Origin: Acidimicrobiia bacterium
GTDB lineage: Bacteria; Actinomycetota; Acidimicrobiia; IMCC26256; PALSA-555
NCBI GenBank assembly: GCA_035948415.1
Contig: DASZJD010000099.1
Location: forward strand, 1 to 37,931
Length of the DNA stretch: 37,931 bases
Direction: 5' to 3'
The notes under the pieces are model-generated. The model saw only the letters and a program-made list of their open reading frames with translations. It had not been told where the DNA came from and did not search any database. Positions 1-37,931 of the stretch are shown in pieces. The stretch's first letter is position 1. Every line of letters begins with the position of its first letter. The position numbers were made by a program, and so were the translations under genes.

Positions 1-745
1 GATGGGGCGCGGCGGCCAAGCCGACCAGCTTTTGCGGAGTGAGGCTCTTGCCCACTTCGATGATGGCCAGGGGGTTGCCTTCGGTTTCGGCCAGGACCCG
101 GTCAGCGACGTCACGGTCGAGCTCGAAGCCGGCCGCCGAGGCCAGCAGCGCCTGGGCCTCGTCATACCCAAGCCCATTGAGTTCGAGTACTGGAAGTCCT
201 TGTACGGGGCTCGCCGTCATCGTGTCGCTGCGTTCACCGAAGATCACGCCGATGCGATCGGCTTGTAGCCGGCGGGCCCAGAAGGCGAGCGCGGCGATCG
301 ACTCGCTGTCCACCCACTGGGCGTCGTCGACAACGTAAAGCGCCGGCCCGTCGGCGTCTGCCGCAATGGCGGTCATGCTGATCACGGCGAGCCCCACCAG
401 GAAGGGGTTGGCAGGCGGCCCCGCCGTCAAACCCAGGGCGGAGTTCAGCGCGTTCCGTTGGACAGAGGGGAGCTGTCCGATCTGGTCGAGCATCGGGGCG
501 AGCAGCCGGTGCAGCGCGGCAAAACCGAGGTCCCGTTCCGGCTCGACGCCCGTCAGCCGAACGATCTCGAAGCCATCCGCTCTGTTCACCGCGTAGTCGA
601 GGAGCGCGGTCTTGCCCACCCCGGCCTCACCGCGGACCACCAACGCCCCGCTCAAGCCGTTGCGGATCGAGTCGAGGAGTTCGTCGATCTGCGTGCACTC
701 ATCCGCCCTGCCGACCAAGCCCACGCATTCGAACGATAACGACAT
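1..745 (-). CDS. LuxR-type AAA/STAND ATPase regulator, N-terminal part (runs off the window)
   Basis: The minus-strand frame is open from an ATG at 743-745 to the left edge (248 codons), so the C-terminal part lies outside the window. Near the N-terminus VGLVGRADE precedes a Walker A GEAGVGKT at residues 39-46. A Walker B LYVVDD followed by AQWVD lies at about 136-146, and AETEGNPLAIIE is a typical sensor-region motif. This is the ATPase half of the large MalT/LuxR-like regulators, which usually continue into TPR-like repeats and end in a LuxR helix-turn-helix; that part is not visible, so the DNA-binding end is inferred. The gene is divergent from the marR gene, with only 13 bases between starts, so the two may share a control region. 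Confidence 0.85.
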   Translation of the reverse strand, partial: MSLSFECVGLVGRADECTQIDELLDSIRNGLSGALVVRGEAGVGKTALLDYAVNRADGFEIVRLTGVEPERDLGFAALHRLLAPMLDQIGQLPSVQRNALNSALGLTAGPPANPFLVGLAVISMTAIAADADGPALYVVDDAQWVDSESIAALAFWARRLQADRIGVIFGERSDTMTASPVQGLPVLELNGLGYDEAQALLASAAGFELDRDVADRVLAETEGNPLAIIEVGKSLTPQKLVGLAAAPH

Positions 746-758
746 CGACTAGCCGGCG

Positions 759-1301
759 GTGTCTGGGCGTGCCTTTGATTGGCGTCGGACCAGACGGCGA
801 ACTCCACCGGCGTCGGCCTGCTCGTTTGCCTCAGCAACGGCGCCGCGCGCCGCTTGGCGCGCCCTCAGCCGGGCGGTAGTGGTGATCCCTCGCGTCATGG
901 AGAAGGACCTGCTCGAAGCACAGGGCCTAAACCTCACCGAGTACTCCGTGCTGTTACACCTGTCGGAGGCTCCCGACCGTTCTCTCCGGATGGGTGATCT
1001 TGCGAACTACGCATCGATCACCAGCGGCGGGCTCACTCGCGTCGTCGACCGCCTCTCTGGACAGGGCCTCATCGAGCGCGTCCGGGACGAGTCAGACGGC
1101 CGCGGCCAGATGGCAGTTCTGACGGATGCCGGCTTCCAACGACTCGAGCGTGCGTGGCCCACGCACCTGGCGAGCGCCCGCAGGCACGTAATGGACCACC
1201 TCTCAGAGCTCGACCTCGCCGGATTCGCCAAGGCCATGGGAGCGGTCGGCGATGAGGACCTGGGCCCCCCGGCGCGGCGGTCACCGCAACCAGGTTCCTG
1301 A
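759..1301 (+). CDS. MarR-family transcriptional regulator
   Basis: This encodes about 180 residues in a winged-helix MarR fold. Visible hallmarks are the first-helix segment around AWRALSR, LTEYSVLLHLSEAPD, the recognition region ITSGGLTRVVDRL, and the wing GLIERVRDESDGRGQMAVLTDAG. The frame opens with a GTG at 759. An internal ATG at 897 would remove part of helix 1, so the longer form is preferred, although the first 30 residues are Arg/Pro-rich and may not be translated. MarR proteins repress genes for drug or phenolic-acid response and lose DNA binding when they bind a ligand. The ligand cannot be told here. The neighbour on the left is divergent and is a plausible target, by inference only. 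Confidence 0.8.
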   Translation: MSGRAFDWRRTRRRTPPASACSFASATAPRAAWRALSRAVVVIPRVMEKDLLEAQGLNLTEYSVLLHLSEAPDRSLRMGDLANYASITSGGLTRVVDRLSGQGLIERVRDESDGRGQMAVLTDAGFQRLERAWPTHLASARRHVMDHLSELDLAGFAKAMGAVGDEDLGPPARRSPQPGS

Positions 1302-1336
1302 GCCCTAGAACAGATTCCCTGCTCAGGGGTGGTTTC

Positions 1337-1375
1337 CCGACCAGCGGCGGAGCAACCGTGGGGCGGGCTGGTCGG
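1337..1375. terminator. Inverted repeat between convergent genes, possible terminator
   Basis: A perfect 9-base inverted repeat (CCGACCAGC and GCTGGTCGG) is separated by a 21-base loop. It lies between the ends of the convergent marR and rpiR-type genes. There is no T-tract, so a bidirectional hairpin terminator is an inference from position. Confidence 0.4.
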
Positions 1376-1413
1376 CGCCTGCCCATCGGCTGCCGGACGA
1401 TCCGGGTGATCCT

Positions 1414-2295
1414 TTAGTTGGAGTCGACGTCGACGCGCTTGCCGGCGATGGATCGTCGCAATTCGTTGAGCGTGGCGAGCGCCTGCTCGGATCGGGACGG
1501 CTCGGCGGCCGCGATGGCGAGTACGAGTGCCTCGAGGAGCACGATGGTTGGCCCGTGGGTGGCAAACAACCCGGCCGCGCCACGACCCGCGTTGAGCTGG
1601 GCGGCGATCGGTGAGGCGGATCGGACATTGATCGTGTCTGTGATGAGGACGACCTTGGCGTTCACATCGGCAGCGTGCTGGAGAAGCACGTGCACGTACG
1701 GATGGATACGTCCGTAGGCGAGCACCACGACGGCATGGCCGCTCTCGAGTGCAAGGAGTTCGTCGGCGTGGTCGGTGCCGGCGTGCGTAAGAGATCCTGC
1801 CGGTCGGCCGAGCCGCCGGCTGAGGAACGCGGCGTAGTCGGCAAGGTGCGCCGACGGGCCGGTCCCACACCACCAGAGGTGCTTCGCGTCGGCGAGGATC
1901 GCCGCGGCGGCGTCGAAGTCCTTGGCCGGTACCCGCCGCAAGAGCGTCTGCAGGGCCACAAACTGCCGGTCGGCCGCGGTGGCCAGGACGTCGTGCGCGG
2001 TCGCCGTCCCTCCGATCGTGGCGCCCAGGCGGGACGCCAGGTCGGCCTCGTCGGCATCGCCGGCGAGCGATCGTCGAAGGTCGCGCAGGCTTGGGTAGCC
2101 GAGGGACTTCGAGGTCCGTACGACGGTGGCATCACTGGTGCCGACCGCGGCGGCGATTTCCTGCGCCGACAGGGGGGCCGCTCTGGCTCCGGATTCGAGG
2201 AGGAAGTCGGCGACTCGGCGCTCGGCAGGACTGGTGATGCGCTCTAGACGGGCCGCCAGACCGAGTGTAGTGTCTGTCTCATGCTTCTCGCTCAT
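1414..2295 (-). CDS. RpiR/MurR-family regulator (HTH plus SIS domain)
   Basis: The protein has 293 residues from ATG 2293-2295. The frame extends upstream to a TTG at 2331 but that would swallow the palindrome and the divergent gene's leader. The N-terminal HTH_6 domain (about 10-80) contains SPAERRVADFLLE, LSAQEIAAAVGTSDATVVR and LGYPSLRDLRR. A SIS sugar-isomerase fold follows (about 115-260), with LWWCGTGPSAHLA as the phosphosugar-binding turn. Family members sense sugar phosphates and control sugar catabolism. Here the divergent partner is a membrane-protein operon rather than a sugar operon, so the effector is open. A palindrome touches the start codon, suggesting autoregulation. Confidence 0.88.
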   Translation of the reverse strand: MSEKHETDTTLGLAARLERITSPAERRVADFLLESGARAAPLSAQEIAAAVGTSDATVVRTSKSLGYPSLRDLRRSLAGDADEADLASRLGATIGGTATAHDVLATAADRQFVALQTLLRRVPAKDFDAAAAILADAKHLWWCGTGPSAHLADYAAFLSRRLGRPAGSLTHAGTDHADELLALESGHAVVVLAYGRIHPYVHVLLQHAADVNAKVVLITDTINVRSASPIAAQLNAGRGAAGLFATHGPTIVLLEALVLAIAAAEPSRSEQALATLNELRRSIAGKRVDVDSN

Positions 2296-2296
2296 C

Positions 2297-2310
2297 GTAG
2301 TACATACTAC
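2297..2310. promoter_or_regulatory. Candidate operator in the rpiR-type/membrane-operon divergent region
   Basis: GTAGT-N4-ACTAC forms a 5-4-5 perfect dyad directly upstream of the rpiR-type ATG (2295) and 21 bases before the ATG of the divergent gene (2331). It is AT-rich compared with its surroundings and could also serve as a -10 region. Binding by the RpiR protein is inferred from position. Confidence 0.4.
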
Positions 2311-2330
2311 ACCCAGGTGGCGGCCGCGCA

Positions 2331-3083
2331 ATGACCCACGCGGTGTTCCTCGTTGCGGCGGCCTTCGTCGCCTGCGTGGTGGAGATGGTGGAAGCGCTGA
2401 CCATCGTGCTGGCAGTCGGGGTGACCCGAGGGTGGCGATCGGCGATCATCGGGGCCGCCACAGCGCTGGGTGCGCTGTCCTTGGTCGTCGCGCTGCTGGG
2501 TCCGGCGCTGGCCGTCCTACCGATCGACGTCTTGCGACTCTTTGTGGGTGGTCTCCTCCTGATCTTCGGGCTCCAGTGGCTCCGGAAGGCGATCTTGCGC
2601 GCGAGCGGATTCAAGGCGCGTCACGACGAGGAAGCGATCTTCGCCGAGGAGCGACGTGCCGCGCTGGCGGTGTCGCGCCGCGGATCGCGCGTCGACTGGT
2701 ACACCTTCACCGTCTCGTTCAAAGGCGTGTTTCTCGAAGGGCTTGAGGTCGCGTTCATTGTGGTCACGTTCGGAGGTGCCCAACGCAACGTCGGTTTGGC
2801 CGCGATCGGGGCCGCGGCGGCCGCGGTGGTCGTGCTCGTCGTGGGCCTGACCGTGCATCGGCCGTTGAGCCGCGTTCCCGAGAACACCATGAAGTACGCC
2901 GTCGGTGTGATGCTCAGCACCTTCGGTATCTTCTGGGCCGGTGAAGGCGCCGGTGTGACCTGGCCTGGGAGTGACGCATCGCTCATCGCACTGCTCGCGT
3001 TCGTGCTCACGATGAGTGCTCTGCTCGTCTCGATGTTGCGTCGGCGCCACCTCCGCGCTCAGCTCGCGGGAGCGATCGGATGA
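2331..3083 (+). CDS. Polytopic membrane protein with duplicated E-x-x-E motifs (FTR1/Gdt1-like candidate)
   Basis: The product is 250 residues of mostly hydrophobic helices, about seven by eye. Two related acidic motifs sit in membrane helices: VEMVEALTIVLAVG near residue 17 and FLEGLEVAFIVVTFG near 134. Each precedes a hydrophobic stretch, suggesting an internal duplication. A charged loop at about 80-125 separates the halves. E-x-x-E motifs in membrane repeats recall FTR1-type iron permeases and, more loosely, the Gdt1 cation exchangers. I believe this matches an uncharacterised family (COG4280-like), but could not check. A weak AGGTGG site lies ten bases before the ATG. The stop overlaps the start of the next gene by four bases, so the two are translationally coupled. 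Metal transport is an inference. Confidence 0.75.
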   Translation: MTHAVFLVAAAFVACVVEMVEALTIVLAVGVTRGWRSAIIGAATALGALSLVVALLGPALAVLPIDVLRLFVGGLLLIFGLQWLRKAILRASGFKARHDEEAIFAEERRAALAVSRRGSRVDWYTFTVSFKGVFLEGLEVAFIVVTFGGAQRNVGLAAIGAAAAAVVVLVVGLTVHRPLSRVPENTMKYAVGVMLSTFGIFWAGEGAGVTWPGSDASLIALLAFVLTMSALLVSMLRRRHLRAQLAGAIG

Positions 3084-3286
3084 GGGCCGTCGCGACGTTC
3101 GGCCGGTTCTGGTACGACTTCATCATCGGCGACGATTGGCGCCTCGCACTTGGCGTCGTTGCGTCGATCACAGCCGTGTACGTCGCCGCTCATCACGGGG
3201 CCGACTGGTGGTGGCTCCTGCCCCTCGCCGTCGCCGGACTCCTAACGCTTTCGGTCAGCCACGCGACCCGACCGCGATCTCGGTGA
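3080..3286 (+). CDS. Small membrane protein coupled to the E-x-x-E transporter-like gene
   Basis: The product is 68 residues. It starts with ATG inside an ATGA overlap with the gene before it. An aromatic, amphipathic N-terminus (FGRFWYDFIIGDDW) is followed by two hydrophobic segments (about 22-38 and 44-60) separated by a His/Asp/Trp loop AAHHGADWWW. I recognise no named family. Its overlap and membrane character suggest a subunit or stabiliser of the transporter-like protein. Confidence 0.65.
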   Translation: MRAVATFGRFWYDFIIGDDWRLALGVVASITAVYVAAHHGADWWWLLPLAVAGLLTLSVSHATRPRSR

Positions 3287-3363
3287 GCCAATCGTTGGCC
3301 GCGGGCACTGGTCCCGGCAGGGATGGCGCAGGTCGGCTGACGTAGCCGAACATCGGCAGTGCT

Positions 3364-3394
3364 CAGGCGGATGAGGAAGAGCGTTCGCCGCCTG
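3364..3394. terminator. Weak hairpin between convergent genes
   Basis: CAGGCGG and CCGCCTG pair over seven bases with a 17-base loop, between the end of the small membrane gene (3286) and the end of the minus-strand dioxygenase (3405). A GTTAACTTTGATG stretch follows on the plus strand. Terminator function is inferred. Confidence 0.3.
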
Positions 3395-3404
3395 GGCCGG
3401 TTCG

Positions 3405-4325
3405 TTAACTTTGATGTGAGGCGGCCATCAGGTCGGCGAGGTCGTCGGGCTCCAGCATTGAGGGTGGCACGTCGGGCCCCCACGCGTACAGAGCGCGAAG
3501 CGACGGTTCCCAGGTTCCTGGTGTCCAGAGTTGGTCGTCAGTGATGGTGTCCATGTCCGAGTAGTACTCAGAGAAGTTGCCGGCTGGGTCTCGCAGGTAC
3601 CAGAAGAAGTTCGAGCCGATGAAGTGACGGCCGAGCCCCCAGGTGTGACGCTCCGGGTGACCGTCGAGCATCCGCGTGGCTCCGCGGCCAACTTCGTCGA
3701 CATCTTCGACCTGCCAGGACGTGTGATGCAGGAACGCCACCGGCGACGGCTGGATCAGCAGGTTGTGATGGTCGGTGGAGCACCGCAGGAACGCGGCCAC
3801 GCCCCGGACTTCGTCGCTCACCTTGAAGCCGACGCCGTCGACGAAGAAGCGCTGCGAAGCGTCGGGGTCGGGCGTGCCAATGACGACGTGCCCCAGTTTG
3901 CGGGGGCGGATCGGTTCGTCGCGCAGGACGGCTGGTGCACGACGGTTCGTTCGCTCGGCACGTCCGGGCCCGTTGTACGGCCCGATCGCGGCTGGATCTT
4001 GTGCGATCCGGGGCAGCACCTCGATCAAGGCTCGAGCGCCGCTACGAACCTCGACTGCGCTGACGCTGCCAGGGTCGCGCTGGCTCGTGACCCCGAGTCT
4101 GGCGAGTCGGTCGGCAACGCGGTCCAAGTCGTCGGGGTCGTCGGCTCCGATACACAACTCGACGAGCCGACGGGTGGGGCTCTCGATGATGCGAAGCTGC
4201 TCCCCGCCATCGCGGGTCGAAAAGCAGGCACCGTCACGGGTCAGCCCGAACTCGTCGTAGTACCGAGCCGTTGCTTCGACGTTGGGGACGCCGATCGTGA
4301 TCGACGCCAGTCTGTGCAAGGCCAC
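3405..4325 (-). CDS. Two-domain VOC-fold extradiol ring-cleavage dioxygenase
   Basis: The protein has 306 residues with two vicinal-oxygen-chelate modules (about 1-110 and 140-265), the architecture and length of type I extradiol dioxygenases such as BphC. Likely Fe(II) ligands are H146 (KLGHVVIG), H201 (HHTSWQVED) and E253 (NFSEYYSD). These lie close to the numbering known for BphC (146, 210, 260). FFWYLRDPAGN is the conserved C-terminal substrate-side motif. Such enzymes insert O2 next to a catechol hydroxyl to open the aromatic ring. It is the last gene of a minus-strand set with a fumarylacetoacetase-like hydrolase and a split-barrel flavoprotein, so a ring-cleavage and fragmentation route is likely. 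The actual catechol cannot be told. Confidence 0.85.
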   Translation of the reverse strand: MALHRLASITIGVPNVEATARYYDEFGLTRDGACFSTRDGGEQLRIIESPTRRLVELCIGADDPDDLDRVADRLARLGVTSQRDPGSVSAVEVRSGARALIEVLPRIAQDPAAIGPYNGPGRAERTNRRAPAVLRDEPIRPRKLGHVVIGTPDPDASQRFFVDGVGFKVSDEVRGVAAFLRCSTDHHNLLIQPSPVAFLHHTSWQVEDVDEVGRGATRMLDGHPERHTWGLGRHFIGSNFFWYLRDPAGNFSEYYSDMDTITDDQLWTPGTWEPSLRALYAWGPDVPPSMLEPDDLADLMAASHQS

Positions 4326-4369
4326 GACGTCCTCTCAGCTCGACGGCCGACCAGCCGGGTTGGCGATGG

Positions 4370-5230
4370 TCATCGATGTGCCCGCTGCGGTACCCGGCAC
4401 ACGTTCGTCAGGGTGCCAATGCCTTCGATCGTGGTCGTGATCACGTCCCCGTCGCCGAGGAACCGGAGACTTGCGGCGCCGACCCCGTCCGGCGTGCCGG
4501 TGAAGATGAGATCGCCGGGGCTGAGGCTGAGGATGCTGGACAGGTAGCTGATCAGGGTCGGGATGTCGAAGATCAGGTTCGACGTGCGATCCTCTTGGCG
4601 TCGCTCATGATTGACGTCACAGGTGATCAGCAGGTCACCGGGGTTGGCGAAAGAGTCAGTGGAGACGACGACCGGGCCGATCGGCCCGTAGGTGTCCCGG
4701 GACTTGCCCAGATCGAAGTGGGCGGGCTCGGCCGCGAACTGCAAGGCCCGGTCGGAGATGTCCTGCCCGACGGTCAGCCCACCGACGTGGCCCCACGCGT
4801 CCTCGCGCCTGATATCGCGACCCCCACGGCCGATCACGACCACGAGCTCCGCTTCGTAGTCGTCGGTGCTTCCGCCAAGGATGACGAGGTCGGTGGGCCC
4901 GGCAAGACAGCTCGGGAACTTCGTGAAGATGAGCGGCGCGTCCGGCACCTTCATCTTGGACTCGTCCACATGCGACCGATAGTTGAGCCCGACTGCGAAC
5001 ACGCTCCGGGGCGAGGGGATCGGTGGTCGAACGCCGGCGTCCCTGATGTTCCCGTCGGGCACGGCTTCCCGGATGGTGCCAGCCGCCTGGTGCAGCTCGT
5101 CGAGCCGACGCCACGCGCCCATCGGATCGGCGCTAATAACGCCGCCGCTCACCCTCGACGCGTCGAACCAGCGGCCGTCGGAATCGACGAGCGCGGAGCG
5201 GCCGTCGACGTTGGCGAATCGGAACGTCAA
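4370..5230 (-). CDS. Fumarylacetoacetate hydrolase-family protein
   Basis: The product is 286 residues with the FAH C-terminal fold: VGLNYRSHVDE (78-90), DDYEAELVVVIG (123-134), TVGQDISDR (153-161), GKSRDTYGPIGP and the closing motif FTGTPDGVG. Predicted metal ligands are E126, E128 and D157. H87 and E90 form the usual catalytic pair on the lid. Family members hydrolyse or decarboxylate beta-diketone or oxo-enoate products of ring cleavage, which fits the dioxygenase 44 bases downstream. Its start overlaps the end of the preceding gene (5227) by four bases, indicating translational coupling. It could be a 2-hydroxyhepta-2,4-diene-1,7-dioate isomerase-type or acylpyruvase-type enzyme; sequence alone does not decide. 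Confidence 0.88.
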   Translation of the reverse strand: MTFRFANVDGRSALVDSDGRWFDASRVSGGVISADPMGAWRRLDELHQAAGTIREAVPDGNIRDAGVRPPIPSPRSVFAVGLNYRSHVDESKMKVPDAPLIFTKFPSCLAGPTDLVILGGSTDDYEAELVVVIGRGGRDIRREDAWGHVGGLTVGQDISDRALQFAAEPAHFDLGKSRDTYGPIGPVVVSTDSFANPGDLLITCDVNHERRQEDRTSNLIFDIPTLISYLSSILSLSPGDLIFTGTPDGVGAASLRFLGDGDVITTTIEGIGTLTNVCRVPQRAHR

Positions 5231-5841
5231 GCTTCGTCCGGGGCGTCCGGAGCAGCCCAGGGCATTGACGCCGAGACCCAGTGGGTCAGCGGCTCCTCCT
5301 GGTCGTTGCGGTGCAGGTGTCGCGGCGGCGTCACGAACGTCGCGTAGGGCCGGCAGCGCACCAGCACCCGGCCTTCTTCCTCTGCGACCGCCTTGACCAC
5401 GGGGCGCAGCTCTGGTGCCAACGGCTCACCCGACATTCGCTCAGCCACCGCCATCATCGCGTCGATCAGCGTTTCGTCGTCGTCGTCGATCACCGCGTCG
5501 CAGTAGACCTGCAGGTAAGCGAAGGGCCAGGTCTCGTCGAGGACGCAGAGGCTGACTTTGCCGTTCCGGGCGACGGCTTTGGCCTTGGCCCGCTCGGCCA
5601 TGGTTGCCACGAGCAGGTCGTCGTTGGCCGCTGGGATGTAGTAGACGACCGACATCGCCGGTCCATCCAACCGGCGGCCGTAACCGAACACGCAGGTCCG
5701 GTGGGTCCGAACGAACAGCCGCCGCTCCGAGGGCAGCATGTCTCGATCCGTCGGCGCCTGGAACGGATCCTTCGACAGCGGCAACAGACGCACCGACGCG
5801 GGATCTCGGTCTTGGTTCGTGACCCCACGAGCAGCGCCCAT
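5227..5841 (-). CDS. Pyridoxamine-5'-phosphate-oxidase-like split-barrel protein (FMN or F420)
   Basis: The protein has 204 residues. Motifs ERRLFVRTHRTCVFGYGR, VVYYIPAANDDLLVATM, AKAKAVARNGKVSLCVLDE and AYLQVYCDAVID fit the split beta-barrel fold that binds FMN or F420. The ATG at 5841 has a good TGGAGGAA site just before it, which favours this start over an internal ATG at 5738. It leads a three-gene minus-strand operon and overlaps the next gene by four bases. In actinobacteria such proteins reduce or oxidise small aromatics, or act as poorly understood reductases. A redox step before or after ring cleavage is inferred from context. The divergent TetR gene is the likely regulator. Confidence 0.78.
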   Translation of the reverse strand: MGAARGVTNQDRDPASVRLLPLSKDPFQAPTDRDMLPSERRLFVRTHRTCVFGYGRRLDGPAMSVVYYIPAANDDLLVATMAERAKAKAVARNGKVSLCVLDETWPFAYLQVYCDAVIDDDDETLIDAMMAVAERMSGEPLAPELRPVVKAVAEEEGRVLVRCRPYATFVTPPRHLHRNDQEEPLTHWVSASMPWAAPDAPDEA

Positions 5842-5868
5842 ATTCCTCCACCTGCTGCTGGGCTATTA

Positions 5869-5882
5869 TTATCGATTGATAA
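5869..5882. promoter_or_regulatory. Candidate TetR operator in divergent promoter
   Basis: TTATC-GATT-GATAA is a perfect 5-4-5 dyad within an unusually AT-rich patch, 28 bases from the flavoprotein start and 22 bases from the tetR start. TATTAT on the plus strand (5864-5869) and GATAAT on the minus strand resemble -10 elements, so binding here would block both promoters. Function is inferred from position and symmetry. Confidence 0.5.
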
Positions 5883-5904
5883 CAGAGGCTACGCTCTGCC
5901 GGCG

Positions 5905-6615
5905 ATGCAGCGCAAGGCCCAAGCGCCCAACAAGGTCCGGCTCCGCCGGGCGAGGGCCGACATCCGCGAGGCCCTGCTGGAGTCGGCACTGGTCGAGTTC
6001 GGGGCCAAGGGCTTCGACGGCGCGTCAACGCGTGCAATCGCGGGGCGCGTTGAGGCGCACCAGCCGCAGATCAACTACCACTTCGAGTCGAAGGCGGCCC
6101 TGTGGACCGCCGCGGTGGACTACCTCTTCGGCCTCCTGTGGGAGGCGCTGGAGGGTGTGATCCCCGCCAAGGTGACCGGAGTTGATGCATGGGAGCTCGC
6201 CGCGGCCTTCGCGGATGGGATACGTCGGTTCGTGGGATTCGCAGCCGAGCACCCCGAGCTCAACCAGATCATGGTGCACGAGGGCACCGCGGCCAGCGAC
6301 CGGCTGGCGTGGTTGACCGAGACCCACGTGAAGCCGTTCTTCGACGGCATCCGGCCAGCGTGGCAGACGCTTCGTGAAGCCGGCATCGCCGCACCCATCG
6401 ACCACGAGATCCTCTACTACGTGCTGATCGGCGCGGCATCGTTGCCCTATGTGAACGCCTCCGAAGTTCGCCTTCTCACCGGCCGGGATCCGAATAACCC
6501 CGCGTGGATCGGCGCTCACGCTGAAGGGCTGGTGACCATCCTCCTGCCGGGACTGGCCGCACCTCGCCCATCATTTGCCATCAAACCTGGCCGCACGCGG
6601 CGACACAGGAGATAA
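5905..6615 (+). CDS. TetR-family transcriptional regulator
   Basis: The protein has 236 residues from ATG 5905. The frame is open far upstream, but that part is antisense to the flavoprotein gene. The N-terminal DNA-binding domain shows ALLESALVEFGAKGFDGAST and a recognition helix in RVEAHQPQINYHFESKAALW (about 40-65). A ligand domain follows with a conserved FVGFAAEHPELNQIMVHEG. It is divergent from the aromatic-degradation operon and most likely represses it. An odd feature: the last ~17 codons (PSFAIKPGRTRRHRR end) lie inside the ~177-base direct repeat that begins at 6563. The native C-terminus may therefore have been replaced when the repeat arrived. Confidence 0.88.
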   Translation: MQRKAQAPNKVRLRRARADIREALLESALVEFGAKGFDGASTRAIAGRVEAHQPQINYHFESKAALWTAAVDYLFGLLWEALEGVIPAKVTGVDAWELAAAFADGIRRFVGFAAEHPELNQIMVHEGTAASDRLAWLTETHVKPFFDGIRPAWQTLREAGIAAPIDHEILYYVLIGAASLPYVNASEVRLLTGRDPNNPAWIGAHAEGLVTILLPGLAAPRPSFAIKPGRTRRHRR

Positions 6616-6740
6616 TCAGAGGACACGAAGACGGAACATGAGCAGCCTCAACGTCATTCGTTGATATCACATGGACGTCCGGCAAGGGGTCTGCAAAACC
6701 CTGGACGTGGGGTTCAATTCCCACCGCCGCGTCCAAGAGC
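6563..6740 (+). repeat. Direct repeat, copy 1 (tRNA-Cys-like end)
   Basis: This ~178-base unit recurs at 11847-12022 in the same orientation, with roughly four of five positions identical by eye and a few one-base indels. Blocks of exact identity include GAACATGAGCAGCCTCAACG and TTCAATTCCCACCGCCGC. The unit begins inside the tetR coding end, has a middle part that reads like a protein C-terminus, and ends in a tRNA-like 3' half. The pairing of a tRNA 3' end with a direct repeat around a gene cargo is what integrase-type insertion leaves behind. No integrase is visible. Confidence 0.8.
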
Positions 6741-6975
6741 TCTTCTCTCATCAGCGGCCGCGCCCACGCCGCTGGGAGCGATCCGTCCGGATACGACGCT
6801 GCCGTTAATGGTGGCGCGTCTGGGCTTTCGCCCCATCGCCAGCGCTTGGATGTTGGGCTGGATCCTTTGGGCAGAACGGCTCTGAGGCCAGCGAATGGTG
6901 TCGGATCCTCGGTCCGTGCTCGATCGCGCGCTCGTAGGTGAACAATAGGGAGGCCTGCGTGATTGGGGGCCGGTC
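6616..6975. other. Intergenic stretch without a supported gene
   Basis: The first 125 bases are the rest of direct repeat copy 1. The remainder (6741-6975) shows no convincing reading frame. A GGGAGG at 6948-6953 lies too far (about 23 bases) from the TTG start of the next gene to be an ordinary ribosome site, while GGGGG at 6965-6969 is better placed. No clear promoter was seen. Confidence 0.6.
6680..6735 (+). pseudogene. tRNA-Cys-like 3' fragment, copy 1
   Basis: The sequence folds as a tRNA from the D-arm 3' side onward. The anticodon stem GGGGT/ACCCT (6686-6690, 6698-6702) encloses loop CTGCAAA with anticodon GCA at 6693-6695. A T-loop TTCAATT follows at 6713-6719, then an acceptor-like CGCCGCG and an encoded TCCA. 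The T-stem has one extra G compared with the perfect GTGGG/CCCAC. No matching 5' acceptor (it would be CGCGGCG) exists at the right distance upstream. It is therefore a fragment, not a working tRNA. Confidence 0.6.
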
Positions 6976-9900
6976 TTGGGCGAGTCCGAGTCGTTGGTGA
7001 CCGTGTTGTTCACGGATGTCGAAGGCTCAACCGACGTCTTCGCCCGCTTGGGTGATGCGGGCGGTTGGGAGTTGGTGTCGGCGGTTGAGCGGCTGACTCG
7101 CGAGCGCGTCGCCGAGTTTGGGGGGCGCGTTGTCAAATCGGTCGGCGACGGCGTCTTGGCTGTCTTCGAGTCGGCGCGGCGATCGCTGGCGTGTGCGGTG
7201 GCGATCCAGCAGGGACTTGTCGAGGGGAGCCTCGCGGCTGGTCCTCGTGTTCGGATTGGGATCAATAGTGGCGACGTGCTCGCCGATGGGGAGGACCTGC
7301 AGGGGGCCGCGGTGGCGCTGGCGGCTCGCATTACGGCCGAGGCCGAGGGCGGTCAGATCCTGGTGAGCGATGTGGTGCGCCAGTCGAGTGGTCTGCGGCC
7401 CGGCGTGGGTTTCGTCGATCGGGGTTGGCATCGTCTCAAGGGCTTCCCGGGTGAGGTTCAGCTCTTCGAAGTGACCGAGCATCAGACCGACAGGTCGATC
7501 GTTACGGCCAGAGTGCTGGTGCACGGACAAGCGGAGCCGCGCGCTAGAGGAGTGAGTGCGCGAGAGCAGAGGGTGACCGGTGCCGGGTTCGTAGGCCGCG
7601 CGATCGAGCTCGAGGAGCTCTGCCATGCGTGTGACGAGGCGATCGAAGGCCGAGGTCAGCTGGTCTTGATCGGTGGCGATGCTGGCATCGGGAAGACGCG
7701 ACTGGCTGAAGAGGTGAGGGGCTATGCCAGCGCACGCGGCGCGCAGGTGCTTTGGGCTAGCGCTTGGAGATCGAGTGGGGCGCCGGCGTACTGGCCGTGG
7801 ATCCAGTTGATGCGCGCCTGGGCGGGCTCGGAGCCGTCCGGAGCGGCAGGTGTCGTTCCCAACGCTCTGGGTTCGCTGGTCCCGGAGCTAGCCGTGCCCG
7901 AAGATGGTGAACCGCGGGCTGAGCTGGATGCTGATCGAGCGCGGTTCCAGCTCTTCGATGCGGTGACGTCCTGGTTCGCGGCTGCTGCCGAGAAAAGACC
8001 GCTTGTCCTCGTTCTGGATGATCTGCAATGGGCTGACGCGTCGTCGCTCCTCCTGTTGGGGTTTGTGGCTCGTCAGTTGCAGGGAGCGCGGATGTTGGTG
8101 GTGGGCACGTACCGGGATACGGCTCTCAGCGAGGATGCTGACTTGAGCCACGTGCTGGCTGAGCTGTCGCGAAACGCCACCCGGATCGTCCTCGGCGGTC
8201 TAGGTGAGCCTGAGGTTGCTGAATTGGCAGCGAAGACCGCCGGCGTCGAGGTGGGATCGGGGCTGGTGTCGTCACTGCACGAACGCACCCGCGGCAATCC
8301 GTTCTTTGTGCGTGAGCTAACCCGGCTTCTGGCTGTTCGCGGTCTGCTCGCTGACACAGAAGCGGGGCACGCTGAGGTTCCCTTGCCGGCAGGCGTACGG
8401 GAGGTCCTGGCGGCACGACTCGCCGCCCTTTCGCCGACAACCCGGCAGGTGTTGGCGGCGGCGTCAGTGGTGGGCACGGCGTTCGATCTGACGCTGCTGA
8501 TCAGCATGACGGGACTGGAACAGGACCAGGTCCTGGAGGCGCTCGATGAGGCGATCCACGCACGCGTCGTGCTCTCGCCCAGAGTCGGTGACTACGAGTT
8601 CGCACACGCACTGTTTCGAGACGTGCTCTACGACAGCCACTCGACTTCGGCTCGAGTGCAGCTCCATCGTTTGGTGGGCGAAACGATCGAAGCCCAGTTT
8701 GGCGTCGACCTGCGCAGCCACCTCGCCGAGCTAGCGGACCACTTTCGGCGCGCGGTGCCGTCGGGCACGTTGGAGAAGGCAATTGAGTACTCGCGGCAAG
8801 CTGGGGGTGCCGCGGAGGCCGCCTTCGCTTATGAAGATGCCGTGGTCGACCTCGAAGCCGCGCTGGCACTTATGGAAGAACACAATGCCGAGCCGGCGCG
8901 CCGAGCCGGGTTGCTCGCCGCGCTGGGCCATCTGATGTTCACGGCAGGTCTCGATCGTGCTCGGGGGATCCGCTGCCAGGAGCGAGCACTCGCCATCTAT
9001 GAGGAGTTGGGAGACACGAGGCGGACGGTTCGAATGCACGCCGGGCTCGGGTCCGCCTGGTCGATGTATCCCGATGCCGATGTCGACATCATGGACATTC
9101 CGAAGGCGCTCGTCCATCTTCGCGCCGCCGAGGACATGCTCTCCCAGAACCAGCCAGGCATCGACTTGCAGCTGGTGTACGCCATGCTGTCCAACGCGGC
9201 CTGCTACGGGATGTGCTGCGAGGAGAGTGTGGCCGCGGCCGACCGAGCGGTGGAGGTCACCGAGACCATCGACGAACCACCCGCGGGAGCAGTAGCGACC
9301 AGCCAGCTGACGCTTGGTTTGCGTCAGATCGAGCGAGGCCAGCTCGCGGTCGGCAGGCGGGTCATCGAAGAAGCCTGGGAGACCGCGGACCGGCTTCAGC
9401 ACCCAGTGGCCGCGTTCTACGCCGCGTGGGGGCTCGGCGCTCATTTGGTGTTCTTGCTGGATCCAGCGCCGGCGATGATCGTGTGCCAGCGGGAGCTCGC
9501 CAAAGCCCGCACCGCCCAGGCACCCGGGCAGCGCTGGCATCTCCTCACCTTCCTCGCCATGAGTCACGCCTTGTGTGGTCAGCTCAGCAAGGCGCGGCAC
9601 GTCGTGGAGCCGCTAGCCGGCGACCAATACGTGGAACCGTTGCTCGCACTGTGGTCCGGCGATTGGGACGCTGGACGAGAGGCACTGCTCACCGACCTGG
9701 ACCGGCTGCACCGCACTGGCGACCGCTTCAACGAATGGCGTCAGCTGTACTGGCTCGGACGCCTCGAGCGCAGCGCCGGTAACCACGACGGCGCCGAACG
9801 AGCGCTTCGTGACGGGCTCAGCATCGCGCTCGACGGCCCGATGGTCCTTGCCGAACTGAGCATCCGAGGCGAACTCGCCTTGCTCTGCGACGAGACCGAC

Positions 9901-10890
9901 GAACCCGATGAAGCGCAGACCCACGTCGCCCGCTGCCAGCAGATCCTGGCCGAGGGCCAAGACTGGCGGGGACTCGCCGGCCGGGCGCGCCTGGCGGCTG
10001 GCTCCTGTGCCGCCACCGCCGGCCAATCGGGCGACGCCACGCAAGAATTCCAAGCGGCCCGACGGGCCTTTCGGGAGTGCCGCTTGCCGTTCGACGAAGC
10101 CGAGGTCCTACATCGCTGGGGCGAGCACCTGCACGACACTGGTGATCGCGGCGGCGGCCAGGCCAAGTTCGAGGCCGCCCGAGCGCTGGCGCTCCGCCAC
10201 GACGCCGGCGGTCCATGGGTCGAGCGCGTCCTCGCCGAACCATCGGGTTCTTCCGTCAGGGGCGACACCCTGGATGACACGACGTCGAAGGCGCGGGCTC
10301 GCTCCAGGTCCGCGTCGGTGTTTCGCCAAGAAGGCGAGTACTGGACCGTCGCCTACCACGGTCACGTCGTTCGTCTGCGAGACGCCAAGGGACTTCACCA
10401 TCTCAGCGAACTCCTGACTCGTCCCGGCCACGAGATCCACGTCCTCGAACTCGTCGCCGCCAGAGAAGGTCGGGCGCCCCAACGACGGGCGGCTCCGGAG
10501 CGCCTCCGCGGGGGCGTCGCGGCAGGTAGCGACGCGGGCGAGCTGCTCGACCCCCAGGCCAAGGCCGCCTATCGCCAACGCGTCACCGACCTCGAGGCCG
10601 AGCTCGAAGAAGCCGACGACTTCCACGACCCGGAACGGGCCTCCCGGGCCCGAGCCGAGGTGGACCTGCTCACCCAGCAGCTCGCTGCCGCCGTCGGCCT
10701 CGGCGGCCGCGACCGACGAGCCGCCTCCACGGCTGAACGAGCTCGGGTCAGCGTCACCCTGGCCCTGCGAGCCGCCCTCAAGAAGGTCATGGCGGCACAC
10801 CCTGACCTCGGTGCCCACTTGGCGGACACAGTGCGCACCGGCCAGTACTGCAGCTACCGACCCGGCACTCTGATCACCTGGCAACGCTGA
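6976..10890 (+). CDS. Class III nucleotide-cyclase-like / AAA ATPase / TPR giant regulator (1304 aa)
   Basis: Residues 1-166 form a class III cyclase homology domain. The metal Asps are present (D14 in FTDVEGST, D58 in KSVGDG), as are the purine-side K54 and D107 and the R118 of the AAR motif. The transition-state Asn of the usual VNxAAR motif is Ala114 (VALAAR), so activity is doubtful. A STAND-type ATPase follows: GFVGRAIELEEL near 204, Walker A GGDAGIGKT 233-241, Walker B LVLVLDDL then QWAD 343-353. Helical TPR-like repeats fill about 600-1080. The last 190 residues form a separate module: a possible winged-helix (YWTVAYHGHVVRLRDAKGL, from about 1115), then a charged coiled coil and a conserved GRDRRAAS region. 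Start is TTG at 6976. It is the main cargo between the two tRNA-like repeats. Confidence 0.88.
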   Translation: MGESESLVTVLFTDVEGSTDVFARLGDAGGWELVSAVERLTRERVAEFGGRVVKSVGDGVLAVFESARRSLACAVAIQQGLVEGSLAAGPRVRIGINSGDVLADGEDLQGAAVALAARITAEAEGGQILVSDVVRQSSGLRPGVGFVDRGWHRLKGFPGEVQLFEVTEHQTDRSIVTARVLVHGQAEPRARGVSAREQRVTGAGFVGRAIELEELCHACDEAIEGRGQLVLIGGDAGIGKTRLAEEVRGYASARGAQVLWASAWRSSGAPAYWPWIQLMRAWAGSEPSGAAGVVPNALGSLVPELAVPEDGEPRAELDADRARFQLFDAVTSWFAAAAEKRPLVLVLDDLQWADASSLLLLGFVARQLQGARMLVVGTYRDTALSEDADLSHVLAELSRNATRIVLGGLGEPEVAELAAKTAGVEVGSGLVSSLHERTRGNPFFVRELTRLLAVRGLLADTEAGHAEVPLPAGVREVLAARLAALSPTTRQVLAAASVVGTAFDLTLLISMTGLEQDQVLEALDEAIHARVVLSPRVGDYEFAHALFRDVLYDSHSTSARVQLHRLVGETIEAQFGVDLRSHLAELADHFRRAVPSGTLEKAIEYSRQAGGAAEAAFAYEDAVVDLEAALALMEEHNAEPARRAGLLAALGHLMFTAGLDRARGIRCQERALAIYEELGDTRRTVRMHAGLGSAWSMYPDADVDIMDIPKALVHLRAAEDMLSQNQPGIDLQLVYAMLSNAACYGMCCEESVAAADRAVEVTETIDEPPAGAVATSQLTLGLRQIERGQLAVGRRVIEEAWETADRLQHPVAAFYAAWGLGAHLVFLLDPAPAMIVCQRELAKARTAQAPGQRWHLLTFLAMSHALCGQLSKARHVVEPLAGDQYVEPLLALWSGDWDAGREALLTDLDRLHRTGDRFNEWRQLYWLGRLERSAGNHDGAERALRDGLSIALDGPMVLAELSIRGELALLCDETDEPDEAQTHVARCQQILAEGQDWRGLAGRARLAAGSCAATAGQSGDATQEFQAARRAFRECRLPFDEAEVLHRWGEHLHDTGDRGGGQAKFEAARALALRHDAGGPWVERVLAEPSGSSVRGDTLDDTTSKARARSRSASVFRQEGEYWTVAYHGHVVRLRDAKGLHHLSELLTRPGHEIHVLELVAAREGRAPQRRAAPERLRGGVAAGSDAGELLDPQAKAAYRQRVTDLEAELEEADDFHDPERASRARAEVDLLTQQLAAAVGLGGRDRRAASTAERARVSVTLALRAALKKVMAAHPDLGAHLADTVRTGQYCSYRPGTLITWQR

Positions 10891-10921
10891 TCCTTCGTCG
10901 CCGAGCGAAACAGTTGTTGGC

Positions 10922-10971
10922 CCGTTTCTAACGCCCCAAGGGTGAGACCGCCGCCTGGCGGTCAGAAACGG
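10922..10971 (+). promoter_or_regulatory. Stem-loop that overlaps the ribosome site of the next gene
   Basis: An outer stem CCGTTTCT/AGAAACGG (10922-10929 with 10964-10971) and an inner stem GACCGCC/GGCGGTC (10946-10963, loop GCCT) are both perfect. A 16-base bulge sits on the 5' side. The 3' outer arm covers most of the likely Shine-Dalgarno ACGGAG (10968-10973) of the gene starting at 10981. It may act as a terminator for the cyclase-ATPase gene, or as a switch that hides the ribosome site. There is no T-tract. Confidence 0.5.
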
Positions 10972-10980
10972 AGCCACCTC

Positions 10981-11538
10981 GTGGCCAGAACCGCAATCGC
11001 CCTCCCCGCCGGTCGCGTCCACCGACCCCGTCCAGTCATGGTGAAGGTCATGGTCGGCCTCGCCGTGGTTGCCGCGGCCGTCGCCAGCGTGACCCTCGTC
11101 ACACAGGGCACCAGCCACACAACCCATTCGCAGGCCAGCCGCAACCCCTCGGCGAGCCAACCGATGGTCCTCTACAACCAGTTCGTCGGCGCCCTGAACC
11201 GCGGCGACGTCGCGGCCGCCACCGCGCTCTTCGGTCCCGACTCCTATATCGTCACCCCGCTCTGCGTCCCGTGGTGTGCGGACACCACCGCCATCGCCGG
11301 CGACTTCGCGGCGGACGCGGCCATCCACTCCAAGATCACCTTCACTGACCCCCGAGTCAGGGGCACCATCCTGACCAGCCGCATCACCCTCACCGCGCCG
11401 CAACTCCCCGGTGGAGCCCAACGCGCTGTAGGCCTCAACACCGTCCAGACCTACCGAGGTCACATCGTGTTGCTGCGCGCCGACTTCGACCGCACCGATC
11501 CGCAGACCGCGACATTTCTCAGGGCCCTCGGGAAGTAG
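10981..11538 (+). CDS. Membrane-anchored NTF2/SnoaL-like protein
   Basis: The preferred start is GTG 10981, which has ACGGAG seven bases upstream. An ATG at 11038 would give a shorter N-terminus. A basic N-terminal stretch and a transmembrane segment (MVGLAVVAAAVASVTLV) precede a Ser/Thr/His-rich linker and a ~120-residue domain. That domain begins VLYNQFVGALNRGDVAAATALFG, the pattern of NTF2-like or SnoaL-like alpha+beta barrels, and includes two Cys (TPLCVPWCADT) that could form an extracytoplasmic disulfide. It lies 90 bases after the cyclase-ATPase gene, in the same repeat-bounded segment. I see no catalytic residues, so a ligand-binding or accessory role is only possible. Confidence 0.65.
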   Translation: MARTAIALPAGRVHRPRPVMVKVMVGLAVVAAAVASVTLVTQGTSHTTHSQASRNPSASQPMVLYNQFVGALNRGDVAAATALFGPDSYIVTPLCVPWCADTTAIAGDFAADAAIHSKITFTDPRVRGTILTSRITLTAPQLPGGAQRAVGLNTVQTYRGHIVLLRADFDRTDPQTATFLRALGK

Positions 11539-11572
11539 CAGCTCACAATCGGACCAGGACACGCCTAGGACC

Positions 11573-11606
11573 GGCTCAGGGAGCGCTCGATCGCGCTTCC
11601 TGAGCC
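11573..11606. terminator. Strong 14-bp hairpin after the NTF2-like gene
   Basis: A 14-base stem (one G-T pair) closes a six-base TCGATC loop, with arms at 11573-11586 and 11593-11606 (outer GGCTCAGG and CCTGAGCC). It begins 34 bases after the stop. No T-tract follows, but stems without U-tracts are common as terminators in high-GC actinobacteria. Confidence 0.6.
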
Positions 11607-11846
11607 AGTCGCGGGGGGCCAGCTCGAGCCCAATCGCGGGTTGTGCCGGGCGCCGCGCATCAATCTCCGGCCCCTGCAGCGATGGTCCTACTGCCTGCCA
11701 GTTTGTGACGCGCCAGATGTGCGGTTCGGCTCCCGTTCAGTGGCTCGAGAATTGATCGGGTGTATGCCTCGCGACAGCACGGGACCTCGTGTCACACGCC
11801 ATGACACGCTCCCGGTCGTGTCGCCGGGCCCCCTCACGGGCCGCGG

Positions 11847-12022
11847 CTCGCCCATCGCTTGCCCATCAGACCTGGCGACACGCAACGACACGGGATATAA
11901 CCAGACGACCCGAAGGCCGAACATGAGCAGCCTCAACGCCACCCGTTGACATCATCTGGACACTCGGCAAGGGTCTGCAAAACCCGGGACGTGGTTCAAT
12001 TCCCACCGCCGCCTCGAAGAGC
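11847..12022 (+). repeat. Direct repeat, copy 2 (tRNA-Cys-like end)
   Basis: This is the second copy of the unit at 6563-6740, offset by about 5.28 kb. In both copies a reading frame closes with NMSSLN-x-x-R and a TGA (stop at 6662 in copy 1 and 11947 in copy 2). Several differences between the copies are at third codon positions, hinting that this part once encoded the end of a protein. Compared with an ideal T-stem, copy 2 has lost one G where copy 1 has gained one. Confidence 0.8.
11965..12017 (+). pseudogene. tRNA-Cys-like 3' fragment, copy 2
   Basis: The anticodon arm GGGT-CTGCAAA-ACCC carries GCA at 11977-11979. The T-loop TTCAATT is at 11995-12001, followed by acceptor-like CGCCGCC and TCGA in place of TCCA. 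The T-stem is one G short. The 5' acceptor and most of the D-arm are absent. An intact tRNA-Cys ending CGCCGCC-TCCA, elsewhere in the genome, is the predicted source. Confidence 0.58.
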
Positions 12023-12162
12023 GCCCTGCTCAGGCAGTTGCGGAGCCGGACGGAGGGTCCTGGTCGACTGGTGGGCAGCGTGCCCAGTCGCGGCCCATCA
12101 ACGGCGACGATCACGCGATCTTCGAGCTCGCCCTCCTGGGGGCCCTTGCCGACCGGAGCCTC

Positions 12163-12193
12163 TTGACCCTCACACGGTGTGAAGGCCTATCGA
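12163..12193 (+). promoter_or_regulatory. MerR-type promoter with 19-base spacer
   Basis: TTGACC (-35, 12163-12168) and TATCGA (-10-like, 12188-12193) are separated by exactly 19 bases. The spacer carries a dyad centred on CACAC-G-GTGTG. An over-long 19-base spacer with a central dyad is the signature of promoters twisted into activity by MerR-family proteins. The ATG of the merR-type gene follows at 12204, so it would be autoregulated with a very short or absent leader. Confidence 0.65.
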
Positions 12194-12203
12194 TGACCAC
12201 GTC

Positions 12204-13020
12204 ATGTTGAACATCGGAGAGTTCGCGCGGCTCGGGCAGGTCTCGCCTCGGATGCTTCGCCACTACGACGAGACCGGACTGCTGAAGCCCAACCACGTCG
12301 ACCCGCAGAACGCATATCGGCGGTACGACGTCACCCGGCGGCCGGCTCCACCGCTTGCTCGCCCTTCGGGACCTCGGCTTCACCCTGGACCAGATCGGCC
12401 AGATCCTCGGCGAGGACCTGTCGATCGAGCAGTTGCGCGGGATGCTGCGGCTGCGCCAGGCCCAGATCGCGCAGGATGTCGCTGACGAGCAAGCCCGCCT
12501 TCGCCGTGTCGAGGCTCATCTCCGAGCACTCGAAGGGAGCATCGTCATGTCGAGTCTCGATGTCGCCGTCAAGACGACTGAGCCCGTCCGCGTCGCCGAA
12601 GCCTCGGCGTCGGCTCCTGGGTTCGGGCACGCCAACCTCAGCCCTGTCTTCGAACGCCTCGTGCCTCAGGTCCTCGGTCATCTCAGCCAGACGGGGACGC
12701 GACCCGGGATCATTATCGCCTGGTATGAGGAACCAGCCGATGACGGCAGCGTCACCGTGCACGCGGGCTTCGATATCGCCGACCAGTCCGTGCCGAGCGC
12801 CGACGGTGTCAGCGTGGTGGACCTTCCCACCGTTCAGGTCGCCTCGGTGGTTCATCGGGGCAGGATGGAGGACGTCGAGTCGCTCTACGAGGCGCTCGTT
12901 CGATAGGTCGAGGACAGCGGCAACGAGCTCGCCGGCAGGAGCCGCGAGCTCTACCACCAGTGGGACGACGAGCACCCCGAACGCAAAGTCACTGAGCTGC
13001 AGATGCCAATCGCCCGGTGA
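12204..13020 (+). pseudogene. merR-family regulator with GyrI-like effector domain, disrupted
   Basis: The start MLNIGEFARLGQVSPRMLRHYDETGLLKP is a textbook MerR helix-turn-helix, up to AYRRYDVT. Around 12330-12350 the reading frame moves by one: the continuation HRLLALRDLGFTLDQIGQIL is in the +1 frame. It then runs through the MerR coiled helix and a GyrI-like ligand domain (TRPGIIIAWYEEP, VASVVHRG). A TAG at 12904-12906 interrupts it where the family has Trp (CGA TAG GTC for R-W-V). The same frame resumes with VEDSGNELAGRSRELYHQ and ends at TGA 13018-13020. Two independent lesions argue for decay rather than one sequencing error. The gene sits next to repeat copy 2. Confidence 0.82.
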
Positions 13021-13070
13021 CGTCGGTGCCGATCCCTATGCGCGCGAGGAGGCCGCCACCGGAGACCGGT

Positions 13071-13670
13071 TCAGTTGACGGACCGGACCACCTGGTACTG
13101 GAGGTGGGTGACCCGGTCGCTCTCGATGACAGTGGGGTTCTCGAGGATGACCGGCGGGTCGGCCAGCGTGTCGAAGAAGCGGACGCCGTCGCCGAGGAGC
13201 ACGGGCACGAGCTCGACGTGCAGCTCGTCGACCAGGTCGGCGTCGATGCACTGCTGGATGACGCTGGGTCCGGCGAGGCCCACGGTCTTGTCACCGGCAG
13301 TGGCCTTGGCCTGAGCCACCGCGCTCTCGACGCCGTCGAGGACGACGGTGAACGGCGCATCATCTCGGGGCCAGCCCTCGGGGACGCGGTGGGTGACGAC
13401 GAACACGGGTACGCCCAGGGGGTGACTCCCTTCCCACCCGTTCGTGTAGTCGAAGACGCGCCGTCCGACCACCAGTGCACCTGCACTGGCAATCGTCTCA
13501 CGCAGGTAGGCGGCGCTCGCCGGGGTGACGTGCGAGACCATCTCGTTGCCGGGCCACCTCACCTCGACATCGCGGTTGTCGTACCAGTCGAAGAGGTGCT
13601 CCACACCGTCGTCGCGATGGGCGATGAAGCCGTCCAAGGACATCGTCAGACCGGCCACAACCGTCGCCAT
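13071..13670 (-). CDS. RibD C-terminal/dihydrofolate-reductase-fold protein
   Basis: The product is 199 residues from ATG 13668-13670, preceded by a strong GGAGG; the longer frame to 13742 lacks support. MATVVAGLTMSLDGFIA is the family's N-terminal strand and loop. VVGRRVFDYTNGW is the NADPH-side motif and LAGPSVIQQCIDADLVDELHVELVPVLLGDGVRFF the C-terminal signature. These RibD_C proteins are NAD(P)H-binding reductases of unknown substrate, not the folate enzyme. It converges on the disrupted merR gene, and a related gene lies at 15211 on the other strand. Confidence 0.85.
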   Translation of the reverse strand: MATVVAGLTMSLDGFIAHRDDGVEHLFDWYDNRDVEVRWPGNEMVSHVTPASAAYLRETIASAGALVVGRRVFDYTNGWEGSHPLGVPVFVVTHRVPEGWPRDDAPFTVVLDGVESAVAQAKATAGDKTVGLAGPSVIQQCIDADLVDELHVELVPVLLGDGVRFFDTLADPPVILENPTVIESDRVTHLQYQVVRSVN

Positions 13671-13914
13671 GGGTGCCTCCTTCCCGGCATCCTTCCTCGC
13701 CGACAGAGACGTCGCACGCGACGCAAACTCATCGGCAGACAAAAGGACCAGCCACGGGCTGCAGGGACGCAGGCAACCCTGGTCTCTGCGGCAGTGTGCC
13801 AGCCGAATCGGGGACCAGCTGATGAGCCAGATGCGCGGGAACCGCGCCCCGCGTGATCGTGATCCGATTTCCTAGCCCGCGTCGCGACCGAGTTCGAAGG
13901 GCCGCGTGCAGTCT

Positions 13915-14814
13915 CTAGGCGATGTCGGTCAGGAGTGCCTCGATGGTCCTGGAGTCCAGGGGGAGAAGGCCCGCCGCTGCAGAGCGACGAAGTGCGGTGG
14001 CAAGCCGTACCTGGTCGCCGGCAAAGGCTTCGATCGTGTTGCGGGCTTGGTCGGTGTTGTTGGCCACGAGCAGAAGCCCGATGCGCATGAGCGTCGGTTC
14101 GATCACGGTGGGCAGCACGCGCTGGGCTTCGTCGAGTTCGCGGGCGGCGCCGTCCAGATCGAGTCCTTCGAGACAACCGATGGCTCGTTCGAGAGCTCGG
14201 TAACCTCGTTCGAGTTCGAGAAGGTGCGTGAGCTCGCCGAGCGCGTCGTGGTGGTCGTCGACGCGGATGTCGACGACTCGGCTCTCCCACGGTTGTCGCG
14301 GACGGGAATCGACGACGACCAACGCCGCCGATTGCTGTCCCCGGAAGTCACCTCCTTCGTTCTCGGCGGCCCGAAGAGCCTGCACAAGGCGTTCGGGAAA
14401 CGCCGCCGCGCTGGCCTGGAAAGCGTCGGCCATGGCCGCGGGAACTGTCGGTCGTTGCATCATGTTCGCCTGGACCGTGAACCCGTCACCCGTGTGCTGG
14501 CCAGCCTCGGGGACACACATCTGGCCGGTGTGCGCGGCACTCCGCCCCGCGGCGTCGACGATCCCGACCTGGCGCGTCTCCCTGCTGGGATCAAGCAGCA
14601 GGAGTGCAGCCAGGACCTCGGACGCGGGCTTCGCGGCCCGCAGCAGGTCCAGGCCCAGTACCCCATAGCTGCCGTCGCTCAAGGCCTGGCTGGCGATAGC
14701 CCCGACGCCAGCCTCGATCCAGGGCACAACTCGACCGGCGCTAAAGAAGCCGCTCTGCACGCCAACACCCAGCGACCCGGTCTCTGCATCTCGAGCCACG
14801 ATCGAATACGTCAT
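13915..14814 (-). CDS. DUF1028 family protein (Ntn-hydrolase-like)
   Basis: The protein has 299 residues from ATG 14812-14814. TYSIVARDAETGSLGVGVQSGFFSAGRVVPWIEAG is split over the start of the domain, and later come RQVGIVDAAGRSAAHTG, MCVPEAGQHTGDGFTVQANMM and a C-terminal DDH-rich turn. This is the pattern of DUF1028, a fold related to Ntn hydrolases. The last ~90 residues look helical and may be an added region. The frame extends to 15042, but that part is Arg/Pro-rich with no family resemblance. The function of the family is not established. Neighbours are two RibD_C-type reductases. Confidence 0.85.
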   Translation of the reverse strand: MTYSIVARDAETGSLGVGVQSGFFSAGRVVPWIEAGVGAIASQALSDGSYGVLGLDLLRAAKPASEVLAALLLLDPSRETRQVGIVDAAGRSAAHTGQMCVPEAGQHTGDGFTVQANMMQRPTVPAAMADAFQASAAAFPERLVQALRAAENEGGDFRGQQSAALVVVDSRPRQPWESRVVDIRVDDHHDALGELTHLLELERGYRALERAIGCLEGLDLDGAARELDEAQRVLPTVIEPTLMRIGLLLVANNTDQARNTIEAFAGDQVRLATALRRSAAAGLLPLDSRTIEALLTDIA

Positions 14815-15210
14815 CGGGCGACAGCGTGTCGGAACCACAGAGATCGCGTCCACCGGCACGCCAGGCACCCCGTCGTCGCCGCGATCGACGGCGGGCCTCG
14901 CTGCTGGGCGGGTCGGGCCCATCCGAGCGACCGCCGAACCGCGGTGGCGCTCGGACACGGGGGGGGCGGTGTTCGCGTCGCGCGGGCGGGCACGGACACG
15001 CGCCTGGCCGGGGCGCTGAACCCCGTCGTCCAGGCGACCCAAGCGACGCCCCGAGACACCGGATGACCTCCGTGACCGGTCTGGGCGTCGGGCTCGTCGT
15101 GGGGTCGGGTCGCTTGCGGTCCTGCGGTACCGGCGCGCGTGACTCCTGTCCCTAGGCTTCGTCCGGGCTCACGCGAGACACGTCCCCATGCGAGACGACG
15201 GAGGAACGAG
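14815..15210. other. Intergenic region between divergent genes
   Basis: About 400 bases lie between the DUF1028 start and the RibD_C-type start. Open frames here (for example 14826-15155) are Arg-rich and unlike any family, as expected from G+C bias. I see no RNA gene or clear operator. It must contain both promoters. Confidence 0.55.
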
Positions 15211-15807
15211 ATGCGCATCGTCATCAGCGAGTTCATGAGCCTCGACGGCATCGTGCAGGCACCCGGAGGACCCGAGGAGGACACCGACGGCGGCTTCGCG
15301 CACGGCGGCTGGTCCATGCCCTTCTTCGATCCTCAGACCATGGGGCCGGCCGTGAGCGACGCGATGGAGGCCACGGATGCGCTGCTGTTCGGTCGGCGCA
15401 CCTGGCAGACGATGGCGGCTGCGTGGCCGGGCCGTGCCGGTGACCCGTTCGCCGATCGGATGAACGAGATCCGCAAGTTCGTCGCTTCTCGGACCCTCAG
15501 CCAGGATGACCTCACGTGGACCAATTCGGTCCTGCTGGAGGGCGCCGACGTCGTCGGAGCGGTGCGGGAACTGCGGGCCGAGCCCGGCGGCGACGTCCAG
15601 GTCATGGGGAGCGCGAGCCTCGCTCGAACTCTGATCAGCAACGACCTCGTCGACGAGTTCCGTTTGATGATCGAGCCGATCGTTCTTGGTGGTGGCAAGC
15701 GTCTCTTCCCCGACGATGGCAACGCTCGGACGCTCGCACTGGTGTCAAGCTCGACCAGCGGCACCGGCGTCCAGATCTGCACGTACCAGCCGGTCCGACG
15801 GGGCTAG
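15211..15807 (+). CDS. RibD C-terminal/dihydrofolate-reductase-fold protein
   Basis: The product is 198 residues from ATG 15211, with GGAGG nine bases upstream. MRIVISEFMSLDGIVQAPGG is the N-terminal signature. ALLFGRRTWQTMAAAWPG gives the cofactor-side motif, and MGSASLARTLISNDLVDEFRLMIEPIVLGGGKRLF the C-terminal motif. It is a more typical member than the one at 13071-13670; both share the SLDG and GRR motifs. The substrate is unknown. It is divergent from the DUF1028 gene and convergent with the SDR at 15833. Confidence 0.87.
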   Translation: MRIVISEFMSLDGIVQAPGGPEEDTDGGFAHGGWSMPFFDPQTMGPAVSDAMEATDALLFGRRTWQTMAAAWPGRAGDPFADRMNEIRKFVASRTLSQDDLTWTNSVLLEGADVVGAVRELRAEPGGDVQVMGSASLARTLISNDLVDEFRLMIEPIVLGGGKRLFPDDGNARTLALVSSSTSGTGVQICTYQPVRRG

Positions 15808-15832
15808 ACGTCGCCCGACGGTCTTCAGCCCG

Positions 15833-16705
15833 TCACGGCTGTGACGCGAGCAGGTCCTCGATCGTGCGGATGCCGACGTCGTTGAGGACGCCCGGGAGCA
15901 TCCCGCCGTCGATCTCGATCGTGGTGCCGTTGATGTAGTCCGCCTGTCCGGAGCACAAGAAGACGCACGCCGCGCCCACCTCGTCCGGTGTCCCGGCTCG
16001 TCGCAGGGGCACGTTCTGGAAGTACTCGGTGCCCTCGGGGTCGTCGGCGGGGAGGACGAAGGATCGGAAGTTGTCGGTCATGGTGGCTCCGAGGGCGAGG
16101 CAGTTGACGCGCACCTTGGGTCCCCACTCCTCGGCGAGGGAGCGCGTCATGTGGTTCAAGCCGGACTTCGCGGCCCCGTAGGAGACGAGGGTCGGCGATC
16201 CGGCCGGATGTCCGGCGCCGCTCGAGATGTTGATGATGGACCCCGTTCCGTCCTGGTCGGCCATCGCCCGATAGGCGCGCAACGCGAACCACAGCGGGCT
16301 GATGAGGTTGTTCTGGATCGCGTAGGCATGGAACAACGCGGTGCGGCCGAACGACGGCTCGTCGGTCGGAGTGCCGGAGATCCTGGCGATGAGCTCCGGT
16401 ACATCCTCCACACGGGGGATCGGCATGGTCCCGCCGGCGTTGTTCACGAGGATGTCGAGGCGGCCGAACCGGTCGACCACACGGTCCACGAACGCGTCGA
16501 TCTGGGTCCAGTCGCCCTGGTCGCACACCCACTGCGCCGTGCGCTCCGAAGCGCTCAGCCCGTCCGCCGCCGGCATGGCGTCGAGCGGCCGGCGCGAACA
16601 GCCGATGACCGTCGCGCCCTCGACGAGGAAGCGGCGCGCAATGCCGACGCCGACCCCGCGGCTCGTGCCCGTCACGATCGCGACCTTGCCGTCGAGCTGT
16701 CCCAT
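15833..16705 (-). CDS. Short-chain dehydrogenase/reductase (SDR)
   Basis: The protein has 290 residues from ATG 16703-16705, with GGAGGAGCG just upstream. The cofactor motif TGTSRGVG is at 12-19, NNAGG at 88-92, the catalytic Ser near 161-162 and Y176-x3-K180. The C-terminal YINGTTIEIDGGMLPG is typical. An extra loop after NNAGG (residues about 94-120) is longer than in most classical SDRs. It oxidises or reduces an alcohol/ketone with NAD(P). It lies 29 bases after the DapB-like gene at 16735-17829 on the same strand, so the two are probably co-transcribed in a secondary-metabolite or lipid/steroid degradation set; this last is inference. Confidence 0.9.
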   Translation of the reverse strand: MGQLDGKVAIVTGTSRGVGVGIARRFLVEGATVIGCSRRPLDAMPAADGLSASERTAQWVCDQGDWTQIDAFVDRVVDRFGRLDILVNNAGGTMPIPRVEDVPELIARISGTPTDEPSFGRTALFHAYAIQNNLISPLWFALRAYRAMADQDGTGSIINISSGAGHPAGSPTLVSYGAAKSGLNHMTRSLAEEWGPKVRVNCLALGATMTDNFRSFVLPADDPEGTEYFQNVPLRRAGTPDEVGAACVFLCSGQADYINGTTIEIDGGMLPGVLNDVGIRTIEDLLASQP

Positions 16706-16734
16706 CGCTCCTCCTCGTGGTCGGTGGCCGGCGG

Positions 16735-17829
16735 TCAATGCTGCGGCCGGCGGCCGCGGCCAGAGAAGATGGGCAGGTCGAGCGGCGTGACGAGCCCCGG
16801 CGCGGCGGCGCACACCGCGGGGATCGCGTTCACCAGCCGCATCGCGGTCCCGAGGATCCCTGCGGCGTTGTGGTCGCCGTCGGCGCCGATGGGCTCGACC
16901 TCGCAGGTGTAGGACGGCGATCCGATGACCTCGATCCGGTACCCGGACCGGTCGCCGGACAGACGCGGCCACTGCGGGCCGACGTCGGCTCGCAGCCGGT
17001 TCACGTGCGCCGCGACCACCACGGGCGCGCCACCGGAGAGGCCCTGCAGCTCGAAGCGGACACCGGCGCACGTCCCCTCCTCGATCACGCCCATGGCGGT
17101 TGCAAACGTCTCCGGGGCTGGAAGCCGCTCGTGATCGACGCGGAGCTCATCGATCGTCCAGCCCAGGGCGTCGGCGACCATGTGGACCATGCCGCCCCAC
17201 CCGCCGCTGATCGCGCCGGGCGCGAACAGCGGCGCGTCGTAGTCCAGGGGGCGCCCGTACCCGAAGAACAGGCCCGTGAACCCGGGGTCCTCGTAGGTGG
17301 AGTAGTCCATCATCTCCGTGACCCGGATCGAGTCGACGGTCTCGCACGCGCACGCCAGCGCGAGGGGAAGGATGTCGCCGGACCACCCGGGGTCGAAGCC
17401 CGAGGTCAGCAGCGTCGTCTGGCCCTCGTTGCACGCGGCTTCCAGCGGCTCCCGGAACACGCCCGGCATGAACGGGGGGTAGACGAGGAAGACGAGCGAG
17501 GTGTTCACGACGTTCTTCCCGGCGGCGAGGGCGCGGGACAGCTCGCTGATGGTCTCCTGGACCCGAGTCTCGCCCTGGACCATGTAGGAGACGCAGTCGG
17601 CGTCGGATGCGAGGAGCGCGTCGATGTCGCTCGTGGCGAGGATGCCGGTGGGCTCATCGAGTCCGCACAGGTCGGCGGCGTCACGCCCGATCTTGTCCGA
17701 GGCGTGGGCGTGGACCCCGACCAGCTCCAGGTCGGGCCGCCGGATGATGGCGCGGAGCGCGGGCCGCCCGGCGTTTCCGGTGCCCCACTGGATCACGCGG
17801 AGCGGGCGCGCGGTCGTCGTGACGGTCAT
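16735..17829 (-). CDS. DapB-like NAD(P)-dependent dehydrogenase, paralogue 1
   Basis: The product is 364 residues from ATG 17827-17829, with GGGGAG seven bases before it. The Rossmann motif RVIQWGTGNAGRPALRAII and LELVGVHAHASDKIGRDAADLCG belong to the dihydrodipicolinate-reductase-like N-terminal family. It also has TSGFDPGWSGDILPL and the C-terminal VNAIPAVCAAAPGLVTPLDLP. Family members in actinobacteria are annotated as amine or 2,4-diaminopentanoate dehydrogenase-like, mostly untested. It is followed by the SDR and preceded, across 124 bases, by a clear paralogue with the same layout. Confidence 0.88.
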   Translation of the reverse strand: MTVTTTARPLRVIQWGTGNAGRPALRAIIRRPDLELVGVHAHASDKIGRDAADLCGLDEPTGILATSDIDALLASDADCVSYMVQGETRVQETISELSRALAAGKNVVNTSLVFLVYPPFMPGVFREPLEAACNEGQTTLLTSGFDPGWSGDILPLALACACETVDSIRVTEMMDYSTYEDPGFTGLFFGYGRPLDYDAPLFAPGAISGGWGGMVHMVADALGWTIDELRVDHERLPAPETFATAMGVIEEGTCAGVRFELQGLSGGAPVVVAAHVNRLRADVGPQWPRLSGDRSGYRIEVIGSPSYTCEVEPIGADGDHNAAGILGTAMRLVNAIPAVCAAAPGLVTPLDLPIFSGRGRRPQH

Positions 17830-17953
17830 GAGCGTCTCCCCGGGTTGGGATCGTGTCGGACCGGGTCGTCGTCGGCCCGCCGTCCGACCGTCCACGGTGC
17901 GGGTGCGTCGAGCCGACCAGGACGTCGTCCGGGTCCAGGGTTCCGGTGGCGGC

Positions 17954-18997
17954 TCACGGGCGCACGAACCCGCGCGCCGTCACCAGCGGGAGCGTGAGAT
18001 GCGTCGCGATCCCGGGTGGCGCGGCAACGACGGCCGGGATGGCGTTCACCGACGGCATCGCGGTCATGATCATTCCCAGGCCCATGTACCCGGGCTCGGA
18101 CCAGTCGCCGGGCGGAACGATCTGAAACTGCGCCCGCACACCGGGCTCGCCGTCCACCTCGACGAAGTAGCCGTGACGGACCGCGAACGGCGCGTCGACG
18201 TTCGGGCCCATGATCCATTGGTAGTTGAGCACGATGAGATCGTGGCCCCCGACCCGGCCTCGCCACCGCCCATCGATGGCGGCGACCGTCCCGACGGGGA
18301 TCACCATGAACCCGAGGTCGGTATCGGCGGTCGCGGGCGCGTACTCGGCGTCGAACACGATCTCGTCCAGATCGACCCCGAGCCCGTCGGCCATCATCGC
18401 CACCGCCTCCGCGAACACCGTGCTGCCGGCGCGCGTCCGGTCGACGAGGCCGGGCGTGTCGAGCGGGTGCGCGAACCCGACGCTCTCCTGGGTGTCCTTG
18501 GCGTCGTACGCCGACGCGTCCACCGACTCGAGGACTCGGATGCGGTCCACCCGGTCGCAGATCTGGGCGCACACGAGCCCGAACAGGTTCGCGAACCCCG
18601 GGTTCACGCCGGTGCCGAACATCGTGGAGCCGCCCCGGCGGGCGGCGTCCGTGAGCCGCTGGTGGGCTTCCTCGTCGAGCGAGCTGCCGTCGATGAACCC
18701 AGCGGTGGAGCAGACGTTCACGCCCGTCTGGAGGAGGCGGCAGACGACGTCGAGGTCCGGGAACATCGGGTTGTAGGAACAGGCGTCGGCCCGGAGGGCG
18801 AGGAGGGCGTCGACGTCGGCGGTGGCGATCACGCCCGTGGCGGCCTCGTGCCCGCACAGCTCCGCCGCGTCCCGCCCGACCTTCTCGTGGGAGTGCGCGA
18901 ACACCCCGACGAGCTCCAGCTCGGGGTGGCCAAGGATGGCCCGCAGCGCGCGCCGTCCGACGTTCCCGGTCGTCCACTGGACCACCCGCAGCGGCAT
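17954..18997 (-). CDS. DapB-like NAD(P)-dependent dehydrogenase, paralogue 2
   Basis: The protein has 347 residues from ATG 18995-18997. RVVQWTTGNVGRRALRAIL and LELVGVFAHSHEKVGRDAAELCG match paralogue 1 almost residue for residue. FGTGVNPGFANLFGLV and VNAIPAVVAAPPGIATHLTLPL keep the same landmarks. The middle part has diverged, implying different substrates after duplication. No good ribosome site is visible before the ATG (the upstream sequence reads GTTCCCTGGT), so it may be translated leaderless as the first gene of this minus-strand set. The frame upstream to 19081 is Pro/Arg-rich and rejected. Confidence 0.88.
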   Translation of the reverse strand: MPLRVVQWTTGNVGRRALRAILGHPELELVGVFAHSHEKVGRDAAELCGHEAATGVIATADVDALLALRADACSYNPMFPDLDVVCRLLQTGVNVCSTAGFIDGSSLDEEAHQRLTDAARRGGSTMFGTGVNPGFANLFGLVCAQICDRVDRIRVLESVDASAYDAKDTQESVGFAHPLDTPGLVDRTRAGSTVFAEAVAMMADGLGVDLDEIVFDAEYAPATADTDLGFMVIPVGTVAAIDGRWRGRVGGHDLIVLNYQWIMGPNVDAPFAVRHGYFVEVDGEPGVRAQFQIVPPGDWSEPGYMGLGMIMTAMPSVNAIPAVVAAPPGIATHLTLPLVTARGFVRP

Positions 18998-19131
18998 ACC
19001 AGGGAACGTAGACGGCGAGGCCCGGCGCCGCTCCCGCCCGCCTCGGTGCCTCGGGCCAGGCGGGTGCTCGGCTGGTCCCACAACCGAAACGGGTCCGGCG
19101 GCCGCGTGCGGCGCCGCTACCGTCTCTCGGC

Positions 19132-19731
19132 GTGCCGCGTCGCACCGCGCTCGAAGACCTTCGAGTGCAGGCGGGCGCCTGCACCGCGTGCGAGCTCTAC
19201 CGACACGCCACCCAGACCGTCTTCGGTGAAGGTCCGATCACCGCGTCCGTCGTTCTGCTCGGGGAGCAACCCGGCGACCACGAAGACCGAGCGGGCCGTC
19301 CGTTCGTCGGTCCGGCGGGCGCCGTGCTGGACCGGGCCCTCGCCGACGCTCAGCTCGATCGACGCGCGATCTACGTGAGCAACGTCGTGAAGCACTTCAA
19401 ATTCGTGCGATCGGGAAAGGTCCGGCTGCACCAGAAGCCCAACGCGGCCGAGCTGCGGGCCTGCCGGCCGTGGTGGGAGGCAGAGCTCGCCGCCATTCAG
19501 CCTCACGTCGTCTGCTGCCTCGGTGCCACCGCGGCCCAGGCCGTGCTCGGATCGCGGGTGCGCGTCACGCGCGATCGCGGACGGTTCGTTCCGCTTCCGT
19601 TCGGGCCCATGGCGACGGTCACCATTCACCCCTCGGCGGTGTTGCGCGCCGACGATCGGCACCGGACCGTCCTGTACGACGGGCTCGTCGCGGATCTGTC
19701 GGCCGTGGCTGCTCACGTCAGCGACACGTAA
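19132..19731 (+). CDS. UdgX-like family 4 uracil-DNA glycosylase
   Basis: The protein has 199 residues from GTG 19132. Motif 1 is LLGEQPGDHED (43-52), followed by GRPFVGPAG and YVSNVVKHFKF. The insertion GKVRLHQKP (95-103) corresponds to the KRIH loop of mycobacterial UdgX, whose His forms a covalent bond with uracil-DNA. H100 is kept here, while the loop reads R-L-H instead of R-I-H. Cys at 17, 20, 111 and 128/129 fit the 4Fe-4S cluster. The C-terminal TIHPSAVLR is the second catalytic motif. It would excise or trap uracil in DNA. It stands alone between divergent and same-strand unrelated genes. Confidence 0.9.
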   Translation: MPRRTALEDLRVQAGACTACELYRHATQTVFGEGPITASVVLLGEQPGDHEDRAGRPFVGPAGAVLDRALADAQLDRRAIYVSNVVKHFKFVRSGKVRLHQKPNAAELRACRPWWEAELAAIQPHVVCCLGATAAQAVLGSRVRVTRDRGRFVPLPFGPMATVTIHPSAVLRADDRHRTVLYDGLVADLSAVAAHVSDT

Positions 19732-19916
19732 CCACCGAGGACCACTGGCTGGCGCGGCACGGATCGGGCTTGACGAACGCATCCAGGCGTTGAGTACCGT
19801 CACCGAGACCACCGGTCCCAGCGACGCCGCCCTCGAAACGGGCCGTCCGCGGACCGGCCGACGGTGCCGGCGGGCCGCGGCGGCGGTCGCGATTCAACGC
19901 CGGGGTAGGGGGGACG

Positions 19917-20633
19917 GTGGAGCCGGTCTGGGGCCTGGGCAAGTCCATTCTCTATCCCACCCTGCGGTTCGGGTTCCGCCTGACCGAGGCGGGCCTCGAC
20001 CACGTGCCGCGGTCCGGGCCCGTGATCCTGGCCAGCAACCACGTCTCGTTCCTCGATCCCCTCTTCCTCCTCTGGATCGGCGATCGGAACCGCCGGAAGG
20101 TTCGGTTCCTCGCCATGGCCGAGCTGTGGGACTCGCCGCTGCTCCGGTTCTTCCTGGTCCACACGGGCCAGATCCCGGTCACGAGGGAGGCGCCCGGCGC
20201 ACGCGCCTCGCTCTCGCACGCCGCCGACGCGCTCGGCGCCGGGGAGTGCCTGGGGGTGTTCCCCGAGGGGCGGATCTCCGAGGACCTCGAGCCGCTGCCG
20301 GGCAAGACGGGGGTCGCCCGGCTCGCGGCGCAGACCGGCGTGCCGGTCGTGCCGGTCGGGGTATGGGGGGGACATCGCCTGTATCCGAAGGGACGACCGC
20401 GACGGTGGCGGGTCGGGGTCGCGGTGGCGCTGGTCGTCGGAGCTCGACTCTCCGTCGACGCCGACGAGGACGTCTTCGACGCGACGGACCGGATCATGGG
20501 GCGCATCACGGACTGCCTCGCGGTGGCCCGCCGCACCTATCCGCAACAGCCCCGCCGCCGAGATGACGGCTGGTGGGTGCGTGGCCCGGACACCGCGGTG
20601 GTGCGCCCGGTGCGGCGCGACGCGCTCGGCTAG
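19917..20633 (+). CDS. 1-acyl-glycerol-3-phosphate acyltransferase-like (PlsC family)
   Basis: The product is 238 residues from GTG 19917, just after a GGGGGGA run. NHVSFLDP gives the H42-x4-D47 catalytic motif, VFPEGRIS at 114-121 the substrate-binding EGR motif, and VPVVPVGVWG the late conserved strand. It would move an acyl chain from acyl-CoA or acyl-ACP to lysophosphatidate or a related acceptor at the membrane. The Arg-rich tail after residue 210 is not part of the fold. Its end lies only 16 bases from the end of the convergent MmpL gene, with no room for a long terminator. Confidence 0.88.
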   Translation: MEPVWGLGKSILYPTLRFGFRLTEAGLDHVPRSGPVILASNHVSFLDPLFLLWIGDRNRRKVRFLAMAELWDSPLLRFFLVHTGQIPVTREAPGARASLSHAADALGAGECLGVFPEGRISEDLEPLPGKTGVARLAAQTGVPVVPVGVWGGHRLYPKGRPRRWRVGVAVALVVGARLSVDADEDVFDATDRIMGRITDCLAVARRTYPQQPRRRDDGWWVRGPDTAVVRPVRRDALG

Positions 20634-20649
20634 CCCGGGGCGCCGACGG

Positions 20650-22896
20650 TCAGCCTCGGGACGGGGTTGGAACGTCGTCGAAGGCGCGGTCGAGGATCTT
20701 GATGGGCTCGTTCTCCCAGATGCCGTACCGCAGGTGCCAGCGTCGCACCGATCGGGGCGACCACCAGTTCGCGCGTCCGGCGAGTCGCATGAACGCGGGA
20801 ACGAGCGTGGCGCGAATCAAGAACGCGTCGACGAGCACCGCGAGGGTGAGCACCAGGCCGAAGAGCTTGACCTGCAGCACCTCGGACGTGGTCAGCCCGA
20901 GGAACACAACGGCGAGGAGGACCGCGGCGGCGGTCACGATGCGACCCGTCTTGCCGAGTCCGACGGCCACGGCGCGCTCGTTGTCGTGATCGACGTCGTA
21001 TTCCTCCTTGATGCGGCTCAGCAGAAAGACCTCGTAGTCCATCGAGAGTCCGAACGCGATGCAGAACACGAGCACCGGGGTGAAGATGTCGACGAAGCCG
21101 GTGGGCGTATAGCCGAGCAGGCCGGCCAGGCGCCCGTCCTGGAAGATGAAGACCATGGCCCCGAAGGTCGCGGTCAGGCTCAGGACGTTGAGCAGCAGCG
21201 CCTTCACCGGCACCAGCAGGCTCCCGGTCATCAGGAAGAGCAGGACGAGAGTCACGAGCGCGATGAGCCCGAGCGCGATCGGCAGGCGGTCGATGATCGA
21301 CTGCTTGGCGTCGACGAACCGCGCCGACTGTCCGGCGACCTCGAACGAGAACGGGGCCCGGGTCGCTCGAACGTCGGCCACGAGCTTCTCGCCGGCCGAG
21401 GAGATCGGCTCGATGCTCGGGACGACGCTGACCCAGGTGTCGTTCGGAGAGGAGGTGTTGAAGAAGCGCTGGGAGAGCGGCGACGGCGTGGCCGGGAGCG
21501 TCGGGCCGCCGTGGAAGTAGAAGCCGGTCGCGGCGTCGACGCGGGCGACACCGGGAAGCATCCGGAGCCGTTCGGCGAAGGCGTTGATCGCTCCGGGGTC
21601 CCGAGTCGGGTTCACGCCGGGGAGCAAGATCCGCAGCGCCGAGCTCTCGCGGCTCGCGAAGTGCTGGCGGATCTGGTCCGTCGCCCGGCGACTGCTCGAC
21701 ACGTCGGGTGGCACCACCCGGTCGTCGACCTGGCCGAGGCGGATGCCGAGGAAGGGGACGGCGAGCGCCAGCAGGACCGCGGTCACCGCGAGCCCGTACG
21801 CGACGGGGTGCCGCATCACGCGTCGGGCCTGGCGGCTCCACGCGGTCTCGCGCCCGGGTGCGCGGACGGCGAAGAGCCGACCCCTCTCGATCCGGGGGCC
21901 GAGGACCACGAGCACCGCCGGGAGCACGACGATGGCCGCCGTGGCCGCGAGGCCGACGACGGCCGCGCCCGCGTAGGCGAAGGACCGGAGATAGACCTGC
22001 GGGAACACGAGGAGCGACAGGAGCGAGATCATCACGGTGCCGGCGCTGAAGGCGACGGTACGACCCGCGGTCTGCATCGAACGGCCGACGGCGACCCGAG
22101 TCGACACGCCGGTGAGGAGCTCCTCCCGGTAGCGAGACACGATGAAGAGCGCGTAGTCGACGGCGAGACCGAGGCCCAACGCGGTGGTGAGGTTCATCGA
22201 GAAGATCGACACCTCGGTCACCGCGGCGAGGGCCCGCAGGGCGACCAGCGTCCCGACGATCGCCAGGACGCCGACGACGAGCGGCAGCAACGCCGCCACC
22301 AGGCTCCCGAACACGAGCACGAGTGCCACCCCGACGATGGGGGTCGTGATGAGCTCGGAGCGCTGGAGGTCCTTCTGCGAGCGGTCGCTGACTTGGTGGT
22401 CGACGACGGCGGTGCCGGTCACGGACGTCCGCACGGACCCGGTGCTCGACGTGAAGAGCGGAGCGAGGCGACCCGCCGCGTGCACCCGCTGGTTCAGGGT
22501 TCCTCGCAGCGCCGCGATGACGAGCGCCGCACGCCCGTTGGTGCTCTTCAGCTGCGGCGGCTCGCCGAGCGTCCAGTACGAGCCGGCCTGGACGACCGCC
22601 GGCTGGTGGGCGAGCCGATCCGTCAGGGCCAGCCCGACCCGGGACACGGACGGGGTGTCGACCGAGTCGACCGCGCTGTCGAGCACCACGACGAAGTCGG
22701 GTTCGCCCGCGGTCGGGAAGCGCCGCACGAGCGCGTTGGCGGCGCGATACGACTCCGACCCCGGCGTGTCGAAGCCGCCCGCCGACAGCTTCGCCGCGAC
22801 ACCCGATCCGAGCGCGGCGGCGATCGCGACGAACAGCACGGCCGCGCCGATCACCCACCAGCGCCCGTGCACCACCCCGTGCGCCAGCCGTCGCAC
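20650..22896 (-). CDS. MmpL-family RND transporter
   Basis: The protein has 748 residues with two RND halves, each of a large extracytoplasmic loop followed by clustered membrane helices. The paired Asp-Tyr motifs of MmpL proton relays are visible: GLGLAVDYALFIVSRYREEL (D247-Y248) and FGLSMDYEVFLLSRIKEEY (D620-Y621). It starts with RRLAHGVVHGRWWVIGAA, the usual cytoplasmic N-terminus before helix 1. Family members export lipids or siderophores using the proton gradient. It is divergent from the cyclic-nucleotide-binding genes, about 80 bases away, and convergent with the acyltransferase. A lipid-export role with PlsC is tempting but only positional. Confidence 0.92.
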   Translation of the reverse strand: MRRLAHGVVHGRWWVIGAAVLFVAIAAALGSGVAAKLSAGGFDTPGSESYRAANALVRRFPTAGEPDFVVVLDSAVDSVDTPSVSRVGLALTDRLAHQPAVVQAGSYWTLGEPPQLKSTNGRAALVIAALRGTLNQRVHAAGRLAPLFTSSTGSVRTSVTGTAVVDHQVSDRSQKDLQRSELITTPIVGVALVLVFGSLVAALLPLVVGVLAIVGTLVALRALAAVTEVSIFSMNLTTALGLGLAVDYALFIVSRYREELLTGVSTRVAVGRSMQTAGRTVAFSAGTVMISLLSLLVFPQVYLRSFAYAGAAVVGLAATAAIVVLPAVLVVLGPRIERGRLFAVRAPGRETAWSRQARRVMRHPVAYGLAVTAVLLALAVPFLGIRLGQVDDRVVPPDVSSSRRATDQIRQHFASRESSALRILLPGVNPTRDPGAINAFAERLRMLPGVARVDAATGFYFHGGPTLPATPSPLSQRFFNTSSPNDTWVSVVPSIEPISSAGEKLVADVRATRAPFSFEVAGQSARFVDAKQSIIDRLPIALGLIALVTLVLLFLMTGSLLVPVKALLLNVLSLTATFGAMVFIFQDGRLAGLLGYTPTGFVDIFTPVLVFCIAFGLSMDYEVFLLSRIKEEYDVDHDNERAVAVGLGKTGRIVTAAAVLLAVVFLGLTTSEVLQVKLFGLVLTLAVLVDAFLIRATLVPAFMRLAGRANWWSPRSVRRWHLRYGIWENEPIKILDRAFDDVPTPSRG

Positions 22897-22974
22897 CCGC
22901 GGCCTCCCCCAGCCCCGTGAAGACGCCGTAGGCTAACGTCCTGCCTTCAGCGCAAGGCGGCCTGGTAGAGGGGG

Positions 22975-23433
22975 ATGGGGATCTCTTCCCGGCGGGAACT
23001 TGCAGAGCTGCTCGGCGGCGTCGGCCTCTTTGCCCGCTGCACCCGTCGCGAGCGGGCGACGATCGCCCGGCACATGGAGACCGCGCACTTCGGTGCCGAG
23101 ACGACGCTCATCGAGGAGGGGGAGGAAGGCGACGCCTTCTTCCTGATCCTCGAGGGCTCGGCGGTCGTGCTCCGCGGGACCCGAGAGGTTGCGGTCGTCC
23201 GCGCGGGCGCGTACTTCGGCGAGCTGGCCCTCCTCGACGGCGCCACCCGAAGCGCGACGGTTCGGACGACCGAGCCGGCGACGGTGGCGGTGTTGGGGGC
23301 GCGCATGTTCCGGAACCTGCTCCGCGAGTTCCCGGAGCTGACCCTCCAGCTTCTCGCCGGCGTGGCCGCCGAGCTGCGGCGGACCCGTGACGACCTCGAC
23401 GGGGTCATCGTCCCCGGAGCGGCGTCGGGGTGA
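22975..23433 (+). CDS. Stand-alone cyclic-nucleotide-binding domain protein
   Basis: The product is 152 residues from ATG 22975. It is a single CNB (CAP-like) domain: LFARCTRRERATIARHME, IEEGEEGDAFFLILEGSAVV, and the phosphate-binding cassette FGELALLDGATRSATVR with E83 and R92, the residues that hold ribose and phosphate in cAMP receptors. No DNA-binding helix-turn-helix follows; the protein ends after a short helix. It may act as a sensor subunit or a nucleotide sponge. Its stop overlaps the start of the CNB-patatin gene by four bases, indicating joint expression. Confidence 0.88.
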   Translation: MGISSRRELAELLGGVGLFARCTRRERATIARHMETAHFGAETTLIEEGEEGDAFFLILEGSAVVLRGTREVAVVRAGAYFGELALLDGATRSATVRTTEPATVAVLGARMFRNLLREFPELTLQLLAGVAAELRRTRDDLDGVIVPGAASG

Positions 23434-25256
23434 GCCTGGCGACGGACCGCGCCGCGTTGCCCCCCGACGAGCTCGGTGCGCTGCTCGAGGAGAGCGCGGT
23501 GTTCGCCGCCCTCGACGCCGACGCGCGCGCGTTTGTCGCCGCGCGTCTCGAGGCGCAGAACGCTCCGGGCGGAACGGTCCTCGTTCGCCAAGGTGACGCC
23601 GGGGACTGCATGTACCTCGTCGCCATCGGTCGGTTCCGCGTCACCATGACCCGGCCCGACGGGACCGAGGCCCTCGTCGCCGAGATCGGCCGGGGCGAGG
23701 TGGTCGGCGAGCTCGCGCTGATCACGACCGAGCCGCGCACCGCCACCGTCACCGCGGTCCGCGACGGTTGCGTGCTGCGCCTCTCCACCGACGCCTACGC
23801 GGAGCTCGTCCGGCGGCATCCCGACGCGCTCCGGAGCATGTCGACCGAGGTCGTTCGCCGCCTGGTTCGCTCGAGCCGGGGAGGGATCCGGACCAGCCCG
23901 GTGGTCACCATCGCGGTCGTGCCGCTCGCTGAAGACCCGGCCGTGGTCGAGTTCGCGGGTCGCCTCCACGCCTCCCTCGATCGAATCACGGGCCAGGCGG
24001 CGCGCCACGTGTGCCGCGCCAGCCACCCGATCGACGAGCTCGACCGGGCCGGCGCGGACCGTCTGGCCGCGTGGTTCGCCCAGCACGAAGCCGGCTTCGA
24101 GGTCGCGCTCTACGAGACCGACGTGGATCCGACGCCCTGGACCCGGGCCTGCCTCCGGCAGGCCGACCTGATCCTCGTCGTCGGGGGAGACGGCGTCTCG
24201 ACCGAACCGCGCCCGGTCGAGGTCGCCATCGCCGATCGGCGGGCTGGTCTCAGCACCCGAACCGAGCTCGTCCTCGTCCATCGACCGAGCGTGGTCGAGG
24301 CACGGGGCACTCGACGCTGGCTCGAGGGCCGCACCGTCGACCGGCACCACCACGTGCGCAGCGACCGCGACGGAGACTACGACCGCGTCGCCCGGCTGCT
24401 CCTCGGCCGCGGCATCGGCGCGGTCTTCAGCGGGGGCGGCGCCCGGGGCCTCGCCGAGATCGGGGTCTACCGGGCCCTGCTCGAACGAGGGGTCCCGATC
24501 GACGCCACCGGCGGCACGAGCATCGGGTCGATCATCGCCGGTGGCGCGGCGCGCGGGCAGACGCCGGACCAGGTCGCGCTCACCTTGCGCAGGGCGGTCG
24601 TGGACTCGTCGCCGTTCGACGTCACCTTCCCCGTCGTGTCTCTTGCGGCCGGGGTGCGCGTGTCCCGCCACCTCCGCGACGCCGCCGAGGGCCTCCAGCT
24701 CGAGGACCTGTGGCGAAACTTCTTCTGCGTCTCCACGAACCTCAGCCGCGGTGACCTCGAGGTACACCGCACGGGGCCGGCGTGGTACGCGGTGCGGGCG
24801 AGCTTCTCGATCCCGGGCGTGTTCCCGCCCGTTCGGAGCCCGGACGGCGACCTCCTCGTCGACGGGGGGCTGGTCGACAACCTCCCGGTCGACGTCATGC
24901 GAACCGAGCACGCGGGCATCACGATCGTGTCGGTCGACGTCGGCCGCACCCGCGACCTCCGCGCGGGATCGCTCCCCGACACCGGCACGCTGTCGGGATG
25001 GAGGGTCCTGTTCGATCGCCTCGACCCGCGGACGCCGAGCCTCGACACCGCCACGATCGGTCAGATCATGATGCGGCTCACCGAGCTCGGGAACGCCGGC
25101 GGCGAGGATCGCGGTGACCTCTACATCCGGCCACCGGTCGACGCCTTCACCATCGGCGACTTCAAGGCGTTCGACCGGCTGGTCGAGATCGGCTACCAGG
25201 CCGGGATCGAGGCCGTCGACTCGTGGCTCGCGTCCGAGCCCTTGTCGCCCGCGTGA
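23430..25256 (+). CDS. CNB-regulated patatin-like phospholipase (NTE type)
   Basis: The protein has 608 residues from GTG 23430. The CNB domain (about 20-145) has VGELALITTEPRTATV with E94 and R103. A linker domain at 155-325 contains a conserved IAVVPL and LILVVGGDGVS, as in bacterial neuropathy-target-esterase proteins. The patatin domain (328-600) has oxyanion motif SGGGARG (334-340), nucleophile elbow GTSIG with S364, and catalytic D478 in VDGG. It should hydrolyse phospholipid or lysophospholipid esters at the membrane, gated by a cyclic nucleotide. The gene is coupled to the single-CNB gene before it, with the cyclase-ATPase gene 102 bases after. Confidence 0.92.
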   Translation: MSLATDRAALPPDELGALLEESAVFAALDADARAFVAARLEAQNAPGGTVLVRQGDAGDCMYLVAIGRFRVTMTRPDGTEALVAEIGRGEVVGELALITTEPRTATVTAVRDGCVLRLSTDAYAELVRRHPDALRSMSTEVVRRLVRSSRGGIRTSPVVTIAVVPLAEDPAVVEFAGRLHASLDRITGQAARHVCRASHPIDELDRAGADRLAAWFAQHEAGFEVALYETDVDPTPWTRACLRQADLILVVGGDGVSTEPRPVEVAIADRRAGLSTRTELVLVHRPSVVEARGTRRWLEGRTVDRHHHVRSDRDGDYDRVARLLLGRGIGAVFSGGGARGLAEIGVYRALLERGVPIDATGGTSIGSIIAGGAARGQTPDQVALTLRRAVVDSSPFDVTFPVVSLAAGVRVSRHLRDAAEGLQLEDLWRNFFCVSTNLSRGDLEVHRTGPAWYAVRASFSIPGVFPPVRSPDGDLLVDGGLVDNLPVDVMRTEHAGITIVSVDVGRTRDLRAGSLPDTGTLSGWRVLFDRLDPRTPSLDTATIGQIMMRLTELGNAGGEDRGDLYIRPPVDAFTIGDFKAFDRLVEIGYQAGIEAVDSWLASEPLSPA

Positions 25257-25358
25257 GATCGCGGCGAGCCTCATGAGCGGTCGCGACGACGTCATTGACG
25301 GGCACCGTCGGCGTCGCCGGTCGCGGCGCCATCCCGCCGGGGCCCTCGGGGGCGGGCG

Positions 25359-28300
25359 GTGAGCACCGAGACCGTCGCCGTGCTCTTCACCGACCTCGTC
25401 GGGTCGACCGAGCTGCTGACCCGGGTCGGGGAGGAGCACGCCGAGGAGCTCCGACGCGAGCACTTCCGCGTGCTGCGGACCGCCCTGGCCGAGCGTGACG
25501 GCCGCGAGGTGAAGAACCTCGGTGACGGGATCATGGCCGTCTTCGCCAACGCGTCGGCGGCCGTGGCCTGCGCGGTGCGGATGCAGCAGCGGATCGACGC
25601 CCGCAACCGCCGGATCAACGTCGAGCCGCTCGCCATCAAGATCGGGGTGGGCTCGGGCGAGTGCGACGTCGAGGACGGCGACTACTTCGGTCCGCCGGTC
25701 GTCGAAGCCGCCCGGCTGTGCGCGCAGGCCACCGGGGGGCAGATCCTCGCCACCGAGCTGGTCCGGGCCCTCGCGGGCACCCGGGGCGGGTACACGTTCG
25801 AGCCGCTGGGCCCGGTCGCGCTGAAGGGGTTCCCCGATCCGGTGCCGGTCGTCGCGGTGGCGTGGTCGCCGATTCCCCTCGACGCCGAGGGCAGCACGAT
25901 CGTCCCGCTGCCGCTCCGGCTGGAGGCGGCGAGCGCCCGCAGCTTCATCGGCCGGACCCACGAGCGGGCCAGCCTCGCCGAGGCGCTGAAGCACGCCGAC
26001 GCCTCCGCCCAGCGCCAGGTGGTGCTCATCTCCGGCGAGGCGGGGATCGGCAAGACCTACCTCGCGGCCGAGGTGGCCCGGGAGGCCTACGCCGGTGGGG
26101 CGGTCGTGCTCTACGGACGCTGCGACGAGGAGCTCGGCATCCCGTACCAGCCGTGGGCCGAGGCGCTCCGCCACCTCGTGCTCCACGCGTCCGACGAGCT
26201 CCTGGCCCAACACGTCACCGCTCGGGGTGGCGAGCTGGCCCGACTCGTGCCGGAGCTCACCAGCCGAGTCGACGCGCTGCCCGAGCCGCGGTCCGGCGAT
26301 CCCGAGACCGAGCGCTACCTGCTCTTCGGCGCGGTGCTGGGACTCCTCGAGGCCGTCTCGACCGGCTCACCGATCGTCATCGTCCTCGACGACCTCCACT
26401 GGGCCGACAAGCCGACCCTCCTCCTGCTCCGGCACGTCGTCGCCACCCCCGGGACCCTCCGCGTGCTCATGATCGGCACGTACCGGGCGACCGACCTCGG
26501 CACCGGGCACCCGCTGACCGACGTGCTCGCGGCCCTCCACCGCGAGGACGGCATCGAGCGCGTCGAGCTGGCCGGGCTCGGCGATCGCGAGGTGGTCGAC
26601 CTCGTCGAGACCGCGGTCGGGCACGACCTCGATCGGGGAGGAGTCGCGCTCGCCCACGCGCTGTACCGGGAGACCGACGGCAACCCCTTCTTCACCAACG
26701 AGATCCTCCGCCACCTCGTCGAGACCGGCGCGCTCGCCCAGGACGCCGACGGCGTCTCGGTCGCGGCCATCGACTTCAGCGGCGGTGGGTTGCCCTCCAG
26801 CGCCCGAGAGGTCATCGGTCGACGGGTGGCGCGCCTCGGCCAGGGGGCGGAGCAGGTGCTGCGCGCCGCCGCCGTCATGGGCCGCGACTTCGATCTCGCC
26901 CTCCTCGGCCAGGTGACCGACGTCGGCGAAGACGCGCTCCTCGACGTCATGGACGCGGCCTCGGCCAGCGCGCTCATCAACGAGGTCGCCGACGTGCCCG
27001 ACCGCTTCACGTTCTCCCACGCCCTCGTCGAGCACACCCTCTACGAGGACCTGAGCGGCAGTCGTCGGGCCCGCCTACACCGACGGGTGGCCGAGGCACT
27101 GGAAGGCTCCTGCGGCGACGACCCCGGTGAGCGCGTGAGCGAGCTCGCCTACCACTGGGCCCGAGCCACGGCGCCGAAGGAGCCCGTGAAGGCGATCGAG
27201 TACGCGCGGCAGGCGGGCGACCGCGCTCTCGCGAGCCTGGCGCCCGACGACGCGCTGCGCTGGTACCGACAGGCGCTGGAGCTGCTCGACGAGCACGACC
27301 CGGACGACGTCCGCGCTCGCTGCGCGCTGCTCGTGCGCGTCGGGGACGCCGCCCGGCAAGCCGGCGACCCGTCCTACCGGGAGACGCTGCTGGACGCGGC
27401 CCGACAGGCGCAGGCCGCCGAGGCCATGGACCTGGTCGTCCAGGCCGCGCTCGCGAACAGCCGGGGCTTCTTCAGCGCCGTCGGCCACCCCGACGAGGAG
27501 CGGATCTCCGTGCTCGAGTCCGCCCTCGGGGCCATCGGCGAGCTGCGGTCGGCCGAGCAGGCTCGACTCCTGGCCCTCCTCGCGCAGGAGCTCGTGCCGA
27601 CCGGGAACCTGGCCCGGCGGCGCCAGCTGAGCGACCACGCCGTCGAGATCGCACGCGAGGTCGGCGACGCCAAGACCCTGCTCGAGGTCCTGAACCTGCG
27701 CTTCAACGCCATCCTCGCCCCCGAGACGCTCGACGAGCGGCTGGCGGTCTCGGCCGAGGCGGTGCAGCTGGCCGAGGGGGCCGGCGACCCCGTCGCCCGC
27801 CACTTCGCGGAGACGTTCCGCGTCTTCGCGGCGCTCGACGCCGGCGACCGCGACGAGCTCGACCGCGCCGCCGCGACCGCGATCGAGCTGGCTGACGCGG
27901 TGGGGCAGCCCGTGCCCCGGTGGGTCGCGACCTGGGAGCGGGCGCTCCTCGCCTGGCTCGACGGGGACCTCGAGCGAACGGAGCAGCACGCCACCGACGC
28001 GCTGACGCTCGGCTTCGAATCCGGCCAACCGGACGCCGCCCTCGTCCCCGGGGTGATCCTCCTGACCCTGCGCTGGGCCCAGGGCCGAGCCGACGAGCTC
28101 GAGGGGGTCCTCCTGCAGTTCGTCGCCGACACGCCCGGGCTCACCGCGCTCAAGGCCGCCGTCGGTGTCCTCTACTCCGAGTACGACCGCCTCGACGAGG
28201 CCCGGGAGACCCTCGACGCGAAGGTCGCCGAGGGCTTCGAGAATCACCGCGACGACGCCTTCGGCCTCGCGGCCCTCGTCCTGTGGAGCTACGTGATCGC

Positions 28301-28703
28301 CGACGTCGGCCACGTCGTGGCCGCGAGGCTGCTCCTCCCGGACCTCCTGCCGCGCCGCGACCAGTTCGGCGGCGCCGCCGTCGTCGTCATGGGATCGGTC
28401 GCGACGGCCATCGGCGCCCTGCAGACCGTCCTCGGTGACTTCGCCGCCGCCGAGGACGCGCTGCAGCAAGGCATCGCCGCGTCCGAGCGCCTCCGCGCGC
28501 CGTACCTGCTCGCGCTGACCCAGTGCGCGTTCGCCCGGCTCTTGCTTCGCCGCGACGAGCGCGGTGACCGGGATCGTGCCCAGCGCGCGCTCGACGACGC
28601 CACCGAGCTGGCACATCGGTTCGGGTTCGAGGGCGTCAAACGACGCGTCCACCGACTGGCGCCGTCGGCCTCCCCGTCGACGGGGGACGCGACCGCGACC
28701 TGA
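25359..28703 (+). CDS. Class III nucleotide-cyclase-like / AAA ATPase / TPR regulator (1114 aa)
   Basis: It starts at GTG 25359. Residues 1-165 are the cyclase domain: D12 in FTDLVGST, K52 and D56 in VKNLGDG, D108 in GDYFG, R119 in EAARL. The Asn expected before AAR is Val115 (PVVEAAR), so catalysis is uncertain. FIGRTHERASL leads into a STAND-type ATPase with Walker A GEAGIGKT (226-233) and Walker B IVIVLDDLHWAD (339-350). RETDGNPFFTNEI and AHALVEHTLYEDL are typical of this group. TPR-like helices fill from about 600 to the end. It lacks the extra C-terminal module of the 6976-10890 protein. It lies 102 bases after the CNB-phospholipase gene, on the same strand, so the set may be one operon. 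Confidence 0.9.
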   Translation: MSTETVAVLFTDLVGSTELLTRVGEEHAEELRREHFRVLRTALAERDGREVKNLGDGIMAVFANASAAVACAVRMQQRIDARNRRINVEPLAIKIGVGSGECDVEDGDYFGPPVVEAARLCAQATGGQILATELVRALAGTRGGYTFEPLGPVALKGFPDPVPVVAVAWSPIPLDAEGSTIVPLPLRLEAASARSFIGRTHERASLAEALKHADASAQRQVVLISGEAGIGKTYLAAEVAREAYAGGAVVLYGRCDEELGIPYQPWAEALRHLVLHASDELLAQHVTARGGELARLVPELTSRVDALPEPRSGDPETERYLLFGAVLGLLEAVSTGSPIVIVLDDLHWADKPTLLLLRHVVATPGTLRVLMIGTYRATDLGTGHPLTDVLAALHREDGIERVELAGLGDREVVDLVETAVGHDLDRGGVALAHALYRETDGNPFFTNEILRHLVETGALAQDADGVSVAAIDFSGGGLPSSAREVIGRRVARLGQGAEQVLRAAAVMGRDFDLALLGQVTDVGEDALLDVMDAASASALINEVADVPDRFTFSHALVEHTLYEDLSGSRRARLHRRVAEALEGSCGDDPGERVSELAYHWARATAPKEPVKAIEYARQAGDRALASLAPDDALRWYRQALELLDEHDPDDVRARCALLVRVGDAARQAGDPSYRETLLDAARQAQAAEAMDLVVQAALANSRGFFSAVGHPDEERISVLESALGAIGELRSAEQARLLALLAQELVPTGNLARRRQLSDHAVEIAREVGDAKTLLEVLNLRFNAILAPETLDERLAVSAEAVQLAEGAGDPVARHFAETFRVFAALDAGDRDELDRAAATAIELADAVGQPVPRWVATWERALLAWLDGDLERTEQHATDALTLGFESGQPDAALVPGVILLTLRWAQGRADELEGVLLQFVADTPGLTALKAAVGVLYSEYDRLDEARETLDAKVAEGFENHRDDAFGLAALVLWSYVIADVGHVVAARLLLPDLLPRRDQFGGAAVVVMGSVATAIGALQTVLGDFAAAEDALQQGIAASERLRAPYLLALTQCAFARLLLRRDERGDRDRAQRALDDATELAHRFGFEGVKRRVHRLAPSASPSTGDATAT

Positions 28704-28975
28704 CGCAGGCCCGCCGTCCACGTCGGAGCCGTCGGCGGCATCGGCCCGAACGCCCTCGGGTCAGCCACCGCCGTCCCGCGCCCGGTCGGCGCCGGCAGCC
28801 CGGATCCTGACGCTCGGCTGACGGCTCGCCGGTTCCCGGGCGGTCGGAATCGGGTCACGGGGCGGCGGCGCGACGGTCACTCACCGTATCGCCGCGCGCG
28901 TGGGTTCCCCGTGAGTTCCCCGCGTCGTTTCCTGCCCGCCACCTCGGCGCCACCCGCCTGACCAAGGTTCGTCCC

Positions 28976-30667
28976 GTGCGCTACAGCGAGCATCCCCGGT
29001 CGTATCTCACGACGGCCGCGCTCGTGCTCGCCGCCATCGCCGTCTGCGCGCTCGTCCCGTCGCCGAAGGGAGGAGGGCCGAACGCCCGAGGCTCGGACCG
29101 AGCGGTCCGCGCCAGCCTCGCGACCAACCGAACCGCCCGGAGTCCGGTATCCGGGGATGCAGCGCCCGCCGCGCACCCGCCGACGACGAGCACCGACAGC
29201 GCTCGACGGGGCACCGACCGTGACAGCGACGGGCCAGCTGCCGCGCACCCGTCGTCGGCGAGCCCAGCCACCTCGGCGACGACGGCCCCCTCGCCGACCA
29301 CGTCGCCGCCGACGACCCCCGGCGCGGCCAAGCCCGAGTCCCCGAGGGTCCAGGACCAGCCCGCGGCCGACCCGGACGCGCCGGCTCCCGACCACGACAC
29401 GCCGGCTCCCGTCCCCGACACACCCGCCCCGGACCACGACGCCCCAGCTCCCGACCACGACACGCCGGCGCCGGCACCCAGTGCGCCGGTCTCGGTCCTC
29501 GATCCGCCCGGTGCCGATCCCGGCAGCCCGGACCCGGTGACGACGCCCCCGCCACCGACCGCGCCGACCACACCGACCACACGGACCGCACCGACCACCA
29601 CCACCTCCACGACGACCACGACGACCACCACGACGACGACCCCAAGCACGCCGCCACCGTCGGTCGGTGCGGGCGGCTTCTACGTCGTGGGCCACCAAGT
29701 CGTCGCCCCCGACGGCAACGGGTACTACCCGGTGGGCGCCAACGTCGGCATCCCCGGCTACTTCGACTGGCGCGGGGTCGCCAACGGCCACGCCAGCGAC
29801 GCGGTCGCCTGGGGATGGAACACCGTCCGGCTCACCATCCTCTGCACCGACGTGGTGGCCCCCCCGCCGTCCGACGGCGCTATCGCCAGCCTGGTCCAGG
29901 AGTACACGGCGAAGAAGATCGTCGTCGTGATCGGGTGCTGGGACATGACGATGAACAACCAGGGTGACGGGACCAGCCTCAGCGACCCGACCGTGCTGAA
30001 GCTGGACGCGTTCTGGACCCGGATGGCCCAGCAGTACAAGACCAACCCGTACGTCTGGTTCAACGCCGAGAATGAGCCCTACTGGACCGACAACGCCGGC
30101 TGGGTCGCCTTCCAGGACCACTTCCTCCACCTCGTCCGGGCCCAGGGGGCCGAGAACATCTTCGTGGCCGACGTGATGAACGCCGGGAACGACGCCGGCT
30201 GGGGCGGAGCGAGGTTCGTGTACGACCCGTCGATGGGCCCGGCCGTCAGCGCGGGTCAGTGCAACGTCCTCTTCTCGATGCACAACTACGGTGGCGTGGA
30301 CGACACGATCACCTCGTCGGTGTACTGGCAGAACGTCGCGTCCGCGAACCTGCCGGAGATGGTGGGCGAGTTCGGCTACACGGTCGACGGGTCCTCGACG
30401 GCGGGCTCCTACCGGCAGAACCTCAACGGCGCCCTCAGCACCTTCAACCTCGCCCCCAACTTCGGGGTCGGGATGCTGTGGTGGCATGCCACCCACGGCG
30501 ACAACTACTCGCTCAAGCAGAGCGGCAACGCCTTCTACGCCGACGGGGGTTCCTCCAGCAACCTCAGCCCGGCGGGGCAGCGCCTCTGGAACGTGGGCCA
30601 CGCCAAGCCGAACCTCGGCCGCTTCACCGGCGACCTCCGCCAGAGCCACTGCGCCTCCGCAGGCTAG
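28976..30667 (+). CDS. Surface-anchored GH5-like glycoside hydrolase
   Basis: The protein has 563 residues from GTG 28976. One N-terminal transmembrane segment (LTTAALVLAAIAVCALV) is followed by about 200 residues of Pro/Thr/Ala/Asp-rich linker and a catalytic domain from about 232. That domain has GANVGIPGYFDW, VRLTIL with R285, the acid/base E367 in NAENEPYW, H436-N-Y438, and the nucleophile E465 in VGEFGY, the standard GH5 set. It should cut beta-linked glycans outside the cell. The linker carries the PAPDHD-type repeats and a poly-Thr tract. No separate carbohydrate-binding module is evident. Cellulase or mannanase specificity cannot be told. Confidence 0.88.
   Translation: MRYSEHPRSYLTTAALVLAAIAVCALVPSPKGGGPNARGSDRAVRASLATNRTARSPVSGDAAPAAHPPTTSTDSARRGTDRDSDGPAAAHPSSASPATSATTAPSPTTSPPTTPGAAKPESPRVQDQPAADPDAPAPDHDTPAPVPDTPAPDHDAPAPDHDTPAPAPSAPVSVLDPPGADPGSPDPVTTPPPPTAPTTPTTRTAPTTTTSTTTTTTTTTTTPSTPPPSVGAGGFYVVGHQVVAPDGNGYYPVGANVGIPGYFDWRGVANGHASDAVAWGWNTVRLTILCTDVVAPPPSDGAIASLVQEYTAKKIVVVIGCWDMTMNNQGDGTSLSDPTVLKLDAFWTRMAQQYKTNPYVWFNAENEPYWTDNAGWVAFQDHFLHLVRAQGAENIFVADVMNAGNDAGWGGARFVYDPSMGPAVSAGQCNVLFSMHNYGGVDDTITSSVYWQNVASANLPEMVGEFGYTVDGSSTAGSYRQNLNGALSTFNLAPNFGVGMLWWHATHGDNYSLKQSGNAFYADGGSSSNLSPAGQRLWNVGHAKPNLGRFTGDLRQSHCASAG
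29375..29482 (+). repeat. Tandem Pro-Ala-Pro-Asp repeats in the glycosidase linker
   Basis: Residues about 134-169 repeat units such as APDHDTPAPVPD and APDHDAPAPDHDTPAP, encoded by near-identical GACCACGAC-containing stretches. A second low-complexity part at about 29558-29643 encodes a run of Thr, mostly ACC/ACG codons. Both look prone to length change by slippage, as wall-spanning linkers often are. Confidence 0.7.
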
Positions 30668-30810
30668 GGACCGCAGGCCCCGACCGCGGTCGCCACTCGT
30701 CTCGCCGGCGCGCCGGAGGCGCCGGGTCGACGCGGCGGCGGGTCGGCGAGCGGCTCGGCGCCGTCGCCACGGGTGGCCTCGATACCGTGGCTCGCGATCG
30801 AGGAGGCCGG

Positions 30811-31356
30811 ATGGCGACCTACGTCGCGCTGCTGCGCGGCGTCAACGTCGGGGGTCGAGCGCAGGTCTCGATGCGGGACCTGCGAGACGCAGTCGGGGCC
30901 CTCGGATACGACGACGTGTCCACCTATATCCAGAGCGGCAACGTCATCTTCCGGAACGCGTCGCGGTCGGCGGCTCGGATCCGGGCCGAGCTCGAGCGGG
31001 CGATCGACGAGGAGTTCGGCCTGTCGGTGAGCGTGATCCTCCGGACGCCGACCGAGCTGGATCGGGTCGTGCGGCGAAACCCGTTCCTGTCACGGCGGGC
31101 CGACGTCGCGCAGCTCCACGTCGCCCTGCTGGGCAAGCGTCCGAGCCGCCCGGCGCTCGCGCGGCTCGAGCCGAAGCGGTCGCCACCCGACGAGTTCGTG
31201 GCCATCGACCGCGAGATCTACCTCCGGTGCCCAAACGGGATCGGCCGCAGCAAGCTCACGAACGACTACTTCGAGCGGCAGCTCGACACGCCGGTCACGA
31301 TGCGGAACTGGCGGACGGTCACCGAGCTCCTGCGCCTCGCCCAGGCCCGACCGTGA
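30811..31356 (+). CDS. DUF1697 family protein
   Basis: The protein has 181 residues from ATG 30811, with AGGAGG four bases before. YVALLRGVNVGGRAQVSMRDLR and YIQSGNVIFRN are the family signature. The middle FGLSVSVILRTPTELDRVV and the C-terminal YFERQLDTPVTMRNWRTVTEL complete it. The biochemical role of DUF1697 is not known. It stands alone, 144 bases after the glycosidase and 160 bases before the ABC exporter genes, with no coupling to either. Confidence 0.9.
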   Translation: MATYVALLRGVNVGGRAQVSMRDLRDAVGALGYDDVSTYIQSGNVIFRNASRSAARIRAELERAIDEEFGLSVSVILRTPTELDRVVRRNPFLSRRADVAQLHVALLGKRPSRPALARLEPKRSPPDEFVAIDREIYLRCPNGIGRSKLTNDYFERQLDTPVTMRNWRTVTELLRLAQARP

Positions 31357-31516
31357 GACCCCGAGGAGGTCGGAATGTCACGCCTGTGATTCGCACGCAG
31401 CGACGCGACCGGTCGCGCCCCCCGCGACGGCCCCGGACCGCCGAGGCCCGCGCGACGCGTGGCCGGGCTCGTCGCCGGTTACGTTGCGCCGAGACTCGGT
31501 GTGCTGAGGTGAGGCG

Positions 31517-32457
<941 letters not shown>

Positions 32458-32458
<1 letters not shown>

Positions 32459-33276
32459 TGCTCTCGGTCTTCCGCACCGACTGGGTCAAGCAGTGGCGTC
32501 GGCCGCTCACGTACGTCGCGCTGGCGCTCATCGTGATCATCCCGGTCATCTTCGCCATCGCGCTCAAGGCGAACCCCCCGGGGCGTCCCGAGGACACCCG
32601 TGACGTCGGCGACTCGTTCGGCTTCCTCGCGACCAAGAGCGGTCTCTACCTGGGGGTCTCGACCCTGCTGATGACCAGCCGCTTCCTCCTCGAGGTCGTG
32701 GTCGCGATCTTCGCGGGCACCGCGATCGCGTCCGAAGCGAACTGGGGGAATCTGCGAGCCCTCCTCGTGCGACCCATCCCGCGCGGGCGGCTCCTGGCGG
32801 CCAAGCTGACCACGGCCACGCTCCTGGGGCTCATCGCCGCCGCGCTCGTCCTGGCCGTCGGCGTCATCGCCGGCGTGATCGCCTTCGGCTGGCACCCGCT
32901 CGTGGTCAACGGCATGCACCAGTCTCCCGATCAGATCCTCGGGAACCTCGCCCTCGCCACGCTCTACGTGTTCTGGAGCCTCTCGAGCGTGATCGCGCTC
33001 GGGTTCATGGTCTCTACCCTGACCGATTCGGCCGCCGGCGCGGTCTTCGCCGCGCTCGGCCTCTACGTCGTCTCCCAGATCCTCGACCAGATCACGTCGA
33101 TCGGCACGATCCGCTACGCCTTCCCCACGCACTACCTCGACGCCTGGCAGCACCTGTTCACCGGGAGCGGCCCGACTGCGGACATGCTCCGCGGCACGCT
33201 GCTCCAGGTCGGCTACGTCCTCGCCTTCCTCGGCTTCGCCTGGTGGTGGTTCCGCCGCAAGGACATCCTGTCCTGA
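32458..33276 (+). CDS. ABC-2 type transporter permease
   Basis: The protein has 272 residues from ATG 32458; an in-frame GTG at 32455 would add one residue. It has about six hydrophobic helices. The first is in YVALALIVIIPVIFAIAL, then a long loop, then TSRFLLEVVVAIFAGTAIASEANWGNLRALLVRPIPRGRLLAAKL split by a charged turn, which is the typical E-x-x-x-G-T-R-like coupling region of ABC-2 permeases. The last helix ends WWWFRRKDIL. It pairs with the ATPase before it. The usual E-x-x-x-G-T coupling motif is varied here (SEANWGNLR). Confidence 0.88.
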
Positions 33277-33358
33277 CCCGCGCGCCCGCGACGGTCGCCG
33301 GAGCCGGGCGGCGAGGGGCTGGTCCGCTTCGCCCGGACTGGCCAACATGAGGGGACAG

Positions 33359-33946
33359 ATGTCGGACACGAGCGCTGGGGCCGACCCCGGGTCGGTCCGG
33401 GCCAGCCCCGAACGGGTGCCACCGTCCCGGCGAGCGGGTTCGGGCCCGGCGGTGGCCGCCCGGTACGGCGACCTGGCGCGGGCGCGAGCGGCGATCGGCG
33501 CCCTCGAGCGCGCCGGCGTGGACGGCAACGACATCGAGCTGCTCGGGCGGCCGGCCGACGCCGCCCGGGTGCCTCACGACCCGAAGCTGGCCGACCGTCG
33601 CGTCGTCTTCTACCTGCTGCCGCGCCTGGCCCGCGGGCTCGCCCTCGGGCTGGCGGTCGGCGTGGCGGTGGGCTTGCTCATCGCCGGGGTCGCGTTCGCG
33701 ACCGGCCTCCTCAGCTGGTCGGTCGGCCGGTTCGGCGTCTGCGTCCTGGTCGGTCTGTTCCCCGGGGCGACCCTCGGCGTGCTGCTGTCCTTCGAGCGGT
33801 CGGTCAGCCTCGCCGACGACTGGGCGCTGACCTTCGAGGACGCGCCCGCGGGTCCGGTGTGGGTCGGCGTCTACACCGGCGACAGTGAGGCGTGCGCCCG
33901 AGTCCGGCGGGTCCTGCAGCACGACGAGCCGCTCGAGCTCCGGTAG
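33359..33946 (+). CDS. Membrane protein with general-stress-17M-like domain
   Basis: The protein has 195 residues from ATG 33359, which has GAGGGG shortly before it; an ATG at 33347 lacks any ribosome site. After a disordered N-terminus, AARYGDLARARAAIGALERAGVDGNDIELLG looks like the YflT/GSP17M fold that handles residue-swapped ferredoxin-like domains. Two Gly/Val-rich transmembrane helices (about 90-140) interrupt it, and VGVYTGDSEACARVRRVL returns to the fold. Such proteins are linked to stress but not understood. It lies 36 bases before the DUF2231 gene, probably in one transcript. Confidence 0.6.
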   Translation: MSDTSAGADPGSVRASPERVPPSRRAGSGPAVAARYGDLARARAAIGALERAGVDGNDIELLGRPADAARVPHDPKLADRRVVFYLLPRLARGLALGLAVGVAVGLLIAGVAFATGLLSWSVGRFGVCVLVGLFPGATLGVLLSFERSVSLADDWALTFEDAPAGPVWVGVYTGDSEACARVRRVLQHDEPLELR

Positions 33947-33982
33947 CGGCTCTCCACACCCGGTTGCCTAGGGGAGGTCACC

Positions 33983-34603
33983 ATGCGTCACTTGTCGTTC
34001 CGGCCCGCGCTCACGCTGCGGGGGCGCACCTTCAAGGGGCTCCGCGGCTGGGCCGGCAAGCCGCTCCACCCACCCCTCACCGACGTGCCGGTCGGCGCCT
34101 ACATGCTCGTCGCCGCCTTCGACGTCATCTCGGTCGCGGGCCAGAGCGAGGCCTGGGGACGCGACTTCTACCGCGCTGGGACCTTTACGCTCGTCGGTGG
34201 CGCCGCGGTCTCGCTGTTCACCGCGCTGACCGGCTTCTGGGACTGGCTCCGCTCGTCGGAGGCCGGGACGCAGGCCCGCCGCACCGCGAACGCCCACGCC
34301 CTGACCATGATCACCGTCACCGTGCTCGTGCTGGCCGACATCGGGACGCGCATCCTCCTCTATCCCGGTAATCGGTACACGCCCGCGCTGCCGTTCGTCC
34401 TGAGCCTCGCCGCGGCGGGGCTCACCGTCCTCGGCGGCACGATCGGCGGCTCGCTGGCCTACGACTACGGGTTCAACGTCGAGACCGCCGGCGACAGCCC
34501 GGTCTGGCACCGGTCGGAGCGAGACGTGCTGCCCGGCCATCGCGACGCGCCGCCGTCCGGCGACGGAGAGGTCTCGGCGTCGTCGACCACCAGCGGCGGC
34601 TAA
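33983..34603 (+). CDS. DUF2231 family membrane protein
   Basis: The product is 206 residues from ATG 33983, with GGGAGG upstream. GKPLHPPLTDVPVGAYMLVAAFDVIS is the hallmark N-terminal motif with a conserved His and Asp. Four transmembrane helices follow, with GFWDWLRSS between helices and a GGTIGGSLAYDYGFNVE end. The family is often found near heme or Rieske proteins and is thought to bind heme via His, but this is not proven. The C-terminal 35 residues are Ser/Asp-rich and soluble. A G+C-rich hairpin follows. Confidence 0.85.
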   Translation: MRHLSFRPALTLRGRTFKGLRGWAGKPLHPPLTDVPVGAYMLVAAFDVISVAGQSEAWGRDFYRAGTFTLVGGAAVSLFTALTGFWDWLRSSEAGTQARRTANAHALTMITVTVLVLADIGTRILLYPGNRYTPALPFVLSLAAAGLTVLGGTIGGSLAYDYGFNVETAGDSPVWHRSERDVLPGHRDAPPSGDGEVSASSTTSGG

Positions 34604-34613
34604 GCCCGACCGA

Positions 34614-34670
34614 CGCCGCCCGCCACCCCGACCCGGCGCGGCGCCGGCGCCGAGCACCAGCCGGGCGGCG
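34614..34670. terminator. G+C-rich inverted repeat after the DUF2231 gene
   Basis: CGCCGCCCG (34614-34622) is the exact complement of CGGGCGGCG (34662-34670). A second palindrome, GGCGCCGGCGCC, lies between them. It starts ten bases after the stop and ends 45 bases before the next ATG. Terminator function without a T-tract is inferred. Confidence 0.4.
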
Positions 34671-34715
34671 CGGCCCCCGGTACCGTCGGCGCCCGCGGCG
34701 AGCGGGAGGGTCAGC

Positions 34716-35510
34716 ATGGGACAGTTGGACGATCGCGTCGCGGTCATCACCGGCGCCGGGGATGGCATCGGCAAGGGGATGGCACGACGGTTCGCGGCGG
34801 AGGGCGCCAAGGTCCTCGTCGCCGAGCTCAACGACGAGACCGGCGCCGAGGTCGCGGCGCAGCTCGGTCGTGACTTCGGCGCCGAGGCCCAGTTCGTCCA
34901 CACCGACGTGGGCGAGAAGGCCGACAACCTGGCGATGATCGCGGCCGCGGTCGACCGGTGGGGGACCATCGACATCCTCGTCAACAACGCCTACGGCGGC
35001 GGTCGCCTCGGCCGCGTCGAACACAAGACCGACGACCTCATGGCGCACGGGATGCGGGTGGCCTTCCTCGGGCCGTTCTGGGCCATGCAGGCGGCGTTCC
35101 CGGTCATGAAGGCGAACGGCTACGGACGGATCGTCAACGTCTGCTCGCTGAACGGCGTGAACGCGCACGTGGGGACGGTCGAGTACAACACGGCCAAGGA
35201 GGCGCTGCGGACCCTCACCCGGACCGCGGCTCGAGAGTGGGCGACGACCGGCGTCGTCGCCAACGTGATCTGCCCGGGTGCCCTCACCGCCGCCGCCCGA
35301 GCCGTCTTCGAGCGGAACCCCGAGCTGCGTGTCTCGGCCGAGACCGCCCATCCGATGGGCCGCCTCGGCGACCCCGAGCTGGACATCGCGCCGGTCGCGC
35401 TCTTCCTCGCCAGCGAGGACTGCCGCTACGTCACCGGCAATACCCTGTTCGTCGACGGGGGTACGCACATCAATGGCGCCGCGTGGGCGCCGGACCTGCC
35501 CGACGACTGA
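34716..35510 (+). CDS. Short-chain dehydrogenase/reductase (SDR)
   Basis: The protein has 264 residues from ATG 34716. TGAGDGIG is at 12-19, ILVNNAYGG at 87-95, S144, and Y157-x3-K161 in EYNTAKEAL; CPGALTAAARA and FVDGGTHING are at the C-terminus. All catalytic positions are kept, so it should be an active NAD(P)-dependent alcohol/ketone oxidoreductase. The start MGQLDDRVAVITG resembles the SDR at 15833-16705. It lies 68 bases before a Ddn-like reductase on the same strand. Substrate unknown. Confidence 0.92.
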   Translation: MGQLDDRVAVITGAGDGIGKGMARRFAAEGAKVLVAELNDETGAEVAAQLGRDFGAEAQFVHTDVGEKADNLAMIAAAVDRWGTIDILVNNAYGGGRLGRVEHKTDDLMAHGMRVAFLGPFWAMQAAFPVMKANGYGRIVNVCSLNGVNAHVGTVEYNTAKEALRTLTRTAAREWATTGVVANVICPGALTAAARAVFERNPELRVSAETAHPMGRLGDPELDIAPVALFLASEDCRYVTGNTLFVDGGTHINGAAWAPDLPDD

Positions 35511-35578
35511 CACCGACCGTCGCGAGGCCGCCGCCCACGCGAGTGGGCGGGAAGAGCCGGGGGCTCTACCTTGAGCGC

Positions 35579-36058
35579 ATGACCGAGAGCCAGCGGGTCG
35601 AGCAGGTGTGGGAGACGCCGCCGCTCGACGAGATCCCGAAGCTGAGCCGGGCCCACGTGGAGGCGATGGAGGCCACCGACGACCCCGCGGTGTGGGACCA
35701 GGCGGGGATGCACCACGTGCTGCTCCGCACGATCGGCCGGCGATCGGGCCAGGAGCACAAGGTGGCCCTGCCGACCTGGTTCGACCCCGAGGGCCGCCGC
35801 GTAGTGGTGGCGTCGTTCGCGGGGGCGGCGCGGCACCCGGCCTGGTACTTGAACCTCAGCGACCGGGTCGCGAACCCCGAGGTGCGGTGCCGGGTCGAGG
35901 GCGGCGAGTACTGGAGCGAGCCCGAGATCCTCGACGGCGACGAGTACGACCGGGTCTGGGCGCTGCTCGTCGCCGACCGCGCCTGGTACGCCGACTACCA
36001 GCAGCGGACCGACCGTCGGATCCCGCTGGTTCGGCTGCCCGAGACCCGGCCGGCCTGA
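35579..36058 (+). CDS. Deazaflavin (F420)-dependent nitroreductase-family protein, Ddn-like
   Basis: The protein has 159 residues from ATG 35579. TIGRRSGQEHKVALPTWFDPEG and VVASFAGAARHPAWYLNL are the cofactor-binding motifs of the Ddn split-barrel family, and the spacing to YADYQQRTDRRIPLVRL also fits. These proteins use F420H2 to reduce quinones or nitro compounds, mostly in actinobacteria, and this is the best taxon hint in the right part of the window. An N-terminal 25-residue helix precedes the barrel. The start has no strong ribosome site. Confidence 0.85.
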   Translation: MTESQRVEQVWETPPLDEIPKLSRAHVEAMEATDDPAVWDQAGMHHVLLRTIGRRSGQEHKVALPTWFDPEGRRVVVASFAGAARHPAWYLNLSDRVANPEVRCRVEGGEYWSEPEILDGDEYDRVWALLVADRAWYADYQQRTDRRIPLVRLPETRPA

Positions 36059-36074
36059 CCCCCGGACCAGGGGG
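36059..36074. terminator. Short hairpin between convergent genes
   Basis: CCCCC-GGACCA-GGGGG begins directly after the stop of the Ddn-like gene and lies 46 bases from the end of the convergent amidohydrolase. A flanking CCGG pair can extend it with a bulge. No T-tract; function is inferred. Confidence 0.4.
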
Positions 36075-36119
36075 CCGGACCTTGAGCGGGGACCGCGCCC
36101 TCCCGGCCGACGCGCCCGC

Positions 36120-37391
36120 TCAGGCGATCGGGACCTCGACCGCCTCGATCCCCGTGATCCACGGCCGACCGGCTTCCTTCACGGCGGACCACTTCTCGAG
36201 CCCGGCGCCGGTCTGAGCGAGCTCGGCCGCCGTCGGGCCGATGCGCGCCGCGACCGGCGCCAGCGCCGCGACGTCGAAGTGGTAGATGCCCGCCGCGTTG
36301 CCGCCGAGGATCGCGCCCGTCTCGTCGGCCGGGATGTCCCAGAAGGCGTCGCGCAGCCACTCCTTCGTGTGCGGCCACGTGCCCTCGGGGTGCGGGAAGT
36401 CATTGCCCCACATGAGGTTGCCCACCCCGATCTCGTACCGTCGGGCCAGCTCGCGTCGACGGGTGTTCGACGCGCCGATCGCGCAGTTGCGGTCGAAGTA
36501 GGCGCTCGGGCGGATCGCCAGCCGCGCCGTGAGCCCCTCACCGAGCTTCTTGGCCCCGTGCTCGCGGTCGAACACGATGTCGGAGGTCCACAGCAGGTCC
36601 GGCGCCCAGAAGGCCCCGCACTCGGTCACGACGAACCGCAGGTCCGGGAACTGCTCGAACTTCCCCGACCAGAGCAGGAACCACAGCGGCCGGATCGACC
36701 ACCAGCGGACCTCGGCGACGTAGATGCCGACGTGCTCGCCGTAGGACTCGGTGTCGGCCGACCCCGAGTGCACGTGGACGGGCAGGCCGAGGTCCTGGCA
36801 CGTCGCCCACACCGCGTCGTACCGCGCGTCGTGGTACGGCGGGTAGGGCTGCCACCGCGAGGGGATGAGGATCCCGCCACGCAGCCCCGACTCGGCGGCG
36901 CGGACGATCTCGGCGACGGCGTCGTCGACGTCGGCGAGGATCGGGACGATGGCGACGCCGGCTCGCCGGGCGGGGCTCGCCGCGCACAGCCCGGCGAGCC
37001 ACCGGTTGTGCGCGCGTGCGCCCGCCATCAGCAGCTCCGGGTCGCAGTCCCCGCGGGCCCCGAGCCCGGCCCCGAACGGCGCCGAGGCGCCCGAGGTCAC
37101 CGCGTCGGCGTCGGGGAAGATCACCTCGCCGGCGACGCCGTCGGCGTCCAGCTCCTTGTCCCGGCGGGCCGCGTCCCAGCCGCCCCGCAGGCCCTCTTCG
37201 TTCTCGCGCTCCCACGCCTCGGCGAACTCCTCGTTCCGCAGCCCGCGCGCCCTCGTCTCCTGGTCGACGACCGCTCGGGCCGCCTGCTCCTCGTCGAACG
37301 CCTCGCGGTACCTCGGGTCGAGCCACTCGCGGTACTCGGCGTTCGGGAGCCCGGCGTGACAGTCGGCCGAGACCACCAGGTAGCGCTCCAT
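36120..37391 (-). CDS. Amidohydrolase-2 family TIM-barrel protein (decarboxylase-like)
   Basis: The protein has 423 residues from ATG 37389-37391. The metal site reads D10-x-H12 (SADCHAG) in place of the classic HxH, as in the ACMSD/resorcylate decarboxylase branch. H206 and H208 are in LPVHVHSG, and D331 and H334 in GNDFPHPEGTWP. Long helical insertions at about 20-80 are typical of the actinobacterial subgroup. It may decarboxylate or hydrolyse an aromatic or cyclic acid. It follows the truncated SDR by 17 bases on the same strand, so the two are likely one operon. Confidence 0.88.
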   Translation of the reverse strand: MERYLVVSADCHAGLPNAEYREWLDPRYREAFDEEQAARAVVDQETRARGLRNEEFAEAWERENEEGLRGGWDAARRDKELDADGVAGEVIFPDADAVTSGASAPFGAGLGARGDCDPELLMAGARAHNRWLAGLCAASPARRAGVAIVPILADVDDAVAEIVRAAESGLRGGILIPSRWQPYPPYHDARYDAVWATCQDLGLPVHVHSGSADTESYGEHVGIYVAEVRWWSIRPLWFLLWSGKFEQFPDLRFVVTECGAFWAPDLLWTSDIVFDREHGAKKLGEGLTARLAIRPSAYFDRNCAIGASNTRRRELARRYEIGVGNLMWGNDFPHPEGTWPHTKEWLRDAFWDIPADETGAILGGNAAGIYHFDVAALAPVAARIGPTAAELAQTGAGLEKWSAVKEAGRPWITGIEAVEVPIA

Positions 37392-37408
37392 GCGTCCCTC
37401 CTCTCCGG

Positions 37409-37931
37409 TCAGCCCGCGACGGCGCGCACGTAGGTCGGGTTCTCGCGCTTCAGCATCGAATCGGCGCGGGCGCGGATCTGCTCGTCGGACCGCTCGCTCG
37501 GCGGCAGGATCCAGAAGTCCCCAGCCCGGATGGCGTCGACGACGCGCCCGGCGACCTCCTCGACCGGCGTGTACTGCACCTCAACGCCGGCGTCGCGCAT
37601 GAGCGCCTCGTACTGCTCGAGGGTGACGGGCGGCGCGTCGCGCGGCCGCGCCCGGGCGAACTCGGGCGGGCGGTGACGCCACGCCTCGAACAAGCCGGTC
37701 CGGAGCATGTGCGGGCCCGGGAACAGCACCGACGCTCCGACCGCGGCGCGGGCGTCGCGGAGCTGACCGTCGAGCACCTCGGTGAGCGTGACGACCGCGG
37801 CCTTCGTCACCGAGTACTCCGGCGTGCCGAGGAGCGGGGCGATGCCGCCGTTCCCGGACGAGGTGTTCACGACGTGCCCGGGGTCGCCCCGCTCGAGCAT
37901 GAGGGGCACGAACGCGTTGATGCCGTGGATC
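37409..37931 (-). CDS. Short-chain dehydrogenase, C-terminal part (runs off the window)
   Basis: The minus-strand frame is open to the right edge, so the Rossmann N-terminus lies outside. Visible parts are AFVPLMLERGDPGHVVNTSSG with the catalytic Ser, PEYSVTKAAV with Y-x3-K, and VLFPGPHMLRTGL. The tail (VTLEQYEALMRDAGVEVQY to PPSERSDEQIRARADSML) is the one seen in SDRs that act on large lipid-like substrates. It is the first gene known of a pair with the amidohydrolase, 17 bases on. Confidence 0.85.
   Translation of the reverse strand, partial: IHGINAFVPLMLERGDPGHVVNTSSGNGGIAPLLGTPEYSVTKAAVVTLTEVLDGQLRDARAAVGASVLFPGPHMLRTGLFEAWRHRPPEFARARPRDAPPVTLEQYEALMRDAGVEVQYTPVEEVAGRVVDAIRAGDFWILPPSERSDEQIRARADSMLKRENPTYVRAVAG

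Follow-up and report, generated by a model that had tools for sequence, protein, structure and literature searches.

A putative cyclic nucleotide-gated NTE-type phospholipase among lipid genes, with an adjoining class III cyclase-ATPase, in an Acidimicrobiia genome

Nucleotide sensing by the cNMP-binding (CNB) domains of phospholipases of the neuropathy target esterase (NTE) family is unsettled in animals, where NTE is a disease gene. A locus of an Acidimicrobiia bacterium (GCA_035948415.1, contig DASZJD010000099.1) raises the question anew, as it encodes, one after another, a small CNB protein (gene 1), a CNB-patatin protein (gene 2) and a nucleotidyl cyclase fused to an ATPase (gene 3). Do these genes and their neighbours form a signalling unit that acts on lipids, do they represent a defence system related to Pycsar or CBASS, with which a sequence-only reading of this DNA had compared them, or is the cyclase gene a neighbour by chance? 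The window is here the whole stretch of 37,931 nucleotides that was analysed.

Genes 1 and 2 and their lipid-gene neighbours

The three genes are located on the same strand, and their coordinates confirm the 4-base overlap between genes 1 and 2 and the 102-base gap between genes 2 and 3 that had been noted before. Long antisense ORFs over genes 1-3 are mirror ORFs, which are usual in high-GC DNA, and a codon-usage model favours the three sense genes. An Rfam search of the window gave no match, and a promoter and terminator scan of the locus was uninformative. Gene 1 (22975..23433, + strand, ATG start, 152 aa) consists of a bare CNB domain (PF00027, 64 bits), with no effector or DNA-binding domain found by Pfam. 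Its pocket motif, GELALLDGATRSATV, has kept the glutamate and the arginine; the protein is thus well described as a single CNB protein with intact pocket residues, and its proposed role as a sensor is a prediction from these residues.

Gene 2 (23430..25256, + strand, GTG start, 608 aa) combines three Pfam domains, each of them well above its cut-off: cNMP_binding (PF00027, 77 bits; aa 45-130, 23562..23819), NTE_Ploop (PF24179, 93 bits with a cut-off of 27; aa 160-313, 23907..24368, the same stretch being returned by the genome search) and Patatin (PF01734, 94 bits; aa 332-489, 24423..24896). The NTE_Ploop match identifies gene 2 as a bacterial form of neuropathy target esterase and not as CapV; by its three-domain architecture it is an NTE-type phospholipase, with putative (lyso)phospholipase activity and putative control by cNMP. 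The catalytic dyad of the patatin domain is intact, as had been claimed, with S364 (codon at 24519-24521) in the motif GTSIG and D478 (24861-24863) in DGG, and the oxyanion-hole glycines are present as GGGARG at residue 335. In the cyclic-nucleotide pocket (GELALITTEPRTATV) the glutamate and arginine responsible for ribose and phosphate contacts are kept. This pair is retained in 54 of 62 CNB domains of the CNB-patatins at the loci fetched, and the domains without it are mostly second, degenerate CNB copies; the pocket is therefore under selection, which, we infer, is most simply for binding of a cyclic nucleotide.

Members of the NTE/PNPLA6/SWS family show the same domains in the same order (CNB, NTE_Ploop, patatin), the same Ser/Asp dyad and the same cNMP pocket residues as gene 2. 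They differ from it in having three CNB domains instead of one, and gene 2 is without an evident N-terminal membrane helix; in addition, unlike these relatives, it overlaps a second CNB gene and adjoins genes for an MMPL protein and a cyclase. Eukaryotic NTE members hydrolyse PC and LPC, and in HeLa cells cAMP raises both the level and the activity of NTE (PMC9025805). Orthologues of gene 2 within the order are 49-63% identical, and a scan of the genome's own contigs with gene 2 yielded distant CNB matches only.

Upstream of gene 1, and divergent from it with 78 bp between the two, lies a gene for an MMPL-family lipid transporter (20650..22896, - strand; PF03176, 243 bits), on the far side of which a PlsC-type acyltransferase is encoded (19917..20633, + strand; PF01553, 103 bits). 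The sequence-only reading had overlooked both of these lipid genes, together with the NTE_Ploop domain and a second cyclase-ATPase in the window (6997-10890). A divergent MMPL gene followed by genes 1 and 2 represents a conserved unit, found in four genomes of three genera and two families (the genome of the window in family f1; G048, G043 and G050 in f12). The transporters of the three f12 genomes are 58-63% identical to that of the window and likewise divergent beside the CNB-NTE pair. An orthologue of gene 1 is located directly upstream of NTE in G048, where the two genes also overlap by 4 bases, and in G043; between the window and f12, gene 1 is more similar (57-66% identity) than gene 2 (52-53%). 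In G001, which belongs to the same genus as the genome of the window, NTE is present and gene 1 is reduced to a fragment, with no cyclase and no MMPL gene near NTE.

The acyltransferase is linked to NTE as well. The PlsC of the window shows 63% identity to a homologue (L064, 7297-8022) that follows NTE at a distance of 438 bp in G001, where it adjoins a beta-ketoacyl synthase, and about 50% identity to the N-terminal acyltransferase part of two CNB-patatins of family f15 (L073, L075). This fusion of acyltransferase, CNB domain and acyl hydrolase is strong evidence for cNMP-controlled deacylation and reacylation of phospholipids. Other CNB proteins encoded next to NTE are ABC ATPase-CNB, ABC exporter-CNB, FeeM-CNB (with a FeeM-type acyl transferase), NDH2-CNB and ALDH-CNB proteins, the last two being found together.

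Gene 3 and cyclases beside NTE genes

Gene 3 (25359..28703, + strand, GTG start, 1114 aa) encodes a class III nucleotidyl cyclase domain (Guanylate_cyc, PF00211, 51 bits; aa 3-157, 25365..25829) fused to a STAND/MalT-like AAA_16 ATPase domain (PF13191, 98 bits; aa 196-372, 25944..26474) with Walker A (GEAGIGKT at 226) and Walker B (VLDDLHW at 342) motifs, in agreement with the fusion recognized earlier; beyond AAA_16 extend about 740 residues without any Pfam family match. Its family comprises at least 12 copies in the genome of the window, and the best relatives, 37-48% identical, are scattered across genomes. Among the genomes searched, gene 3 joins genes 1 and 2 in the genome of the window only, and no orthologue was found beside NTE in f12 or in the other NTE-bearing f1 relatives. 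The sequence-only reading had regarded an order unique to this genome as an argument against its proposed module; the exact three-gene order is indeed restricted to a single genome, whereas the unit of MMPL, gene 1 and gene 2 and the wider pairing of NTE with cyclases in the class do recur.

With gene 3 confined in this way, the real unit might consist of the MMPL gene and genes 1 and 2 (with PlsC) and answer a cell-wide cAMP pool, gene 3 being an unrelated paralogue and a neighbour by chance. We consider this possible, at clearly less than even confidence. It agrees with the lack of gene 3 in other members of the NTE clade of the window, of which only G045 has a cyclase, and one of a different kind; with the absence of NTE or patatin genes within 1.5 kb at each of 15 other homologue loci of gene 3; and with the many paralogues of gene 3 per genome, including the further one in the window. 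It is at odds with the same-strand position of gene 3 behind a gap of only 102 bp, in which no terminator was found by scans that are weak in high-GC DNA, and with the frequency at which cyclases of three architectures adjoin NTE genes across the class.

NTE (PF24179) was found in 8 of 58 genomes of the order, to which a protein search added a truncated and divergent copy in G053, and in 35 of 395 genomes of the class sample; when the order to which G126 belongs was searched again on its own, the same loci came up, indicating that this part of the class is nearly exhausted. When the fetched neighbourhoods were scanned with a cyclase profile, 8 of the 37 genomes of the class that carry NTE (that of the window, G045, G053, G126, G227, G233, G254 and G258) proved to have a class III cyclase no more than 1.5 kb away from it; this number is a lower bound because contig ends cut some loci. 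With 492 PF00211 matches on 121.8 Mb in the same 37 genomes, 0.45 such neighbours would be expected, so that the adjacency is about 18-fold above chance. The 37 genomes are not independent of one another; the Poisson P is about 3e-8 for eight genomes, and about 0.01 if the three architectures alone are counted as independent. As controls, no cyclase was found beside about 13 CNB-less patatins, one beside about 9 other CNB genes, and no CNB or patatin gene beside 30 unselected cyclases.

The three architectures are the single cyclase homology domain (CHD)-AAA_16 type of the window; a tandem CHD-AAA_16-TPR type in f24, f30 and f38, in which the catalytic residues are divided between C1 and C2 and for which structures of the soluble adenylyl cyclase ADCY10 are among the best solved matches; and, in G045, a protein of 585 aa whose N-terminus resembles TPR-S and whose C-terminal part is a cyclase. 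Gene 3 is not of the ADCY10 type, as its single CHD carries the full set of homodimer residues on one chain. The cyclase genes of G227 and G254 are convergent to NTE but still adjacent. On the NTE tree cyclase adjacency requires 7-8 changes, and it is thus labile, with frequent gain and loss. In a wider sample of the phylum a cyclase was among the visible genes at none of 7 further NTE loci, and, wherever annotation was available, no adjoining cyclase was found in rhizobial and Methylobacterium megaplasmid relatives; in Paracoccus pAMI5 a cyclase is located three genes away. No description of the linkage between NTE and cyclases was found in the literature searched, a coverage that leaves out most subscription journals.

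A local source of cAMP presupposes an active cyclase, and in gene 3 the usual transition-state asparagine is replaced by valine (V115). This replacement would fit a domain that is dead or uses another nucleotide and that serves for oligomerisation or for sensing nucleotides, with gene 2 under some other control. However, the nearest solved relative, Ma1120 of Mycobacterium avium (E 3e-22), is an active adenylyl cyclase with alanine at this site, and changing this alanine to asparagine reduced its activity (PMC4215837). The remaining catalytic residues are all present in gene 3, namely the metal aspartates D12 and D56, R119, and K52 and D108, the pair that specifies ATP in Ma1120 (PMC4215837). 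Gene 3 thus shares with Ma1120 the ATP-type pair, a transition-state site other than asparagine and the arginine; it differs by valine instead of alanine and by the additional AAA_16 ATPase and long C-terminal region. We regard an inactive or otherwise specialized cyclase domain as improbable, and adenylyl cyclase activity of gene 3 is plausible from its residues.

Comparison with Pycsar and CBASS

The analogy to Pycsar and CBASS drawn in the sequence-only reading holds for the list of parts. In Pycsar (PycC with PycTIR or PycTM) a cyclase is encoded beside a CNB-gated effector, as at this locus, and in CBASS with CapV a patatin is switched by a nucleotide, in parallel to gene 2; a STAND-type ATPase could act as sensor, and in G045 a TIR-WD40 gene is found divergently upstream of the NTE/TPR-S-cyclase pair. 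At the level of protein families, however, the analogy is not supported. Pycsar CNB effectors carry a TIR or transmembrane domain (PMC11224242), whereas the effector domain of gene 2 is the patatin domain of an NTE phospholipase, and gene 3 is of doubtful kinship to PycC, with only 28 bits to a PycC model and with the ATP-type residues. The locus differs from CBASS in that its patatin is of the NTE family and carries a CNB domain, and no CD-NTase was found among genes 1-3 or the scanned genes of the window. A CapV identity of gene 2 was rejected (CBASS_lipase, NF041079, 20 bits with a cut-off of 200).

PADLOC matches to genes 1-3 reflect no more than CNB, cyclase or patatin domains in common. 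Among the scanned neighbours there was no specific PADLOC match, an ABC ATPase yielding generic ATPase matches; in line with the earlier observation that no defence genes are visible nearby, neither a defence-gene nor a mobile-element context was seen, and lipid and metabolic genes adjoin instead. Searches of viral contigs revealed no relative of gene 2, and phages gave short, RssA-like patatin matches only. Anti-phage defence is disfavoured by protein family, by neighbours and by this absence from viral sequence, and abortive infection of the Pycsar kind, in which the ATPase-cyclase would sense phage, make a cNMP and unleash a membrane-destroying patatin, is the least probable explanation, to which we attach very little weight. 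Housekeeping lipid control, which had been put on a par with a defence function, is the better reading.

A proposed phospholipid-remodelling unit

We lean, with little more than even confidence, towards a cNMP-gated phospholipid-remodelling unit of genes 1 and 2, MMPL and PlsC, to which gene 3 would have been added recently as a local source of cAMP. A rise in cNMP, most likely cAMP, would lead to binding at the CNB domain of gene 2, and the occupied domain would alter, in whichever direction the switch may run, the activity or the membrane access of the patatin domain. The latter would deacylate phospholipids or lysophospholipids as its presumed substrates, PlsC would re-acylate the lysolipid and MMPL would move lipid. 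Gene 1 might be a second cNMP sensor whose target in trans would be either gene 2 or the divergent MMPL transporter. The proposal takes its support from the domains and their intact residues, the linkage of MMPL, CNB and NTE genes, the fusion of a PlsC-like domain to CNB-patatins and the recurrent adjacency of NTE and cyclases. Gene 3 is probably, not certainly, the local cAMP source of the unit; it may be co-transcribed with genes 1 and 2, and its cyclase would be regulated by the ATPase, in response to a putative trigger, supplying the signal nearby. Counting against this explanation, the adjacency of gene 3 and NTE is confined to one genome in which the family of gene 3 has so many copies that a single adjacency could be luck; moreover, cyclase adjacency is labile, and in mammalian NTE the CNB domains are reported to be dispensable for some functions (PMC9319352).

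An MBL-fold hydrolase with an HxHxDH motif adjoins CNB-patatin genes in 12 genomes, including most of those with tandem-CHD cyclases. One or two copies are present in nearly all genomes searched, and the genome of the window has a single copy on contig C85, away from the locus. All 12 aligned members match models of both RNase Z and cyclic-nucleotide phosphodiesterase, in either case far below the cut-off, and PDB sequence matches include 6kns, which we take to be the structure of YhfI. Cleavage of cNMPs is known from two MBL phosphodiesterases, Apyc1 and YhfI (PMC9117128). Judging from these similarities, the hydrolase is possibly a cNMP phosphodiesterase.

It is conceivable, and we suggest it only tentatively, that such loci represent chromosomal writer-reader-eraser cassettes, in which a class III cyclase at the locus supplies the cNMP that gates the NTE-type phospholipase, while the MBL-fold phosphodiesterase clears the signal; the NTE reader would then have acquired different cyclases as partners on several occasions, of the single-CHD STAND, soluble-AC and TPR-S types. 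If true, membrane phospholipids, and not transcription, would be the direct target of a bacterial second-messenger pathway, which would be a counterpart of the cAMP control of NTE in animals. Since the likely nucleotide source, the phospholipase and its lipid partners adjoin each other, the pocket residues are clearly under selection, and the proteins, small in size, look soluble, the question of nucleotide sensing by NTE becomes directly testable. For some of the many cyclases in these bacteria, the pathway would provide a defined, non-transcriptional output.

Cyclase-ATPase genes and gene 1

Further ATPase genes occur in the window. A second class III cyclase-AAA_16 ATPase of 1297 aa, with a K-D-A-R active site, is encoded at 6997-10890 (+), and its product shares 37% identity across 682 aa with that of gene 3. 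At 1-724 (-), a partial AAA_16/NB-ARC-like ATPase is cut by the contig end. In the same-genus genome, gene 1 upstream of NTE, the CNB-NTE_Ploop-patatin phospholipase, is decayed (L064 4611-5036), with the CNB reduced to its C-terminal half.

Neighbours and fusions of CNB-patatins

In five related loci, NTE is adjoined by soluble-adenylyl-cyclase-like proteins of tandem CHD-AAA_16-TPR architecture (L110 4408-8229; equivalents in L109, L111, L116, L119), in which C1 carries the metal Asp and Lys, and C2 carries N/R. Adjoining CNB-patatin in 12 genomes, mostly with one or two copies per genome, is an MBL-fold hydrolase with the HxHxDH motif (L110 10156-10977; L109 7525-8352; L111 10339-11175 and 7140-7979; also L114, L116, L120, L124, L126, L073, L075, L076), which is a candidate cNMP phosphodiesterase. 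Just past the MBL gene, on the opposite strand, a 400-464 aa gene recurs in L109, L110, L111, L114, L116 and L120; the single copy checked (L110 11015-12271) belongs to the LtrA family (Pfam). In family f15, a PlsC acyltransferase, CNB and patatin are naturally joined, in that order, in one protein (L073 144-3140; L075 7940-10267).

A TIR-WD40 context

At L069 7842-15398, NTE is paired with a TPR-S-cyclase, and a TIR-WD40 gene lies divergent from this pair. This is the sole context with a hint of a conflict-system role.
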